Positions 1-64,000 of a DNA stretch of 64,000 nt are shown one piece after another. The stretch is from the NCBI GenBank assembly GCA_903905065.1, contig CAIVEW010000044.1:62001-126000 (forward strand), read 5' to 3'. A program made the translations under genes and the position numbers. Within the stretch, counting starts at the first letter, position 1; the number at the start of each line of letters is the position of its first letter. Source of the stretch: an uncultured Bacteroidota bacterium (GTDB lineage: Bacteria > Bacteroidota > Bacteroidia > Chitinophagales > Chitinophagaceae). The notes under the pieces were generated by a model. That model was not told where the DNA came from and did no database searches. It was given only the letters and a program-made list of their open reading frames with translations.

Positions 1-1402
1 TCGTCAGCGAACCGCCGTTCTCAATTTTACGCGCCGCACCAAAGAATTGCTTTGGCTTCTGCATAGCGTTTGCTTCCACACCACCACTCAGTACCTTGCC
101 ACTTGCGGGAGCTACCGTGTTGTGTGCGCGTGCCAGGCGTGTGATGGAATCGAGCAGGATCACTACGTCGTGGCCCACTTCTACAAGCCTTTTTGCTTTT
201 TGCAACGCTATAGTTGATACTTTCACGTGTTTATCGGCAGGCTCATCGAATGTAGATGCAATAACCTCAGCGCGAACACTGCGCTGCATGTCGGTAACTT
301 CCTCAGGACGTTCATCCACAAGTACGATCATCAGATAGCACTCGGGATGATTCGCGGCTATGGCGTTCGCCACCTCCTTAAGCAGCATCGTCTTACCTGT
401 TTTTGGCTGCGCCACGATGAGGCCGCGCTGGCCCTTACCTATAGGCGTGAACAGGTCCATAATACGAGTACTATAGTTGCCGCCGGTGGTGGTAAGGCTC
501 AGCTTCTCGAATGGGAACAATGGGGTCAGGTAGTCGAATGGCACGCGGTCGCGTATCTCATCCGGCAATCTGCCGTTAATTGTTTCCACTTTCAACAGTG
601 CAAAATACTTCTCACCCTCTTTTGGCGGGCGCACATTGCCTTTTACGGTGTCACCTGTTTTAAGGCCAAATAATTTTATCTGTGATGGGGATACATAAAT
701 ATCATCGGGAGAGCTGAGGTAGTTATAATCGCTGCTGCGCAGGAAGCCATAACCGTCTGGCATCATTTCCAGCACACCCTCGCTTGCTACTACACCTTCA
801 AACTCAAGATTGAAATTGCTTTGTGGTTTTTCCTCGCGGCGGGGAAGCCGGTTATATGCCTGGTGTGGCGCCTGTTGCGGCTTCTCCGGTTCTGCCTCGG
901 CAGGTTGCTGGGGCTGCACTTCCGGAGATTCGGTGGGCATAGTAATGCCATTGCCACCATTGTCATTGTTGCCGCCTTGTGTATTAACCGGCGTAACGGC
1001 CGGTGCCGGTTTTTGTTCTGCAACTGGAGCTTCTCTTTTTACGTCGGTTCTTTTGTGTAATGGCAGTTGGTCCGCTTCTACAGCTTTTGGCATTGCATCC
1101 GGTGCATATTCTTCTTTTGGCTTACGTAGACGGCGCTTTTTATCGCCTGCATCGGCAGTTTCTTCATTTGATGCCGGTTGCGCTGCAGTAACTACGGTTG
1201 CAGGAGCATCAGTCACTTCTTCTTTAGGTTTGCGGCCACGCTTCTTTTTAGGTTCTTCGGCGCTGCCCGCCTGCCGCTCCAGTATTTTATCAACTAATGA
1301 CTTTTTGTCAAGCGAGGCGGTGTTCCGGATCTTTAGTGAATCTGCTACGTCTATGAGCTCAGGAATGAGCATATCATTTAACTGCAAAATGTCGTAAGGC
1401 AT
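1..1402 (-). CDS. rho: Transcription termination factor Rho (C-terminus cut by window edge)
   Basis: Hexameric RNA-dependent ATPase that terminates transcription. About 467 residues are visible, starting at ATG 1402-1400 ([12 protein letters not shown], the usual Bacteroidota N-terminus). Order: N-terminal helical domain (about 1-45); a long low-complexity insertion (about 50-200) rich in Lys, Pro, Glu and Gln; the cold-shock-like RNA-binding domain (about 205-275); then the ATPase core. The Walker A is [12 protein letters not shown] with GKT at 336-338, and the Walker B is [14 protein letters not shown]. Compared with E. coli Rho (Walker A near 180) the N-terminus is about 155 residues longer. 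The insertion carries an AT-hook-like [10 protein letters not shown] and a second basic patch [11 protein letters not shown]. About 100 residues should lie outside the window. Identity is certain; the role of the insertion is not. Confidence 0.97.
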
Positions 1403-1571
1403 GCTTAGGTTTTTTCTGAATAATTATTTTTTAAACACAAATAAGGCTTATCTCGAAATATCTATGATCTTGTTTGATAATGGGAACTTTCAGATAAACT
1501 GCGAAAGGCTGGAACAAATACTGTTTCCTTGCTGCAAGTTTACAACTGTTTTTGTAAATAAAGAAAAAAAG

Positions 1572-2570
1572 TTACTTTTTAAAGTTATAATCCTCAAAAG
1601 ACCGTGCCATGGTCTCTATCGTCTGCGGCAATGGGGTGTAAGCAAACTCCGGAAAAGCACGGAAAAGCTTTTGATTGTCATAATAGGAAAAGGAATTCGC
1701 ATTGGCGGCGGTCTCCTTTGTTATAAGGGTGTTTATGCCCACCTTGCGCAGCAAACCACTTACCTGCCAAGCAAGGGAAATCATTAATGAACTGCTAGCA
1801 AAGCGGGCTTGTTTTTTTCGCAGCGCTTTGGCCATTTCATTCAGTATTTCTTTATAAGAAAAATTGCCGTTACTCACGATGAAACGTTCGGCTTCCATTT
1901 CGGAAATCATGAGCATCACCATTGCTTTTACCACATCATCCGCCGAGACCCAGGAGGTCACTCCCTTCGGGTAAAATGGGAATTCCCGGTAAACCATCTT
2001 CATAAGTCCGGCAGAAAGGTCGTGGCCGGTGGTGGTGCCGAGTATTATTCCGGGGTTTATAATCGCTGCATTGAGCCCTTCACCTATGCCGCGCCAAACT
2101 TCCATTTCTGCAAGGTATTTGCTAAGCGCATATGCCGAATTGTACTTGCTGTCTTCCCACTCTTTTTCTTCATTGATCTCCTTTTCTGAGTCACCCGTTC
2201 TGCCGAGCGCTGCAATAGAGCTGACATGTACCACTTTTTCTATACCCTGCACAATTGCCTGGTTCACTACATTGGCGGTGCTTGCGGGGTTGAAATGCAG
2301 CATAGCATCTCTTTTTCGCGGATCAAAGGAGACGATAGCCGCGCAATGATAAATATGCGTAATGCCTTGCATTGCTTCTTCTACAGCGTAGATATCAAGC
2401 AGGTCGCATTGCATCCACGAGATACCGGGCAGGTGCTTCAATTCATCCGAGGGAGGATGGCTATTATACAGTGCACGCACCTGCTGCCCCTGTGCAGATA
2501 AATGCCGCACAAGATGCTGGCCGAGAAAGCCACTTGCGCCTGTGATAAGAGTTTGAACCGCGATTTGCAT
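1572..2570 (-). CDS. Extended SDR / NAD(P)-dependent epimerase-dehydratase family protein
   Basis: 332-residue Rossmann-fold enzyme. The nucleotide-binding motif TGASGFLGQHL is at residues 10-20, the catalytic Ser lies in HVSS near 117-118, and the YxxxK pair is Tyr147/Lys151 (YALSK). The length and the substrate half resemble the dihydroflavonol-4-reductase-like or 3-beta-HSD-like branch of extended SDRs, but the substrate cannot be read from sequence. It is transcribed in the same direction as rho, 169 bp upstream of it, and may or may not share its transcript. Confidence 0.85.
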   Translation of the reverse strand: MQIAVQTLITGASGFLGQHLVRHLSAQGQQVRALYNSHPPSDELKHLPGISWMQCDLLDIYAVEEAMQGITHIYHCAAIVSFDPRKRDAMLHFNPASTANVVNQAIVQGIEKVVHVSSIAALGRTGDSEKEINEEKEWEDSKYNSAYALSKYLAEMEVWRGIGEGLNAAIINPGIILGTTTGHDLSAGLMKMVYREFPFYPKGVTSWVSADDVVKAMVMLMISEMEAERFIVSNGNFSYKEILNEMAKALRKKQARFASSSLMISLAWQVSGLLRKVGINTLITKETAANANSFSYYDNQKLFRAFPEFAYTPLPQTIETMARSFEDYNFKK

Positions 2571-3064
2571 GATTAAAGGATTTCCCTGATGCCGGGTATT
2601 GTTTTTTCTGTATTAAGATCAGCATCAGTCTCCACCGGAATGTGTTTTCAAATATCACACTTTTTTAAGAACAAAGTTCTGCTTCGCCCCTAAATAGGTT
2701 GACACCCTGGTTAAATACCTGTTTTCTTTACAAGCTTACTGCAGGTGTCTGAGCAGGTTAGCCACGATTTATTGTTGGCAACAAACCCGGTACAATTTCC
2801 ATAACCCGTCTCGTTTTCTTTGGGTTTTTTCTTGGAAACCGGCAACGACACTGTGCCAGGTAGAGCCACGCTGATTTCATGTTTTGCTGTGTAAAGGTAG
2901 GATGGAAAAATTGTATGAAAAAAAGAGGATATCGACAATTTTGCAAGTAAAAGCAGCTTCCGGCAGAAGGGAGGACGAATTTCCATCGCAGGGTCATGAT
3001 CATTAAGATGTGGAAATATTCTCTAAAGCCAAACAAGACAGCTAATTCCCAATTCAGGCCTTAT

Positions 3065-3073
3065 TTATCCACA
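3065..3073 (+). promoter_or_regulatory. Perfect DnaA-box match (TTATCCACA) upstream of dnaN
   Basis: The nonamer TTATCCACA matches the DnaA-box consensus exactly and lies 38 bp before the dnaN -7 element. I see no second perfect box nearby, so it fits a regulatory site better than an origin of replication. A single 9-mer can occur by chance. Confidence 0.4.
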
Positions 3074-3110
3074 ATACCGCACTGAATCTAAAAAAATTCC
3101 TTATTTCAAA

Positions 3111-3118
3111 TATCTTTG
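3111..3118 (+). promoter_or_regulatory. -7 box of the dnaN promoter (TATCTTTG)
   Basis: Exact match to the Bacteroidota TAnnTTTG element, 41 bp before the dnaN ATG. No TTG (-33) is visible at the usual 17-23 bp spacing. The palindrome that follows would be part of the dnaN 5' leader. Confidence 0.6.
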
Positions 3119-3119
3119 T

Positions 3120-3137
3120 CTGCCTGCCGGTAGGCAG
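3120..3137. repeat. Near-perfect GC-rich palindrome CTGCCTGCCGGTAGGCAG
   Basis: 18-bp inverted repeat with one mismatched pair, between the -7 box and start codon of dnaN. A related palindrome (ACCTGTCTGCCGACAGGCAGGT) lies at 59699-59720, so this looks like a dispersed element rather than a dnaN-specific operator. Confidence 0.65.
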
Positions 3138-3159
3138 GATTAAAAAACCAACAATATCG

Positions 3160-4281
3160 ATGCGTTTCATAGTTACATCAACGGCTTTACTCAAAAATCT
3201 GCAGCAGGTAGGCGGCGTCATCAGCGCTAACACCGTATTATCTGTGCTGGAAGATTTTCTTTTTGAATTACGCGGCAACACGCTTACACTTACTGCTACC
3301 GACCTGGAGACAATGATGCGTGTGCAAATGGAAGTGAATGATGCGCAGGGTGACGGGCGCATATGCATACCTTCAAAAATACTCACGGATTATCTTAAAA
3401 ACTTACCGGAGCAGCCTATTACGTTCAACATTAACGAGAGTGACCTCTCGATAGAAATGTCGAGTGATGTAGGTAAGTACAGAATAGGCGGCGAGAAAGC
3501 CGACGATTTTCCGAAGGAGCCAGCTCCAGGGGATACCACTGCGTTTACCATCCCTTCGATATCATTGATAGAGTGTATTAACAAGACTTTGTTTGCGGTG
3601 AGTTCTGATACGCTGCGCCCCGCCATGACCGGTGTGTATTTTGAGTTGGCGACCGATAGCATCACCTTTGTTTCTACTGACGCACATAGGCTCGTGCAGT
3701 TCCGCCGGAATGATGTGAGCTGCCCCGCAAAAGATGGCTTTGTGGTGCCTAAAAAGCCGCTACAGCAGTTGCGCTCAACGCTACCTGCCGATGAATCCAT
3801 ACTGCAAATGGCCTATAATGGCAGCCACCTGTTTGTGACCGGTGAGCGCCTGAGCCTGAGCTGCCGCCTGATAGATGCGCGCTTCCCGGACTATAAAGCG
3901 GTAATACCACTGGACAATCCCTACAAGCTGACTATAAACCGCGGTGACTTTGTAAGTGCGCTGCGCCGCGTGAGCATATTTGCCAACAAAACTACCAATC
4001 AGGTGGTACTGGACATAAACGGTAACGCCCTGCAGATAAGCGCCCAGGATATTGACTTTTCTTACGAGGGCAAGGAGATGCTGAGCTGCCAGTATAGCGG
4101 CGAGGACATGAAAATAGCCTTTAACGCCAAGCTGATGGTGGAAATGGTAGGCAACCTGGATGGCAATGAAATACAGGTAGAATTAAGTACGCCTACACGG
4201 GCCGGTATCTTCCGCTCGATGGATAAGGTGGAAAATGAAGACCTGCTGATGCTGCTGATGCCGCTGATGGTGGGGGTATAA
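3160..4281 (+). CDS. dnaN: DNA polymerase III subunit beta (sliding clamp)
   Basis: 373-residue processivity clamp that forms a ring dimer around DNA and tethers replicative polymerases. The start MRFIVTSTALLKNLQQVGG, three consecutive clamp folds and the C-terminal MPLMV-type end are typical of the family, and the length matches. The gene stands alone here, without dnaA or recF beside it. It has its own -7 box at 3111-3118 and a leader with a palindrome. Its TAA stop is the first codon of a TAACCCC..GGGG module shared with three other genes in this window. Confidence 0.97.
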   Translation: MRFIVTSTALLKNLQQVGGVISANTVLSVLEDFLFELRGNTLTLTATDLETMMRVQMEVNDAQGDGRICIPSKILTDYLKNLPEQPITFNINESDLSIEMSSDVGKYRIGGEKADDFPKEPAPGDTTAFTIPSISLIECINKTLFAVSSDTLRPAMTGVYFELATDSITFVSTDAHRLVQFRRNDVSCPAKDGFVVPKKPLQQLRSTLPADESILQMAYNGSHLFVTGERLSLSCRLIDARFPDYKAVIPLDNPYKLTINRGDFVSALRRVSIFANKTTNQVVLDINGNALQISAQDIDFSYEGKEMLSCQYSGEDMKIAFNAKLMVEMVGNLDGNEIQVELSTPTRAGIFRSMDKVENEDLLMLLMPLMVGV

Positions 4282-4302
4282 CCCCTGTCCCACTGAAGGG
4301 GG
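4279..4302 (+). repeat. Stop-codon-linked palindromic module (copy 1, dnaN 3' end)
   Basis: TAACCCC, a short spacer, then CACTGAAGGGGG. The TAA is the dnaN stop codon. C-rich and G-rich arms can form a short hairpin. Other copies abut the stop codons of mqnC, cdsA and the response-regulator gene. Confidence 0.6.
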
Positions 4303-4371
4303 AACCATACATTTAGCTATCAGCTGGATTTGAACTTTAGTTATCAATTTGGCATAGAAAATCAAAAAACA

Positions 4372-4415
4372 AAATCCCAAATTCCAAGTGTGTCGCGCAT
4401 TGGGATTTGGGATTT
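4372..4415. repeat. Inverted repeat downstream of dnaN
   Basis: A 16-bp arm (AAATCCCAAATTCCAA, 4372-4387) and its complement (4400-4415) differ at one position and flank a 12-bp loop. It may act as a terminator, though there is no clean T-run. The AAATTCC/GGAATTT wording resembles the element at 59658-59760. Confidence 0.65.
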
Positions 4416-4484
4416 AGCTTTAAATATGATCGATATTGGATAAGAGCGTATTTACTGATACTACTTTATTAGTTTAGGGCATTT

Positions 4485-5147
4485 ATGAAATGGAAATTAT
4501 TAGTGCTGATGGTGCTTTTATTACCAGTATATGGGCGTAGCACGGTAATAGATACAACGAAAGCTGATAACAGGGAAAGGTATATCTCGTTTATTCCCAT
4601 CATCGGAACATTATCAACCCAGGTATCAAAATTTATTCCAAAAGGCTATGTGCCTTTGGACACTGCGATTGGCGATGTGAACCAAGATGGAATCAATGAC
4701 CTGTTACTCGTTGTAAGGGGCAAGGGTGAGGATACAGTATTTTATCCTACAGATGAGGAGTACAAAGAACACCGTTCGTTATCGATACTTCTTGGTCAGC
4801 AGGATGGCAGCTATATTCAAGCTCGCAGAAACGATAATTTGGTGATGTGTATTAACTGCAGTGGTGTAGTGAGGTCTGATCCCTTTACGGGGCTAAAGAT
4901 AAAAAACGGATTCTTTTCTGTAGAGCATGGCGTGGCAGAAGGACCACAACATTGGGAAACCGTCACTACTTTCAAATACGACAGAGAGAAAAAAGAGTGG
5001 TACTTATTTAAAATTGGTTCTGTTAGTCAATTCCCGAACGATGATACGGCCCCAAATGCAGATGCCATGAAAACGTACACGGAAACTAAAACAAAAAAAG
5101 ATTTCGGCCTTATCCCTTTTGAAAAATATGATTTGGATAAGAAATAG
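4485..5147 (+). CDS. Secreted protein with an FG-GAP/EF-hand-like calcium loop
   Basis: 220 residues. The N-terminus (MKWKLLVLMVLLLPVYG) is a signal peptide. Residues 64-72 (DVNQDGIND) have the Asp/Asn/Gly spacing of a calcium loop as found in FG-GAP/VCBS repeats, followed by a hydrophobic strand LLLVV. A CINC pair lies near 125. The rest is a beta-rich soluble domain I do not recognise. Probably periplasmic or outer-membrane associated; function unknown. An 18-bp perfect hairpin follows the gene. Confidence 0.75.
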   Translation: MKWKLLVLMVLLLPVYGRSTVIDTTKADNRERYISFIPIIGTLSTQVSKFIPKGYVPLDTAIGDVNQDGINDLLLVVRGKGEDTVFYPTDEEYKEHRSLSILLGQQDGSYIQARRNDNLVMCINCSGVVRSDPFTGLKIKNGFFSVEHGVAEGPQHWETVTTFKYDREKKEWYLFKIGSVSQFPNDDTAPNADAMKTYTETKTKKDFGLIPFEKYDLDKK

Positions 5148-5157
5148 CAGCGACCCC

Positions 5158-5197
5158 TATAATTTAAATGCCCTCGGATGAGGGCATTTAAATTATA
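5158..5197. terminator. Perfect 18-bp stem-loop terminator candidate
   Basis: Arms 5158-5175 and 5180-5197 are perfectly complementary around the 4-nt loop GGAT (GC-rich inner stem, AT-rich base). It sits between two convergent genes, so it could serve both directions. Confidence 0.8.
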
Positions 5198-5216
5198 CAT
5201 GTTTGATAATGTGGGG

Positions 5217-5243
5217 AAGCCCCCTTCAGGGGGTTCGGGGTTA
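5217..5243 (-). repeat. Stop-codon-linked palindromic module (copy 2, mqnC 3' end)
   Basis: On the minus strand this reads TAA-CCCCGAACCCCCTGAAGGGGGCTT, where TAA is the mqnC stop codon. Same layout as at dnaN, cdsA and the response-regulator gene. Confidence 0.65.
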
Positions 5244-6362
5244 ATAATTTATCACCTGATCCACCATTTCCGGCATTTTGCGGAATTCGTATTGCTGGTT
5301 GCGGAGCTGGGGCTCAAAGCCGGCTTCACGTATGGATTGCTGGATACTTTTGGCAGTGAAGCGATGTGGGGCGCCTGCGGCGCTTACTACATTCTCTTCG
5401 ATCATTATAGAGCCGAAGTCATTGGCGCCTGCATTGAGGCATATTTGTGCTACCTGTTTACCCACGGTAAGCCACGATGCCTGTATGTTCTTCACATTGG
5501 GCAGCATGATGCGGCTCAGGGCTATCATGCGTATGTATTCCTCAGGGGTAGTCATGTTTTTTATGCCGCGTATCTTCTCCAGCAGTGTGTCCACACCCTG
5601 GAAAGTCCAGGGTATGAAGTTGAGGAAGCCTTTTGCACCTTCCGGCTTTTCGGCCTGTACTTCACGCAGCTTTACCAGGTGCTCAAAGCGTTCCAGCACC
5701 GTTTCCACATGCCCGAACATCATGGTGGCGCTGGTGGTTAGCCCCAGTTTATGCGCTGCCCGCACTACGTCCAGCCATTCCTGCGCACCACATTTACCGT
5801 TTGATACCAGCCTGCGCACACGGTCATTAAGTATCTCTGCTCCTGCGCCCGGCATGCTGTCCATACCCGCGTCCATCAGCGCTTTCAGTACTTCTGTATG
5901 CGTGCTTTTTTCCAGCTTTGTTATATGGGCCACTTCCGGAGGCCCCAGCGTATGCAGCTTTAAGTTTGGATATAATTGCTTCAGTTGTTTAAATAAGCCC
6001 ACATAAAAAGCAAGACCCAGGTCGGGGTGATGGCCACCCTGCAGCAGCAGTTGATCACCGCCATACTTAAAGGTCTCTTCTATCTTGCGTTTGTAGGTAT
6101 CAATGTCGGTAATGTATGCTTCGGCGTGGCCCGGTATCCGATAAAAATTGCAGAATTTACAGTTGGCCACACATACATTGGTGGTGTTTACGTTGCGGTC
6201 TATCTGCCAGGTTACTTTTCCGTGCGGCACTTGTATTTTACGGAGCTCATTGGCCACATACATCAATTCAGTAAGGGGGGCATGCTCAAACAGGAAAACG
6301 CCTTCTTCGGCAATCAGGAAATCAAACTTTAACGCCCGGTCATATAACTCAGATAACTGCAT
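5241..6362 (-). CDS. mqnC: Cyclic dehypoxanthinyl futalosine synthase (radical SAM)
   Basis: 373-residue radical SAM enzyme of the futalosine route to menaquinone. It cyclises dehypoxanthine futalosine. The 4Fe-4S cluster motif CxxxCxxC is Cys64, Cys68 and Cys71 (CVANCKFC). Family blocks LLQGGHHPDLGL, DSMPGAGAEIL, ATMMFGHVET, QASWLTVG and GANDFGSIMIEENVV match MqnC rather than MqnE. The frame is open to an upstream ATG at 6404. I chose ATG 6362 because a -7 box (TAAATTTG) lies between the two and MQLSELYDRAL fits family starts. No other mqn gene is in view. Confidence 0.92.
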   Translation of the reverse strand: MQLSELYDRALKFDFLIAEEGVFLFEHAPLTELMYVANELRKIQVPHGKVTWQIDRNVNTTNVCVANCKFCNFYRIPGHAEAYITDIDTYKRKIEETFKYGGDQLLLQGGHHPDLGLAFYVGLFKQLKQLYPNLKLHTLGPPEVAHITKLEKSTHTEVLKALMDAGMDSMPGAGAEILNDRVRRLVSNGKCGAQEWLDVVRAAHKLGLTTSATMMFGHVETVLERFEHLVKLREVQAEKPEGAKGFLNFIPWTFQGVDTLLEKIRGIKNMTTPEEYIRMIALSRIMLPNVKNIQASWLTVGKQVAQICLNAGANDFGSIMIEENVVSAAGAPHRFTAKSIQQSIREAGFEPQLRNQQYEFRKMPEMVDQVINY

Positions 6363-6380
6363 CACAAAGAAATTAGAGCG

Positions 6381-6388
6381 CAAATTTA
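6381..6388 (-). promoter_or_regulatory. -7 box of the mqnC promoter (TAAATTTG)
   Basis: Exact TAnnTTTG on the minus strand, 18 bp before the preferred mqnC ATG. Its position inside the longer open frame argues against the upstream start at 6404. Confidence 0.55.
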
Positions 6389-6436
6389 CTGAATAAAAGC
6401 CCACTCACCTTAATGCGCTATCATTGTTTTCTATAG

Positions 6437-6667
6437 TCAGCATTGCGGGCTATGACTCCCGAATTTGGCGTCGTGCATCTGGGCAATATCCTTGCAAAAT
6501 GCATAAAGCAGTTCTGTATCTATGTTTTCGGAGTTCATGTCAAATTTCATATTGTGCTTCTCCCTTGAGAGGGTGAATTCCTTCACTCCCATACATTCCA
6601 ATATATCTTCAAGATCATAGAGGGCTTTGTTCAATTTGCTGTATTCTTCCTGTTGTATCGTTTTCAT
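6437..6667 (-). CDS. Small hypothetical protein, 76 aa
   Basis: Charged, mostly helical cytoplasmic protein (MKTIQQEEYSKLNKALYDLEDILECMG). No signal peptide, membrane segment or known motif. It is divergent from the small membrane protein at 6763 across a 95-bp gap and lies upstream of mqnC on the same strand. Codon pattern and start context look real, but the function is unknown. Confidence 0.6.
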   Translation of the reverse strand: MKTIQQEEYSKLNKALYDLEDILECMGVKEFTLSREKHNMKFDMNSENIDTELLYAFCKDIAQMHDAKFGSHSPQC

Positions 6668-6762
6668 TTGTCTTTCGTTTTCTCTGCTCCCTAATACATT
6701 ATCAAATCACATGCCACCGGAACATGGGCATAGTATTTATACATAACTAACAAACATAGATC

Positions 6763-6960
6763 ATGGAAAAGAGAGTATTAGGCGTGGTATTGACTATGCT
6801 GGGTGTGCTGGGCCTTGTGATGGGTGCTGTAAAGTTTGTAGAGCACAGCAATAATACCTACGATATAAAAGCTATCTGCATGTATGGCATTTTGGGGTTG
6901 ATCTTCTTTTTTGCGGGAGTGGGGCTGATACGCGGAACTAGGGATATGCCGAATGGGTGA
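6763..6960 (+). CDS. Small two-helix membrane protein, 65 aa
   Basis: Two hydrophobic helices (about residues 5-25 and 37-57) joined by a polar loop, with a short basic tail (GLIRGTRDMPNG). Probably an inner-membrane protein of the type often annotated as hypothetical in Bacteroidota. No function can be assigned. Confidence 0.65.
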   Translation: MEKRVLGVVLTMLGVLGLVMGAVKFVEHSNNTYDIKAICMYGILGLIFFFAGVGLIRGTRDMPNG

Positions 6961-7077
6961 GGATAGAAAAGGTCGCTCGCGAAGCTTACAAGGGTTTCTC
7001 GAAAAGTCGCAAAGCTCGCAATTCCTTTATTTTGCTATTAAGACCGCGAGGGGAACGAGTGTAACGCGAACAGGGGC

Positions 7078-7728
7078 CTATTTTTTACGTTTATTTAGGA
7101 AACGGCAAGAGATGCCCAGGCTGAAAATAGTGTGGTTATCATAGCCCACGTCGCCGTATACGCTCACCTTTTGTGATATGTAATAACGCGCACCGGCTTT
7201 CAGGTACAAGTCTGTTGTATGATCAACCCTTACGGAAAGGCTGTCACCTTGCGGCCAGGCATTGTAGCGTATACTATTTACCGAGAGTCCTATACCCACA
7301 AAAGGATCCAGTCTTTTTACCCGTATGACATTGCCCAGGTGGTAAAACGCTGCCAGTCCTCCACTGAACGCCCTGAAAGCATCAGTTTTGTACCGAACAA
7401 ACGGGCCGCTATTGCCCACATATTGCTGACTGAAGTTGTAATTGAATGCATCATAGCACAAAGTGGCTGCAATGCCCACATTGCGCGTGACACCATACTC
7501 TACTTTTACATAGAGCGGAATAAAGCCGGAAGTATTGTTTTTTGCAAATCCGGCAGGCAGCGAGTAATTATTACGATAAGCATCGGCAAAACCAAGCGAT
7601 ACTGATGGAATAAAAGATCCGCGCTCATAGTATGCCTTGGCCGGCAGGCGTTTGCGCGAGGCGGAATCAGGCTGCGCCAATACGGTAATGGCAAACAAGG
7701 AAAGTAAAAAAGTGAGACAGATCTTCAT
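7078..7728 (-). CDS. Outer-membrane beta-barrel protein, 216 aa
   Basis: Signal peptide (MKICLTFLLSLFAITVLAQ) followed by alternating amphipathic strands with aromatic girdles (for example GIAATLCYDAFNYNF, LYLKAGARYYI, VSVYGDVGYDN), ending in SLGISCRFLNKRKK. The size fits an 8-stranded OmpA/OmpW-like barrel. Ligand unknown. It is monocistronic; no promoter was recognised. Confidence 0.75.
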   Translation of the reverse strand: MKICLTFLLSLFAITVLAQPDSASRKRLPAKAYYERGSFIPSVSLGFADAYRNNYSLPAGFAKNNTSGFIPLYVKVEYGVTRNVGIAATLCYDAFNYNFSQQYVGNSGPFVRYKTDAFRAFSGGLAAFYHLGNVIRVKRLDPFVGIGLSVNSIRYNAWPQGDSLSVRVDHTTDLYLKAGARYYISQKVSVYGDVGYDNHTIFSLGISCRFLNKRKK

Positions 7729-7858
7729 ATTGCGGCAAGCTAATAAACAAACGGTAAATTTCGAACAATAGTATTTACCCGTAAAGCTTTAAAAATGCGG
7801 TATTTCGAAATGGTAATGCATTTCCACAAAATAAAACAATTGCAGACCCCTCGCAATG

Positions 7859-9271
7859 TTAAGCCTTCACACTATCAGGGAACACTACAGGTATCCCTTT
7901 CTCCGCCTTCATCTTAGCAAAACCGCCCAGGACATTCCTGAGGTTGTGATAACCCTGGCGTTTCAGCAGGGAAGCGGCGATCACGGAGCGGTAGCCCCCC
8001 GCACAATGCACATAAAGATTATTCTCGTCGTCGATCATCGCGATATTCAATGGGTCTGCAAGGGTATCCAGCGGTATGTTTATCGCTCCCTTCACATGGG
8101 CCGCTTCAAACTCTGCGGGCTTACGCACATCTATTATTTCCAGCAGGTTGTCATGAGGTATGTCCATCGCCAGTTCGTCGGCCTCTATGTCTATGATCAT
8201 ATCTATTTCCTCGCCGCTGTTTTTCCAAGTTTCATAGCCACCCTCCAGGTAGCCCAGCACATTATCAATACCTACGCGCGCGAGTCGGGTGATACTTTCC
8301 TTTTCTTTGCCCGGTTCGGTTACCAGCACGAGGGGCTGTTTATTAGGTATCAATGTGCCTGCCCATTCGGCATAGCGGTCATTCGGCCCTACTCCTATAT
8401 TTATAGACCCGGGCACAAAACCTGATGTAAATACAGTAGCTGGCCTTGTGTCCAGTATCCAGGCATCATCATCATTAACCACTTTCTTAAAACTTGCTAC
8501 ATCCAATGCCTGAAGTCCTTTCTCAAAAACTTCATCAAGGCTGCCATAACCCTCTTTATTTATCCGGGCGTTCACCGGGAAGTAGGGCGGGGGCGTGTTC
8601 AACCCCGTTGTAACTACCTTAATGAATTCCTCCTTGGTCATGTCTTTCAGCGCATAATTGGTCGCCTTCTGCACCCCAATTGTGCTGAAAGTCTCCGGTC
8701 CAAGTGCTTTGCCACAGGATGAACCCGGTCCATGAGCCGGATATACAATGATATTATCGTTCAGCGGCTTTATTTTATTCTGAAGGGTGTCATACATTTT
8801 TCCCGCAAGCTCTTCTTTGGTCAGGTTTCCGCTAAAGAGGTCTGGCCTGCCCACATCACCTACGAACAGCGTATCACCGGTGAAGATGCAGTAAGGTGCT
8901 CCCGTTTCATCGTGCAGCAGGTAGCAAGTGCTTTCCAGTGTGTGGCCGGGTGTGTGTATCGCCTTTATTTTCAGCTTGCCCACCATAAACTCCTCACCAT
9001 CCTTTGCCATGTGTATGTTGAAAGATGCCTCTGTATCCGGCCCATAAACTATGGGTGCGCCTGTCTTCTGCGCCAGCTCTATATGCCCGCTCACAAAGTC
9101 GGCATGAAAGTGGGTTTCAAATATGTATTTGATCTTTACACCTTGTTCTGCCGCCATCTGGATATAGGTGTCCACATCCCTTAGGGGATCTATTACCGCT
9201 GCCTCACCCTCACTAGCTATAAAATAAGCGGCTTCACTCAGGCAACCGGTATACAATTGTTTTATTTCCAT
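7859..9271 (-). CDS. MBL-fold hydrolase with two rhodanese domains (persulfide dioxygenase-like)
   Basis: 470 residues. The N-terminal metallo-beta-lactamase domain (1-245) carries THFHADFVSGH (His54, His56, Asp58) and FTGDTLFVGDVGRPD, the layout of ETHE1/Blh-type persulfide dioxygenases that oxidise glutathione persulfide. Two rhodanese domains follow. In the first (about 260-355) the active-site loop reads LVTEPGKEKES and lacks the catalytic Cys. The second (about 365-460) keeps it as Cys423 in VHCAGGYRS. Likely a cytoplasmic sulfide or sulfane-sulfur detoxification enzyme. Substrate assignment is by family. Confidence 0.88.
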   Translation of the reverse strand: MEIKQLYTGCLSEAAYFIASEGEAAVIDPLRDVDTYIQMAAEQGVKIKYIFETHFHADFVSGHIELAQKTGAPIVYGPDTEASFNIHMAKDGEEFMVGKLKIKAIHTPGHTLESTCYLLHDETGAPYCIFTGDTLFVGDVGRPDLFSGNLTKEELAGKMYDTLQNKIKPLNDNIIVYPAHGPGSSCGKALGPETFSTIGVQKATNYALKDMTKEEFIKVVTTGLNTPPPYFPVNARINKEGYGSLDEVFEKGLQALDVASFKKVVNDDDAWILDTRPATVFTSGFVPGSINIGVGPNDRYAEWAGTLIPNKQPLVLVTEPGKEKESITRLARVGIDNVLGYLEGGYETWKNSGEEIDMIIDIEADELAMDIPHDNLLEIIDVRKPAEFEAAHVKGAINIPLDTLADPLNIAMIDDENNLYVHCAGGYRSVIAASLLKRQGYHNLRNVLGGFAKMKAEKGIPVVFPDSVKA

Positions 9272-9289
9272 GTTGTTTAATTATTGCTG

Positions 9290-9297
9290 CAAAGTTA
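9290..9297 (-). promoter_or_regulatory. -7 box (TAACTTTG) for the MBL/rhodanese gene
   Basis: Exact TAnnTTTG on the minus strand, 18 bp before the ATG at 9271. No TTG at the ideal distance. Confidence 0.55.
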
Positions 9298-9375
9298 ATC
9301 TAAACCTTTATTGCGGGGCTTATTGATGCATAAAAATACTTTATGTAGTGATTTTTCCGTTCCTTATCTTGCCTT

Positions 9376-9927
9376 GTGTTTACAAACAAAATATTTCTAT
9401 TCTTTTTACTTTTTGCAATCGGCGGAATGGCTTCCGCACAGAAATACGTATATGTAAATACAGATAACCTCATCCTCCGCGACCGGCCCGAAAAGGAATA
9501 TAATGTATTTGATGTGCTGCATGCACCTTGCCGTCTTGAAGTAATACCTTACAGCAAGGGCTACGACAATACAGCAGTAGAGGACAAGTTTTATCATGTA
9601 GTGCTCCGTGTGTGGTTTGAAAAGACAAAAAAGTCTTACAGCGGATATGGTTGGGTGGAGAAAAAATATGTGGTGGATAGCCACGGTAAGGTAACAACGC
9701 CATATAAGGATAGCACAGAAACAATATCGTATACCAAGGTCGATTTTTTAAACGATGATCGCAAACAACTCAACTACCGCAGCTATCCTTATCCAAAGTA
9801 CAAGGGAGGTGAGAAGAACTTTGAAACAAACAGCACGCGCAAATACAGGAAAGGCCCGCGAGGTGGTTGCTACTACATCAATGCAAAAGGAAGAAAGGTG
9901 TATGTGGATGCGAAATTGTGTAAGTGA
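9376..9927 (+). CDS. Secreted SH3-like domain protein with GPRGGCYYIN tail
   Basis: 183 residues, probably starting at GTG 9376, because the next Met falls inside the signal peptide (FTNKIFLFFLLFAIGGMASAQ). Residues about 24-100 resemble a bacterial SH3 domain (NTDNLILRDRPEKEY and YGWVEKKYVV). The C-terminal 30 residues (RKYRKGPRGGCYYINAKGRK) are a short basic motif that recurs at the ends of many Bacteroidota proteins and resembles the PBCV-type basic adaptor domain. Likely periplasmic, perhaps binding cell wall. Function unproven. Confidence 0.78.
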   Translation: MFTNKIFLFFLLFAIGGMASAQKYVYVNTDNLILRDRPEKEYNVFDVLHAPCRLEVIPYSKGYDNTAVEDKFYHVVLRVWFEKTKKSYSGYGWVEKKYVVDSHGKVTTPYKDSTETISYTKVDFLNDDRKQLNYRSYPYPKYKGGEKNFETNSTRKYRKGPRGGCYYINAKGRKVYVDAKLCK

Positions 9928-9966
9928 ACAGCGTTTGACCCGAAGCTGAAGGCATATTCTCAAGTA

Positions 9967-9993
9967 AAGCCCCTTTAGGGGGTTGGGGGGTTA
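9967..9993 (-). repeat. Stop-codon-linked palindromic module (copy 3, cdsA 3' end)
   Basis: On the minus strand this reads TAA-CCCCCCAACCCCCTAAAGGGGCTT, with TAA being the cdsA stop codon. This and the mqnC copy are the two best-preserved. Confidence 0.65.
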
Positions 9994-10821
9994 CCTCATA
10001 AAATAATAACTATACACAAAAGCAAAGGGTGCCGCCACCAGCAGTGAATCAAAGCGGTCCAGTGCGCCACCGTGGCCGGGCATCAGGGTGCCGGAGTCTT
10101 TTATGTCTGCCATACGTTTCAGCTTAGATTCCATGAGGTCGCCAAGTGTGCCTGCAATAGTCACGCAAAGCGCCAGTGCCATCCAATCCATAAGGCGATA
10201 TGTTTCAGAGTAATAGCCATATATCCCTGCACCTATAACGGTCAATAGTGCACCACCTATTACACCCTCCCACGTCTTATTTGGTGATATAGGTGAGAAC
10301 TGGTGTTTGCCAATAAATGACCCAACCAGGTATGCCATGGTATCATTGCACCAGATCATGAGGATCACCGCTATCGGCAATGCGGTGTCATAGGTATGGA
10401 TATTCAGTAGCAGCAGCATCGGTAAAGTAATATACATCAGCCCGCCTGTTGACTGCAGCAATGCGAAAAACGAATTCTTTTTTGACAGGACGCTGCCTAA
10501 CAAAAGAAGTGCCGGCACGATTGGCAGCAGCATAAAGACGATCCGGCCATATGCGGGTAGCAGCTCATTTATTTTATTGGAAAACAGGCAGATAATAGCC
10601 AGTGCCAATAGTTGCAGGACAATGGGCAGCGATTTTGGCCAATAGGATACTGTATCTATTTTTTGCACCAGCCTGAAATAATCCCGCAGGCACAGCATCC
10701 CGATCAATACTACGAGCCCGAGGAATGACCATTCGTTCCATAGCAGCCCCGTTAGCATAATAGCTACAAAAACTATGGAGCTGCCTAAACGTTTAAAAAA
10801 TGTGGGCCAGTTGAGCGCCAT
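9991..10821 (-). CDS. cdsA: Phosphatidate cytidylyltransferase (CDP-diacylglycerol synthase)
   Basis: 276-residue multi-pass inner-membrane enzyme making CDP-diacylglycerol from phosphatidate and CTP, the branch point to all phospholipids. About eight hydrophobic helices are visible. The C-terminal signature is present: SPNKTWEGVIGG, then GDLMESKLKRMADIKDSG and MPGHGGALDRFDSL. It lies 43 bp downstream of the CPBP protease gene on the same strand. A TATTTTCG box at 10838-10845 could give it its own promoter. The gene ends in a TAACCCC module. Confidence 0.95.
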   Translation of the reverse strand: MALNWPTFFKRLGSSIVFVAIMLTGLLWNEWSFLGLVVLIGMLCLRDYFRLVQKIDTVSYWPKSLPIVLQLLALAIICLFSNKINELLPAYGRIVFMLLPIVPALLLLGSVLSKKNSFFALLQSTGGLMYITLPMLLLLNIHTYDTALPIAVILMIWCNDTMAYLVGSFIGKHQFSPISPNKTWEGVIGGALLTVIGAGIYGYYSETYRLMDWMALALCVTIAGTLGDLMESKLKRMADIKDSGTLMPGHGGALDRFDSLLVAAPFAFVYSYYFMR

Positions 10822-10837
10822 TGTTAAAATTTGAGTG

Positions 10838-10845
10838 CGAAAATA
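10838..10845 (-). promoter_or_regulatory. Possible -7 box (TATTTTCG) for cdsA
   Basis: Differs from TAnnTTTG at one base. It is 16 bp before the cdsA start and inside the 43-bp gap after the CPBP gene. Confidence 0.35.
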
Positions 10846-10864
10846 AGTGATAAAAACAGGATAC

Positions 10865-11806
10865 TCATAAAGTATTGGTGCGCTCCGCCAGTTCGGCCGG
10901 AGTGAAGTTATCCGTCCAGTTTGGTGGCAACGGAGTTTTGTTTTTTAGTAAAAGATAAAATGAAAGGCCAAAAACCAATACGCCAGCGATAACAAAATAC
11001 GGCGAGATGAATGATTCATTCAGGTAAGTGTTTACTGGCTTGCTGTAGTTGCTCATATACACCAGCACCACCTGGAAGCCATTAAACGACAAGTGTGCCA
11101 CAATACTGCACCACAAGGAACCTGTAAGGTTATAAATAGCAGCCAGCAGCAAGCCCGCCAGAAAAATGGACAGAAAGCCGTAAATGTTAGTATGGGATAA
11201 TGAAAAAAGAGTGGCCGTAAAAAGTGCAGGCAAAACCATAGTGCGGCTGCGCTGCTTCACAAACCGCAGAATGACGCCACGAAAGAACATTTCTTCCCCT
11301 ACCGCCGGTATGATGGCCATGATCACAAAGACCTTAACAAAGCTGCCAAAGGAAGTAATGGTGAGGAAAGCGCTCATGGTGTTATCATTGGCTTCCTGCT
11401 CCGCCTTTATCGCTGCCCCGAAATTGATCTTGCTTACCAGCCCTTCTATCATCTGGAAAACCGGTGTAGCCCCCAGCATGATGAAAACCACAAGTATCAG
11501 CTGCACACTCTTGCCCGGTGCCCTTAACCCCAGGTATTCCAGAGGCCGGGGTGTGCTAAGGTGTGCCAGCAGGAATGCAGGCAGCAAGAACATGCAGAAA
11601 TTCAATATCCCCTGCATGATTATGGCCACATGAATCAGCGCCGCCGGGCTGGCCGGGCCTACATGAGCTATTTGTTCCAGGGTAAATCCAGTTGATTTTG
11701 CAAGAATAACAGGCACAACACCGCCTACACCTGACAGCAAGGTAAAAAACATAAGCCCAAACAGTAGCAACTGCAAGCCCCACGGATAATCCCTGAAATA
11801 CCTCAT
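10865..11806 (-). CDS. CPBP family intramembrane glutamic endopeptidase
   Basis: About 313 residues with seven or eight membrane helices. It carries the Abi/CAAX motifs: EEMFFRGVILRF (EExxxR), then FSLSHTNIYGF and a final SIVAHLSFNGF with His/Asn. Members are Rce1-like membrane proteases, often of unknown substrate. I start at ATG 11806 (MRYFRDYPWG). The longer frame begins at a GTG at 11833, and the -7 box at 11847-11854 fits either. It is divergent from dxs and upstream of cdsA. Confidence 0.87.
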   Translation of the reverse strand: MRYFRDYPWGLQLLLFGLMFFTLLSGVGGVVPVILAKSTGFTLEQIAHVGPASPAALIHVAIIMQGILNFCMFLLPAFLLAHLSTPRPLEYLGLRAPGKSVQLILVVFIMLGATPVFQMIEGLVSKINFGAAIKAEQEANDNTMSAFLTITSFGSFVKVFVIMAIIPAVGEEMFFRGVILRFVKQRSRTMVLPALFTATLFSLSHTNIYGFLSIFLAGLLLAAIYNLTGSLWCSIVAHLSFNGFQVVLVYMSNYSKPVNTYLNESFISPYFVIAGVLVFGLSFYLLLKNKTPLPPNWTDNFTPAELAERTNTL

Positions 11807-11846
11807 TTTAACAATAATTAACTGCCGCCACACCGCGGTATGGCTG

Positions 11847-11854
11847 CAAAGGTA
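11847..11854 (-). promoter_or_regulatory. -7 box (TACCTTTG) for the CPBP gene
   Basis: Exact TAnnTTTG on the minus strand, 40 bp before ATG 11806. The leader contains ACCGCGGT. Confidence 0.5.
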
Positions 11855-11952
11855 ACAGATAGGCAGATATTGGCTTAATTGTTGCAGACAATAAACAACG
11901 CATTTACCGTGCTTCGCCTACAGTTTTATGCGTATATAAAGGGATTTTTGGT

Positions 11953-11960
11953 TATTTTTG
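11953..11960 (+). promoter_or_regulatory. -7 box (TATTTTTG) for dxs
   Basis: Exact TAnnTTTG, 21 bp before the dxs ATG. It faces the CPBP promoter in a divergent arrangement. Confidence 0.5.
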
Positions 11961-11981
11961 TAAGTTATTACCAGATAGTGA

Positions 11982-13907
11982 ATGGAAGAAATAGCAGCAG
12001 GACCACTACTTAGCGGGATAAATACTCCTGATGACCTTAAGAAACTGAACAAAAATCAGCTCGTACAGGTTTGTGATGAACTTCGGCAATTTATTGTTGA
12101 CTGTGTGAGTGTGCATGGTGGCCATTTCGGTGCTAGCCTTGGTGTAGTGGAGCTTACCGTTGCCTTGCATTATGTATTCAATACTCCTGATGATCAATTG
12201 GTTTGGGACGTAGGCCACCAGGCTTATGGCCATAAAATACTTACCGGCAGACGGCAGGTTTTTCATACCAACCGTAAATATGGCGGTATCAGTGGTTTTC
12301 CTAAACGCAGCGAAAGCATTTACGATACCTTCGGGGTGGGGCATTCATCCACTTCTATTTCGGCGGCGCTGGGTATGGCCATAGCATCTAAGTACAAGGG
12401 CGAAGAGCACCGCCGGCACATAGCCGTAATAGGCGATGGCGCCATGACTGCGGGGCTACCCTTCGAGGCGCTGAACCATGCAGGCGTGAGCAATGCAAAT
12501 GTGCTCATTATCCTTAACGATAACAACATGTCCATAGACCCCAACGTTGGGGGTCTTAAAGAATACCTTACAGATATTACCACGTCGCATTCTTACAACA
12601 GGTTCCGCGATGACGTGTGGAAGGTGCTGGGTAAATTGCCTACCAAAGACTTTCAACGGCTGGCGTCTAAAATAGAAGCCGGGCTTAAGGGTGTGGTATC
12701 CAAGAGTAGTAACCTGTTTGAGGCGCTTGGTTTGCGTTACTTTGGTCCTATTGATGGGCACAATGTGCTCAAACTAGCCGAAACACTCAAAGGGTTGAAT
12801 GATATACCCGGTCCAAAGCTGCTGCACATAAAGACGGTAAAAGGCAAAGGTTTCGACCTGGCAGAAAAAGACCAAACGCTATGGCATGCACCCGGCACTT
12901 TTGACAAGATCACCGGGAAGATAAATAAGAAGATAGTGACCATACCCGAACCGCCTAAATACCAGGATGTGTTCGGGCATACCATGATAGAACTTGCGGA
13001 AAAGAACCCGCTCATCATGGGCATAACGCCAGCCATGCCATCGGGCAGCTCGCTTAAATTCATGATGGACCTCATGCCGGATCGCGCTATTGACGTGGGT
13101 ATTGCCGAGCAGCATGCCGTAACATTGAGCGCAGGCATGGCTACCCAAGGGCTTAAGGTGTTTTGCAACATCTACAGCAGCTTTATGCAGCGCGCCTATG
13201 ATATGGTGATACATGATGTGGCCATTCAAAAACTGCCCGTGGTTTTCTGCCTGGACAGGGCCGGGCTGGTAGGTGATGATGGCCCCACGCACCATGGCGC
13301 TTATGATCTTGCCTTCATGCGCTGTATCCCCAATATGATCGTGGCCGCACCTATGAACGAAGCCGAACTGCGTAACATGATGTACACAGCGCAGTTGCCC
13401 GAGATTGATGCACCATACACCATTCGTTATCCGCGCGGGCAGGGCGTGCTGCCGCAGTGGCGTACCCCATTTGAGAAAATAGAAACCGGCACCGCCCGCA
13501 AAATATGCGATGGCCAGGAAGTAGCTATCCTTACCATAGGCCATCCCGGCAACTTTGCTGTTGCCGCCTGCAAGATGCTGGCGGAAGACGACCTCTTCCC
13601 CGCCCACTACGATATGCGTTTCGTGAAGCCGCTAGATGAGCTGATGCTGCACGAAGTGGCCCAGCGCTATAATAAGATCATCACGGTAGAAGACGGAACG
13701 GTGGTAGGTGGCTTTGGCAGCGCGGTGCTTGAATTCATGGCGGCAAACAACTACACACCGGAAGTAAAAATACTGGGCATCCCGGATCGCATTGTGGAAC
13801 ACGGCAAGCCCGAAGAGCTGCACCGCGAATGTGGCTACGATGCCAAAGCAATAGCAGATGCTGTGCGCGAAATTGCGGACGTAAAAGTATTTACAGGTAT
13901 TGCTTAA
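11982..13907 (+). CDS. dxs: 1-deoxy-D-xylulose-5-phosphate synthase
   Basis: 641-residue thiamine-diphosphate enzyme that condenses pyruvate and glyceraldehyde-3-phosphate, the first step of the MEP isoprenoid pathway. The TPP/Mg motif starts at GDGAMTAG and continues to ILNDNNMSI. The transketolase Glu is in DVGIAEQHAV. The C-terminal domain reads TVEDGTVVGGFGSAVLEF. Full family length. It has its own -7 box and a perfect 14-bp hairpin just after the stop. It supplies precursors for quinone side chains, the ring of which depends on mqnC. Confidence 0.97.
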   Translation: MEEIAAGPLLSGINTPDDLKKLNKNQLVQVCDELRQFIVDCVSVHGGHFGASLGVVELTVALHYVFNTPDDQLVWDVGHQAYGHKILTGRRQVFHTNRKYGGISGFPKRSESIYDTFGVGHSSTSISAALGMAIASKYKGEEHRRHIAVIGDGAMTAGLPFEALNHAGVSNANVLIILNDNNMSIDPNVGGLKEYLTDITTSHSYNRFRDDVWKVLGKLPTKDFQRLASKIEAGLKGVVSKSSNLFEALGLRYFGPIDGHNVLKLAETLKGLNDIPGPKLLHIKTVKGKGFDLAEKDQTLWHAPGTFDKITGKINKKIVTIPEPPKYQDVFGHTMIELAEKNPLIMGITPAMPSGSSLKFMMDLMPDRAIDVGIAEQHAVTLSAGMATQGLKVFCNIYSSFMQRAYDMVIHDVAIQKLPVVFCLDRAGLVGDDGPTHHGAYDLAFMRCIPNMIVAAPMNEAELRNMMYTAQLPEIDAPYTIRYPRGQGVLPQWRTPFEKIETGTARKICDGQEVAILTIGHPGNFAVAACKMLAEDDLFPAHYDMRFVKPLDELMLHEVAQRYNKIITVEDGTVVGGFGSAVLEFMAANNYTPEVKILGIPDRIVEHGKPEELHRECGYDAKAIADAVREIADVKVFTGIA

Positions 13908-13910
13908 AAC

Positions 13911-13943
13911 AGATGTGCCACACCTATGCGGTGTGGCACATCT
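13911..13943 (+). terminator. 14-bp perfect stem-loop after dxs
   Basis: Arms AGATGTGCCACACC (13911-13924) and its exact complement (13930-13943), loop TATGC, 4 bp after the dxs stop. The T-run is weak, so it may also terminate or protect the convergent transcript. Confidence 0.75.
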
Positions 13944-13969
13944 CACATCTCATTTTGTTTACGCCGCTC

Positions 13970-14401
13970 TTATTCGTGCGTATAATGAAAAAAGGTAGTT
14001 ACCAGGTCTCCCACGATATGTACCGTATTTTTCTTGCCCTTTTCTATTCTTGGGCTCTTATGAAGCGGTAATTCCCTAAACTCAGGGTGGTGGAATTCAT
14101 AGTGCGCATCAAAATTATACTCGCCTGATTTGAAAAAAGGAACCTGGTCGGGCTGGCTTTTCTCAAGATCGCTCATTTTAAAAGACATCATCATTATGCT
14201 CTTGTCGAGGGACGATACGTGGAAACTAACAGGGATACCCTGTCCAGCCTTTGCAGGCATTGCAGCTTCCGAAGTGGGCGTGACGTCGGATGGGCCGGTA
14301 GACGTGCTTTTACCGGCTACCTGGCAAAATCCCTTTCCTGTGCAAGCACCACCGCCTGCTGGAGGCGTGCCGAAACTTGCGGTAACAATAATAGTCGACA
14401 T
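13970..14401 (-). CDS. Hypothetical protein, 143 aa
   Basis: No signal peptide or membrane helix. The N-terminal part holds Gly/Cys motifs (GGGACTGKGFCQVAG), a Thr/Ser/Pro linker, then a beta-rich region (GIPVSFHVSSLDKSIMMMSF) and a His-rich end (HIVGDLVTTFFHYTHE). The two Cys could form a disulfide or bind metal, but no family was recognised. It is convergent with dxs and divergent from the TPR gene. Confidence 0.6.
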   Translation of the reverse strand: MSTIIVTASFGTPPAGGGACTGKGFCQVAGKSTSTGPSDVTPTSEAAMPAKAGQGIPVSFHVSSLDKSIMMMSFKMSDLEKSQPDQVPFFKSGEYNFDAHYEFHHPEFRELPLHKSPRIEKGKKNTVHIVGDLVTTFFHYTHE

Positions 14402-14524
14402 AAAATTTAAGTTATTTGGTTAAAAACGAATGAATAGATTAATTTGGGTGTCCGTAATTCAACCACAAAGTATTATTGATTTTCTATTTTTCATAATTTG
14501 GGGCGAATTAATAATACTATCAGT

Positions 14525-16213
14525 ATGGTTTGTTGGCGCTTTGTAGTGTTTACTGGATGCTTAATTATTTCTTTAGTTCCTATTCATTTACATGGACAGA
14601 ATGCGAAAATCGATTCCTTAAAAGCCGTTCTTCAGCACGCCATATCTGATACCGACAAAGTAAATACACTTGTAGCACTAGCCGCTATGGATGGTGACAG
14701 CACCGAAAAAAAAATACAATATGCAAACGAAGCGAAAATATTGGCAGAAAAAATAAATTGGACGAAAGGCGTTTTTAATGCTAACGACCAACTAGCTAAC
14801 ATTTACTTTGCTCGCAAAAATGACTATGTAACGGCAGGAAAATTCTATCAAGCCAATGTGACAATTTCTCAGGATAACAAAAATATAGGTAATGAAGCGG
14901 CGTCTATTGAACAGGTGGCTACATGCTACCAAAACCTGGGCCAGCATAAAAAGGCAATAGAGTGTTACGACAAGTCATTGTCTTTAAAGCCTGGCCCGGA
15001 TATGGAAATGGGGATTTTGGGAAACATGGGTGATGCATACATCTCCATTGGCGATTTTCCTCATGCGCTGTCCAGCTATATTAGTTCTTTGAAACTATTG
15101 GAGAACACGCTGGCGTCAAAAAAAACAGTCGATCATAATGATTCGACTCAGAAAGCCGCCCTGCTCTTGAACATCAGCGGCATTTACATGCAAATGGGCC
15201 AACCAGATAAAGCTGCTGAAAATTACAACCAGGTAATAAACATAAGCCGGGCAATAAAAAATAAATGGATCGAGGTATTGGCCCTGAATGGTATTGCCAA
15301 TACCTATAAAGTCAGGAAGGATTATACAAAGGCAATAGAAACCTATACTGTGTCATTAAATGAATGTATAGACATCCACAACTTTAGAGGGCAGGTAACT
15401 ACACTTAGTGAACTTGCAAACGTATATGTGGAAACTGGTGACCTGCTTAAGGCAATGGGGTTTGCGAAGAATGCTTTGAAACTGGCTGAAGAACATAATT
15501 ATACTGACCAGTTATCCGCGGTATATACTACACTTGGCGGGGTATACTTAAAACGAGGCGAATTTCCTGCAGCCGCATCATTCCTTCAAAAAGCGTTGTC
15601 GTTGAGCCAGGCGAACGGTGAACTGGATATAGAACAAAATGCACTAAGCGCACTTAGTGATGCCTACGAAAAGCTCAAACAGCCGGAAAAAGCACTGAAA
15701 ACCTACCGCGACTATATTTCCGTTCGAGACAGTGTGCATGGTATAGATAAAGCTAATTACCTCACCCGGATAGACCTGGAATACACTTTCGACGCGGAAA
15801 AGCAAAAACAGAACGATGATTTCAACGCAAAAATAGCCCGCCAGCAGGTGCTTACGTATTGCGGCTATGGTGGGTTGGCGCTGGTGTTGCTCCTGGCGTT
15901 TTTCATTTACAAAAGCTATACCACCCAGAAGAAATACAACGCCCTGCTCTCTAAGGAAAAACAAGGCCACCTTGCCCAGATATCGGCGCAGGACACCGTG
16001 CTCAGCGACATCGCGCACATACAATCGCATTTTGTGCGCGGCCCCATAGCTACCATTCTCGGCCTGCTGCAATTTTATAATCATGAAGACCCTGCCGATC
16101 CGCTCAATAAGGAAATTATTGAGGGGGTCAATGTTTCCATCGAAAAACTGGATACGGTGGTGAAAGAGCTGGTTGCTAAAGAAAACAACCTCCGCAGAGA
16201 AACAAAAAAATAG
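14525..16213 (+). CDS. TPR signalling protein with membrane helix and kinase-like dimerisation segment
   Basis: About 562 residues from ATG 14525 (MVCWRFVVFTGCLIISLVP); the frame is open to a TTG at 14498, but this Met gives a clean signal peptide. Residues about 40-440 are tetratricopeptide repeats (for example AASIEQVATCYQNLGQHKKA). A membrane helix (GYGGLALVLLLAFFIY) follows, then a coiled coil. The end contains IQSHFVRGPIATILGLLQF with His502, closely like the phospho-acceptor helix of Bacteroidota TPR histidine kinases. The protein stops there, so no ATP-binding domain follows. It could be phosphorylated in trans or be a truncated sensor. Confidence 0.8.
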   Translation: MVCWRFVVFTGCLIISLVPIHLHGQNAKIDSLKAVLQHAISDTDKVNTLVALAAMDGDSTEKKIQYANEAKILAEKINWTKGVFNANDQLANIYFARKNDYVTAGKFYQANVTISQDNKNIGNEAASIEQVATCYQNLGQHKKAIECYDKSLSLKPGPDMEMGILGNMGDAYISIGDFPHALSSYISSLKLLENTLASKKTVDHNDSTQKAALLLNISGIYMQMGQPDKAAENYNQVINISRAIKNKWIEVLALNGIANTYKVRKDYTKAIETYTVSLNECIDIHNFRGQVTTLSELANVYVETGDLLKAMGFAKNALKLAEEHNYTDQLSAVYTTLGGVYLKRGEFPAAASFLQKALSLSQANGELDIEQNALSALSDAYEKLKQPEKALKTYRDYISVRDSVHGIDKANYLTRIDLEYTFDAEKQKQNDDFNAKIARQQVLTYCGYGGLALVLLLAFFIYKSYTTQKKYNALLSKEKQGHLAQISAQDTVLSDIAHIQSHFVRGPIATILGLLQFYNHEDPADPLNKEIIEGVNVSIEKLDTVVKELVAKENNLRRETKK

Positions 16214-16256
16214 GCGTTTTATTCTAATGCGATCACGTAACTCGTTGTGCTTCACC

Positions 16257-16289
16257 CGCTCTTTTGAAGTTCACGCCAGGGAAAGAGCG
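16257..16289. repeat. Inverted repeat between TPR gene and type III PKS operon
   Basis: CGCTCTTT (16257-16264) and AAAGAGCG (16282-16289) are exact complements with a 17-nt loop. Flanking TTCACC and GGTGAG could extend the pairing. It may terminate the TPR transcript; no T-run follows. Confidence 0.45.
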
Positions 16290-16408
16290 TAGCTCGCGGT
16301 GAGAATTCTTGCTTTCGGGTATGATTTTTTATAGGTAATATTATGAAGCGAAACTTATCGCTTCTCCGTTTCGTATATGATTGGGAACAGAAAAATAAAT
16401 ATTACTGA

Positions 16409-17500
16409 TTGGCAAAAATAATATCCATATCAACCGAAGTACCAGCCTATATTCATAAGCAGGGAGACCTTCTTGAGTTTATGAAGGGTGCCTATGGCGC
16501 CGGTGAAAAAGAAAACAGGATCCTCAATTACCTATACAAGCATAGCGGCATAGAAACAAGATATTCGGTAATACCTGACTTCACCCTACCTGTAGAACAA
16601 TGGCAGTTTTTCCCGCATTCGCGCAACCTGGAGCCATTTCCAAACCTGGAGCACCGGATGCAGTGGTTCAAAAAACACGCGCTGCCTCTATCGTTAAAGA
16701 GTGCTTCCAAATGTATTGATGGCATAGTTGCCAGGGAAGATATCACCCATCTGATAACCGTGAGCTGCACAGGCATGAGTGCGCCGGGCCTGGAGCTGGA
16801 ATTGATGGACGCATTGGGGCTTAAAGCAAATACTACCCGCACGGCCATCAACTTCATGGGCTGCTATGCGGCCATTCACGGGTTGAAGATGGCCAACGAC
16901 ATAGTAACTGCCCACCCGGGATCAAAGGTGCTGCTTGTGTGCACTGAGCTATGCAGCCTGCATTTTCAAAAAACATTTTCTGATGATGAGATAACCGCGC
17001 CGTTATTGTTTGGCGATGGCTCAGCCGCAGTGTTAATATGTGGTGATGAAGACAGTCATGGCGGCATCAGGCTGGACAGTTTTTATTCCGAAGTGCTCAA
17101 GGAGGCTAAAAACAGCATGTCATGGAACCTCTCTTCAAATGGTTTCGTGATGACGCTGGATGCCGACGTGCCCGAGCTATTCAAAGCAGACATCGGGCCG
17201 CTCAAGGAGCGGGCCATTGAAAAGGCCGGTTACGCGCAGGATTCTATAAAATACTTCTGTATCCACCCGGGTGGTAAGCGTATACTGGAGGCGCTTGGCA
17301 AAGGCCTCTCACTTACCAACGGCGACCTGGATATTTCTTACAAAATACTCCGGGAATACGGCAATATGTCTTCCGCTACGGTGCTGTTCGTGCTGAAGGA
17401 AATGTGGGGTAAAATATCGGCAGACAGGGGCACGCACATTTTCTCTGCAGCGTTCGGCCCAGGCCTAACTATGGAGAGCGTAATAATGACCGTAGTATGA
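16409..17500 (+). CDS. Type III polyketide synthase (chalcone/alkylresorcinol synthase family)
   Basis: 363 residues from a TTG start at 16409 (AKIISISTEVPAY follows, as in relatives; no in-frame ATG is near). The thiolase-fold triad is complete: Cys152 in NFMGCYAAIHG, His286 in CIHPGGKR and Asn319 in EYGNMSSAT. The GFGPG-like loop reads AFGPGLT near the C-terminus. Such homodimers extend a CoA-bound starter with malonyl-CoA to alkylpyrones, resorcinols or related phenols. First gene of a three-gene operon: its TGA overlaps the methyltransferase ATG (ATGA). Starter and cyclisation mode cannot be read from sequence. Confidence 0.92.
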   Translation: MAKIISISTEVPAYIHKQGDLLEFMKGAYGAGEKENRILNYLYKHSGIETRYSVIPDFTLPVEQWQFFPHSRNLEPFPNLEHRMQWFKKHALPLSLKSASKCIDGIVAREDITHLITVSCTGMSAPGLELELMDALGLKANTTRTAINFMGCYAAIHGLKMANDIVTAHPGSKVLLVCTELCSLHFQKTFSDDEITAPLLFGDGSAAVLICGDEDSHGGIRLDSFYSEVLKEAKNSMSWNLSSNGFVMTLDADVPELFKADIGPLKERAIEKAGYAQDSIKYFCIHPGGKRILEALGKGLSLTNGDLDISYKILREYGNMSSATVLFVLKEMWGKISADRGTHIFSAAFGPGLTMESVIMTVV

Positions 17501-18198
17501 GCCTCAGAACAAGATCATCCGAGAAGGAATTGCTGGACGACGATAATATTCCGTTCGGCGACCTGCTGGTCAATCTTTCGGAGCTCAACACTATAGGTGA
17601 GTTATTGGGCGGCCATAATGTAACGCGAAGAGGCGTCGATTTTTTTCTTCGCAAGGTGCCCGCGTCCAGATCATTAACTATTGCCGAGATAGGCTGTGGG
17701 GGCGGAGATAATCTATTCGCTATTCAAAAGCATCTCGACAAAAAGCGGAAAGTGGCATCGCTGACCGGTATCGATATTAAACCGGACTGCATAAAATATG
17801 CACAAAGTTCTGCGCTGGATATAGAATGGATATGCAGCGACTACCGTACCGTTACCTGGTCTGCCGACAAGCCGGATATTATCTTCTCCTCCTTGTTTTG
17901 CCATCATTTTACAGACGAAGAACTGATATCACAGATAAGCTGGCTTAAAGAGAACAGCAGGATCGGTTTTTTTATCAACGACCTGCACCGGCATCCGCTT
18001 GCGTATCATTCTATCACTGTGCTTACCCGTCTCTTTTCAAAGTCTTATCTGGTCAGGAACGATGCCCCGTTATCCGTAAAGCGATCTTTCAGAAAAAATG
18101 ATTGGGCAGCTATATTCTCCCGTGCCGGGGTGATCAACTATAGTATAAAATGGCATTGGGCCTTTCGTTACCTTATTTGTGTGCATAATGAGCAGTGA
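17497..18198 (+). CDS. Class I SAM-dependent methyltransferase (type III PKS operon)
   Basis: 233 residues. The SAM-binding motif I is IAEIGCGGGDNL (about 68-79), followed by the acidic motif LTGIDIKPDC and FSSLFCHHFTDEEL. It resembles UbiE-like small-molecule methyltransferases. It overlaps the PKS by 4 bp and the next gene by 11 bp, implying translational coupling and a tailoring role on the polyketide, by O- or C-methylation. Substrate inferred from context only. Confidence 0.88.
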   Translation: MSLRTRSSEKELLDDDNIPFGDLLVNLSELNTIGELLGGHNVTRRGVDFFLRKVPASRSLTIAEIGCGGGDNLFAIQKHLDKKRKVASLTGIDIKPDCIKYAQSSALDIEWICSDYRTVTWSADKPDIIFSSLFCHHFTDEELISQISWLKENSRIGFFINDLHRHPLAYHSITVLTRLFSKSYLVRNDAPLSVKRSFRKNDWAAIFSRAGVINYSIKWHWAFRYLICVHNEQ

Positions 18199-19327
18199 CA
18201 ATAAATACGATGTGATCATAATTGGCGGCGGCCTGGCGGGGCTTTCTGCGGCGATATTACTCTCGGAGCGGCAATACAAGGTGCTGCTGCTCGAAAAAGA
18301 AAGTTACCCAAAACACAAAGTATGTGGTGAGTACATAAGCATGGAAAGCAAGCCGTTTCTGCAAAGCCTTGGAATCCCTGTGGACGATATGCAGTTGCCG
18401 GTCATCAATAAATTGCAGGTTACCGATACACGCGGTAATGAGCTGAACACTGTGCTGCCGCAGGGAGGCTTTGGTATCAGCCGTTATAAGCTCGATGCGG
18501 CCCTTGCAGCGCTGGCACGAAATGCCGGAGCAACCCTGCTCACAAAAACGAGGGCAGAAAACGTGCGGTGGGAAAACGATTCCTTCACTGTTACGGCAAA
18601 AGGGGGGGAATATAGTTCGAGGATAGTATTGGGCTCATGGGGTAAACGCAGCAATATAGATGTAAAGTGGCACCGACCTTTTATAACAGAAAAGATAAGT
18701 GCACTCAATAACTATATCGCCGTTAAGTATCACATCAGCTATCCCTGGCCAGGCGATGTCGTCGGACTGCACAATTTTGATGACGGCTATTGCGGCATAT
18801 CGCAGGTGGAAGACAACAGAACATGCCTTTGTTATCTCACCACGGCAGCCAGCCTGCACAAATGCGGTAACGACATAAAAAAACTGGAACAGGAAGTGGT
18901 AATGAACAACCCGTGGTTGCACAAAATATTCAGCGAGGCAGAGTTTCTTTACGAATCACCCGTCACCATATCACAGATCAGCTTTGAAAAGAAAGCCCAG
19001 GTGGAAGAACATGTTTTGCTGCTCGGCGATGCGGCCGGCATGATCACTCCGCTCTGCGGCAACGGCATGAGCATGGCGCTGCGTGCAGCAAAGATAGCTG
19101 CCGCCCTTTCCGGCGATTATTTGCGGGGGCATATCTCCCGGACAGAGCTGGAGACAAACTACACAGCGGCATGGAAAGAGGCTTTTTCGAAACGCATCTC
19201 ATTCGGCAGATTTGTACAGACCAATTTCGGCAAAGGCGCTACCACGGCCCTTTTGATCAAAACAGCAAATGTTTTGCCATTTGTTCGAAATGCGCTTATT
19301 AACGGCACATCCGGCCAACCCTTCTGA
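18188..19327 (+). CDS. FAD-dependent oxidoreductase, geranylgeranyl-reductase/hydroxylase family
   Basis: 379 residues from ATG 18188; a GTG at 18179 is possible but less likely. The N-terminal dinucleotide fold is DVIIIGGGLAGLSAA, followed by LLLEKESYPKHKVCGEYIS. The second FAD motif is LLLGDAAGMITPLCGNGMSM. The family includes flavin monooxygenases and prenyl reductases. As third gene of the PKS operon it probably hydroxylates or oxidises the methylated product. The PKS/methyltransferase/flavoprotein order is that of the Streptomyces srsABC phenolic-lipid operon. Confidence 0.88.
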   Translation: MSSDNKYDVIIIGGGLAGLSAAILLSERQYKVLLLEKESYPKHKVCGEYISMESKPFLQSLGIPVDDMQLPVINKLQVTDTRGNELNTVLPQGGFGISRYKLDAALAALARNAGATLLTKTRAENVRWENDSFTVTAKGGEYSSRIVLGSWGKRSNIDVKWHRPFITEKISALNNYIAVKYHISYPWPGDVVGLHNFDDGYCGISQVEDNRTCLCYLTTAASLHKCGNDIKKLEQEVVMNNPWLHKIFSEAEFLYESPVTISQISFEKKAQVEEHVLLLGDAAGMITPLCGNGMSMALRAAKIAAALSGDYLRGHISRTELETNYTAAWKEAFSKRISFGRFVQTNFGKGATTALLIKTANVLPFVRNALINGTSGQPF

Positions 19328-19417
19328 TTACCAAAATTGAGTCACTGACGTTTGGCACTGATAACGGCGAAACCGGGAACAGCGCTCTTCGCACTGTTTC
19401 CCCGCTCTCCTTTTCGG

Positions 19418-19714
19418 CTACCTGCAGCAATGCGCCCGCTGTTTAAACAGCTCTTTTTCTTCTGGCGTCATATCCTGCCACTGGCCAAACATTTGTTTCC
19501 TTCCGCGCCACCTCCCGTGTCGTCCTTTGAAGCCACCGAACAACAGTCTGCACAATAACAAAATACCCGCTGCCTGCCACAATGTGATCACCCCGATATG
19601 GAATACTGCAGGGAAAATATGATTCCATAAGAACATCACAGCGCCGCTAAACACAAACAACGCGAATGCACCTATCGCAATAACGAAGGGTATTTTCATC
19701 CATCTTTTTTTCAT
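19418..19714 (-). CDS. Small two-helix membrane protein, 98 aa
   Basis: A basic N-terminus (MKKRWMK) precedes two hydrophobic helices (about 8-30 and 40-60). A basic Gly/Arg stretch (FGGFKGRHGRWRGRKQ) and a cytoplasmic end MTPEEKELFKQRAHCCR follow. The same layout is common in Bacteroidota hypothetical proteins. Function unknown. Convergent with the PKS operon. Confidence 0.65.
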   Translation of the reverse strand: MKKRWMKIPFVIAIGAFALFVFSGAVMFLWNHIFPAVFHIGVITLWQAAGILLLCRLLFGGFKGRHGRWRGRKQMFGQWQDMTPEEKELFKQRAHCCR

Positions 19715-19835
19715 AAAAATAAATTTTCACCAAAACTACGTTGCCCATTAGCGGCGGGTAAATGGTTTTCGGTAATAACCCGGAAAATGCAGGTGAATGC
19801 CGTACCTTTTAGGGTATAAATATGGGTACACTATT

Positions 19836-20288
19836 TTATTTAAGGTCTTTTTCAAAGCAATAGCTGCTTTCTACTTTTGCATACTGGCCATAGTTAGGAA
19901 TTATTCTGAAGTCATTCTTCTTGTATAGGGCAATTGCTTCCTGCATTTTGTCGCCGGTTTCTAAAATACATCTTTTATATCCCGTTTCGCCTGCCCATTT
20001 CTCCAACTCATTTAAAACGTTTACCGCAATTCCCTTTCCACGATTCTCCAACATTACAAACATTCTCTTGATCTCCATTGTTGCGTTGTCAAATTCTTTC
20101 ATAGCGCCACAGCCCACAGGTATGTCGTTGTCATAGGCAACCACAACATTTTTTATCAGATCTGTTTTATTGAATTGTGCGAAGAAATCATTGCTGTCAC
20201 CGTTTCTGTGGGCCAGATCTTTGTCGAGCGCTGCAACTAATTTTTTAAAGTCGGGATCTTCAGAGTTTGTTCTTTTAAGCAGGTACAT
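19836..20288 (-). CDS. GNAT family N-acetyltransferase, 150 aa
   Basis: GNAT fold with the acetyl-CoA loop: EIKRMFVMLENRGKGIAVNVL (RGKG in place of RGxG) and the C-terminal EAIALYKKNDFRIIPNYG typical of the family. I start at ATG 20288; the frame opens with a TTG at 20294. It stands alone. Acyl acceptor unknown. Confidence 0.85.
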   Translation of the reverse strand: MYLLKRTNSEDPDFKKLVAALDKDLAHRNGDSNDFFAQFNKTDLIKNVVVAYDNDIPVGCGAMKEFDNATMEIKRMFVMLENRGKGIAVNVLNELEKWAGETGYKRCILETGDKMQEAIALYKKNDFRIIPNYGQYAKVESSYCFEKDLK

Positions 20289-20419
20289 GTTCAATTGACG
20301 TTTCAGTTTGTAAAGATATTCAAAATCGCATTTTTGTTCGTGGCGGTCAACCGGGCAGCAGAAACTTTGAAAGCCATTTCTGTACGCTCAGCTATCCGCT
20401 ATTTGCGTATCTTTATATT

Positions 20420-20917
20420 ATGCGCAACATGCCGCTCGCGTTTTTTATTGTGTGCTTTTGTGCCGGTTGTTTAAAAAAATCCGGTAGCGGAATTGCTCCC
20501 TTTGGCATAAGCGGCAATTACTCCTGGAGCGGGACAGATAGTGTTGTGGGGCGGGACACCAATTATCAATGGTTTACCAGCGTTACGATGCTGAATGACA
20601 CCTTCGCCATCACAGATTTGAATAGTACCCAGCTATATGCCAACTATTATAGGCCCGCTCACCTGTTTGACGGAGAAGTGATCGCCGATACCATGACGCT
20701 GGTATCTGACAACAAAACTACGAATACCGTTATCTACCAAACTTTACCCGGCGCCAGGTATTACCAGTACTTTACCGCACCGGCTGGCTCTCTAGATACC
20801 GTGGCGTTGGAGGTGCTCACCGTGATGCGCAACCAGCATATGATGTATTATGACTCCTACCAGACCGACCATTATGGCAATGTCTGGAATGTACACCTGT
20901 CGGCAAAGTTGCCATGA
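20420..20917 (+). CDS. Predicted lipoprotein, 165 aa
   Basis: The lipobox FCAGC (Cys17) after MRNMPLAFFIVC predicts a lipid-anchored protein. The mature part is a small beta-rich domain (ISGNYSWSGTDSVVG and LDTVALEVLTVMRN) of the kind seen in short Bacteroidota lipoproteins. No catalytic motif. Convergent with the SprF-like gene; the 168 bp after it shows no clear feature. Confidence 0.7.
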   Translation: MRNMPLAFFIVCFCAGCLKKSGSGIAPFGISGNYSWSGTDSVVGRDTNYQWFTSVTMLNDTFAITDLNSTQLYANYYRPAHLFDGEVIADTMTLVSDNKTTNTVIYQTLPGARYYQYFTAPAGSLDTVALEVLTVMRNQHMMYYDSYQTDHYGNVWNVHLSAKLP

Positions 20918-21085
20918 ACTGCTCGCGGTATGTCATCCTTCAAACTCGGTTGCCTGGTGGGGCTTTATGCTCACCAGAAAGTAGCACTTTAAAGTCGGTT
21001 ACTTGCACATATGGCTACGCGCAAGGCTCGACCCAGTGAAGATTTTTTGCGATTTTTTTCGGGAGGACGTTTCGGGCGAACGCTT

Positions 21086-22153
21086 CTAAAACCTCGGGCA
21101 AACCGTTTTCCTGGAAATGCCATTTTTATCGGGGTACCTGCCGGTGATGAATACGGTTACTTCATATCCGCCTTCCATCCTGCTCGCTTCCTTCAGGCTC
21201 GATACATTCACATCATAGCTGACGCCTATAGCCATCTGCTTATACTTCACTTTTACAACAGGTATTATTGCATCAGCATACCGGTAATAGACCCCGCCGG
21301 AAAGCACCATGGTTTCTTCCCCGTATTGTTTACCGGCTGCCCAGCTTACCAATGCGCCTACCATTATCTCTGAGTAGGTGCCTTGCTTAGCATAGTTCGC
21401 TTGGGCTGTCAACGATACATTTTCCGAAAGACTGCCGCCCATGCCCAGGTTGCCGTTCCAGCGGATATTTTCAGTAAGTTGGGACTTCTGGTAATAAGAA
21501 AATTTCGGCTGGGTAAAATGGTAGCCCGAAAAGCCAATAATGTAGGTGATATTGTTTTGATTGCCCGCAGTAGTATTAAGGTTAACACCTGCACCCAGGT
21601 CGTACATGGTCATCTTCGGATTGGGAAGATTTTCCAGTGATGGGTTGTTGGCATTGAAATGCCCGTTCTGGTACTGGTTATTAAATGTCGCCTTTCCCGG
21701 GTCAAAACTATACTGCACGTAGCCGCCTGTAAAACCTACCGACAAAAACGTGTTGTGTTCATCAGACAACAACTTGTTGTAGTTGATCGCCGGGTAAACG
21801 GCAGTTATTTTCTGGTCTATGCTTCCCGCCTCATCACCATACCCAAGCACCCCGAAACTTACAAAATCCACCTTTTGCCTGCCAACAGGAACGTGTGTCT
21901 CAGCACTTATCAGCCCCGTCTGGAACGGGTTACTGATACTGCTCCACTGGTTCCGGTAGTAAACACCAAACTTATAGTCTTCCGCAAATACGCCAGTTAG
22001 CGCGGGGTTGCGAAGGATAGATGTTTCGTAAAATTGGGAGAAATGTATATCCGCCTGTGCAAACGCTGTATAGGGAGCTAAGGCGATCCACGCACAGCAG
22101 GCAATTGCTGCTATACACATTTGGATTTTGGATTTTAGAATTTCGGGTTTCAT
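21086..22153 (-). CDS. PorP/SprF family type IX secretion membrane protein
   Basis: 355 residues with a signal peptide (to about 32). It shows the hallmark start of the mature protein ADIHFSQFYETSILRNPAL followed by TGVF, a 14-strand-type outer-membrane barrel, and the typical C-terminal CPRF. PorP/SprF proteins bind or anchor individual T9SS cargo; in Flavobacterium SprF is needed for surface display of SprB. Its ATG overlaps the TGA of the PKD adhesin gene (ATGA), so the two are translationally coupled and probably form a cargo-barrel pair. Confidence 0.93.
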   Translation of the reverse strand: MKPEILKSKIQMCIAAIACCAWIALAPYTAFAQADIHFSQFYETSILRNPALTGVFAEDYKFGVYYRNQWSSISNPFQTGLISAETHVPVGRQKVDFVSFGVLGYGDEAGSIDQKITAVYPAINYNKLLSDEHNTFLSVGFTGGYVQYSFDPGKATFNNQYQNGHFNANNPSLENLPNPKMTMYDLGAGVNLNTTAGNQNNITYIIGFSGYHFTQPKFSYYQKSQLTENIRWNGNLGMGGSLSENVSLTAQANYAKQGTYSEIMVGALVSWAAGKQYGEETMVLSGGVYYRYADAIIPVVKVKYKQMAIGVSYDVNVSSLKEASRMEGGYEVTVFITGRYPDKNGISRKTVCPRF

Positions 22154-25100
22154 CGGATAATTGTTACGTCGCCTTTAATAAATATCGGTTCACCTGTTTC
22201 GCATATAGCATCTACCACGTACACATACACATCCGGCCGCGGTGTGGCGCCGCCGAATGTTCCATCCCACGCATTCGTTTCGTCATTCATCGCAATATTG
22301 GTCCGTTCAAACATCAGTTCACCCCAGCGGTTATAAATGCGGAACGACTTTATATTTGATATGCCGGTACCGCGCGGATAGAACACATCATTTTGCCCAT
22401 CTCCATTTGGGGTGAACGAATTAGGGATAAATACCTGCCCGGAACTGCAATACAAATGAATAGTGACGGAATCAGAATTCCTGCAATCGTGTGTTGACAC
22501 CACATCGACCACATAGGTGGTCGTAACCGACATGCTCGCCACCGGGTTATAACAGGTGTTGCAGCTTAGCGTGCCATCAGGGCTCCAGCTATAAGAATTA
22601 ATATCGTTGCCGGTCGCTTTCAATTGTGCCGTTGAGCCTGCCAGCAGCGTTTGGTCGTCGCCCGCATTAACTGTTGGCAGCGGATAGACGATGATGGTCA
22701 CATAATTCACGTCCGGTGCGCAGCTACCCAGTTGTGCTGTAACTGTATAGGTAGTTGTCACATTTGGGTCTGCTATGGGGTCGGAAACGGTTGTACTGCT
22801 TAGTCCCGTAGGTGGCATCCAGGTGAACTTAGTCGCACCGGAATCCCATATCTGCACCTTAGTGCCATAACAAACCGCGGTATCGCCACGGCCCACACTC
22901 ACTGTTTGCGTTTTCAGGAATACGGTGACAGAATCCGTGTTCACACAGCCGTGCGCATCAGTCCCCACAACTGTATAGGTAGTTACTACGGTTGTGGTTG
23001 CCTGCGTGGGATTACACGCTGTGCAACTTAAAGTTGCCGGCGGGCTCCATACATAGCTCACCCCGCCATATCCTGTTAGCGCGGCCTTATCGCCTACACA
23101 GATCGTCGTATCGGCAGATGCAGCGATTGTCGGCGGCAGATAAATAATAACATTTTCCGTTACGGTGCTGCTGCAACCCCATGCGTCTGTTGCGGTCAGG
23201 GTCACACTATAGGTGCCTGCCGCACCATAGTAGTAGGTAGGGCTTGTTACACTGCTCGTGTCTGTTCCAAATGACCAAAATACTTTGTTTACCGTGGACC
23301 AGTAACTACCGGAACTATCAATGAACTTGACCGAATCTCCCAGGCATGCATTGGCGGTTTTGAACCCGGTAGTTACCGCATCTACTTTTATGGTATCTGG
23401 CCCCAGGCTCGAATTCTGACATCCGGTATTGTCACTTAGTATCAACTTGGGCACATAACCCCCTGGTAGCGTATAAGTGTGTACCGTATCCTCGGTGGAT
23501 GTGTTGCTGCTTGTGGTGCCATCTCCAAAATCCCAAATGATAAACGGCACATTGGTGATCGTTGAACTGAAATAGACGGTCAACGGTGCACATCCGGTAT
23601 CCGGCGTATAGCTGAATCCGCCTGCATAACCATATACTACAACACGCTCCGTAACGGTATCCTTGCATCCATATATGTTGCTGGCAACAAGTGTTACCGT
23701 AAAGGAGCCGGATGTTATGTATAGGTTGCCGGGTGATACGTTTGTGGAAGAGTTGCCATCGCCAAAGGTCCAGTAGTACCCCACAGCGCCGGTGCTTAGA
23801 TTTGTGAACAGTTCCGACAGAGGAGGGCAGATGGAGAAAGAATCGCTTTCCGAAAAGGCCGCTACCGGCTGCGTCACCGTAATATAATTTACATAATTGG
23901 CAGTATCCGAGCAGCCGTGCGTATCAGTAACAATGAGCCTTACTGTATAAGTTCCGGAGGCACTGTAAATGTGTGTCGGGGACATAGCGGTAGATGTGCC
24001 ACCATCGCCAAACACCCAGGATGCTGTCGCAGCACCGGTGGATGTATTGTTGAAATAAACGGTAGTGCCCACACAAGGGTACGTGGGCACGGCATTGAAA
24101 GCCGCAACGGGTTTATAGGCATTTACGGTTCCGTATGCCGTGTCTTTACACCCATATCCGTCTGTAACTATTTCCGTTACGGCGAAAGTTCCCGCAGCAG
24201 TATAAGTATGAGCCACCGTTACGACTCCTGCCGTAGCGGATGCGCCATCTCCATAGGTCCACGCAAAACTGGTGAGCGGTACCCCTACGAGGTCTGTAGT
24301 GTTGTCGGTAAAATTTACCACGAGTCGCACACATCCCGATGGGGGTGTCTCCGTAAACGCAGCAACCGGCTTCGCGACATGTATGTAATTTGGCTTTATA
24401 AGCGTATCAAAACACAAATGCGCATCCTCTATGATCAGCATGATCGTATACAATCCCGTAACGTGGAAGGTGTCTACATAAACGGCACTGGTATCATCCC
24501 GCATTATACCATCCCGGAACCAATAATAGCCCGCCACCCCTGCGCCTCCCGTCACTGTAGGCGTGATAGACACCCACTGGTCCCTGCATATCGTCGTATC
24601 ACTGGCGGTAAAGGTCAACACTGGCCTGGCGAGATTCACTACCACTCTGTCCGTATCTCTGCAACCGCTTGTCGTATTGTAGGTGGCCAGGCTCACAGTA
24701 TAGGTGCCCAGGGTCGGGAAAGAATGCGTTACGGTATCTGCCGTTGAGGTTGTGCCGTCACCAAACATCCATAGATGAGTATTGTCTCCCAGCGAGCTGT
24801 CTCCAAAGATCACTGCATTGTCAGGTATACACAAGTAGTTGTCGCGTATTATTGCTTTCGGTGAATCTATCGTTATGTACTCCGTTTTGATCATTGTATC
24901 CGGGCAACCGTTATTGTACGCAATAAGCGTCACCGTAAATGTGCCCGGATCGATATAGGTATATGTTGGGTCGGTGAATGTGCTGCTGCCTCCGTCACCG
25001 AAAAACCACAAATAGTTTGTGGCGCCGGTACTTAAATTGATGAACGTATCGGGCACACCGTAGCACAAATGTGTGGGTATTGCTATAAAATTAGCAACAG

Positions 25101-26667
25101 GGGGTGTTCCTACCGGCACCAGCAAATGCGCAGTATCTGCGCATCCATTTGCAGTAGTAATATAAATGGAGACGTTGTAAGTGCCCACAGCAGTATAGGT
25201 GTGATAGGTAGTTATCCCCCCGGAAAACAATGGGGAGCCGTCTCCGTAATTCCATGTATAGGAAGTTATAGCAAACGGATACGGGGCGAAAGACGGACAG
25301 TCAGACCAGATCTGGACACTTAAACGAGCATTTAACGGCACACAACCCGATTGAATAGAATCATGGTCAATGCTCATTTGGAGGTTATAGTTGGTGTACA
25401 CTTGTTGTATTGTGTCTATGCAGCCGCTGCTGTTCGTGACGATCATGCTCACGGTGTAAGTGCCGCACGCGCCATAGGTGTGTGTTGATGTGGTGCCGCT
25501 TCCTGTCCCGCCATCGCCATAATGCCACACTGCCGTAGACCCTCCGGGAACACTGCCGGTAAAGGTAGCTGCTGCTGGAGCAGGGCAGGTAGGGGACACT
25601 GAAAACGAAGCTACTGCACCCGGTAAGATGGTGATGGTATGTGTTATCGTATTTGTGCATGGTCCGTCCCCTACCACAAGCGTTATCGTGTAAGTACCGG
25701 GAGTAGTATAGGTGTGGATGCCATCGTTATACGTTGAAGTACCTCCGTCGCCGAAACTCCAGTTGCTGCTCGTATGTGTGCTGCTGGTATTGGTAAAAGT
25801 CACTGTTGAATTCACACAGGCGGTGGAAGGACCTGTAAACGCTGCCGTAACACTACCTACATATATATATGTCGGCAGCGTGAGGCTGTCTTTACAGCCG
25901 TTTGCGTCCGTGACCACAAGCGTCACATTGTAAGAGCCGTCAGCAGTATAGGTGTGCGTGGGAGATGTCCCCGTACCGGTGCCACCGTCGCCGAATGACC
26001 AGCTACAGGTATACGGAGGTGTTCCGGTTGATGTATTTGTAAATGTCACAGATCCGGGAGGATTACAGATATAGGTTGTACTGGCAGTGAAATGTGCAAC
26101 CGGTGGCGGCAACACATGTATATATGCAGTTTTTGTCAAAGAGCTTACGCAGCCCTGGCTGTTGGTGGCCGACAATGTAATGTTGTAATAGCCCGGTGCG
26201 GGGAACGTATGGCTAGGCCCCGCCGAGGTGCTGGAAGTTCCGTCGCCGAAGTTCCACGAGTAAGTCAGTGGCCCCGCCACGCCGGATGATGTCGTGCTGG
26301 TGAAGGTGACCGGTGTCCCAAAGCATACCGATGTGTCACTTGCGAAAAAGTTCACCGTTGGTGTAGGATAAACGGTAATGATCACTGTATGTGTACTTGA
26401 TGAAGATCCACTATATGCAGTAAGTGTTACCGTATAGGTGCCTGCAGTAAGATAGCTTGTGGAGGGATCTGTGAGCGCAGTAATAACGCCGTTTCCAAGG
26501 TTCCAGCTATAGCTCGTTGCACCCGATGAAGTATTAGTAAAATGCACCACTAATGGTGCGCAACCGGAAATATTGTCCTCAGTAAAATTTGCAGTCTGCC
26601 CGCTAACAGAATGTGCTGAAAGAAACAACAAAAAAAATACGAGTATTCGGTTATAAAAAGGTTTCAC
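22150..26667 (-). CDS. Giant PKD-repeat surface protein with gliding-motility-type (T9SS type B) C-terminal domain
   Basis: 1505 residues, GTG start, signal peptide ending in VSGQ. About 13-14 PKD domains follow in tandem, each marked by a W-x-FGDG/YGDG core (for example YSWNFGDGTSS, ASWVFGDGGTS). Then come about three Ig-like repeats (CxxC-bearing LSCTACNPTQA and LSCNTCYNPVA). It ends in the CHU_C domain: VFIPNSFTPNGDGQNDVF, IYNRWGELMFE and GDVTIIR. That C-terminus directs type IX secretion. Expected to be a cell-surface adhesin or gliding-related filament, co-expressed with the SprF-like barrel. Ligand unknown. Confidence 0.93.
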   Translation of the reverse strand: MKPFYNRILVFFLLFLSAHSVSGQTANFTEDNISGCAPLVVHFTNTSSGATSYSWNLGNGVITALTDPSTSYLTAGTYTVTLTAYSGSSSSTHTVIITVYPTPTVNFFASDTSVCFGTPVTFTSTTSSGVAGPLTYSWNFGDGTSSTSAGPSHTFPAPGYYNITLSATNSQGCVSSLTKTAYIHVLPPPVAHFTASTTYICNPPGSVTFTNTSTGTPPYTCSWSFGDGGTGTGTSPTHTYTADGSYNVTLVVTDANGCKDSLTLPTYIYVGSVTAAFTGPSTACVNSTVTFTNTSSTHTSSNWSFGDGGTSTYNDGIHTYTTPGTYTITLVVGDGPCTNTITHTITILPGAVASFSVSPTCPAPAAATFTGSVPGGSTAVWHYGDGGTGSGTTSTHTYGACGTYTVSMIVTNSSGCIDTIQQVYTNYNLQMSIDHDSIQSGCVPLNARLSVQIWSDCPSFAPYPFAITSYTWNYGDGSPLFSGGITTYHTYTAVGTYNVSIYITTANGCADTAHLLVPVGTPPVANFIAIPTHLCYGVPDTFINLSTGATNYLWFFGDGGSSTFTDPTYTYIDPGTFTVTLIAYNNGCPDTMIKTEYITIDSPKAIIRDNYLCIPDNAVIFGDSSLGDNTHLWMFGDGTTSTADTVTHSFPTLGTYTVSLATYNTTSGCRDTDRVVVNLARPVLTFTASDTTICRDQWVSITPTVTGGAGVAGYYWFRDGIMRDDTSAVYVDTFHVTGLYTIMLIIEDAHLCFDTLIKPNYIHVAKPVAAFTETPPSGCVRLVVNFTDNTTDLVGVPLTSFAWTYGDGASATAGVVTVAHTYTAAGTFAVTEIVTDGYGCKDTAYGTVNAYKPVAAFNAVPTYPCVGTTVYFNNTSTGAATASWVFGDGGTSTAMSPTHIYSASGTYTVRLIVTDTHGCSDTANYVNYITVTQPVAAFSESDSFSICPPLSELFTNLSTGAVGYYWTFGDGNSSTNVSPGNLYITSGSFTVTLVASNIYGCKDTVTERVVVYGYAGGFSYTPDTGCAPLTVYFSSTITNVPFIIWDFGDGTTSSNTSTEDTVHTYTLPGGYVPKLILSDNTGCQNSSLGPDTIKVDAVTTGFKTANACLGDSVKFIDSSGSYWSTVNKVFWSFGTDTSSVTSPTYYYGAAGTYSVTLTATDAWGCSSTVTENVIIYLPPTIAASADTTICVGDKAALTGYGGVSYVWSPPATLSCTACNPTQATTTVVTTYTVVGTDAHGCVNTDSVTVFLKTQTVSVGRGDTAVCYGTKVQIWDSGATKFTWMPPTGLSSTTVSDPIADPNVTTTYTVTAQLGSCAPDVNYVTIIVYPLPTVNAGDDQTLLAGSTAQLKATGNDINSYSWSPDGTLSCNTCYNPVASMSVTTTYVVDVVSTHDCRNSDSVTIHLYCSSGQVFIPNSFTPNGDGQNDVFYPRGTGISNIKSFRIYNRWGELMFERTNIAMNDETNAWDGTFGGATPRPDVYVYVVDAICETGEPIFIKGDVTIIR

Positions 26668-27064
26668 AGGTTATATATTGAAAATGTTAAACCGAAGCGT
26701 TAATAAAGTTATTAAATCCCTATTAAATAGACGTAGCTTTAATACAAAACGTTAGACATATTGTTTAATCGTTTGCATTTACCATTGCTTACCAGCGAAC
26801 TAATAAATATAATTATATTGTTAATTTGTTATTCCCGGCAACAAAAAGCGCTTTCACCCCAACTGGTATTACGGATATTGGAAATCGAAAACAAGAAAAA
26901 TGTATCGGCTCTGGGGCCTGGACACTATAAATCGGGAAACTGCACGCCTGGGGCCTGTTACTGAGAACACACTAACCATGCCAAATTTTGGCAATGCGTT
27001 AACAGTAGTAAATATTGCAGCAACATTTTAACCCTTGATCTCATTATTATACCTTTGCCCCACT
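26668..27064. other. AT-rich divergent intergenic region
   Basis: 397 bp between the PKD adhesin (leftward) and pheS (rightward). It contains a TAACTTTA box on the minus strand that could drive the adhesin, and the pheS -7 box. One plus-strand frame (26761-26964) is open but has poor composition and no start context, so I do not call a gene. Confidence 0.5.
27050..27057 (+). promoter_or_regulatory. -7 box (TACCTTTG) seven bases before pheS
   Basis: Exact TAnnTTTG ending 7 bp before the pheS ATG. Transcription should start at or next to the start codon, giving a leaderless or near-leaderless mRNA. This excludes the upstream TTG at 27035 as start. Confidence 0.55.
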
Positions 27065-28090
27065 ATGCCATCTCTTCAGGAGCTAATACAATTACACGAG
27101 CACGAAATAAAGGCGTTTAGTCCCGCCGATGCGGCTGACCTGGAAAATTACCGCATTCGTTTTCTCGGTACCAAGGGTATCGTAAAACAACTGTCCGGAG
27201 AAATGAAGACAGTACCGCCCGAGCTGCGCAAAGAGGCCGGGCAATTGCTAAACGCTTTCAAACAACTCGCTGAAGAAAAATACGAGTCTTTAAAAGAACA
27301 ATATAGCGATGGGGCAGGGAAGGGGCCATCTATAGATAGCACCTTACCCGGCATGCGGCTGCCAATAGGCACGCGCCATCCGTTGCGGATCGTCGAAAAT
27401 CAAATAGTGTCCATTTTCGAGAAAATTGGTTTCAGCGTAGCTACCGGCCCGGAAATAGAAGACGACTGGCACAACTTCACCTCGCTGAACATGCCCGAAC
27501 ATCACCCCGCCCGCGATATGCAGGACACATTCTATGTCTCCCAGAACCCGGATTGGGTGCTGCGCACGCATACATCATCCGTGCAGGCCCGCATACTGGA
27601 AACACAACCATTGCCGGTGCGCGTCATCTGTCCTGGCCGTGTTTATCGCAACGAGACTATTTCCGCGCGCGCACACTGCTTCTTCCACCAGTGCGAGGGG
27701 CTGTATGTGGATAAGAATGTCTCTTTCGCCGATCTGAAACAAACGCTCTATTACTTCGTTACAGAGATGTTCGGAGAGAACACCAAAGTGCGTTTCCGCC
27801 CGTCCTATTTCCCGTTCACGGAGCCCAGCGCAGAGATGGATATTTCCTGTACGGTATGCGGCGGTAAGGGCTGCAATCTTTGTAAGCACACAGGCTGGGT
27901 AGAGATACTGGGCTGCGGCATGGTGCACCCCAACATGCTGCGAAACTTCAACATTGATCCCGAAGTATATACTGGCTTCGCCTTCGGTATGGGCGTAGAG
28001 CGCATCACCCAGATAAAATTCCAGGTCAATGACCTTCGGTTGTATTCACAAAACGATGTGCGGTTTTTGCGACAGTTTCAGGCATTGTAG
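27065..28090 (+). CDS. pheS: Phenylalanine--tRNA ligase alpha subunit
   Basis: 341 residues. N-terminal coiled-coil tRNA-binding arm (about 1-90), then the class II catalytic core: ISARAHCFFHQCEGLYVD (motif 2 region), FRPSYFPFTEPSAEMDISC, and motif 3 YTGFAFGMGVERITQIKF. Acts as an alpha2-beta2 enzyme; pheT is not in the window. The start ATG 27065 is preferred because the -7 box lies just before it. Confidence 0.96.
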   Translation: MPSLQELIQLHEHEIKAFSPADAADLENYRIRFLGTKGIVKQLSGEMKTVPPELRKEAGQLLNAFKQLAEEKYESLKEQYSDGAGKGPSIDSTLPGMRLPIGTRHPLRIVENQIVSIFEKIGFSVATGPEIEDDWHNFTSLNMPEHHPARDMQDTFYVSQNPDWVLRTHTSSVQARILETQPLPVRVICPGRVYRNETISARAHCFFHQCEGLYVDKNVSFADLKQTLYYFVTEMFGENTKVRFRPSYFPFTEPSAEMDISCTVCGGKGCNLCKHTGWVEILGCGMVHPNMLRNFNIDPEVYTGFAFGMGVERITQIKFQVNDLRLYSQNDVRFLRQFQAL

Positions 28091-28162
28091 CCGACGGGTA
28101 AAACAGGAAAAGGAATTCTCTAAAAGCAGGACAAAAACAGTAGTAGGTGCAAGCCCGCTTAT

Positions 28163-28333
28163 CTAATCGACGTCCTTGGTAGGCTTTTGCATAATCGCCA
28201 GCACCAGTGCAACAATACCTATCGCCAGCAAAATATGCACGGTATGCCCTTCGTGCTTCCATACCAGGTAGCCCAACACCCATCCTATGATGAGCAGCAC
28301 CGCAATAAAGTACAAAAGGTTCCGGAGTATCAT
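28163..28333 (-). CDS. Small lmo0937/DUF5670-like membrane protein, 56 aa
   Basis: Reads MILRNLLYFIAVLLIIGWVL, a short loop (GYLVWKHEGH), a second hydrophobic helix (HILLAIGIVALVLAIMQ) and a charged end KPTKDVD. This two-helix pattern with a central Gly/His turn is that of the lmo0937 family, which is widespread, small and of unknown function. Between pheS and alaS, leftward. Easily missed because of its length. Confidence 0.7.
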   Translation of the reverse strand: MILRNLLYFIAVLLIIGWVLGYLVWKHEGHTVHILLAIGIVALVLAIMQKPTKDVD

Positions 28334-28383
28334 TGTTTACTATGGTAAAAATAAGAAAACTAGGGAGAAAATCTAATGAAAAA

Positions 28384-31011
28384 CTATAATAGCCCCCTTA
28401 TCTTATCTATCACCCCCTGCAAGCCGGAAGGGTCCTGCCCACCAGCAGTAGCAAGTGTTTTCTGACCACCGCCGCCACCTTTAATTACGGAGGCTACGTG
28501 CTCTTTTATGATCTTGCCGGCATCCAGGCCTTTTGCTGCCGCCACCTTTTCATCCACGCCTACAGCCACAAATGGTTTGCCATCGATATTGGCACACAGC
28601 ACGATCACATGATCATTCAGGTGCGATTTCAGGTCAGTGCACAGGCGTTTCAGTGCATCCAGCGAACTCACAGAAACCATCTGCCCCACAAAAGTCACCT
28701 GGTTGATGATCTCATCTTTAGTGAGCAGTTCATTGCGAATGCCTACCAGCATCCGGTTCTCCAGGTGCTCTGCATGTTTCTCAAACTGGGTGCGCTCTTC
28801 CTGCAGTCGCTCTATGGCTTTTATCGGGTCTTTCGCGTTCTTCAGTTGTGCAGAGATGTCGGCTATCAATTGCAATTGTTCGTTGATAAAGTGCTCAGCA
28901 GCCTTGCCGCTCACGGCTTCCATACGCCGCACACCAGCAGCCACAGCGGCTTCGCTGGTTATTTTGAAAAAGCCAAGCTGCCCTGTAGCGCCCACATGGG
29001 TGCCACCACAAAGCTCTATAGAGTAGGCCGGGTCCATGATCACTACGCGCACTACGTTCCCGTATTTCTCACCAAACAAAGCCATTGCGCCCAGCGCCAC
29101 CGCTTCATCCTTCGCCATTTCTTTTATAACTACCGGTATATTCTCCCGTATCTTTTCATTCACTATGGCCTCTATCCTCGCCATCTCGGCATCGGTCACT
29201 TTTGCAAAATGCGAGAAGTCGAAACGCAGATGCTCCTCATTCACCAATGACCCCTTTTGCGCCACGTGTGTGCCCAGTACCTCACGCAGCGCTGCATGCA
29301 GCAGATGCGTAGCACTGTGGTGTACCGCCGTAGACAGGCGTTTTATCACATCAACCTTAGCATGTACCGGCGCCGAAACATTCTCCGGCAGCACCTCAGA
29401 AAAGTGGATGGTTAAGCCGTCTTCCTTCTTGGTATCTACTATCTGTATGCTCTCATTCGGGAAAATGAATTCGCCCGTATCGCCCACCTGGCCACCGCTT
29501 TCGGCATAGAAAGGCGTAGTGTCCAGCACCAACTGGAATGATTCCTTCCCCTTCGATGTTACGCGGCGGTACTTTAGCACAGATGCTTCGGCTTCAAAGC
29601 TATCATACCCGACAAACTTAGTTGCATTGCCGTCTTTTACGATCACCCAGTCCTGTGTGTCCAGTGCCGTGGCAGCCCGGCTGCGGGTCTTCTGCTCCTG
29701 CAGCGCCTTGTCAAAAGCAGCCTCATCCACATGCAGTCCATTCTCGCTTCCTATTAATCTTGTCAGATCTATCGGGAAACCAAATGTGTCATACAACTCG
29801 AAAGCTGCCTTACCATCAATGGTCTGTGTATTACGGCTCTTGGTCTCGGTGATAATATCGTCTATCTTCTTCAACCCCTTATCCAACGTTCTCAAAAATG
29901 CTTCTTCTTCTTCTTTCACCACGCGGCTCACCAGGTCTATCTGCTTGTGCAGTTCCGGGAACACCTCTTCAAACTGCTTGGCCAGCACCGGCATCAGCCG
30001 GTATAGCAAGGGTTGCTTATGATCTAGATAAGAATAATAGTAACGCACAGCGCGGCGCAATATGCGGCGTATCACATAGCCAGCGCCGGTATTAGAGGGC
30101 AACTGTCCATCAGCAATGGTAAAACCTATAGCACGAATATGATCAGACAACACGCGAAAAGCAATATCCTTTTTGCTGTCCGTATAGGTGTATTTTTTAC
30201 CGGTCATGTGCTCGATGTGCGTGATCGTGCCGGTAAACAGATCGGTATCGTAGTTACTTTGCTTGCCTTGAAGTACGCGGACCAGCCGCTCCAATCCCAT
30301 GCCCGTGTCTACATGCTTAGCGGGTAAGGGAACAAGGCTGCCATCCTTCTGCCGGTTAAACTGCATGAACACATTGTTCCATATCTCTATAACCTGCGGA
30401 TGATCAGCATTTACCAGTGTTTTGCCATCGATCTGTTTTTTTTCCTCGTCGGTCCTGCAGTCCACATGTATCTCGGAGCAAGGGCCGCACGGCCCCGTAT
30501 CGCCCATTTCCCAGAAGTTGTCTTTTTTATTGCCCAGCAGTATGCGGTCTTCGGCAATGTGCTGTTTCCAGAAGTTGTAAGCCTCTTCATCTTTCGGCAG
30601 GTTCTCGCTGGCATCTCCCTGGAAAACGGTTACATACAGCTTGTCCTTAGGTATGCCATATACCTCCGTGAGCAGCTCCCAGCTCCAGGCTATGGCTTCT
30701 TCCTTGAAGTAATCGCCAAAGCTCCAGTTGCCCAGCATCTCGAACATGGTGTGATGATAGGTATCCACACCCACTTCTTCGAGGTCATTGTGCTTACCGC
30801 TCACACGCAGGCATTTCTGTGTATCGGCTATACGGTTGCAGGATGGTACCTGGTTGCCCAGGAAGAAATCTTTAAACTGGTTCATCCCCGCATTGGTAAA
30901 CAACAGGGTAGGGTCGTTCTTTATAACAATAGGCGCAGATGGCACGATCTCATGACCTTTGCTGCGAAAAAAATCTAAAAACTGCCTGCGTATTTCGTTT
31001 GCGGATTGCAT
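28384..31011 (-). CDS. alaS: Alanine--tRNA ligase
   Basis: 875 residues, full family length. Catalytic domain starts SANEIRRQFLDFFRSKGHE with class II motifs (DTYHHTMFEMLGNWSFGDYF, GMGLERLVRVLQG). The editing domain has HSATHLLHAALREVLG (HxxxH) and CGGTHVGATGQLG for zinc-assisted clearing of mischarged Ser/Gly. The C-terminal oligomerisation domain ends GGGGGQKTLATAGGQDPSGL. A -7 box is at 31037-31044. Confidence 0.97.
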   Translation of the reverse strand: MQSANEIRRQFLDFFRSKGHEIVPSAPIVIKNDPTLLFTNAGMNQFKDFFLGNQVPSCNRIADTQKCLRVSGKHNDLEEVGVDTYHHTMFEMLGNWSFGDYFKEEAIAWSWELLTEVYGIPKDKLYVTVFQGDASENLPKDEEAYNFWKQHIAEDRILLGNKKDNFWEMGDTGPCGPCSEIHVDCRTDEEKKQIDGKTLVNADHPQVIEIWNNVFMQFNRQKDGSLVPLPAKHVDTGMGLERLVRVLQGKQSNYDTDLFTGTITHIEHMTGKKYTYTDSKKDIAFRVLSDHIRAIGFTIADGQLPSNTGAGYVIRRILRRAVRYYYSYLDHKQPLLYRLMPVLAKQFEEVFPELHKQIDLVSRVVKEEEEAFLRTLDKGLKKIDDIITETKSRNTQTIDGKAAFELYDTFGFPIDLTRLIGSENGLHVDEAAFDKALQEQKTRSRAATALDTQDWVIVKDGNATKFVGYDSFEAEASVLKYRRVTSKGKESFQLVLDTTPFYAESGGQVGDTGEFIFPNESIQIVDTKKEDGLTIHFSEVLPENVSAPVHAKVDVIKRLSTAVHHSATHLLHAALREVLGTHVAQKGSLVNEEHLRFDFSHFAKVTDAEMARIEAIVNEKIRENIPVVIKEMAKDEAVALGAMALFGEKYGNVVRVVIMDPAYSIELCGGTHVGATGQLGFFKITSEAAVAAGVRRMEAVSGKAAEHFINEQLQLIADISAQLKNAKDPIKAIERLQEERTQFEKHAEHLENRMLVGIRNELLTKDEIINQVTFVGQMVSVSSLDALKRLCTDLKSHLNDHVIVLCANIDGKPFVAVGVDEKVAAAKGLDAGKIIKEHVASVIKGGGGGQKTLATAGGQDPSGLQGVIDKIRGLL

Positions 31012-31036
31012 TGTATATGAGCTGATAATGTGGCTG

Positions 31037-31044
31037 CAAAACTA
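31037..31044 (-). promoter_or_regulatory. -7 box (TAGTTTTG) for alaS
   Basis: Exact TAnnTTTG on the minus strand, 25 bp before the alaS ATG. Confidence 0.5.
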
Positions 31045-31233
31045 AGGTAAAAGGGGAAAGTTTAGGAAAGTTGTTAAAGTAGGGTGGACATTAGCAATAG
31101 ATCGTTCCATCATATATTTGGAAAATCCGGATTCTGATTCCATATTTTTTCAGATATATTTTTTTACGTTATTTGTTGGTCGATCAGACGAACCTGCATT
31201 TGACTGCCGATAGGCTGGCTGCCCACATTGCCC

Positions 31234-31241
31234 TATATTTG
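31234..31241 (+). promoter_or_regulatory. -7 box (TATATTTG) four bases before the BatA gene
   Basis: Exact TAnnTTTG followed by TCAG and the GTG start at 31246. Suggests a leaderless mRNA and rules out the TTG at 31228 as start. Confidence 0.55.
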
Positions 31242-31245
31242 TCAG

Positions 31246-33273
31246 GTGAGTTTTTTATATCCCCTTTTCCTGGTTGCGGGTGTGTCGCTGGCTATACCAG
31301 TGCTGATACACTTGTTCAACCTGCGCAAGTATAAAACCGTTCTTTTCCCGCATACCCGGTTCCTGAAGAACATTCAGCTCAACAGCCGTAAGCAAAGCCA
31401 GGTGCGCTACAAGTATCTGCTGGCTGCCCGCCTGCTTTTCCTGGCGGTACTGATCCTCGCGTTTGCACAGCCTTTCTTCAATAACAGCAGTAAGACAGGG
31501 GGCGACCACAAATTCCAGGTCATTTACATCGACAATTCTTACAGCATGTCGGTAAAGAAAGGCGGGCAGAGCATGCTGGAGACGGCTAAGGATGCGGCAC
31601 GAAAGCAATTGCGCCATGCTGCCCCCGGAACAAAGTTTGTATTGCTGACCAACGATAAGCCAGCCAGCTACCATGCGGAGCCAGCGGACAAAGTGTTTGC
31701 AGAGATAAATGCTACCGATTTTTCGGCTTCGGCGAAAACGGTGGACCAGGTGCTGGCCAATGCGCAGAGCATCATGGAGAATGAAGGTAAAAAAGGCGCC
31801 GACCTTTATTATTATTCCGATTTCCAGCAAAGCGCGTTTCCCGCTCAACCCGATAAAGGGCTGATGACGAACATCACTTTTTACGGAGTACCGGTGCAGA
31901 GCGACGAGGCGCAGGATATTTACATAGATACGGCTTATCTCACTACTCCAGTATTGCAAACCGGTAAGAGCAACTACATAATAGTGCACACCCACTGCAC
32001 CGGGAAGCCGCCCAAGGAAAACCCAGTGCTTAACCTCGCGATAAACGGACAGGTGAAGAGCGCTGCATCGCTTAATTTTTCAGATGGAGCAGAGAGTTTT
32101 GATACGCTGAATTTCCAGGTGAACAATGCCAACTGGCAAAAGATAACACTGACCATCAATGATCCGTCTGTGCGCTTTGACGATACATTCAGGATCACCG
32201 CACGCAGTTCCCCGAACCTCTCTGTACTTGCGCTGAATGAGGGCCAGCCGAATACCTACATACAGGCAGCTTTCCGCGCATACAACGGCTTCAGGCTGAA
32301 CCAGGCCGAGGCAGCAAGTGCGCCCAAGGACTGGAAGGAGTATAACCTGGTGATCTTAAATGGCATTACCCGGATAGATGATGCGCTGGGCAAAACACTT
32401 AACGATGCGCTGCAGGCCGGTCAGAGTATCTGTATTTTCCCCGGCAAGACGAGTAATTTACAACAACTCAATGATGGGTTAAAACTGGCGGGAGACCTGC
32501 GCATAACAGGCATAGACACTGTGCCGCAAACGGCCAGCTCCCTGCAGCAAGGCAGTGCACTGGTAAAAGACCTTTTTGATAAAATACCGGAGAATGTGCA
32601 ATTGCCTGTGGCTAACTGGCACTATATCGTCAGCGCAGGGCTCAGCGCCAACCAGCAGTCGATACTGAGTTTCCGAAATGGAGATCCTTTGCTGGCAAGG
32701 TATATGCCTTCAAAAGGGCAATTGTACATCTGCGCTACTTCTGCGGACCTGCAATCCGGCAATTTTCCGGGCAGCTATTTTTTCACGCCCTTTCTTTACG
32801 AAATGGCTATGCAAAGCAGCAGCAGTAGTGTATATGCCATAACCGGCGGCACGCAACAGGCCGTATACCTGCCGCTTGCAAATGCCTCTGAGCGGAACAT
32901 GGTGCATGTGTATGGAAAGGACATAGACATTATACCTGCTCAACGCCCGGACGGCGCAGGGCTGGATGTGTTTATAGACCAGGCAGTGCAGCAACCGGGC
33001 TTCTACGCACTAAGCACGGCAGGGGGTAGTGATACCACCCAGATAGCCCTTAACCAGAACAAAAGTGAATCTTTGCTTGACTTCCGCGATATCAGTGCGC
33101 TGAAGAGCGAATGGAAAGGAGATAATATAAAATGGATGAGTGTAGTTGATGGCGGCGGAATTACTAATAGTGGCATCAGTTTCCCATTGTGGAAGATATG
33201 TGTGCTCCTTGCACTGCTGATGCTGGGCGTGGAAACTTATCTGCTGGCAAGAGTGAAAGTTGCCACGGCGTAA
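31246..33273 (+). CDS. BatA/VWA-like membrane protein, 675 aa
   Basis: Begins at GTG 31246: SFLYPLFLVAGVSLAIPVLI then HLFNLRKYK, the classical BatA N-terminal segment, and a second helix (LLAARLLFLAVLILAFAQPFF). A VWA-like fold follows, with VIYIDNSYSMSVKKGG as the metal-ion-site strand (DNSYS, DxSxS-like). A long periplasmic region precedes a C-terminal helix (LWKICVLLALLMLGVETYLL). Members of this Bacteroidota family sit near aerotolerance-type Bat genes or alone; molecular function unknown. Here it stands alone. Confidence 0.85.
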   Translation: MSFLYPLFLVAGVSLAIPVLIHLFNLRKYKTVLFPHTRFLKNIQLNSRKQSQVRYKYLLAARLLFLAVLILAFAQPFFNNSSKTGGDHKFQVIYIDNSYSMSVKKGGQSMLETAKDAARKQLRHAAPGTKFVLLTNDKPASYHAEPADKVFAEINATDFSASAKTVDQVLANAQSIMENEGKKGADLYYYSDFQQSAFPAQPDKGLMTNITFYGVPVQSDEAQDIYIDTAYLTTPVLQTGKSNYIIVHTHCTGKPPKENPVLNLAINGQVKSAASLNFSDGAESFDTLNFQVNNANWQKITLTINDPSVRFDDTFRITARSSPNLSVLALNEGQPNTYIQAAFRAYNGFRLNQAEAASAPKDWKEYNLVILNGITRIDDALGKTLNDALQAGQSICIFPGKTSNLQQLNDGLKLAGDLRITGIDTVPQTASSLQQGSALVKDLFDKIPENVQLPVANWHYIVSAGLSANQQSILSFRNGDPLLARYMPSKGQLYICATSADLQSGNFPGSYFFTPFLYEMAMQSSSSSVYAITGGTQQAVYLPLANASERNMVHVYGKDIDIIPAQRPDGAGLDVFIDQAVQQPGFYALSTAGGSDTTQIALNQNKSESLLDFRDISALKSEWKGDNIKWMSVVDGGGITNSGISFPLWKICVLLALLMLGVETYLLARVKVATA

Positions 33274-33343
33274 TAATTTGAAAACATGCAAATTTGAAAA
33301 TATGCGAATGTCCTTATATCGCAGCAGTAATTTAATATGAGTT

Positions 33344-33568
33344 CTAGCTGTCTAATTCAGCAAATAATTCTTCTATTGGCTGCATACGCTCCGGGTGTTC
33401 AGCAATTTCTTTTAGGCGAGCGTCTATCATATCCTTTTGCCATTGAGGCAACTCTCCCTCAATAGCATCTATGCCGGGATATTTGCTGCGTATTCCATTC
33501 CATTCCTCAATGGGGATAATTACTGCCGTTGTATGACCTGAATTATCAGAAATATATTGTAAAGACAT
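33344..33568 (-). CDS. Antitoxin-like protein without a partner toxin, 74 aa
   Basis: MSLQYISDNSGHTTAVIIPIEEW followed by an acidic amphipathic C-terminus (ELPQWQKDMIDARLKEI and PIEELFAEL) is the pattern of Phd/RelB-like antitoxins of Bacteroidota. These normally precede a RelE/ParE toxin. Only 70 bp separate its stop from the convergent BatA gene, so no toxin follows. Either an orphan antitoxin or a regulator acting on a toxin elsewhere. The sequence upstream has a TAACTTCG box. Confidence 0.7.
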   Translation of the reverse strand: MSLQYISDNSGHTTAVIIPIEEWNGIRSKYPGIDAIEGELPQWQKDMIDARLKEIAEHPERMQPIEELFAELDS

Positions 33569-33673
33569 AGCTACGAAGTTACTGATTTTTCAAAATAGCC
33601 GTGTATTTTTTGCCCCTGCATTATGTTTAAGGGGCAGTAATTTATATCTTTATTGTGCAGTAAAGAGAACATA

Positions 33674-34942
33674 ATGCACATGCTCATAAAGAAAGCGAGA
33701 ATAATAGATCCGCAGTCGGGTTTTCATGATAAGGTAGTGGACCTGCTGGTGGAGAATGGTGTTATTAAGGATATCGCAACAACAATAGATAAGGATGTAA
33801 AAACGGTTATAGAGGCTAAAGGATTGTGTGTGAGCCCCGGATGGGTGGATGTTTTTGCCGATTACCGCGAACCCGGCTTTGAGCATAAAGAAACAATAAC
33901 CAGTGGCCTTGCTACTGCGGCCGCCGGCGGATTTACAGATGTGCTGCTGGCGCCCAATACACAGCCTGCATTGAGCACAAAATCGATCATACAATTTGTA
34001 TTACAGAAGGCCAGCGGCAATATAGTGGCGCTGCATCCTATAGGCGCAGCTACTCAAAACACCGATGGCAAGGACCTTGCGGAGATGCTGGACATGCGTG
34101 CCAATGGCGCAATGGCATTCTCTGATGGCTGGAAGCCTGTACAGCAGGCCAGCCTGATGCTGAAAGCGCTGGAGTATGTGAAGGCATTTCATGGTACGGT
34201 GATACAACTGCCCGTAGATGCGTCGCTGGCGGCAGGTGGCCTTATGAATGAAGGTGTGGTGTCTACAGGGCTGGGAATGGCCGGCATACCTGTGCTGGCG
34301 GAATCCATTATGGTGCACCGGGACATAGAACTGCTGCGCTATACCGGCTCTAAACTGCATATTACGGGGGTTTCTACAGCCGAATCTATAGAGCTGATAC
34401 GGAAAGCTAAAAGCGAAGGGCTTGCCGTTACCTGCTCGGTAACGCCCTATCACCTGGCACTTACGGATGATATGCTTAGTGGTTACGACAGCGCTTATAA
34501 AGTCTCCCCGCCTTTGCGCAGCGAGACGGACAGAATGACGCTGATAGCCGGCCTTAAGGACGGCACAATAGATTGCATAGCCACGCACCACCGCCCGCAT
34601 GAGTGGGATGCCAAAACAAAGGAATTTGAATACGCCTCAGATGGTATGGCTGTGCAGGAGTGTGCCTTCAATATACTATGGGATGTGCTGAAAGACTACG
34701 TAACCATAGAGCGGCTGGTAGAGACAATGACCATAATGCCGCGGGCAATCTTTGGGCTGGAGACGCAGCAGATAGAAAAAGGCAGCAAGGCGTGTATGAC
34801 CATTTTCACTACGGCGGGCAGCCATACATTACCGGCAGGGCAAACGGCATCGGCAAGTAAGAACAATCCTTTTACCGGAAAGAAATTAAGCGGAAAGGTT
34901 TTGGGCATCATAAACAGCAACCAATTTCACCTAAATAAATAA
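33674..34942 (+). CDS. Dihydroorotase-like amidohydrolase lacking metal ligands (probably non-catalytic)
   Basis: About 422 residues, start at ATG 33674 or 33680 (MLIKKARIIDPQSGFHDK). The overall fold and landmarks follow dihydroorotase. The key positions differ: the HxH of PGFIDxHVHxREPG is GWVDVFADYREPG, the HVST His is HITGVST, TPHH is TPYH, and DHAPH reads HHRPH. With the metal site lost it should not hydrolyse dihydroorotate. Inactive dihydroorotase paralogues can support aspartate carbamoyltransferase assembly in other bacteria. No pyrB lies nearby. The following gene starts 3 bp after its stop. Confidence 0.85.
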   Translation: MHMLIKKARIIDPQSGFHDKVVDLLVENGVIKDIATTIDKDVKTVIEAKGLCVSPGWVDVFADYREPGFEHKETITSGLATAAAGGFTDVLLAPNTQPALSTKSIIQFVLQKASGNIVALHPIGAATQNTDGKDLAEMLDMRANGAMAFSDGWKPVQQASLMLKALEYVKAFHGTVIQLPVDASLAAGGLMNEGVVSTGLGMAGIPVLAESIMVHRDIELLRYTGSKLHITGVSTAESIELIRKAKSEGLAVTCSVTPYHLALTDDMLSGYDSAYKVSPPLRSETDRMTLIAGLKDGTIDCIATHHRPHEWDAKTKEFEYASDGMAVQECAFNILWDVLKDYVTIERLVETMTIMPRAIFGLETQQIEKGSKACMTIFTTAGSHTLPAGQTASASKNNPFTGKKLSGKVLGIINSNQFHLNK

Positions 34943-34945
34943 ATC

Positions 34946-35458
34946 ATGGAAAAGAAAAACACACACATCATTTATGGTTTCATTACCGGCATAGCTATGG
35001 TCATTGTCGGATTGATCGTTTACCTTGCTGGCGCTGCCTTTAAGCCGGGCGCACAATATATTGCTTACATCCCATTTTTGATAGGAATATTACTTAACGG
35101 TATGGCCTATTCAAAAGCCAACGATGGCTATGTAACTTTCGGCAACGTTTTCGGAAGTTGCTTTAAGGCCACGATGATCGTCACAATAGTAATGCTTACC
35201 TGGAGTGTAGTGTCGATGATGATATTTCCGGAAATGAAAGATAAGGCACTGGCAATGGTGCATGACCAAATGGCCAAGAATGGAAAGACGACCGATGACC
35301 AGATTGAAATGGCGATGAACATCACCAAAAAGTATTGGAATGTATTTCTTATCGCAGGCGCTATTTTCGGTACTTTATTCTACGGCGCTATATTCTCTTT
35401 AATAGGCGGTGCAGTTGCAAAGAAGAATGGAGAAAGACCATTTACTACTGGGGAATAG
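34946..35458 (+). CDS. DUF4199 family membrane protein, 170 aa
   Basis: Four hydrophobic helices (about 10-30, 38-54, 72-92 and 130-155) with the family's middle segment FPEMKDKALAMVHDQMAKNG followed by an amphipathic helix and a final FGTLFYGAIFSLIGGAVAKK. Inner-membrane protein of unknown function restricted mainly to Bacteroidota. It starts 3 bp after the dihydroorotase-like gene, so the two form an operon. Confidence 0.88.
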   Translation: MEKKNTHIIYGFITGIAMVIVGLIVYLAGAAFKPGAQYIAYIPFLIGILLNGMAYSKANDGYVTFGNVFGSCFKATMIVTIVMLTWSVVSMMIFPEMKDKALAMVHDQMAKNGKTTDDQIEMAMNITKKYWNVFLIAGAIFGTLFYGAIFSLIGGAVAKKNGERPFTTGE

Positions 35459-35775
35459 GCCTTAGCGAACTTCAAACGCCAGTTTTAAACTGGCTAAATT
35501 GGTTAGGCACGAGTTGGCTCAGCAGAGGCTGGGCTTCAAACTCGCGCCAGTGCGAGGATAAGGTGACTGTAGAAAATCACATGCACGCTATCTTTGACGC
35601 TACGGCAACTTTTGTACCTTGACTGCCCGGAATCCCTGCAAAATGTGACGAGCAGAACAACAATAAAATGCAAAACCCAGCCATTCACAGATCGTTGATA
35701 ACTTCCGGTTGCCTGTTGTGGTGCGCATCATTTTTCGGTGAGGCATACGGCACGTAACCATACTCCACCATTGGC
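35459..35775. other. Intergenic region rich in inverted repeats
   Basis: 317 bp with no gene. It holds the palindrome GCCAGTTTTAAACTGGC (35478-35494) and an imperfect pair GGCACGAGTT (35506-35515) / AACTCGCGCC (35539-35548) that could fold into consecutive hairpins. The remainder may contain a truncated N-terminus of the following gene. No tRNA or riboswitch recognised. Confidence 0.45.
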
Positions 35776-36234
35776 ATGGTGACATCACCGTTGATCACTG
35801 TTATAGGTTTGATTTATTGGCTAAAGTATTATCGCAATACGAGAGGGTATTATCCCAGATTTGGCAGCACAATCGGCGCTATGTTTTCTCGTACGGGAAG
35901 GTATGACTTTATATGGATTCATATTTTAGAATTCTGGACCTTTTGCCTCTTGTTTTGGATGGGCCTTGCATTAATAATGGTTTTGACTTTCAAGAATTCA
36001 GATGCATTTGAGGCAACGAAGCGATATTGCCAGGCAAATCAGGAAATTCTTGCCAAAACAGGCCCCATAAAATACTACGGTGTTTTGGTTGGGGGCAGCA
36101 TTACAATGGGCGGGCAAAGCGGCAATGCAGATTTCTCATTTACTATTATAGGCGAAAAGGGAAACTTTAACGCAAATTCTAAATTGATTGAACAAGCCGG
36201 CAGTTGGCAGGTGGAGAATGTAACGCTACGTTGA
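35776..36234 (+). CDS. Coa1-like (cytochrome oxidase assembly) membrane protein, 152 aa
   Basis: N-terminal basic segment, one hydrophobic helix (FWTFCLLFWMGLALIMVLTF), then the Coa1-type domain: SDAFEATKRYCQANQEI, GGSITMGGQSGNADFSF, FTIIGEKGN and GSWQVENVTLR. Proteins with this domain occur as small membrane-anchored factors in bacteria; in yeast Coa1 assists Cox1 maturation. No cytochrome oxidase genes are near. The N-terminus may be shortened, as the upstream sequence is open to question. Confidence 0.65.
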   Translation: MVTSPLITVIGLIYWLKYYRNTRGYYPRFGSTIGAMFSRTGRYDFIWIHILEFWTFCLLFWMGLALIMVLTFKNSDAFEATKRYCQANQEILAKTGPIKYYGVLVGGSITMGGQSGNADFSFTIIGEKGNFNANSKLIEQAGSWQVENVTLR

Positions 36235-36310
36235 TAATTTCGATCATTGTTCAGATGGGAATACACGAGTTGTTTGGTCTTAGAAGAGTTTCTCTGTTAA
36301 ATTATTACTG

Positions 36311-36346
36311 GCAAAAAAAAACGCGGCCCGTTTCGGAGCCGCGTTT
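36311..36346 (-). terminator. Rho-independent terminator for the choice-of-anchor A gene
   Basis: On the minus strand: AAACGCGGC, loop, GCCGCGTTT followed by a run of T. The 9-bp stem (36319-36327 with 36338-36346) and T-run make a textbook intrinsic terminator 25 bp after the stop of the 1073-residue gene. Confidence 0.9.
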
Positions 36347-36370
36347 ATAAGAGAGGTATCAGAATAATGC

Positions 36371-39300
36371 TTAGCGCACTATTGTTATTTTGGTCACATC
36401 ATATTTTACAGAACTGTTGCCCAACCTTACAAAGAACATACCATCGATGGCACCGGCTGGTACATTTACAGTAACGGTGTTCATGCCTGCTACAGCTTTC
36501 ACATCTTGTTTGTAAACTACACGTCCTGCAATATCTGTTAGTTCCAGGGTCATGTCTTCGTTCTGTGCTGCTGCAAACCTGCACTGGAATGGTCCGCTGG
36601 CCGGGTTCGGCATGATAGTCAGGTTCTTAGACTTCAACACACGGCTGCTTGGCACAACTGTTGGCGAGAAAGCCTGGTCATCTGCAAAGAAATTAACGCT
36701 GGTTTCCTTGCCACCATATTGGAAAGTATAGACAACCGCAGTTACGTCATACGGGTTGATGTAGGTGCTCAGGCTGGCGTTATCAGATGCGAAATCATTA
36801 AAACTTACCTGGTAGTTCTGGGCAGCAGTATCCAATGTCAAAGTAGTATAATACTGGTCATTGAAGTTAACGATACCGTCCTTGATCAGCCTGATCTGCA
36901 CTTTACCTCCGCCTTTGGCGAGGAACTTATAAGAATTGTATCCGGTCAGATCCACCTTATCTTCTCCTGATGTGATGAACTTATAGACAGATATATAGTC
37001 GGTGCTTGTGCCGGTTACGGTAATGTTCCTGTAAAGCGGATATTCGCCATCAGTATATACTCTGCTGAAGTTATTGTCAGGCTTGTAATTGATAGCCGTA
37101 TAATGGCCGTCGAAGTCCAGGCTCCAGTTACCGTCAGCCATGTAAATATCATCAACCAGGGTATCGTTCATATACAGGTGGCCTTCGTATTCGTAGCCGT
37201 CGTGGATAGGCAACTGGAAATTATTGGCTACTCCACCAACCAGGGTAAAAGGAATTTCCAGTGTATCAACGCCCGAGAATTCGTTTTTCCTTTCTTCGAA
37301 AATGATCTTGCAGTTGGTAGAATTCACTGCGCTGGTAATATTGACGTTCAGGAAGCCTTTATCTCTCTTTCCGGCCGCTATATAGGTGGTTGGTAATACG
37401 AAGCCAAGGTCAACCTGTTGCAATGGTAAAACCGCGGAAAGATTGGTAAGTACTTCGTTGGTGAGTATTTGTGTGTTGAGTGGCGAAGCAGCCCAGATCT
37501 GGAAATTGAATACGGAGTCATCACCGGAATACTCAGAAATGAGCCATTTGCTTTGGATATCGAAATGATTGCTGCCTGCTGATTTACCCGCCGCGAAAGC
37601 GATACAATATTCCACTGCGCCATTTTGCTGCAACAGTCTGAACTGCACGAAATTGATGCCCTGGATCTGTACGGTCTCGGTGCTTTGTAATGTAGCGCCG
37701 CGGAAACGGTCGCAGATGGACTTTGTGTGGTTGTAAGCTTTGCCCAGCGTGGTAATGGCAAGTACGGCAGCCTTTGCGGCATTGTTATTCACATAATCAA
37801 CTGAGAATGCATCAACAGCAGAGGTCAGCGTAGTAATGTCTGTAGGAGTGCTCACCTGCGGAGTAGTATTTGCAAGGCTGGCTGGGGCAAAGCGCTCTAT
37901 CGAGCTTCCGGAGGTACCGGTAGTGCGTGCCGTTGAATGCGTATCCTTGTTGAAAACCGGCATCGTGCTGTAATCAGGCTTTGTGCTTACACTGTTTTTG
38001 ATATTGTTTATAGCCCTGCGGCTAACAGCATCGCCGAGGCTCACGCTTTCAAGGCCGCCGGTGCAGCCACAAGATACGCTGTCGCAGATCACGAACACTT
38101 TCATATAGGCATACATGATACAACCTGCGCCACTGGTTACCTTTTCAGTAACTACATATCCACCGACTGAGCCATAATGCTTAATAGGATCAGGACCAGT
38201 AGCAGTGGTACCATCACCAAAATCCCAGTTATAAGTACAGCCGGAACCAAGCGCGGTAAATGCAAAACTGTTACCCGTGAGCACCTGGATAGAATCATTA
38301 ACTGTAAAGCCGGAAACGGGAGAAGGTGATACAATCACAGTATGGGTAACGCTATCAGCAGAGCCGCCAGCGCCTCTTGCTACAAATTTTACATGGTATG
38401 TGCCGGTAGCTGTGTAAGCTTTTACGGCATCCATAGTATAAGCATGGGTGCCGTCACCAAAATCCCAGCGGTAGGTGAATGGCCCAACACCTGTAGCACT
38501 GCCAGTAAAAATAAACACATTATCAGCGAGACACTGGTTGTCTATATTCACGTCGAATGATGCGTTAACGTTGATGCCTCCTCCGCAACCCGGAATATGG
38601 CAGCGGCAAGGGCAGTGGTGGTTGTCGCCGGCAGAATGGCAAAAGGAGTGGCAAATGATCTGCCCTTCGCAGGGTGAAGGATTGGTGGTCTTTGTAATGT
38701 CGCAATAAGGAGCAAATATGCAGCCTTCTACAGAGCCGGTACCGCATATATTAAGTTTCGGGCTGTTGTAGAAATTAAAAAGTACGTAAGGACAACCGGT
38801 AATATCAATACCTGAGGTGGCAAAAGGAGACCATGCGAATGAATCCGAAGCATTCACGTTAATAATAAGCACGTGGTTGGAGTCAGGTGCATTATTATAC
38901 GTGAAAGATGTAATGGTGTTAAGGGCAGCACCGGTGAGGTTCAGCACATTTGTACCGGAATGTAACGTGATCTTTACAGCAGAAGGAAGGCCGGTGCGAA
39001 CCGACAGCAGGTCGTTGCTGGCATCATACAAGGACGCATTGTCGGTAAATGCCCCCATTGTCGTAGCGCTCGATTTCATCTGTAGGAAGGCCGATGTGAA
39101 ATCAACACCAGATGGCTGGCATACCGGATTTGAAGTGGGACTTACACCAATAGCGTAAGATGTCATCTGCATCTGCACACTGGGTACGCCACTGTAATCA
39201 GAGCCCGCAGTTATGTTCATGGGCGCATACAGGCCGCTCATATCTGTATACCAGATAGTAGAACCGGAACAGTCGCCTAATTTCACATACCCGTTATTGT

Positions 39301-39592
39301 TTACGGTCAAAATACCACGGGAGTAATTTATACCGCCGCCCACAACCACGGATGTGGGTATGCCAGCAACAGTAAATGAACCGGGATTAGTAGTGGACAC
39401 TGCGTAGTTGCCGCCAATAGCCAGGTTGCCGCCCGTAGCCACGGGTCCCTGTGTAGAACCTGCCGTGAAATTAATGCCGCCCTGCGTAAATACATTGAAG
39501 TCCAAAGCAGGCGCAGTGGGGCTTTGAGCTATAAGCCGTGTGGTTGTCAACAATAAGATGAAGAAGCAACTTAGGGGTAATTTTCTTTTCAT
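36371..39592 (-). CDS. Secreted choice-of-anchor A / PKD protein with T9SS type A sorting domain
   Basis: 1073 residues. Signal peptide (MKRKLPLSCFFILLLTTTRLIAQ). Residues about 27-320 form a choice-of-anchor A domain (DFNVFTQGGINFTAGSTQG; GGNLAIGGNYAV). A Cys/His-dense segment follows (about 308-340, CHSFCHSAGDNHHCPCRCH). Two PKD domains come next (YRWDFGDGTHA; YNWDFGDGTTA). The middle holds a long beta-rich region, then a carbohydrate-binding-like fold (YNSYKFLAKGGGKVQIRLIK). The tail LTIMPNPASGPFQCRF to VTKITIVR is the type A sorting domain. Predicted surface-attached; has a strong promoter and terminator of its own. Confidence 0.9.
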   Translation of the reverse strand: MKRKLPLSCFFILLLTTTRLIAQSPTAPALDFNVFTQGGINFTAGSTQGPVATGGNLAIGGNYAVSTTNPGSFTVAGIPTSVVVGGGINYSRGILTVNNNGYVKLGDCSGSTIWYTDMSGLYAPMNITAGSDYSGVPSVQMQMTSYAIGVSPTSNPVCQPSGVDFTSAFLQMKSSATTMGAFTDNASLYDASNDLLSVRTGLPSAVKITLHSGTNVLNLTGAALNTITSFTYNNAPDSNHVLIINVNASDSFAWSPFATSGIDITGCPYVLFNFYNSPKLNICGTGSVEGCIFAPYCDITKTTNPSPCEGQIICHSFCHSAGDNHHCPCRCHIPGCGGGINVNASFDVNIDNQCLADNVFIFTGSATGVGPFTYRWDFGDGTHAYTMDAVKAYTATGTYHVKFVARGAGGSADSVTHTVIVSPSPVSGFTVNDSIQVLTGNSFAFTALGSGCTYNWDFGDGTTATGPDPIKHYGSVGGYVVTEKVTSGAGCIMYAYMKVFVICDSVSCGCTGGLESVSLGDAVSRRAINNIKNSVSTKPDYSTMPVFNKDTHSTARTTGTSGSSIERFAPASLANTTPQVSTPTDITTLTSAVDAFSVDYVNNNAAKAAVLAITTLGKAYNHTKSICDRFRGATLQSTETVQIQGINFVQFRLLQQNGAVEYCIAFAAGKSAGSNHFDIQSKWLISEYSGDDSVFNFQIWAASPLNTQILTNEVLTNLSAVLPLQQVDLGFVLPTTYIAAGKRDKGFLNVNITSAVNSTNCKIIFEERKNEFSGVDTLEIPFTLVGGVANNFQLPIHDGYEYEGHLYMNDTLVDDIYMADGNWSLDFDGHYTAINYKPDNNFSRVYTDGEYPLYRNITVTGTSTDYISVYKFITSGEDKVDLTGYNSYKFLAKGGGKVQIRLIKDGIVNFNDQYYTTLTLDTAAQNYQVSFNDFASDNASLSTYINPYDVTAVVYTFQYGGKETSVNFFADDQAFSPTVVPSSRVLKSKNLTIMPNPASGPFQCRFAAAQNEDMTLELTDIAGRVVYKQDVKAVAGMNTVTVNVPAGAIDGMFFVRLGNSSVKYDVTKITIVR

Positions 39593-40020
39593 AATTTCCG
39601 ATTTTAAATGGTTTGCAAATCGTTAACTTGTGAGTTGTAATTCATTAACATATACGCAAAATTAGAAACTTTTTTGTAAAAACAAAACTTTTTCAAAAAA
39701 AATTATCAATTGTTTTCTATTACTTTATTCTGTCCCGTATTATTTTGCTTCTTTTTCATAAATATTTTGATGACCGCGCAAACCCTGTACTGGCGCACCT
39801 TTCAGGCCGCCGCTACAAAATTTGTTATTTCATTCGTTAAAGCTACGTAAAAATAACGATTTATTTTCATGAATTCAAAAATAAAGTAGGATAATTTACG
39901 GGCATAAAAAGTGACTTTACAAGCGGTCCGGCAACTACATGTACGATAGCAGTTCCTGGCCATTCACACAATTTCCTGAACTTAGCAAAATTCACTTATC
40001 ATGAAACGCAAATCAATAAA
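39593..40020. other. AT-rich intergenic region with promoter elements
   Basis: 428 bp between divergent genes. It contains the consensus promoter for the choice-of-anchor A gene at 39657-39685 and long A/T runs (39670-39720). Nothing gene-like was found in 39720-40020. Confidence 0.5.
39657..39685 (-). promoter_or_regulatory. Consensus Bacteroidota promoter TTG-N18-TAATTTTG
   Basis: On the minus strand the -33 TTG (39685-39683) and -7 TAATTTTG (39664-39657) are spaced by 18 bp, the textbook sigma-A arrangement for this phylum. It gives the 1073-residue surface protein a leader of about 60 nt. The only promoter here with both elements ideal. Confidence 0.75.
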
Positions 40021-40413
40021 ATGAATCGCAGTTCAGACAAACTAAGACTCGACAAATACCTGTGGGCCATACGCATCTTCAAGACGCGCTCACAGGCCAC
40101 TTCCGCCATTGACGAAGGGAAAGTGAAGTTGAACAGCGCCAATATAAAGCCCTCCCGGACCGTGGCTATTGGCGACAAGTATACCATAAAGACTCCGGCT
40201 CGCCGCTGGACGATTGAGGTCACGGGCCTGCTGCACGATCGTGCCGCTTATGAAGAGGCAATAAAGAATTATGTGGATATTACCCCCGAGGAAGATAAAC
40301 TGCTGAACCAGCAAATCGGCAGCAGCTTTTATACCGGCAAGCGCCAAAGTAAAACAGGTCACCCCACTAAGAAACAGCGGCGTGACCTGGAAGATTTTTT
40401 TGAAGATCAATAA
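40021..40413 (+). CDS. hslR: S4-domain RNA-binding protein (Hsp15 family)
   Basis: 130 residues. The S4 RNA-binding motif is RLDKYLWAIRIFKTRSQA through DEGKVKLNSANIKPSRTV (about 9-50). A basic tail (YTGKRQSKTGHPTKKQRRDLE) is typical of Hsp15, which binds peptidyl-tRNA-bearing 50S subunits to recycle stalled ribosomes. Its stop overlaps the 3' end of the convergent lipoprotein gene by 7 bp. Confidence 0.88.
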   Translation: MNRSSDKLRLDKYLWAIRIFKTRSQATSAIDEGKVKLNSANIKPSRTVAIGDKYTIKTPARRWTIEVTGLLHDRAAYEEAIKNYVDITPEEDKLLNQQIGSSFYTGKRQSKTGHPTKKQRRDLEDFFEDQ

Positions 40414-41621
40414 ACGGATACGTAATTGCCGGGAATGGTGAGCACCCAGTTGGCACCGTCATCTACGCTTTGGAAGATGCCCTGGTTGGTAGCTATGTAC
40501 ACATATTTTTTCACGGTACCATTCTTGAATATGGTCTCTTTGAAAGCGATATTGCGTACGATCAGGTTTGAGGCAAGGCCATTATTATTTGGTTGCCATA
40601 CACCGGTGTTGTTATTATAAATATACAGCCCCGCCGAGTCCGTGCCTATCAGGGCTACTTCTTCGAACGGTGATGCAACACAAAGCAAAGGCCTGCCAGC
40701 AGGGAGTCCGGTGTATTGCGCCCAGTTAGCCCCGAAGTCATCGCTATACCATGCACCATTTGCTCCTTTTTCATCAATGGCAATCAACCGGTTGTTGTAA
40801 TGCCCGAGGGTAAAGAAGCTCGCAGTAGGAGCAGAAGCATGCGGCGGAAGCGGAATGCCGGATGCATTCCCGGTACCAAGCGTAATCACGCCATCCGGGT
40901 TGCCCGTCACCTCCTTCCACTGCTGGTCTTTTGCTGCTTTGTAAAAGTTCCTTTCGTAGCGATACATGGTGGATGGAAGCTTTGTCGCCGGCGTCTCAAA
41001 CGCCAGACCACACAAGTAACCATTTTTGAGCTGGGTAAAACTATACATGTAAATAGGCAGTCTGCCCGTTGAACCAAGGCCTGGAATAGTATCGTAGCTG
41101 TTTTCCAGAGTCCATGTGCCAAGCGCCCCGTTCCCGTCGCTGTAGGTCAAGCCCATAAGATTGGTGAGTACAGTACCATCTGAAAGGCGCATGCTGCTGG
41201 CGCGGCTGGCCGCGTAAACCCTGTTGCCCCAGGCCGCACAGTTGATCATCATGGACTGGTTGAGATAGATGGGCAAATTGGGCACAACGCTCATATCAGA
41301 GGTCCAATATAAAGAATCGAAGCTATGGTTAAAATTCACACCATTGTTACTGCTGAAATATAGTGAGTCTTTAGCCCACAAAATATTTTCCCCCGATGTG
41401 ACCAACGAACGGCATGGCTTTCCATCAGGTGGAAATATAGCAGTCCGGTTTTTGCCGTCAGTAGAGACAAACAAGGTACCAGACGTATCGGAAAAATACA
41501 GGCTATACGGTGTCTCAACAACAGTATTGTTGTTGATAGCGTTAATTTTCTTACAGCTATACACCGTTACGGCTGCAAGCGTTATCAATCCTGCTATAAA
41601 GTATAGGGACAACTTTTTCAT
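40407..41621 (-). CDS. Lipoprotein with BNR/propeller-like repeats, 404 aa
   Basis: Lipobox VYSC (about residue 23) after MKKLSLYFIAGLITLAAVT. The mature protein repeats S-x-DxGxxW-type Asp-box motifs (SSNNGVNFN, YSDDFGANWAQ, SVDDGANWVLTI), the signature of sialidase-like or photosynthesis-stability-factor beta propellers. No catalytic tyrosine pair was identified, so enzyme activity is unproven. Probably an outer-membrane lipoprotein. Tail-to-tail overlap with hslR. Confidence 0.75.
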   Translation of the reverse strand: MKKLSLYFIAGLITLAAVTVYSCKKINAINNNTVVETPYSLYFSDTSGTLFVSTDGKNRTAIFPPDGKPCRSLVTSGENILWAKDSLYFSSNNGVNFNHSFDSLYWTSDMSVVPNLPIYLNQSMMINCAAWGNRVYAASRASSMRLSDGTVLTNLMGLTYSDGNGALGTWTLENSYDTIPGLGSTGRLPIYMYSFTQLKNGYLCGLAFETPATKLPSTMYRYERNFYKAAKDQQWKEVTGNPDGVITLGTGNASGIPLPPHASAPTASFFTLGHYNNRLIAIDEKGANGAWYSDDFGANWAQYTGLPAGRPLLCVASPFEEVALIGTDSAGLYIYNNNTGVWQPNNNGLASNLIVRNIAFKETIFKNGTVKKYVYIATNQGIFQSVDDGANWVLTIPGNYVSVY

Positions 41622-41756
41622 TGATATTCTGTTCTAAGGTGCTAAAATTAGTAAAAAACAAAGATAACTACACTATCCACAAATATAAAGACATGGAATC
41701 GTATGGAAAGGTTGGCACTAACTACCCTTTAACCTTTTAACTTACCAACCACCACC

Positions 41757-43424
41757 CTACTGCGCTATTTTGTCCGCGTCGTTCATCTTCATCCCATAAT
41801 CTATCAGCTCAATAAGGCTATTTTCATCCGTATTCGTGAAATTTATATCTAAATGGTATTCAAATGCACTGTTCTTAAATTCACCGCCGCTAAGCGAGAT
41901 GTTATTTAGCAGTTTCTTGCTCTCCATGATCATTGCAGAGTCATGTGCCGAATGGCTGATGCCCGCGTCTATGTTCTTCAGCAAAAGCTGCATATCTACG
42001 TACACAGCCCACGGGTGGCCCGTTACCTGGGCTGCGGCATCAGGCATTTTCTGCGATTTGAAATCGCCGTGCAGGAAGCCGGTGGCATATGCGTTTTTAT
42101 TAGACACTACAGCGTATTGGTCATCCATCTTCAGGTATACGGAGTCGCTTTCATCCAGCGGTATAACAAAGCCATTCCCTGATTGTGCCAGCCCGTTTTG
42201 CTTAGCCAGCCCTACCAGTTTCTGGAATTTGTCTTTGTTGCCTATTTTCATCACATAGCTCATGCTTAGTGTAGGCTTTTGGTTTTGATGGGTCACCTTC
42301 TGCCCCATAAAGCTATCGGTCACAGTTTCTGTGTGCAGGCTGAAATCGTTGATCACAAAGCTCATGTCTCCGGTAAACGCATCAAGAATATCATCGGCGT
42401 TCATGTTTTGCTGGGCAAGGGCTGTATTTGCCAATCCCAATACACCCATTTTTTCCAGCATCGATTTTACTCCTTTAGGCGATATATGCATGGCTACCAG
42501 CATGTCCAGGTTCTGGCCAGGCAAGCGGCTCAGGAGATCTTTGTCCACATTAACGGCCCCGAATTCAAGGCCGATGTCCTTCATAGAATCAGGAAGGTAG
42601 TAACGCATATCACCCGTTATTTTTCCCTTTTTGAAGTCGAAACCCGATGTGAATGTTGCATCCTTCCACAATGCGGCCGATAATGATACGCCGCCCATCC
42701 GGTCAGACATATCACTGCCATACTGCGACATGAGCTGGCCATAATTGAGCCAGAAGGTGATGTCGTGGCCTTCTGCTTCAAGCGCTGTAAAACGGGAGTT
42801 ACCGGTAAGTGAGTTATCTCCCGCCACACTAAATGCCGCGGTCATTTCTGCAGACAGGCTTGCCAGATCTTCCATTGGGTGGTCTCCCGGCTGTGACCCG
42901 CGACCCTCCATAAGGTCATTATAATCGGTTGGCGCAGACATTACATTGATGATGACCAGGAGATTGTTGCTCCAACCCACAAACATATCGCGGCCAAGGC
43001 TCGCTTCTTTGTGGCCTCCGTTCTGTTTGATCTCCACCTGCGGAAATACCTTCTTCACATATGCTTCCCATTGCGCGGCATCAGACAATGGAACAAGCCC
43101 CGTTATACGGTTTCCCCCTTTAAAGCGCGTATCTGGCTTAACATATACGTAGAGTGTATTGGCTAGGTCTATCCCGGCTTTTTCTATACCATCCATCGCA
43201 TCCTTTGTGCTTTTTTCAGGAATGCGGCTTTGCATCTCTTTGAAGAGTTTGCTCCCCGTGATCACATTCCAGGCAATTTTTTTGCCCAGGGATCGGAGGT
43301 TGATACCAGCTACGGCTACCGCATCCTTAGGGATGTAGCGTGCATGGTCTGGCTTCCTGCTGCATGCGCTCAATACTGCAACAATCATCAATAATAGAAT
43401 GGCGATACGCGAAAAGCGGTGCAT
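41757..43424 (-). CDS. DUF4836 family lipoprotein, 555 aa
   Basis: Lipobox LSAC (about residue 21) then SRKPDHARYIPKDAVAVAGI, the family start. Long alpha/beta protein with conserved DMFVGWSNNLLVIIN, LNYGQLMSQYG and GDMSFVINDFSL. Bacteroidota-specific outer-membrane-associated lipoprotein of unknown role. It lies downstream of the DUF3127 gene, but a 20-bp perfect hairpin separates them, so it may depend on partial read-through. Confidence 0.85.
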   Translation of the reverse strand: MHRFSRIAILLLMIVAVLSACSRKPDHARYIPKDAVAVAGINLRSLGKKIAWNVITGSKLFKEMQSRIPEKSTKDAMDGIEKAGIDLANTLYVYVKPDTRFKGGNRITGLVPLSDAAQWEAYVKKVFPQVEIKQNGGHKEASLGRDMFVGWSNNLLVIINVMSAPTDYNDLMEGRGSQPGDHPMEDLASLSAEMTAAFSVAGDNSLTGNSRFTALEAEGHDITFWLNYGQLMSQYGSDMSDRMGGVSLSAALWKDATFTSGFDFKKGKITGDMRYYLPDSMKDIGLEFGAVNVDKDLLSRLPGQNLDMLVAMHISPKGVKSMLEKMGVLGLANTALAQQNMNADDILDAFTGDMSFVINDFSLHTETVTDSFMGQKVTHQNQKPTLSMSYVMKIGNKDKFQKLVGLAKQNGLAQSGNGFVIPLDESDSVYLKMDDQYAVVSNKNAYATGFLHGDFKSQKMPDAAAQVTGHPWAVYVDMQLLLKNIDAGISHSAHDSAMIMESKKLLNNISLSGGEFKNSAFEYHLDINFTNTDENSLIELIDYGMKMNDADKIAQ

Positions 43425-43438
43425 AGATCAGCTTTTAT

Positions 43439-43482
43439 AATAAAGGATAAAGCATACCGTGCGGTATGCTTTATCCTTTATT
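43439..43482 (-). terminator. Perfect 20-bp stem-loop between DUF3127 and DUF4836 genes
   Basis: Arms 43439-43458 and 43463-43482 are exact complements with a GTGC loop. It starts 4 bp after the DUF3127 stop and ends 14 bp before the DUF4836 start, leaving almost no room for a separate promoter. Hence it is either a terminator with read-through or a processing site. Confidence 0.8.
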
Positions 43483-43486
43483 GGGA

Positions 43487-43924
43487 TTAAAATGGCAGAT
43501 CGTCGATCGTTTCCGGCGACGGATTGAAATTAGGGGTTGCATTATAATTTCCACCGCCCTGATTGTTGTTGTTGTTATAGGCTGGTGCCGACTGACCCTG
43601 TCCTTGGCTGCCACCGGCGTTGCCCGGAGTGGCTGTAGCGCTCTCTACACGCCACGCATCGAGGTTAGTGATGTAGTTGACTTTTCCATCACGCTCCCAT
43701 TTGTTGCCCTTGATATTAAAGCTAACTCTAACGCTGTCTCCTTCTTTAAAACGGTCGATTATATCGCATTTATTCTGGACCAATTGCATTTTTGCAAAGT
43801 TGGTGTAGATGTTGCCGTTGATCTCTTCTGCCAATTCAAGCACAAATTCACGTTTTTTGAATTTTTCGCTTACCTGCTGTGTGTCGTACTTTACAAGCAG
43901 TTTGCCTGTTACTTCTAAACTCAT
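43487..43924 (-). CDS. DUF3127 protein with SSB-like acidic tail
   Basis: 145 residues. OB-fold-like domain (about 1-95: LEVTGKLLVKYDTQQVS, REFVLELAEE, GDSVRVSFNIKGN and ITNLDAWRVE), a Gly/Asn/Gln-rich linker (about 96-135), then PETIDDLPF. The final DDLPF copies the tip of single-stranded DNA-binding proteins that recruits partners. Suggests a nucleic-acid-binding protein using the same interaction pocket. Own -7 box at 43955-43962. Confidence 0.85.
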   Translation of the reverse strand: MSLEVTGKLLVKYDTQQVSEKFKKREFVLELAEEINGNIYTNFAKMQLVQNKCDIIDRFKEGDSVRVSFNIKGNKWERDGKVNYITNLDAWRVESATATPGNAGGSQGQGQSAPAYNNNNNQGGGNYNATPNFNPSPETIDDLPF

Positions 43925-43954
43925 TTTAGTAAAATTTAATTATAAAACAATAAA

Positions 43955-43962
43955 CAAATATA
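43955..43962 (-). promoter_or_regulatory. -7 box (TATATTTG) for the DUF3127 gene
   Basis: Exact TAnnTTTG on the minus strand, 30 bp before the ATG and after the tRNA-His terminator. Confidence 0.5.
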
Positions 43963-43983
43963 CGAATAGGGGCTGAAGAAAAT

Positions 43984-44015
43984 AAAAAAAGTGCCCGGAA
44001 TTTCTGGACACTTTT
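43984..44015 (-). terminator. Intrinsic terminator of tRNA-His
   Basis: On the minus strand AAAGTGTCC and GGGCACTTT pair (one G-T) and are followed by seven T, starting about 16 bp after the tRNA 3' end. Confidence 0.8.
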
Positions 44016-44030
44016 GATCTTTTAACCGGG

Positions 44031-44105
44031 GGAGGATGACGGGGGTCGAACCCGCGACCCTCAGAACCACAATCTGATGCTCTAACCAACTGAGCTACAA
44101 CCTCC
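44031..44105 (-). tRNA. tRNA-His (anticodon GTG)
   Basis: Cloverleaf on the minus strand. D stem GCTC/GAGC, anticodon stem TCAGA/TCTGA around TTGTGGT (anticodon GTG), T arm GCGGG-TTCGACC-CCCGT. The first G serves as the extra G-1 typical of tRNA-His, facing discriminator C73. In this register the acceptor stem pairs except for a T-T at 5-68. CCA is not encoded. The promoter box is at 44122-44129. Confidence 0.93.
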
Positions 44106-44121
44106 GTGATAAAATGGACGG

Positions 44122-44129
44122 CAAAGGTA
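44122..44129 (-). promoter_or_regulatory. -7 box (TACCTTTG) for tRNA-His
   Basis: Exact TAnnTTTG on the minus strand, 16 bp before the tRNA 5' end. Confidence 0.6.
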
Positions 44130-44207
44130 ATATTTTTTTTCTTTTTTCGTTCATACAATTTCTATTAGGTTTACACTGCGGCAAAAATCGATATTCCTAA
44201 ATACAAA

Positions 44208-44215
44208 TACATTTG
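44208..44215 (+). promoter_or_regulatory. -7 box (TACATTTG) six bases before the GT39-like gene
   Basis: Exact TAnnTTTG ending 6 bp before ATG 44222; predicts a leaderless mRNA. Divergent from the tRNA-His promoter. Confidence 0.5.
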
Positions 44216-44221
44216 AAGCGC

Positions 44222-45721
44222 ATGAACGGGCATTCCCTGATACGAAAGAACCTACCCCTGCTCTTCCTGCTGCTTTTTTCAGTGCCGCTTTTCTTTCATA
44301 ATATTCAAGACACCCACTCCCCCGGTGGCGACGACTACGCCCAGTATATAAAGGAGGCACAAAATATAGCCACCGGAAAGCCGTATTACCAGTCTAACTA
44401 CGTTTTTAACAAGTATAATAATTGCTACTCGCCGCCGCAATACCCACCCGGTTTTCCGTTGATGCTCGCTCCGGTTGTGAAATACTGGGGTATCGCCATC
44501 AGGCCTATGTGCTACTTTAATACGGTTATTGCCGTATTTATACTCTTTGCCCTGTTCTTTTATTTCAGGAAGTATATGAGTGCGTTTGCAGCGGTTTGCC
44601 TGGCCATTGTGATATCGTACAGCCAGTCCATGATGGACCTGAAACAGGAGGTGCTCTCCGATGAGACGAGTATGCTCTTCGTGCTGCTGTACCTTATTGC
44701 CCGTAACGCAAAAACATTCGGGTGGCAGCGAATAACATGGCTTGTGCTGCTGGCGACAATGGCTATATTCATTCGCACGCAGTGTGTGCTGCTGCTTTTT
44801 GCGGAACTTGTTTTTCTTTGTATTGCCATCGTAAAATCGTCGGTCAAAGAGAAAAAATTCTCTTTGAAACCGGCACTCGGCATACCGTCTCTGTTTGTAG
44901 TGGCAGGTTGTTTTCTACTCACATTTTTGCTGAATAAAATCCTGTTTTATTGCCCTACGAGCGCCGCAGGCTTCTATGTTGACTTTCTAAAGATAACGCT
45001 GCAGAAAGGGCTGCCTTCGATTGTCAGGGACAATGCAAGTGCTCTATTGACATCGATTACCGCTTTTTTTCATTACGACACCGATCACGGTTTGCGCACG
45101 GTGATCGTGACGCTGATGGAAAGCGCGGGGCTGGTGTTTTGCTGTCTCGGATTCTTTATTTCTGCTACAAGGCGGTTGTGTTTCGATGACATTTTTTTTG
45201 TGTTCGTTTGCGCTATGGTGCTCTACTACCCAATTCACGATCCGAGGTATTTTTTGCCGGTAATGCCGGTTGTTTTTTATTATTGCTATGTGGCGCTCGC
45301 GAAGATAGTGCCGGTCGTAACAGACATCAGACCACGCTATGTGGCGCTCTTGCTTACATTTACTAGCTTATTTGCCGGCATGAGATACCTAAGGACTACC
45401 ACATTGCCGCCTTTCGGCTATGTGCCGGAACCTAAAGACCAGCAGGCCTTCAGCTATATCGTCGCTCATGTCAGCGACAGTGATATCATTATTTGTTCCC
45501 GTCCGCGCCTTACAACACTATATACCAACAAACGATGCATGATACACGCCTGGCAATACTCTATGGACGTTAATAAAAAAGTATTCGACAGCGTACACGC
45601 AAAGTACCTGCTGCTGAACGGTATTGTGGATGACTACTACAAGGCCTATCTCTATGGGTACGAGCACCCAACAGACAGTGTAACCATAGCGCCGGGATAT
45701 ATGCTGTATACTTTGCGATAG
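44222..45721 (+). CDS. GT39-like multi-pass glycosyltransferase, 499 aa
   Basis: About ten to twelve membrane helices. The first periplasmic loop has the acidic motif SPGGDDYAQYIKEAQNIATG, the place of the catalytic Asp in PMT/ArnT-type GT-C enzymes, followed by PPQYPPGFPLMLAP. Such enzymes transfer sugars from polyprenyl-phosphate donors to proteins or lipids on the outer face of the membrane. The C-terminal soluble part (about 400-499) is short. Donor and acceptor unknown. Start ATG 44222 is preferred to an in-frame TTG 9 bp upstream. Confidence 0.82.
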   Translation: MNGHSLIRKNLPLLFLLLFSVPLFFHNIQDTHSPGGDDYAQYIKEAQNIATGKPYYQSNYVFNKYNNCYSPPQYPPGFPLMLAPVVKYWGIAIRPMCYFNTVIAVFILFALFFYFRKYMSAFAAVCLAIVISYSQSMMDLKQEVLSDETSMLFVLLYLIARNAKTFGWQRITWLVLLATMAIFIRTQCVLLLFAELVFLCIAIVKSSVKEKKFSLKPALGIPSLFVVAGCFLLTFLLNKILFYCPTSAAGFYVDFLKITLQKGLPSIVRDNASALLTSITAFFHYDTDHGLRTVIVTLMESAGLVFCCLGFFISATRRLCFDDIFFVFVCAMVLYYPIHDPRYFLPVMPVVFYYCYVALAKIVPVVTDIRPRYVALLLTFTSLFAGMRYLRTTTLPPFGYVPEPKDQQAFSYIVAHVSDSDIIICSRPRLTTLYTNKRCMIHAWQYSMDVNKKVFDSVHAKYLLLNGIVDDYYKAYLYGYEHPTDSVTIAPGYMLYTLR

Positions 45722-45747
45722 GGATAAAATTCCTATTATTGCCTATT

Positions 45748-46635
45748 ATGAAAACTGTTTTTTTCACATTGTCCGTTTTACTTTCCGCTCTGACGACCGT
45801 TAACGCACAGACCAAACAGACTACCCTCACGGGTAAGCTCGTTATGAAAACAGGTGAAGTTTTCCCCTACAAGCTGGTGTTTACAGATTCCGGCAATGTG
45901 ATAAAAGGTTATTCGCTCACCTACAACGAGTCGGACGAAACCAAGACGGCGATCCGCGGCGCAATAGACCGGCAAATGCGTACCCTGTTGTTCAAAGAAA
46001 AGGACATTATTTATTCGCATAGCGTACAGACAAAGGCGTACATGTGCCTGGTTAATGCGAGCCTTGAATATGTGCAGGATGGCAATGGGAAGGCGCTCAG
46101 GGGGCCGATCACCAGCCGCGAGGCGGATAACACCTCCTGCACACCCGGCGAGATAATTTTTAATGATGACAAAGAACTGCAAAACCTGTTTTCGTATCAC
46201 GAGCAGTTCGATACGGTGATCTCCATGAAAAAAAAGGTGAAAGAACCTGCGCCTGTTGCTACCGAACCGACCGCACAGGAAACCCTGGAGCAGGAAAAGG
46301 TAACAGCCGGTGTTGAAAAGTTATACGAATGGCATTCTGATACGGTCATCCTGGACATATGGGATGGCGGCACCGTGGACGGTGACCACGTTACGATCCA
46401 ATTCAACGGAAAGCCTGTGTTGAGTAATTACTCCCTGGTAAAAGAAAAGAAACAATTGCGCCTCCCGATAGTAGGCAAAGAATTGAATACACTTATGATC
46501 GTAGCCGACAACGAAGGCCTGGACCCACCAAATACGGCTAGCCTGATACTGACTGACGGTGCTACAAAATACAGTATACTGGCCTACAACAACAAGGGAA
46601 ATGCATCGCTGATAAAGATAAAAAGAGTGAAGTAG
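45748..46635 (+). CDS. Secreted hypothetical protein, 295 aa
   Basis: Signal peptide (MKTVFFTLSVLLSALTTVNAQ). Residues about 22-150 are a beta-rich domain reporting on a stress-like sheet (LTGKLVMKTGEVFPYKLVF). A Pro/Glu linker follows, then a C-terminal domain (about 200-295) of the pattern LDIWDGGTVDGDHVTIQFNG, LSNYSLVKEKKQ and LILTDGATKYSI. This C-terminal pattern recurs in many Bacteroidota secreted proteins. No function assigned. It follows the GT39-like gene by 26 bp. Confidence 0.75.
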   Translation: MKTVFFTLSVLLSALTTVNAQTKQTTLTGKLVMKTGEVFPYKLVFTDSGNVIKGYSLTYNESDETKTAIRGAIDRQMRTLLFKEKDIIYSHSVQTKAYMCLVNASLEYVQDGNGKALRGPITSREADNTSCTPGEIIFNDDKELQNLFSYHEQFDTVISMKKKVKEPAPVATEPTAQETLEQEKVTAGVEKLYEWHSDTVILDIWDGGTVDGDHVTIQFNGKPVLSNYSLVKEKKQLRLPIVGKELNTLMIVADNEGLDPPNTASLILTDGATKYSILAYNNKGNASLIKIKRVK

Positions 46636-46641
46636 TCTTGC

Positions 46642-46884
46642 CTAACGGCGCTTCACCCGCTGCTCAATGACATCGCTGACGGCTAAAACAAGCTGGTAGG
46701 GGAGTCCATTATCATCTCCCTCCGCCACATCATATCTGCCCAGTGGAGACCATAGCATATAGAAACGAGGGTAGCCCTTGATGTTTACTTCATAATACAT
46801 GCCATCCTTGCGAAGTTGGGGTATAATAGTAGCCAGCAGTGGCTTTTTTTCAAAAATTACTGTCTTGGAGAAGCTGTTTGACAC
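46642..46884 (-). CDS. Hypothetical protein, 80 aa
   Basis: GTG start (SNSFSKTVIFEKKPLL). Contains a compact beta pattern (YYEVNIKGYPRFYMLWSPLGRYDV) and a helical basic end (LVLAVSDVIEQRVKRR). A -7 box four bases before the GTG supports expression and this start. Convergent with the preceding secreted-protein gene, 6 bp apart. Function unknown. Confidence 0.65.
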   Translation of the reverse strand: MSNSFSKTVIFEKKPLLATIIPQLRKDGMYYEVNIKGYPRFYMLWSPLGRYDVAEGDDNGLPYQLVLAVSDVIEQRVKRR

Positions 46885-46888
46885 CCGG

Positions 46889-46896
46889 CAAAGGTA
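46889..46896 (-). promoter_or_regulatory. -7 box (TACCTTTG) four bases before the 80-aa gene
   Basis: Exact TAnnTTTG on the minus strand; predicts transcription start at the GTG codon. Confidence 0.5.
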
Positions 46897-46992
46897 GGCA
46901 AACGGCTAAAAACTGCCGTACAGACTGACCAAATTTTAAAAATAGCCAACGCTTTCCCGTTTCTGCCTGTCTTTATAAATAGTATCGATTTT

Positions 46993-47030
46993 AAATGAGA
47001 GTTGATAATTCATTAGTTATCATCTCATTT
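46993..47030. promoter_or_regulatory. Inverted repeat upstream of the XRE regulator (operator candidate)
   Basis: AAATGAGA-gt-TGATAA (46993-47008) and TTATCA-TCTCATTT (47017-47030) are complementary apart from a 2-nt insert. It lies 25 bp before the XRE start, fitting an autoregulatory operator or a leader hairpin. Confidence 0.5.
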
Positions 47031-47054
47031 ACTTAAAAATACAAAAACCACTAG

Positions 47055-47369
47055 ATGAACATCGGAACAGCTATTAAGTCGATCAGGAAGAAGCTCGCAA
47101 TAACCCAGTACGAGCTTGCAGAAAAATGCGAGTTGTCTCAGACTTCGCTTTCGCAAATAGAAACCGGCGTAAAGCGCCCCAGCCAGCGGACCATCTCTAA
47201 GGTTTGTGAGGTACTTGATATCCCAGAGTCCATCATCTATATCGTGGCTATGCAGGAGGCTGATGTGCCACCCAGCAAGAAAGGGGTGTACGAGCTTGTC
47301 TACCCATCTATTAAGAGCCTTGCATTGCAGATGGTGAGCTCTGAGCACATGGCGCTGGTGGAAGCCTAG
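47055..47369 (+). CDS. XRE family helix-turn-helix regulator, 104 aa
   Basis: Helix-turn-helix at residues about 6-60: IRKKLAITQYELAEKCELSQ, TSLSQIETGVKRPSQ and ISKVCEVLDIPESIIYI. The C-terminal 40 residues (PPSKKGVYELVYPSIKSLALQM) are a short tail without a known sensor domain. Alone, rightward, with an inverted repeat upstream. The neighbouring toxin-antitoxin pair is convergent and has its own promoter, so a link is unproven. Confidence 0.85.
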   Translation: MNIGTAIKSIRKKLAITQYELAEKCELSQTSLSQIETGVKRPSQRTISKVCEVLDIPESIIYIVAMQEADVPPSKKGVYELVYPSIKSLALQMVSSEHMALVEA

Positions 47370-47417
47370 AAAAATATTAAAGTTAAGAGCATACGGCCTG
47401 GAGCAAGCATTATCTAC

Positions 47418-47669
47418 TTAGTCGTAAACATTCTTTCTATTCCCAATTGACAGTACGTAGATAACAAGCACTTTGTCATTTATGTTGTAGATAATCCGGT
47501 AATCGCCCACCCTTATCCGATAACCAGGCCGGCCCTTCAATTGTGTATAACCATTTGGTCGCGCGTCATGGGCTAGTTTTCTTAACGCTTCGGCAATCTT
47601 AACGTTATAAGGAGAGGGTACACGTGCAAGTTGCTTTATTGCCTTGCGCTCTACAACGACCTGGTACAT
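47418..47669 (-). CDS. RelE/ParE family toxin, 83 aa
   Basis: MYQVVVERKAIKQLARVPSP, LKGRPGYRIRVGDYRIIYNI and VLSIGNRKNVYD are the RelE-superfamily strand and active-site landmarks (Arg-rich, C-terminal Tyr). RelE types cleave ribosome-bound mRNA. Its ATG overlaps the antitoxin stop by one base (TAATG), so it is translated in coupling. Confidence 0.88.
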   Translation of the reverse strand: MYQVVVERKAIKQLARVPSPYNVKIAEALRKLAHDARPNGYTQLKGRPGYRIRVGDYRIIYNINDKVLVIYVLSIGNRKNVYD

Positions 47670-47875
47670 TATTTTTTCTTTTTCCGTATAGTTTCAATTT
47701 CTTTTAGTGCTTCTTCAAGAGGTACGAATTCTTTTTTTGAACGCATTACTTTGTCATAGGCCCTTATATCTTCAAGTTCTTCAGACTCCTGAAGCAATTC
47801 TTCGTATTTTTTCATCGGAACAATTGCAGAAATGCGTTCTCCCTTATTGTTTACTATAAATGTTGTAGCTACCAT
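47669..47875 (-). CDS. Antitoxin of the RelE-type pair, 68 aa (Phd/RelB-like)
   Basis: VATTFIVNNKGERISAIVPM is the N-terminal Phd-like dimerisation/DNA-binding half. The acidic helical C-terminus (EELLQESEELEDIRAYDKV, PLEEALKEIETIRKKKK) is the toxin-wrapping part. First gene of the operon, expected to repress its own promoter (TAACTTTG box at 47896-47903, TTG 16 bp further upstream). Confidence 0.85.
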   Translation of the reverse strand: MVATTFIVNNKGERISAIVPMKKYEELLQESEELEDIRAYDKVMRSKKEFVPLEEALKEIETIRKKKK

Positions 47876-47895
47876 AAAGATTACTTTTGCTATGC

Positions 47896-47922
47896 AAAGT
47901 TAAAGTATTACCTAATTTCAAT
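47896..47922 (-). promoter_or_regulatory. Promoter of the toxin-antitoxin operon
   Basis: -7 TAACTTTG (47903-47896) with a TTG (47922-47920) at 16-bp spacing on the minus strand, 20 bp before the antitoxin ATG. Confidence 0.55.
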
Positions 47923-47996
47923 TAGCTGCTATTTTACCTTTTGCAAGATCGCTCTTTGAGTAATACGGATGCACCCCAATTAGCGCTCTTTGTTTC

Positions 47997-48626
47997 CTAT
48001 TCGTGTTTGTCCGCAATGAACTGCCCGACCAGCTGTTTCAATTTTCCGTTTTCTTCCTTTGTCAAACAGGTGTTGTTGTACAAGAACTTCTCCGGAATGG
48101 CATATTCCATCGGATTCACCATGCCGCCAGTTTGGTCTGTTTTAATAGCTCCATATCGCCGAGTGTAGAAAATTTGGTTTATGTTGGCATCCTCATTCCA
48201 CCAAGTCTCGCAATACTCGACACGAAAAATCTCGATACTGTCGTCAACGAAGTACTGTCGGGATCCCAAAAGCATTATTTCCTTACCGTCAATGGTGTAT
48301 CGTATAGTATTATATTTTGCATGCTTATAGATGGTATCCGTGATGGCCCATGTTACTGTATCGTTCATTGTTTCGTATCGTTCAGCCCTGAAACGAGGAA
48401 GCTGATAAAGTAAACTTTGCTGCAGGCATAATATTGCCGAGTCGAGAAACTTTTTAGAGATCACGTATCCATCAGGGCCTGTTACGTAGTTACTGTTTGC
48501 CTTGGTCTCGTAAGAGCTTTCTTTTAGCACCGTATCTTCATACCAGCGTTTATGCCAGGTACAAACACATTGGGCCTGGGAGGTAATGAAAAGAAAACAG
48601 GCTATGAACGTCAATAAAATTCTCAT
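47997..48626 (-). CDS. Secreted hypothetical protein, 209 aa
   Basis: Signal peptide MRILLTFIACFLFITSQAQ. Mature part has CVCTWHKRWYEDT with two Cys and a beta-rich body (IRYTIDGKEIMLLGSRQYFV, IFRVEYCETWWNED). No known domain. It starts 4 bp after the stop of the 95-residue gene upstream, so the two form an operon. Confidence 0.65.
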   Translation of the reverse strand: MRILLTFIACFLFITSQAQCVCTWHKRWYEDTVLKESSYETKANSNYVTGPDGYVISKKFLDSAILCLQQSLLYQLPRFRAERYETMNDTVTWAITDTIYKHAKYNTIRYTIDGKEIMLLGSRQYFVDDSIEIFRVEYCETWWNEDANINQIFYTRRYGAIKTDQTGGMVNPMEYAIPEKFLYNNTCLTKEENGKLKQLVGQFIADKHE

Positions 48627-48630
48627 AAGC

Positions 48631-48915
48631 CTAATCCCATGTTATACTCGCTGATACATGGAACGAGCTTACGAGATGCACCAGGCGCCTGATAAGGCCC
48701 GTAGTATGGGCAATACTGGGCGGGACAATTGCAGGGCGATCAACGGAATATGACTGTGTAGAAATATTCGTTATTACCGTTATGGGGTTAATGCCCCTGA
48801 CCTTATTGCTCACATCATCCCAGTTGAGCGCTGCCATAAACACCGTATAAAGTAAAAGCGACCAAAGCATTGATTTGGCTACAAATACGAACCTTCTGCG
48901 GATCTCGGGTTTCAT
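48631..48915 (-). CDS. Small membrane-anchored hypothetical protein, 94 aa
   Basis: I start at ATG 48915 (MKPEIRRRFVFVAKSMLWSL); the frame is open further upstream. One hydrophobic helix (about 10-30), then a Val/Ile/Pro-rich stretch (INPITVITNISTQSYSVDR). The region upstream has a TAACTTTA box. Function unknown; forms an operon with the following secreted protein. Confidence 0.5.
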   Translation of the reverse strand: MKPEIRRRFVFVAKSMLWSLLLYTVFMAALNWDDVSNKVRGINPITVITNISTQSYSVDRPAIVPPSIAHTTGLIRRLVHLVSSFHVSASITWD

Positions 48916-49035
48916 ATGCAGTGTATTTATTTGCATAAAGTTAGGGCAGCTATTCAATATATTCAAAAAAACTTAGCGTGGTGTTAATTCGCGTAGCTAA
49001 TGCCCTCAAAGGCAAGCTAAGACACCATAAACCCC

Positions 49036-49043
49036 TAAATTTG
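49036..49043 (+). promoter_or_regulatory. -7 box (TAAATTTG) for the 630-aa T9SS cargo gene
   Basis: Exact TAnnTTTG, 18 bp before ATG 49062. It lies inside the open frame upstream of that ATG, which supports the shorter protein. Confidence 0.5.
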
Positions 49044-49061
49044 CTTTGTGATATTAGTAAT

Positions 49062-50954
49062 ATGAGCAAGCACTTTTTACTTATTGCTATTGCATTTTTT
49101 GGTTTAGGTGCTTTATGCAGTGTAAAGGCGCAGCCTACGCCATGTGCCGGACTGGCTTCAATATCCGGCCAGGATACAGTGTGTGCGGGCGCTTTTATCC
49201 TTCTGACCGACTCTACAGGCGGGGGTGCCTGGAGCAGCGGAGACACTGCTGTAGCAGCAATAGACCCTTCGGGAGTTGTAACCGGGATCTCAGGAGGCAG
49301 TGTCATTATCACATACCTGCTCTCTCCGGGCTGCCTGGTAACGAAAAACATAGTTGTAAATGCCTTATTACCAATAGCTGGTGATACGGCAGTTTGTGTA
49401 GCGTCTACTATTTATTTGAGTGACCTGACCACGGGGGGGACCTGGAGCAGCAGTAATACTACTGTTGCCACGGTGGACCCTGCTACTGGGGCAACACTTG
49501 GTATAGCATCCGGCAACACGGTCATCACCTACTCACTGGCTAACGGCTGCACCAGGAGGCGCACATTTGTTGTGAATCCCCTCCCGCTCAATTATTATGT
49601 GTTCGGCGGCGGCGACTACTGCGCGGGCACTGCGGGAGCTACCATTGGCCTGAACGGCTCCGACCCTGGTATCAATTACGAATTGTACAGGAACGATACC
49701 GCATTCGTAGATTCCCTGCATGGTACCGGTAGCGCGATCTTTTACGGGCCATATGCCATCGCCGGCAACTATACCATGATTGCCATAAACACGGGCACAG
49801 GTTGCAGCAGTCATATGTCAGGCCTCGCGGTTATTGGGATCACCCCTTTAAATATTCCCCATGTCAGCATCTTTTCAGCTACTGCCGATACGGTGTGCGT
49901 GTCTTCCAGCGCTACATTTACAGTTGTGCCTGTCAATGGCGGGGCTACTCCTTATTACCAGTGGTATGTGAATGGCACCGCTATGGGCACCGCTACCCCT
50001 ACGGATACATTCAGCTATCTGCCTGTGAGCGGTGATGTAGTATCTGTTACTCTATATAGCGACGCTGTTTGCGCTATACCCAGCACAGCCGATACGTCCG
50101 TCGTTGTTACTATTCTCCCGCGGCAAACGCCGTCAGTAAGCCTTTCTGTTTCCCCGTCCGATTCGGTGTGCGAGTTTATTCCCGTAACGCTGATTGCTGC
50201 ACCAACATGGGGAGGGCCGCACCCAACCTACCGCTGGATAAAAAACGGGCTCACTGCACTTATAGCGCCATCTTACAGCTACCTGCCCGCCAATGGGGAT
50301 AATATCATTTGTGTACTGTATAGCGACTATCAATGCCTCACCATCGACACTACTTACAGCACCAACAATGTAAATATTACCGTATTACCGCTACTGGTAC
50401 CCACAGTGACGGTAACTGCACATCCCGGCACAACGATAGGTGTGGGCGAGAGCGACACGGTTATAGCCCATGTTATAAATGGTGGCACAGCGCTTTCCTA
50501 CCAGTGGGAAATAAACAGTATTGCTGTCCCCGGCGCCACATCGGACACTTTTGTCAGCAGCACTTTTGCCAATCACGATACGGTGACCTGCATAGTGAGC
50601 AGCCTCGATTTCTGCGGTGGTACACCTGCGAGTGCATTCCTGGTGATTACAGATACCATGACCACCACAGGGATTGAAAATAGCACTCAATACCGAAGTC
50701 GGTTAAGGATATTTCCAAATCCCAATAGCGGAACATTCGTAGTTGATGGATTTTTGGGTGCCGGGCAGGAATGGGCTGAAATTGAGATAACGGACATGCT
50801 CGGGCGTAGCGTCTACGACGAGAAAGTGCCCCTGCAAAACGGTATTTTGAAAGACGATATCAGCCTCGGCAACCTATTGACTGACGGCGTTTACCTGGTT
50901 CACATTTCTGCTACCGGGCTACGCGCCGTTGAACGGCTGGAAATAGGCAGGTGA
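49062..50954 (+). CDS. Secreted Ig-like repeat protein with T9SS type A sorting domain
   Basis: 630 residues from ATG 49062 (MSKHFLLIAIAFFGLGALCS, a signal peptide). Starts with two Ig-like (BIG2-type) repeats marked by TVCAGAFILLTDSTGGGAWS and VTGISGGSVIITYLLS. Three or more Ig-like repeats of another kind follow (YQWYVNGTAMGTATPTDTF, YRWIKNGLTALIAPSYSY, YQWEINSIAVPG). The end LRIFPNPNSGTFVVDG to LVHISATGLRAVERLEIGR is a type A sorting domain. Surface or extracellular protein, ligand unknown. Confidence 0.88.
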   Translation: MSKHFLLIAIAFFGLGALCSVKAQPTPCAGLASISGQDTVCAGAFILLTDSTGGGAWSSGDTAVAAIDPSGVVTGISGGSVIITYLLSPGCLVTKNIVVNALLPIAGDTAVCVASTIYLSDLTTGGTWSSSNTTVATVDPATGATLGIASGNTVITYSLANGCTRRRTFVVNPLPLNYYVFGGGDYCAGTAGATIGLNGSDPGINYELYRNDTAFVDSLHGTGSAIFYGPYAIAGNYTMIAINTGTGCSSHMSGLAVIGITPLNIPHVSIFSATADTVCVSSSATFTVVPVNGGATPYYQWYVNGTAMGTATPTDTFSYLPVSGDVVSVTLYSDAVCAIPSTADTSVVVTILPRQTPSVSLSVSPSDSVCEFIPVTLIAAPTWGGPHPTYRWIKNGLTALIAPSYSYLPANGDNIICVLYSDYQCLTIDTTYSTNNVNITVLPLLVPTVTVTAHPGTTIGVGESDTVIAHVINGGTALSYQWEINSIAVPGATSDTFVSSTFANHDTVTCIVSSLDFCGGTPASAFLVITDTMTTTGIENSTQYRSRLRIFPNPNSGTFVVDGFLGAGQEWAEIEITDMLGRSVYDEKVPLQNGILKDDISLGNLLTDGVYLVHISATGLRAVERLEIGR

Positions 50955-50971
50955 TTTACGGAGAGCGCTTA

Positions 50972-51742
50972 TTAATCCACGCGCTTCGTACCAAACACCA
51001 CAATAAATTCACTCCCTTCATTCACCTCGCTTTTCACACTCACCCTACCACCCAGTGACTCGATCTGTGTTTTAATTATATACAGCCCAACGCCCTTACT
51101 TTCATACCCGGTGTGAAATACCTGGTAGAGATTGAAGATCTTCCTGCCGTATGTGTGCAGGTCGATACCCAATCCATTATCCTTCACCGTTAACAGGGTT
51201 TCACCGTCTTTTATGTAGGTGGAAATAAGGATCTTTAATTCCACTTCCGGCTTGCAATATTTCAAGGCATTGCTGATGAAGTTGTACAGAATACTCTCCA
51301 TGTAGGGTACCGGATAGCTAATATGAGAAACGGCCAGATCATATTCCACCGTCGCTTTCTTTTGCTTCATCAGCCCGCGCATCTGTTTAACAACATGCTC
51401 CGAAATGGCCAATATATCACAATCATCTAACCGGATATCATCGTTCAAATGTATATCCGCAGCGGCCATTACCGTATTTAATGTGGTAAGCAGAGACTGG
51501 CTGCTCTCGCTGATATACTGTATAGCTTCGCCGATAGTAAACATATTGTCGCTATTATCTGCGCTACAGTCGTTAGGAATGTTTTTTTCTAACAATACGT
51601 CAGCCAACATCTTAATATTGGCTGCAGAACCGCGCAGGTTATGTGCGATTATGTGGTTGAGCGTCTCAAGCTGCTTTATTTTATCACTAAGATTCGCTTC
51701 CGTTTCGGGTCTTCTTGTCTTCCTCGTCAAGGGTTGATGCAT
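50972..51742 (-). CDS. Cytoplasmic sensor histidine kinase, 256 aa
   Basis: No membrane helix or sensor domain. Short coiled coil, then the dimerisation/phospho-acceptor helix IIAHNLRGSAANIKML (His34), and a complete HATPase: N box NFISNALKYC, G1 DNGLGIDLHT, G2 SKGVGLYIIK. It resembles the kinase cores that follow PAS domains in Bacteroidota but has none. It could be a partner in trans, for example for a response regulator or the TPR protein at 14525. Partner unknown. Confidence 0.9.
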   Translation of the reverse strand: MHQPLTRKTRRPETEANLSDKIKQLETLNHIIAHNLRGSAANIKMLADVLLEKNIPNDCSADNSDNMFTIGEAIQYISESSQSLLTTLNTVMAAADIHLNDDIRLDDCDILAISEHVVKQMRGLMKQKKATVEYDLAVSHISYPVPYMESILYNFISNALKYCKPEVELKILISTYIKDGETLLTVKDNGLGIDLHTYGRKIFNLYQVFHTGYESKGVGLYIIKTQIESLGGRVSVKSEVNEGSEFIVVFGTKRVD

Positions 51743-51933
51743 AAATTGGTTCTTGTTGTGCCACTATATTGAATATCATGCCACTAAATGTTTTATCTGG
51801 CGATGGCACGATTATTGGTTAACTTACTCTTGGTAAGCAGCTTGTTCATACCGCTTACTGCATCACTTCATACGCCTGCTGTAATCAAAACGCGAATGCA
51901 ATTCGCCGCAGTGGCCTTTTTAAAAAAAACGTT

Positions 51934-52215
51934 ATGAAAAAGTACATTGTTATAGCCTTATTGGCTATCGGATCAGTTTATACACCTGCATTTGCACAAA
52001 ACCAACCTCAGACAAAAAAAGAGGATCGGGAACAAAAGAGAGCAGATGAGCAGCAACGCGAACTTAACAACACCCGTGACAAGGAGGCTAAAAAGCAGGA
52101 TAAGCTTGATAAGAAAAGCCGCAAAATGCATAAAAAACAAAGAAAAGTGAACAAGGAGCAGCGATCGGTGGACCGGCAAACAGAAAGGAAGCAGGAACCA
52201 GGCAGGGCGCAATAA
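51934..52215 (+). CDS. Small secreted, highly charged helical protein, 93 aa
   Basis: Signal peptide MKKYIVIALLAIGSVYTPAFAQ, then a mature 70 residues almost wholly Lys, Arg, Glu, Asp and Gln (REQKRADEQQRELNN, DKEAKKQDKLDKKSRK), expected to be a single coiled-coil helix. Such proteins occur in Bacteroidota; role unknown. A perfect 14-bp terminator hairpin follows. Confidence 0.7.
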   Translation: MKKYIVIALLAIGSVYTPAFAQNQPQTKKEDREQKRADEQQRELNNTRDKEAKKQDKLDKKSRKMHKKQRKVNKEQRSVDRQTERKQEPGRAQ

Positions 52216-52220
52216 GAATC

Positions 52221-52254
52221 GAAGAAGTTTACTGGACATTCAGTAAACTTCTTC
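52221..52254 (+). terminator. 14-bp perfect stem-loop terminator
   Basis: GAAGAAGTTTACTG (52221-52234) and its complement (52241-52254), loop GACATT, followed by a short A/T stretch, 5 bp after the preceding stop. Confidence 0.75.
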
Positions 52255-52336
52255 ATTTAAACTATACCGGAATGCCTTCGAAAATCACAATAAACAGTTG
52301 ATCATTGGTTTGAAGCTGAGGCTGTGATAGTAAACA

Positions 52337-52354
52337 CTTCCCTTTAGGGGTTTA
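52337..52354 (-). repeat. Stop-codon-linked palindromic module (copy 4, response regulator 3' end)
   Basis: On the minus strand this reads TAA-ACCCCTAAAGGGAAG, with TAA being the stop of the response-regulator gene. Shortest of the four copies. Confidence 0.55.
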
Positions 52355-52777
52355 GTCAAACTCGCTGGGTGCTATACACTCTTTCCAGTATTCAATTATC
52401 TTTCGTATAGTGTTCTCCAGACCTTGCATGGAAGTGGGCTTAATGAAGAATCCCTGTACGGACAGCGCATAGGCATCTATAACCGATTTTTTAGTAGCAC
52501 TGGTTGTAAAGAACAGATAGGGTATGCATTTAGTATGCAGCTTATCATTGGTGAAAACCTTATTTCTCAGATCAAACCCATTTATCTTCGGCATATTGAT
52601 ATCCGAGAGAATCAGGAAAGGCTGGATATCTGTTTGGTTTATAAATTCGAGCGCTTTATTGCCATCTGCAAAATAGAATACTTCATTACCATAATTCAGT
52701 TTCTGGAAAATCTCAACGAGCACATCCTGGTCATCCATGTCATCTTCGATGACTATTATAGGGCCTTTCTTATTCAT
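52352..52777 (-). CDS. Single-domain response regulator, 141 aa
   Basis: Receiver domain only. Acidic pocket EDD (11-13), phospho-acceptor Asp59 in ILSDINMPKING, Thr in FFTTSA (91-92) and Lys113 in FIKPTS. No output domain, so it likely acts by protein contact or phosphorelay. Not adjacent to a kinase; the kinase at 50972 is the nearest. It ends in a TAACCCC-type module. Confidence 0.92.
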   Translation of the reverse strand: MNKKGPIIVIEDDMDDQDVLVEIFQKLNYGNEVFYFADGNKALEFINQTDIQPFLILSDINMPKINGFDLRNKVFTNDKLHTKCIPYLFFTTSATKKSVIDAYALSVQGFFIKPTSMQGLENTIRKIIEYWKECIAPSEFD

Positions 52778-52922
52778 AACTTCATCGTTTATTGCCGCTG
52801 CAAGTTACCGCTTTCCCAATGTTAAGTTTTACAAATAATTTTTATCCCACTGATTTTGAAAGTATTTTTAGAGCAACTATTGTTAGATATACATAACAAG
52901 AATTGATCACCTATATTGAAAT

Positions 52923-54998
52923 ATGCTCAAAACAATCAAACAGACCATCATACGCGATATTAGCTGGCTGGCATTTAACGCCCGCGTGTTGCAGGAGGCA
53001 AATGACCCAAAAAATCATATCCAGGACCGCCTGCGCTTTTTGGGGATTTTTTCGAACAATCTTGACGAGTTCTTCCGCGTACGCGTAGCTGCGCTTAATA
53101 AAATGGTGTTGCTGGGCAAGGCAGCGAAAATGCACCTGGAAGCCAACCCCGATAAAATACTGAGAAAAATACAGCAGACTGTTATTACGCAGCAGGAAGA
53201 ATTTGACCGCACATACTCTGATATAATTACCGAGCTGGAAAGAAAGCACATTTTCATAAAGAACGAAAAGCAACTCTCCAGGCATCAAAAAGAATTTGTT
53301 GCAAAATTCTTTGAAGACAAAGTGCGCACACAGATCATTCCCCTGATGATCGAGACCATACCGCACATCCCGTTGCTGCGCGATAAATCAATATACCTGG
53401 CCTGTGTGTTGGGTAATACAAAGGCATCCATGATACAGCGCTATGCGCTGATAGAGATCCCTACAAAAGTATTACCCCGGTTCGTGATACTGCCCTCCGA
53501 AGAAGGACAGACTGACATAGTGTTGCTGGAAGATATTATCCGGTTCAACCTGCCCGGCCTGTTCGCACCTTTTGGCTTCAACAGGTTCCTCGGTTACATC
53601 ATCAAAGTAACACGAGACGCTGAACTGGAGCTGGATAATGACGTAAATACTAACCTCCTGGACGAACTGGAAAAAGGACTGAAGAACCGCAAGCGCGGGC
53701 GCGCTACGAGGTTCGTATTCGACAGGCATATAGACCCGCAACTGCTTAACTACCTGACGCGCCGGCTGGGCCTTACAAAAAAAGACAACCTGATACCCGG
53801 CGGACGGATACATAACTTCAAAGACTTTATTGACTTCCCGGCTTCGATATTTGACGACATTAAGCCGCGCCAGCAGCCATTTGTGCATCCGTTGCTGAAG
53901 CAACCTTGCCGCATAATGGATGTGATCGAGAAGCGTGATGTAATGCTGCACCTGCCTTACCACTCCTTCGATTCTATTATCGACCTGCTCCGCGAGGCCG
54001 CTATCGATCCGTTTGTGCAAAGCATCAGGATCACCTGCTACCGGGTTGCGAAAAACTCCAAAATAATCAACGCACTTATCAACGCGGTGAGAAATGGTAA
54101 AGAGGTGACTGTTGTGCTTGAGCTCCGAGCGCGGTTTGATGAGGAAGCCAATATGCGCTGGAAAGAGCAATTGGAAGAAGAGGGTGTAAAGGTGGTGCTG
54201 GGCATACACAACATGAAAGTACACGCTAAGATATGCGTGATAAAAAAGAGGGAATTCAACCGTACCAAGCAATACGGATTTGTCTCCACCGGCAATCTCA
54301 ATGAGAATACGGCCCGTTTTTATGGCGATCATTGCCTGTTAACCACCAACAGGGCCATCCTGGCCGACATAAACAGGATTTTTGATTTCCTCGAAAGTCC
54401 CATAAAGAAACCGGCGAACCTTAAAAACTGCAAGACGCTTCCTGTCTCGCCGGTGACCATGCGCAGGTCTATGCTTCAGCACCTGGATAAGGAAATAAGG
54501 CTGGCAAAAGCGAAGAAACCCGCGTCGGCAATCATCAAGCTGAACAGCCTGGTGGATAAGGTACTGATAGAAAAGCTTTATGTAGCGGCTAAAGCAGGCG
54601 TGAACATACAAATGGTGATTCGCGGCATCTGCTGTGCATATACCGAGCAGGCTGCGTTTAAGGGCCGGCTGAGAGCTATCAGCATAGTAGACGATTACCT
54701 GGAACATGCCCGTGTCTTTGTATTTGGAAATGGCAAGGAACCTGCTGTATTTATCTCATCTGCAGACTGGATGATACGAAACCTGGACCACCGTATAGAG
54801 GCAGCCTGCCCCATATATGACAAAGACATTCAGCAGGAATTGATAGATATTTTAAATATCCAGCTTGCTGAGAATGTGAAAGGTCGTATATTAGATAACG
54901 AACAAAGCAATAATTATGTGCAAAGACAGGAGCATAAACCTGAAGTGCGTTCACAAGAGGCCATTTACAAATACTTACATTCTAAAAGTTACAAATAG
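52923..54998 (+). CDS. ppk1: Polyphosphate kinase 1
   Basis: 691 residues, full length. Reversible transfer of the gamma phosphate of ATP to polyphosphate. Start TIKQTIIRDISWLAFNARVL and NLDEFFRVRVAAL (N-terminal domain), the catalytic phospholipase-D-like half with autophosphorylated His434 in MKVHAKICVIKKRE, SFDSIIDLLREAAIDPFV, SADWMIRNLDHRIEAA. Its TAG overlaps the GTG of ppx by one base (TAGTG), coupling kinase and phosphatase. Confidence 0.97.
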   Translation: MLKTIKQTIIRDISWLAFNARVLQEANDPKNHIQDRLRFLGIFSNNLDEFFRVRVAALNKMVLLGKAAKMHLEANPDKILRKIQQTVITQQEEFDRTYSDIITELERKHIFIKNEKQLSRHQKEFVAKFFEDKVRTQIIPLMIETIPHIPLLRDKSIYLACVLGNTKASMIQRYALIEIPTKVLPRFVILPSEEGQTDIVLLEDIIRFNLPGLFAPFGFNRFLGYIIKVTRDAELELDNDVNTNLLDELEKGLKNRKRGRATRFVFDRHIDPQLLNYLTRRLGLTKKDNLIPGGRIHNFKDFIDFPASIFDDIKPRQQPFVHPLLKQPCRIMDVIEKRDVMLHLPYHSFDSIIDLLREAAIDPFVQSIRITCYRVAKNSKIINALINAVRNGKEVTVVLELRARFDEEANMRWKEQLEEEGVKVVLGIHNMKVHAKICVIKKREFNRTKQYGFVSTGNLNENTARFYGDHCLLTTNRAILADINRIFDFLESPIKKPANLKNCKTLPVSPVTMRRSMLQHLDKEIRLAKAKKPASAIIKLNSLVDKVLIEKLYVAAKAGVNIQMVIRGICCAYTEQAAFKGRLRAISIVDDYLEHARVFVFGNGKEPAVFISSADWMIRNLDHRIEAACPIYDKDIQQELIDILNIQLAENVKGRILDNEQSNNYVQRQEHKPEVRSQEAIYKYLHSKSYK

Positions 54999-55885
54999 TG
55001 ATACTCGCGGCTATTGACATCGGTTCCAATGCCGCACGGTTATTGGTATCAGAGACGTCTGTGTATAAAGATGGCTCGGTAGACTTTACCAAGCTGTGCC
55101 TGCTGCGCATCCCGCTCAGGTTGGGGTTCGATGTTTTCGACAAAGGCGGAGTTACCGACGAGAAGAAGAAGAAGCTGATAGAAACACTGAAGGCCTATAA
55201 GTTGTTAATGAACATTTACAACGTGGAGGCATACAAGGCTTGTGCCACCTCGGCTATGCGGGATGCGAACAACGGCCCGCAAATACTGGAAGAGATCTAT
55301 GCAGAAACCGGGATGAAAATAAACATCATCACCGGCCAGGAAGAAGCCAACATCATCTACGAAACCCATATCGCTGAGAAATTGAGCGACAACAAATCGT
55401 ACCTGTACATTGACGTTGGCGGCGGCAGTACAGAGATCACACTCTATTCGCAAAACCACACCATTTTCAAGGAGTCCTTTAATATCGGCACCATACGCCT
55501 GCTGCACAATAAGGTTACGGACGAGCAATGGGAACACATGAAGTGGTACATTAAGACATATGCGCGCGATTACCAGCCGCTGGAGGCCATAGGTACCGGT
55601 GGTAATATCAATAAGATATTCTCGATGTCCAAGCGCAAGGAAGGACGGCCATTAACACTCGACCTTCTAAAGGATTATTACAAAGAACTTAGCTATACCA
55701 CTCTTGACGAGCGCAAGCACCTCTACCAGTTTCGCGAAGACCGTGCAGATGTGATCGTCCCTGCGCTGCAGGTATACATCTCCATTATGCGCTGGGCCCT
55801 CGCCGATGAGATATATGTTCCCAAAATAGGCCTGGCAGACGGGCTTATCAAAATACTCTACAACGAGAAAAAGGCGGAGGGGTAA
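54998..55885 (+). CDS. ppx: Exopolyphosphatase, Ppx/GppA family
   Basis: 295 residues from GTG 54998. Sugar-kinase/Hsp70 fold: phosphate-1 loop AAIDIGSNAARLLV, ATSAMRDANNG, phosphate-2 LYIDVGGGSTEITLY, and IGTGGNINKIF. Bacterial single-domain type about this length lacks the C-terminal HD region of E. coli Ppx. Removes terminal phosphates from polyphosphate or converts pppGpp. Coupled to ppk1 by the TAGTG overlap. Confidence 0.92.
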   Translation: MILAAIDIGSNAARLLVSETSVYKDGSVDFTKLCLLRIPLRLGFDVFDKGGVTDEKKKKLIETLKAYKLLMNIYNVEAYKACATSAMRDANNGPQILEEIYAETGMKINIITGQEEANIIYETHIAEKLSDNKSYLYIDVGGGSTEITLYSQNHTIFKESFNIGTIRLLHNKVTDEQWEHMKWYIKTYARDYQPLEAIGTGGNINKIFSMSKRKEGRPLTLDLLKDYYKELSYTTLDERKHLYQFREDRADVIVPALQVYISIMRWALADEIYVPKIGLADGLIKILYNEKKAEG

Positions 55886-55929
55886 ATTCCAAAAATAAAA
55901 TTCCAAGCCAGGCGGGGCATAAACAAAGA

Positions 55930-55955
55930 AGCCGCGCTCATTGCTGAACGCGGCT
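55930..55955. terminator. Stem-loop between convergent ppx and nusG
   Basis: AGCCGCG (55930-55936) and CGCGGCT (55949-55955), with a shorter inner pairing TCA/TGA. Read on the minus strand it is followed by TTCTTTGTTTAT, so it probably ends the secE-nusG transcript. Confidence 0.7.
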
Positions 55956-55973
55956 GGTATAAAATCGTTGAAA

Positions 55974-56564
55974 TTACGCAAGTTTCTCTACCTGTGAGTA
56001 GTTGAGTTCCACTGGCGTAGCACGCCCGAATATCTTCACCACCACCTTCAGTTTCTTCTTCTCATTGTTGATCTCCTCTACGGTACCATTGAAGTCGTTG
56101 AATGGTCCGTCTACGATCTTCACAGTTTCACCTATGATGTATGGATCAGCATAACCGATACCTGATTCGCTCACCTCATCCATCTTACCGAACATCTTGT
56201 TCACTTCAGATTTGCGCAGCGCCGTGGGATGTTCCTTACCGAGGAAGTGTATTACCCCGGTCACGTTCTTTATAGCGTGTATGATGTCATCCGTCAGTTT
56301 GCCTTCGTTGGCTTCAAGAAGTATATAGCCGGGGAAAAGTGTCTTTTCACGAAGCACTTTTTTGCCATTCAGCACCTTGAACACCTTTTCAATAGGGCAG
56401 AGCACCTGCACAACCGAATTGGTCCAGTTATTTATTTTAACCTCTTTATCAAGGTATTCTTTTACTTTCTTTTCCTTACCGCTGATCACGCGTATCACGT
56501 ACCACTTTGTTTCCTGTGCAGGCTTGGTGTCCTGGATCAATTCCGTTTCGTTCATCGTTTCCAT
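55974..56564 (-). CDS. nusG: Transcription termination/antitermination protein NusG
   Basis: 196 residues. NGN domain [19 protein letters not shown] to [10 protein letters not shown], and KOW motif [20 protein letters not shown]. Couples RNA polymerase to Rho or ribosomes. Second gene after secE (2 bp gap). In most bacteria rplK-rplA follow. Here the next genes (ppx, ppk1) point the opposite way, and a terminator separates them. Confidence 0.96.
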
Positions 56565-56566
56565 GT

Positions 56567-56764
56567 TTATTTGCCCAAAACTTGATAGATGACTTTCAGC
56601 ACGTTCTCCGCAGCGAGATCCATGCCAAATACCACGAAGGTAACAAGCCCGAGGGCTATCAGCACGATAATAGTAGTTTGCTGCAGTTCATCCCATGTAG
56701 GCCAGGTCACTTTGTGCAGTAACTCGTCGTAGGCTTCCTGTATGTAATTTCCGAATTTGCTCAT
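56567..56764 (-). CDS. secE: Preprotein translocase subunit SecE
   Basis: 65 residues: amphipathic helix NYIQEAYDELLHKVTWPTWDEL, then one membrane helix (TTIIVLIALGLVTFVVFGMD). Stabilises SecY in the Sec translocon. Position between tRNA-Trp and nusG is the classical order. No -7 box is visible directly upstream, so it is likely co-transcribed with the tRNA. Confidence 0.95.
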   Translation of the reverse strand: MSKFGNYIQEAYDELLHKVTWPTWDELQQTTIIVLIALGLVTFVVFGMDLAAENVLKVIYQVLGK

Positions 56765-56782
56765 AATTTCTGTTTTACATCA

Positions 56783-56852
56783 ACCTTTTAACCAGTTGAC
56801 CTTTTAACCAAATAACTCTTTAACCAATTAACCATTTAACTGGTTAACCAAT
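56783..56852. repeat. 16-bp tandem repeat, about 4.4 copies
   Basis: Units ACCTTTTAACCAGTTG, ACCTTTTAACCAAATA, ACTCTTTAACCAATTA and ACCATTTAACTGGTTA, then ACCAAT. Lies in the 93-bp spacer between secE and tRNA-Trp. A related ACTACCCTTTAACCTTTTAA lies at about 41722-41741, next to the DUF4836 3' end. Confidence 0.75.
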
Positions 56853-56857
56853 ATCAG

Positions 56858-56928
56858 CACGGGCACGCGGATTCGAACCACGATCGAAGGTTTTGGAGAC
56901 CTCTATTCTACCATTGAACTATGCCCGT
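56858..56928 (-). tRNA. tRNA-Trp (anticodon CCA)
   Basis: Minus strand. Acceptor ACGGGCA/TGCCCGT is fully paired, discriminator G73, D stem GTTC/GAAT, anticodon stem GAGGT/ACCTT around CTCCAAA (anticodon CCA), T arm CGTGG-TTCGAAT-CCGCG. CCA end is not encoded. Heads the secE-nusG unit. Confidence 0.95.
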
Positions 56929-57003
56929 ATTTTTTAGTCGTAAGTCGTAAGTTGTTGATCGTAATTTTACGTTTTGGAACTTTGCGGCAGACGTCCAAAA
57001 ATC

Positions 57004-57037
57004 AAAAAGTCAAAAAAGTAACCCTTTTTGACTTTTT
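57004..57037 (-). promoter_or_regulatory. Long hairpin with T-run upstream of tRNA-Trp
   Basis: On the minus strand an AAAAAGTCAAAAAG arm and its complement (57004-57018 with 57024-57037, one extra A) are followed by TTTTTG. A TACCTTCG box at about 57046-57053 lies upstream. No minus-strand gene ends here, so it is not an ordinary terminator. It may be a leader attenuator or processing signal for tRNA-Trp-secE-nusG. Confidence 0.5.
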
Positions 57038-57215
57038 AACCGGATGGCGAAGGTAAGCAATATTTTGAATTATCGGAGGATTTATGCCCTTATTTCTATG
57101 CAATACTTGATATTTATTGCCTGGGTTGACATGCAAATCTGGCATTACCACCATCCGTGAGGATTAAAAAAGATAATGATTTGATCGTTTCAAAGTAGTA
57201 AAGATACTTTTTCCA

Positions 57216-57223
57216 TAGCTTTG
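57216..57223 (+). promoter_or_regulatory. -7 box (TAGCTTTG) for the adenylation/GNAT/carrier operon
   Basis: Exact TAnnTTTG, 43 bp before ATG 57267. A GTG at 57240 is the alternative start. Confidence 0.5.
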
Positions 57224-57266
57224 CACCGCCTGTTTTGAGGTGTCCAACAAAGTGTTTAATTCCAAA

Positions 57267-58739
57267 ATGAACTTTCTCAATAAAATAACGTCCGTTTTTA
57301 ACACATATGCAGAAAGGAATGCTTTTTGCATTCAAAATAAATTTTATTCTTATACCGACCTGCTGGCACTCACTGCTTCCATACAAACAACAATAAACAG
57401 CCGTTGTCCCGGTGAGCAAAATATCGGGATCGTCATCAAGGACGATATAGAGACCTATGCCTCCATCCTTGCTATATTTTTCTCTGGCAAAACATATATC
57501 CCCATACATCCCACATACCCCCCGGAACGCACCGACCAGATCATCGAGCAGGCGGGTATAAAGTTTTTGTTGTCTAAAACGGATGATACCAGCTATTTGG
57601 GCGCTACCTTAATAGCAACCGGCTATTCTTCAGACCAAAAGAACAGCGATATCGCGCTTGCTTCTTTTCCATTCGAAAAAACCAATGCCTATATTCTCTT
57701 CACATCTGGCAGTACCGGTGTGCCTAAAGGTGTGCCGATCACTTACCACAACCTCGATTCTTTTGTGACTGCGTTTAGCGCATTGGCGTATGAGATCGAC
57801 TGCAACGACCGATTCCTGCAGATGTTCGAGCTCACTTTCGACCTATCTGTGATGTCCTACCTTATCCCGTTATGCCATGGAGCTTGCGTGTATACCATAC
57901 CCGATAGCGGCATGAAGTTCACTAATATCTACAATGTGCTCAGCACGCATAAGATCACATTTGCACTGATGGTACCTTCTGTATTGGCAAATCTGCGGCC
58001 TTATTTTGAAGAGATAGACCTACCTGATATGCGCTATTCCCTTTTCTGCGGCGAGGCACTGTACAAAGATGTGGTGGTGGAATGGCTGCGTTGCGTGCCA
58101 AATGCGGTGGTGGAAAATGTGTACGGGCCAACTGAAGCGACCATATTCTGCCTCACCTATAAAATAGAAGATGCAGCAACCATCATTGAATACAATGGTA
58201 TCGTAACTATTGGCACTCCTATGCAAGGGATGGAGGCAATTGTAGTAGATGACGCTCATCAGGAATTACCCGATGGCGAAAAAGGAGAACTTTGTCTGTA
58301 CGGCAACCAGCTAACCCCGGGTTACCTTAACGCTGAAAAGACGAAAGATGCCTTTTTTGAATTGAATGGTAAAAGATATTATCGCACAGGAGATATAACC
58401 TTCAGGAATGAAGATGGTAACTTCATATATTGTGGCCGGGTTGACCACCAGGTGAAAATACAGGGCTTCCGGATAGAGTTGAGCGAGATCGAGTTTCACC
58501 TGAGGGCGATAACCGGCAGTTCTAATGTAGTAGCGCTGGCAGTGAACGCTCCCAATGGAATGATGCAGATAACCGCAGTTTTTGAAGGAGAAGAAAGCGA
58601 CACGGAGCCAACACTCGAAGCATTGAAAACAAAGGTGCCCCCGTATATGATACCGGCTGCTGTCCATTTTGTCGCTACCTTTCCGCTCAACACCAGCGGA
58701 AAGACGGACAGGAAGGCCCTGCAAAAAATGATAGCGTAG
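57267..58739 (+). CDS. Stand-alone adenylation enzyme (amino-acid-activating, DltA-like)
   Basis: 490 residues from ATG 57267. ANL superfamily core: A3 ILFTSGSTGVPKGVPITYHN, A5 NVYGPTEATIFCL, A7 YRTGDITFRNEDG, A8 GRVDHQVKIQGFRIELSEIE, A10 NTSGKTDRKAL. The order and size match D-alanyl carrier protein ligase and free NRPS adenylation domains, which make an acyl- or aminoacyl-AMP and load it on a carrier protein. The carrier is encoded two genes downstream. No condensation or thioesterase domain in view. Substrate unknown. Confidence 0.9.
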   Translation: MNFLNKITSVFNTYAERNAFCIQNKFYSYTDLLALTASIQTTINSRCPGEQNIGIVIKDDIETYASILAIFFSGKTYIPIHPTYPPERTDQIIEQAGIKFLLSKTDDTSYLGATLIATGYSSDQKNSDIALASFPFEKTNAYILFTSGSTGVPKGVPITYHNLDSFVTAFSALAYEIDCNDRFLQMFELTFDLSVMSYLIPLCHGACVYTIPDSGMKFTNIYNVLSTHKITFALMVPSVLANLRPYFEEIDLPDMRYSLFCGEALYKDVVVEWLRCVPNAVVENVYGPTEATIFCLTYKIEDAATIIEYNGIVTIGTPMQGMEAIVVDDAHQELPDGEKGELCLYGNQLTPGYLNAEKTKDAFFELNGKRYYRTGDITFRNEDGNFIYCGRVDHQVKIQGFRIELSEIEFHLRAITGSSNVVALAVNAPNGMMQITAVFEGEESDTEPTLEALKTKVPPYMIPAAVHFVATFPLNTSGKTDRKALQKMIA

Positions 58740-58740
58740 C

Positions 58741-59400
58741 ATGGAAACGATCATCAGGAAAGCCACAGAAGCAGATAAAGACTTTTTGATCACCTCCATC
58801 ATAGAGGCGGAGAAAAGCGGAGGAAACGTTATCAGCTATTGTGCCATTTTCGACATTACCGAGGATGAATTACGTTCCGCGTTGCGCAACATACTGGACG
58901 AGGACATGATAGGCCAGGAATTAAATATTTCCGGCTTCCTGGTGGCCGAGGTTGATGGGGAGCGTGCCGCGGCACTCAACACATGGGTAGAGAATGAGGG
59001 TGGCATGAGCAGCACCATGATAAAAAGCAATCTGCTGATGTATTTTATCGACCGGCAAAAGATACTTAATGCCGGCCCGGCGATGGCCCTGATGAACGAG
59101 ATAAACATACACCGCGACGACAATGCGCTGCAAATTGAATGCGTGTATACCGCACCCAAATACCGTGGTCTCGGACTAAGCAGTAAGTTGATCGGTGAGC
59201 ATATCCGGAGGAAACAGGAAGCAGCTATACAATTCGATAAGGTGCAGGTAATATTGCTGAAGAACAATGAGGCTGCTCAAAAAGCCTACAGCAAGGCGGG
59301 GTTTAGCCTGGTGTCCGAAAAAAGGTGCGCTGATCCGGCAATATTGAAGATGTTGCCTTGCGACACGAAAATTTTAATGGAAAAGGAAATAAAAAAATAG
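58741..59400 (+). CDS. GNAT family acyltransferase, 219 aa (adenylation operon)
   Basis: Starts one base after the adenylation stop. GNAT landmarks: IIRKATEADKDFLITSIIEA, GFLVAEVDGERAAALNTW, IECVYTAPKYRGLGLSSKLI (acetyl-CoA loop RGLGLS) and NNEAAQKAYSKAGFSLVSEK. The tight spacing implies it uses or transfers the carrier-bound acyl group, or acylates the activated substrate. A role in transferring the group to an acceptor amine is inferred. Confidence 0.87.
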   Translation: METIIRKATEADKDFLITSIIEAEKSGGNVISYCAIFDITEDELRSALRNILDEDMIGQELNISGFLVAEVDGERAAALNTWVENEGGMSSTMIKSNLLMYFIDRQKILNAGPAMALMNEINIHRDDNALQIECVYTAPKYRGLGLSSKLIGEHIRRKQEAAIQFDKVQVILLKNNEAAQKAYSKAGFSLVSEKRCADPAILKMLPCDTKILMEKEIKK

Positions 59401-59406
59401 CAAATC

Positions 59407-59652
59407 ATGGAAGATCAGGAAATACTCTCGCAATTGAATACGATTATTGGCGGCGTGCTGCGTAAAAAGGACCTGGTGCTCACACCGGAAACTACCGCCA
59501 AAGATGTGCCCGGCTGGGACTCGCTCACCCACATGATCATCATTGACAGTATTGAAAAACACTTCAAGGTGCGGTTCAAGCTGAACGAGATCATGAATTT
59601 TAAGAATGTAGGAGATACGGTTACCTGTATCAAAGGCAAGGAGGTGAAATAA
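59407..59652 (+). CDS. Acyl/peptidyl carrier protein (adenylation operon)
   Basis: 81 residues, four-helix carrier fold. Phosphopantetheine Ser39 in PGWDSLTHMIIIDSIEKHF. Acidic and typical of D-alanyl or aminoacyl carrier proteins rather than fatty-acid ACP, which has DSLDTVEL. Last gene of the operon, 6 bp after the GNAT stop. Expected substrate of the adenylation enzyme; must be modified by a phosphopantetheinyl transferase encoded elsewhere. Confidence 0.9.
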   Translation: MEDQEILSQLNTIIGGVLRKKDLVLTPETTAKDVPGWDSLTHMIIIDSIEKHFKVRFKLNEIMNFKNVGDTVTCIKGKEVK

Positions 59653-59657
59653 ACGTT

Positions 59658-59760
59658 GAAATTCGAAAAAAAATTCCGAAGAGTAGTTTCCCTTTTGGAC
59701 CTGTCTGCCGACAGGCAGGTTTGGAATTTCACCTTTGGAAGTTGGAATTCTACTTTTGGG
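59658..59760. repeat. AAATTCC/GGAATTT element with internal palindrome
   Basis: Left part AAATTCG and AAATTCC, centre palindrome ACCTGTCTGCCGACAGGCAGGT (59699-59720), right part GGAATTTC, GGAATTC. The element ends inside the last codons of the YbhB-like gene. It shares its centre with the palindrome before dnaN and its arms with the repeat at 4372-4415. Confidence 0.55.
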
Positions 59761-60250
59761 ATTTCTTATACAACCCTATTAGCTCACCCTCATCCAGAAT
59801 ATGGCCCTGCATTCGCTTTTCCAGCGATTCTTTATCATTGTTCTGGTCCAGCTCCAGCATCTCATCAAGTGCATATACCTTGAAATGGTAATGATGTGTT
59901 CCCGATGGAGGGCACATGCCCTTGTAGCCAACCTGCTTTGCGCTGTTCAGTCCCTCATTCGCGTTTTTAAACCCTTCTTTCAGGTAACCTTTTACATCTA
60001 TATTCCATACTACCCAATGCGTAAACCCGCCCTTCATTGGCGCATCCGGATCATGGACGATCAGCGCAAGGCTTTTAGCCGCCGAAGGTATGTTGCTGAT
60101 GTTAAGCGGCGGGCTTACTTCTGTGCCCTCACATGAATACTTTGAGGGTATCATTCCACCATCTTTAAAACTAGAACTGGTCACCACCAGCTGTGCCCGC
60201 GATGTGCCAACCATAAAAATCAATGCAAGAGAAGAAATAAAGTACCGCAT
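59750..60250 (-). CDS. YbhB/YbcL family protein (Raf kinase inhibitor-like)
   Basis: 166 residues from ATG 60250. Signal peptide MRYFISSLALIFMVGTSRA. PEBP fold: FKDGGMIPSKYSCEGTEVSP, LALIVHDPDAPMKGGFTHWVVW (conserved DPDAP and HWVVW), GYKGMCPPSGTHHYHFKVYA. Anion/phosphate-binding periplasmic protein of uncertain role. The frame is open upstream to 60322, but this Met gives a signal peptide. Confidence 0.9.
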   Translation of the reverse strand: MRYFISSLALIFMVGTSRAQLVVTSSSFKDGGMIPSKYSCEGTEVSPPLNISNIPSAAKSLALIVHDPDAPMKGGFTHWVVWNIDVKGYLKEGFKNANEGLNSAKQVGYKGMCPPSGTHHYHFKVYALDEMLELDQNNDKESLEKRMQGHILDEGELIGLYKKSQK

Positions 60251-60716
60251 ATATTTTTCAGAGATCGGTAATAACTTCATACCAACGGAGCACCGAAACA
60301 TCTGGGCATCCACCCGTCGCACCTACTAAAACATTATACTGGTGCCCGACCATCCGAGTTCTCCCGGGCGGGCACTTCTGCGTCTTTAGCGAAAGACTTT
60401 TCACGCCATGCCGAGCGACTATGGATTTTTTTCCCCAATTTATTATGCATATACAAAAGAAATAAAACAAGCCTTTACCTGGAATGTTTTTTTAAAAAAG
60501 CTCCGCTTCGTTTACAAAACCAACTGGGGCGGCCATTTCCACCGCAAAAAATTGCATCTCAAAATGTTATCGCTGACAGCAATTGCCATTTTATAGGCTG
60601 GCATGATTTTTTACAATTTTTTTTTCTTACGCAAAAAATTTATTGAGCTACCCCCTGCAATGAGAAAAATTTTCAATGCAAAATGGGAACCTTTTTACAA
60701 CCATAAAAACTAAATT
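60251..60716. other. Intergenic region with a GC-rich structured island
   Basis: 466 bp between divergent genes, mostly AT-rich, but 60340-60420 is GC-rich. It holds two hairpins: GTGCCCG (60342-60348)/CGGGCAC (60369-60375), and GTCTTT (60382-60387)/AAAGAC (60392-60397) with loop AGCG. On the minus strand they would form the leader of the YbhB-like gene. I recognise no known riboswitch. No promoter for the poly-HAMP gene stands out. Confidence 0.45.
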
Positions 60717-63700
60717 ATGGATACAGAACTCACACTTCCATCCACCTCGGTAAACGGGGACAAAGCAGCGATCGCTGATGACACCATTGCAATCATGCCC
60801 CCCGCGAAAGCGCCCAAAAAACCCAAACGACAACCCAAACCTTCCGCATACTACGAATCCATGTCCGAGATGCACCCCGACGAGGTGCTGAACAGAGAGT
60901 TGCTGCGGATATTGATCGAAGTAAGAAACGGCAACTTCGACCTGCGCATGCCCATTGACCAGGTAGGCATCAGCGGTAAGATATGTGATACACTTAACGA
61001 GATCATCTTCATGAACCAGAAGATGACCCATGAGTTCACCCGCGCCAGTAATACCATAGGCAAGCAGGGAAAACTGACACACCGCATAGAGGTGCCGTTC
61101 GCAAAAGGTTCGTGGAGCACCGGCGTCGACTCCCTAAACACGCTGATCTCCGACCTTGTGCATCCCACCATTGAGATAGCAGGCGTTATCAGCTCTGTGG
61201 CGAAAGGAAACCTGTCACAGCAAATGCCGCTGCAGATTGGCGATCACGTGCTGCAAGGTGAGTTCGCCCGTATCGCTAAAGAAGTGAACGACATGGTGAA
61301 GCAGCTCAACCTGTTCTCGATGGAGGTGACCCGTGTGGCGCTGGAAGTGGGTACCGAGGGTAAGCTGGGTGGTCAGGCAACGGTAAAGGGTGTAGGTGGT
61401 GTATGGAAAGACCTTACCGACTCGGTGAACCAGATGGCCAGCAACCTCACAGCACAGGTGCGTAACATCGCCGAGGTAACAACATCGGTGGCGAAGGGAG
61501 ACCTCTCGCGCAAGATAACAGTGGATGTAAAGGGAGAAATACTGGAGCTGAAGAACACGATCAATACAATGGTGGACCAGCTCAACTCCTTCTCGTCCGA
61601 AGTAACGCGTGTGGCGCTGGAAGTGGGAACAGAAGGTAAGTTGGGCGGACAAGCCCAGGTGCGTGGCATCGGCGGTACATGGAAAGACCTCACAGACTCG
61701 GTTAACCAGATGGCATCTAACCTTACGGGCCAGGTGCGTAACATTGCCGAGGTAACGATAGCCGTAGCGAGGGGTGACCTTTCCAAAAAGATTACGGTGG
61801 ACGTAAAGGGAGAAATATCAGAGCTGAAATATACGATCAATACCATGGTGGACCAGCTCAATTCGTTCTCGGCGGAAGTAACGCGTGTAGCGAGGGAAGT
61901 GGGGTCTGAGGGTAAACTTGGAGGGCAGGCAGAAGTAAAGGGTGTGGCAGGTGTATGGAAAGATCTTACCGACTCTGTGAACCAGATGGGTAGTAACCTT
62001 ACGGCGCAGGTACGTAACATCGCACAGGTAACAACAGCCGTGGCAAAGGGCGACCTTTCGCGCAAGATCACGGTGGACGTAAGGGGAGAAATATTAGAGC
62101 TAAAGGACACGATCAATACCATGGTGGACCAGCTCAACTCGTTCGGATCGGAAGTGACGCGTGTGGCGCGTGAGGTGGGCTCTGAGGGTAAGCTGGGCGG
62201 ACAGGCAACGGTGGAAGGAGTAGGCGGTGTATGGAAAGACCTTACGGACTCTGTGAACCAGATGGCTGGTAACCTTACGGGCCAGGTGCGCAACATTGCC
62301 GAGGTAACAACGGCGGTGGCAAACGGTGACCTCTCCAAAAAGATCACCGTGGACGTGCAGGGCGAAATTCTTGAGTTGAAAAAGACGATCAATAACATGG
62401 TGGACCAGCTTAACTCTTTTGGATCAGAAGTAACGCGTGTTGCGCGTGAAGTGGGTTCGGAAGGCAAGCTGGGTGTGCAGGCAACGGTGAAGGGTGTGGG
62501 CGGTGTATGGAAAGACCTTACCTACTCTGTGAACCAGATGGCCAGTAACCTCACAGCACAGGTGCGTAACATCGCCGAGGTAACAACGGCGGTGGCAAAC
62601 GGTGACCTCTCCAAGAAGATCACCGTGGATGTGGAAGGCGAAATACTGGAGCTGAAGAACACGATCAATACGATGGTGGATCAGCTCAACTCTTTCGCAT
62701 CAGAAGTAACACGTGTGGCGCTTGAAGTGGGTACAGAAGGTAAACTGGGCGGCCAGGCAAAGGTGAAAGGTGTAGGTGGTGTATGGAAAGGCCTTACAGA
62801 CTCTGTGAACCAGATGGGTAGTAACCTTACGGCACAGGTACGTAACATCGCCGAGGTAACAACGGCGGTAGCTTACGGTGACCTCTCTAAGAAAATTACG
62901 GTGAATGTGCAAGGAGAGATCCTCGACCTGAAGAATACGATCAATACCATGGTGGACCAGCTCAACTCCTTCGCATCGGAAGTGACGCGTGTGGCCCTTG
63001 AGGTGGGCACGGAAGGTAAGCTTGGCGGACAGGCTAAAGTGCAAGGTGTGGGAGGTACATGGAAAGACCTTACCGACTCTGTGAACCAGATGGGTAGTAA
63101 CCTTACGGCGCAGGTGCGTAACATCGCCGAGGTGACGACAGCGGTTGCAAAAGGTGACCTTTCCCGCAAGATCACGGTGGACGTAAAGGGAGAAATTCTC
63201 GAGCTGAAGAACACGATCAACACGATGGTGGACCAGCTCAACTCTTTCGGATCGGAAGTAACCCGTGTTGCCCGCGAGGTGGGTTCCGAAGGTAAGCTGG
63301 GCGGCCAGGCCGACGTGGCCGGTGTGGGTGGTACCTGGAAAGACCTTACCGACTCTGTGAATGTAATGGCCGGCAACCTTACCAGCCAGGTCCGCAACAT
63401 TGCGGAAGTAACGACAGCGGTGGCGAACGGTGACCTTTCCCGCAAAATTGAAGTGGACGTGAAGGGAGAGATCCTGGAGCTGAAAAATACGATCAATACG
63501 ATGGTGGAACAGCTTCGCGCGTTCGCATCGGAAGTAACGCGTGTTGCGCGTGAGGTGGGTACAGAAGGTAAACTGGGTGGCCAGGCGCACGTGCCGGGTG
63601 TGGCAGGTACATGGAAAGACCTTACCGACTCCGTGAACCAGATGGCCGGTAACCTTACCGACCAGGTGCGTAACATCGCGAATGTGGCGATAGCCGTGGC

Positions 63701-64000
63701 GAACGGAGACATGTCCCGCAAGATCACGGTGGACGTACGCGGCGAGATATTGCAACTCAAAGAAACACTGAACACCATGGTGGACCAGCTCCGCGCCTTC
63801 GCTTCGGAAGTGACGCGTGTGGCCCGTGAGGTGGGTACCGATGGTAAACTCGGCGGACAGGCATTCGTGCCGGGTGTGGCAGGTACGTGGAAGGACCTTA
63901 CCGACTCTGTGAACCAGATGACGGGTAACCTCACCAGCCAGGTGCGTAACATTGCCGAGGTGACAAAAGCGGTAGCGAGCGGTGACCTCTCTAAAAAAGT
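60717..64000 (+). CDS. Giant soluble poly-HAMP signalling protein (3' end beyond window)
   Basis: 1094 residues visible, start ATG 60717 ([16 protein letters not shown]). A basic Pro/Lys linker ([15 protein letters not shown]) precedes two irregular HAMP-like units (about 58-200). From residue 203 a 92-residue unit repeats at an exact 276-bp period: [19 protein letters not shown], then [60 protein letters not shown]. Nine full copies and most of a tenth are present. There is no membrane helix or signal peptide. This is the architecture of Nik1/group III hybrid histidine kinases, whose HAMP arrays sense osmotic or cell-wall stress. Kinase and receiver domains would lie beyond the edge. Confidence 0.9.
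61323..64000 (+). repeat. 276-bp in-frame tandem repeat (HAMP array)
   Basis: Copies start at 61323, 61599, 61875, 62151, 62427, 62703, 62979, 63255, 63531 and 63807, all in frame. They are nearly identical in protein but vary at synonymous sites, so the array is old and under selection. Copies four and five share longer identical stretches, suggesting local gene conversion. Copy five carries LGVQ and TYSV where others have LGGQ and TDSV. Confidence 0.95.

Follow-up and report, generated by a model that had tools for sequence, protein, structure and literature searches.

Our analysis shows that the gene at the far end of the window (here the whole stretch of DNA that was analysed, 64,000 bp, G000:C44:62001-126000 of a draft genome in 113 contigs) encodes an array of 13 tandem HAMP-containing repeat units, which are maintained and individually constrained within the genus. 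The protein is likely a bacterial poly-HAMP hybrid histidine kinase located in the cytosol (group III-like, resembling AskB and OsaA), in which the rod of HAMP domains would act as input and relay, hold the kinase in one state and let phosphate pass to the kinase encoded downstream. The array is longer than its fungal counterparts and ordinary for its bacterial family.

The open frame begins at window position 60717 on the + strand, is still open at the window end (64000) and extends 3.4 kb beyond this edge. Reading on in the same contig yields a complete frame of 2,232 amino acids with its stop side at G000:C44:129415 (L011:11416). The domain order is a 54-residue tail, a first HAMP, 13 repeat units, GAF, HisKA, HATPase and three receivers:

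60717..64000, + strand: 5' part of the poly-HAMP hybrid histidine kinase gene, residues 1-1094 of 2,232 (open frame, domains, motifs)
60717..60878, + strand: N-terminal tail, variable and of low complexity, residues 1-54 (19-37% identity to four orthologs)
60879..61031, + strand: first, diverged HAMP, residues 55-105 (helix-connector-helix where the model is confident; aligned to PDB 9trk)
61032..61322, + strand: 97-residue repeat unit 1, residues 106-202 (24-32% identity to the other units)
61323..64000, + strand: repeat units 2-11 in 276-bp steps, unit 11 cut by the window end (repeat analysis and unit profile)
Beyond the window end, + strand: rest of unit 11 and units 12-13 (unit profile)
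Beyond the window, + strand: GAF, residues 1329-1468 (Pfam)
Beyond the window, + strand: HisKA, residues 1540-1607, with the presumed phospho-acceptor His1549 (Pfam)
Beyond the window, + strand: HATPase, residues 1655-1777 (Pfam)
Beyond the window, + strand: three receivers, the last at residues 2114-2225 (Pfam)
Beyond the window, L011:11609-12913: next gene, a 434-aa receiver-HisKA-HATPase kinase, probable partner (Pfam and locus comparison)

An earlier note, made from the window alone, had proposed a soluble poly-HAMP hybrid histidine kinase of Nik1-like layout and had looked to the 3' end of the gene for signalling domains. This is borne out by the GAF, HisKA, HATPase and three receiver domains found there. 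A motif search recovered the H, N, G1, F and G2 boxes as well as the receiver Asp and Lys motifs, with His1549 as the presumed phospho-acceptor. The claim that the protein has no membrane segment was likewise confirmed, the maximum 19-residue Kyte-Doolittle mean being 1.48 (inside the GAF domain) and 1.30 within residues 1-1310. Twelve of the 15 HAMP matches in the whole genome fall in this one gene.

Tandem Repeats Finder reported a period of 276 with 9.8 copies and 0% indels at 61292-63991, and a profile built from the protein's own units recognised 13 units, the first with 97 residues (106-202) and the other twelve with 92 each (203-1306). Units 1-10 lie entirely inside the window, while unit 11 is truncated at its end. 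The previously noted minimum of ten 92-residue units at an exact 276-bp period thus holds throughout the array except for the longer unit 1. Pfam places 12 HAMP (PF00672) and 13 HAMP_2 (PF18947) stretches at overlapping positions; since they coincide, they mark 13 HAMP sites, one per unit. No separate Pfam stretch was seen for a second, divergent HAMP in each unit, nor did the first HAMP (residues 55-105) give a Pfam match. The AlphaFold model, in its low-confidence part, shows two connectors per 92 residues, and together with the pair assignment described for CaNik1 (PMC3848655) this suggests that each unit is a HAMP pair. The total would then be about 27 HAMP domains, i.e. one plus 26 in 13 pairs. 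A helix-turn-helix reading of the units was rejected, given that no single stretch of the Pfam matches to SpoIIID and RHH_6 reaches significance by itself. For SpoIIID (residues 1058-1085 and similar), the score adds up to 63.6 bits across the protein, so the match looks like many repeats summed. AskA and AskB are reported to have helix-turn-helix domains, and these may, by analogy, reflect the same effect.

The array is a tandem repeat in a 113-contig draft, and a copy number produced by slippage or assembly would have to be considered on these grounds. However, the longest exact match at whole-unit lags is 47 bp, and no 55-mer was found twice in gene bases 601-4000. Among 35 genomes of the genus (own included), HAMP_2 matches occur in seven. 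The five complete arrays (own, G016, G025, G027 and G006) have 13 units each, whereas the other two contigs end inside the gene, in G005 after 11 units and a partial twelfth listed place, in G017 after six. An eighth carrier, G030, retains only the C-terminal end of the gene at a contig border. The gene is therefore patchy in the genus, and its unit number is constant wherever it can be counted. Core units of the protein also differ strongly from one another, with a median pS of 0.54 and a median pN of 0.104; as pS expected at synonymous saturation under the array's codon use is 0.74, these distances are large and not saturated. Because no 55-mer is repeated and each of four related species has 13 units, we regard miscounting in the array as very unlikely, reject an assembly error and give an artefactual copy number practically no credence. 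The earlier view that the length has long been maintained is corroborated by the same observations and by the high synonymous divergence.

Individual units are conserved according to their place. The closest DNA match of every own unit is the same-position unit in the orthologs L013-L016 (52/52), and the first 11 units of L018, whose contig ends there, behave likewise; the margin between best and second-best unit is often small, with a minimum of one percentage point. Same-position units of own and the four orthologs show pS of 0.37-0.69 (synonymous divergence near 0.5) and pN of 0-0.056, with summed omega values of 0.004, 0.019, 0.023 and 0.006. In units 2-11 only 46 of 3,680 residues differ from the four orthologs. 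The own protein departs from the unit consensus in 396 ortholog-compared cells, of which 359 hold the same residue in the ortholog, 23 the consensus residue and 14 another one. Units 2-13 are the most conserved region of more than 22 codons in all four comparisons: pN is 0.003-0.023 in core units 2-11 and 0.017-0.048 in unit 1 and the first HAMP; the kinase has 0.018-0.062 and the receivers have 0.035-0.098 (REC3 in three orthologs). Identity to the four orthologs is 93-100% in the HAMP array against 19-37% in the tail. The pS is lower in the array (0.46-0.53) than in the kinase (0.59-0.74), in part because of the array's codon use. We also considered whether unit-specific residues are concentrated in the connectors; by eye, 7 of 16 such columns lie there, where about 5 are expected, and we therefore make no claim of connector enrichment.

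Copy number in the wider family was assessed in a non-random sample of 102 loci, comprising 22 loci from a search among kin and the best 80 among the matches listed for the C-terminal 910 residues. Complete arrays were found in 61; another 21 run off the end of their stretch, and 20 gave no match to a unit (in some because the contig stops before it). Of the complete arrays, L049, L061 and L098 look frame-broken and were counted as they stand. Unit number in these 61 sampled arrays (own included) ranges from 4 to 16, distributed as 4 (1 array), 5 (2), 7 (14), 8 (2), 9 (1), 10 (3), 11 (5), 12 (13), 13 (11), 14 (4), 15 (4) and 16 (1). At least 12 units are present in 33 of the sampled complete arrays and 14 to 16 in nine. 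The longest array (L087, 16 units) belongs to Hyalangium, a myxobacterial relative, and has a receiver-kinase as next gene. With this range and nine arrays above 13, a count of 13 units is not exceptional in bacteria. Twice the fungal number is usual among the bacterial relatives sampled, and the earlier impression of an unusual copy number is not borne out. A comparison among relatives, as had been proposed, thus gives a constant 13 in the genus where arrays are complete and a variable 4-16 in the wider sample. A 2010 survey reportedly gave a maximum HAMP number per protein.

Amino acid comparison with 11 other species reveals where the arrays differ. In seven of them (L034, L036, L038, L039, L041, L044, L054), the six C-terminal units line up in order, counted from that end; L036 is the cultured Chitinophaga filiformis DSM 527, with 11 units. 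In L043 and L047 they are not all matched in order, and in the cyanobacterium L053 and the myxobacterium L067 only the last two are matched uniquely. Own units 6-7 are matched in order also in L034, L036 and L038. Own units 2-5 show no consistent order outside the genus, and unit 1 of L034, L036, L038 and L054, out of register by a few residues, was left out of the comparison. Given the ordered C-terminal end and the unordered units 2-5, whole units seem to have been gained, lost or homogenised in the middle of the array. For MXAN_6735, two Myxococcus species have been described as differing in poly-HAMP length (PMC4603909). Among the matches listed, the closest named ones of the C-terminal part include Ginsengibacter, Chitinophaga and Flavisolibacter (71-79% identity in the best segment). 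All three belong to the Chitinophagaceae.

Such variation raises the question of whether the array is a passive spacer of interchangeable units that sets the distance between an anchored N-terminal end and the kinase. Unit numbers of 4-16 between relatives and the lack of consistent one-to-one counterparts of units 2-5 outside the genus would fit this, but the positional matches in the genus, the 359 departures common to the orthologs at the same place and the lowest pN lying in units 2-13 all speak against interchangeability, and we consider a mere spacer unlikely. A more elaborate, equally improbable scenario would be a coded rod in which each unit bears its own residue signature at its own place. 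Different units might then serve as docking sites for different partners or ligands, or adjust the switch stepwise, the last six or so forming a fixed transmission segment and those further in being added or lost whole as an adjustable integrator. Positional constancy and the pattern of fixed end and variable middle were not met in the literature cited here, and we claim no priority.

Structural evidence comes from PDB 9trk (histidine kinase-Gcn4), which aligns gap-free to residues 55-337 (283 positions, E about 1e-116); 9trj, also a poly-HAMP kinase-Gcn4 fusion, matches the protein as well. Both represent a relative's protein of which only the N-terminal part is solved, and a search of the available literature found no paper describing them. 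The AlphaFold model is a monomer built from 31 sequences, all of whose aligned N-terminal stretches match HAMP and HAMP_2. Its helices of 30-34 residues are split by connectors of 13-18 residues. The structure prediction suggested earlier thus reproduces the helix-connector pattern, but its mean pLDDT is 60.6: only about the first 60 residues are good, confidence is fair up to residue 100 or thereabouts, and most residues from 153 on are below 50. The top three PDB fold matches of the model are Aer2 poly-HAMP structures (probability 0.99-1.00, E 0.025-0.053, TM 0.24-0.26 by query length); 9trk is absent among its fold matches. If straight, the rod would measure about 60 nm, at about 2.3 nm per HAMP (half of a 31-residue helix for each of 27 HAMPs).

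A further alternative holds that the N-terminal part binds DNA or the nucleoid, as in vitro for AskB and, with a separate N-terminal domain, FrzCD. AskB is reported to shift PmrpC DNA in vitro (PMC7643160), FrzCD is described as carrying a DNA-binding domain before two HAMPs (PMC12077210), the own tail contains a short Lys/Arg cluster, and 12 of 58 scored tails have a net charge of +5 or more (11 if L104, whose start is doubtful, is left out). On the other hand, the own tail has a net charge of -2 and those of the four orthologs -2 to +1, many relatives' tails are short and acidic, and the SpoIIID match lacks any individually significant stretch. As the tails are not generally basic, nucleoid anchoring is kept as a weak rival only, and we rate it as quite improbable.

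We therefore return to the cytosolic relay kinase as the preferred reading. The protein would form a parallel dimer whose HAMP domains build a helical rod, and successive HAMPs would switch between two packings and so keep the kinase in one state. A change of state would be relayed along the rod, via the GAF domain and coil, to HisKA. His1549 would hand its phosphate to the three receivers, which would pass it to the receiver of the kinase encoded downstream. HAMPs are described as having two conformers with opposite output (PMC3570549). According to one report on fungal kinases, DhNik1 is constitutively active after loss of four of five repeats, CaNik1 without any HAMP inhibits yeast growth unless the phospho-His is mutated, and loss of up to two pairs in CaNik1 only lowers fungicide sensitivity (PMC3848655). 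From these examples we infer that the array holds this kinase in a single state and transmits a change. Since unit number varies from 4 to 16 in the family, no fixed length appears to be needed for this general function. The stimulus, by analogy only, may be osmotic or chemical stress.

The next gene, encoding a receiver-kinase, is the probable partner, as gene order and the known systems suggest. The gap between both genes is 192 bp here and 6-15 bp in three genus orthologs. By tblastn, matches to the partner lie within 4 kb downstream in 64 of 78 loci, some of them several genes away and one on the other strand. A receiver gene follows within 400 bp in 57 of the 78, with the kinase part recognised in 46; the remaining 21 have no receiver gene within this distance. 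In Bacteroidota (assigned by record titles and kinship of matches) the receiver-kinase is the next gene in 23 of 24 loci, and the 24th (L046) has it at +434. In L056, L069 and L094, the three tested among the 21 loci without a receiver gene, the next gene encodes a CheR methyltransferase (Pfam), and L052 and L064 look similar by eye; this hints at a methylation-type adaptation in some members.

Several neighbouring features deserve mention in their own right. Between kinase and partner genes, beyond the window end, lies a strongly folding double stem-loop (G000:C44:129455-129552, L011:11456-11553; z -4.7). Parts of it recur at seven other places in the genome; the nine matches include the element itself, and one of the places is matched on both strands. 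As the gap is only 6-15 bp in three genus orthologs, the operon may here have received a REP-type insertion. An IS200-like Y1 transposase gene (L011:13272-13808) comes just after the partner gene. On the - strand, window 59750-60322 is occupied by a gene of the phosphatidylethanolamine-binding protein family (Pfam PF01161), divergent to the kinase gene. Window 57240-59652 holds in a row a 499-aa adenylation-type enzyme, a GNAT acetyltransferase (Pfam) and an 81-aa carrier-like protein, the first and last presumptively named by reading their sequences; the row suggests a small biosynthetic pathway.

The family bears on how many chained HAMPs carry a signal, as it offers natural arrays of 4-16 units; in Bacteroidota their C-terminal end is conserved and their middle is less ordered. 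Together with the solved start of a relative's array and the conserved receiver-kinase neighbour, this makes unit number testable against output.

Among known systems, the fungal group III kinases (CaNik1, TcsC, Bos1) share the 92-residue pairs and the HisKA-HATPase-receiver order. The fungal Nik1 layout has five to six repeats and a single receiver and is not known to include a GAF domain, whereas the present protein has 13 units, a GAF domain and three receivers. For CaNik1, 92-residue HAMP pairs, five to six repeats and HisKA-HATPase-receiver are described (PMC3848655). Aer2 of Pseudomonas aeruginosa (3LNR), source of the best fold matches to the array model, is a soluble receptor with concatenated HAMPs, reported to have a heme PAS between a set of three HAMPs and a set of two, followed by a chemoreceptor output (PMC3570549). 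The NCBIfam model for Vibrio Aer2 matches 13 stretches of our protein, far below its cut-off.

The closest parallels are bacterial. AskB (MXAN_6735) and AskA (MXAN_0712) of Myxococcus xanthus and Amb07 of Sorangium are described as poly-HAMP hybrid kinases likened to group III, with 11 (AskB), 9 (Amb07) and 6 (AskA) copies of a repeat-linked motif (PMC7643160). The same report places askC, encoding a hybrid kinase with a receiver, immediately downstream of askB; AskB and AskC bind each other, and a two-hybrid test showed interaction of Rec3 of AskA with the AskC receiver (PMC7643160). Going by this description, the present protein shares the layout and, in the AskB-AskC order, the receiver-first downstream gene, whereas our protein is not known to bind DNA or to respond to ambruticin. 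OsaA (SCO5748) of Streptomyces coelicolor is reported with 1,829 aa, no transmembrane helix and more than 10 HAMPs, its partner regulator OsaB (SCO5749) bearing the next gene number (PMC9739842). As described, OsaB has a coiled-coil effector part, in contrast to the full kinase module of the partner here. The comparison suggests that AskB-AskC and OsaA-OsaB may be local versions of one widespread two-gene module. Long bacterial arrays of more than 10 HAMPs are thus already in print (PMC7643160, PMC9739842) and such hybrid kinases already known; with its run of 92-residue HAMP units, no membrane segment, HisKA, HATPase and receiver motifs and a receiver-first gene downstream, the protein joins the AskA/AskB/OsaA-like kind.
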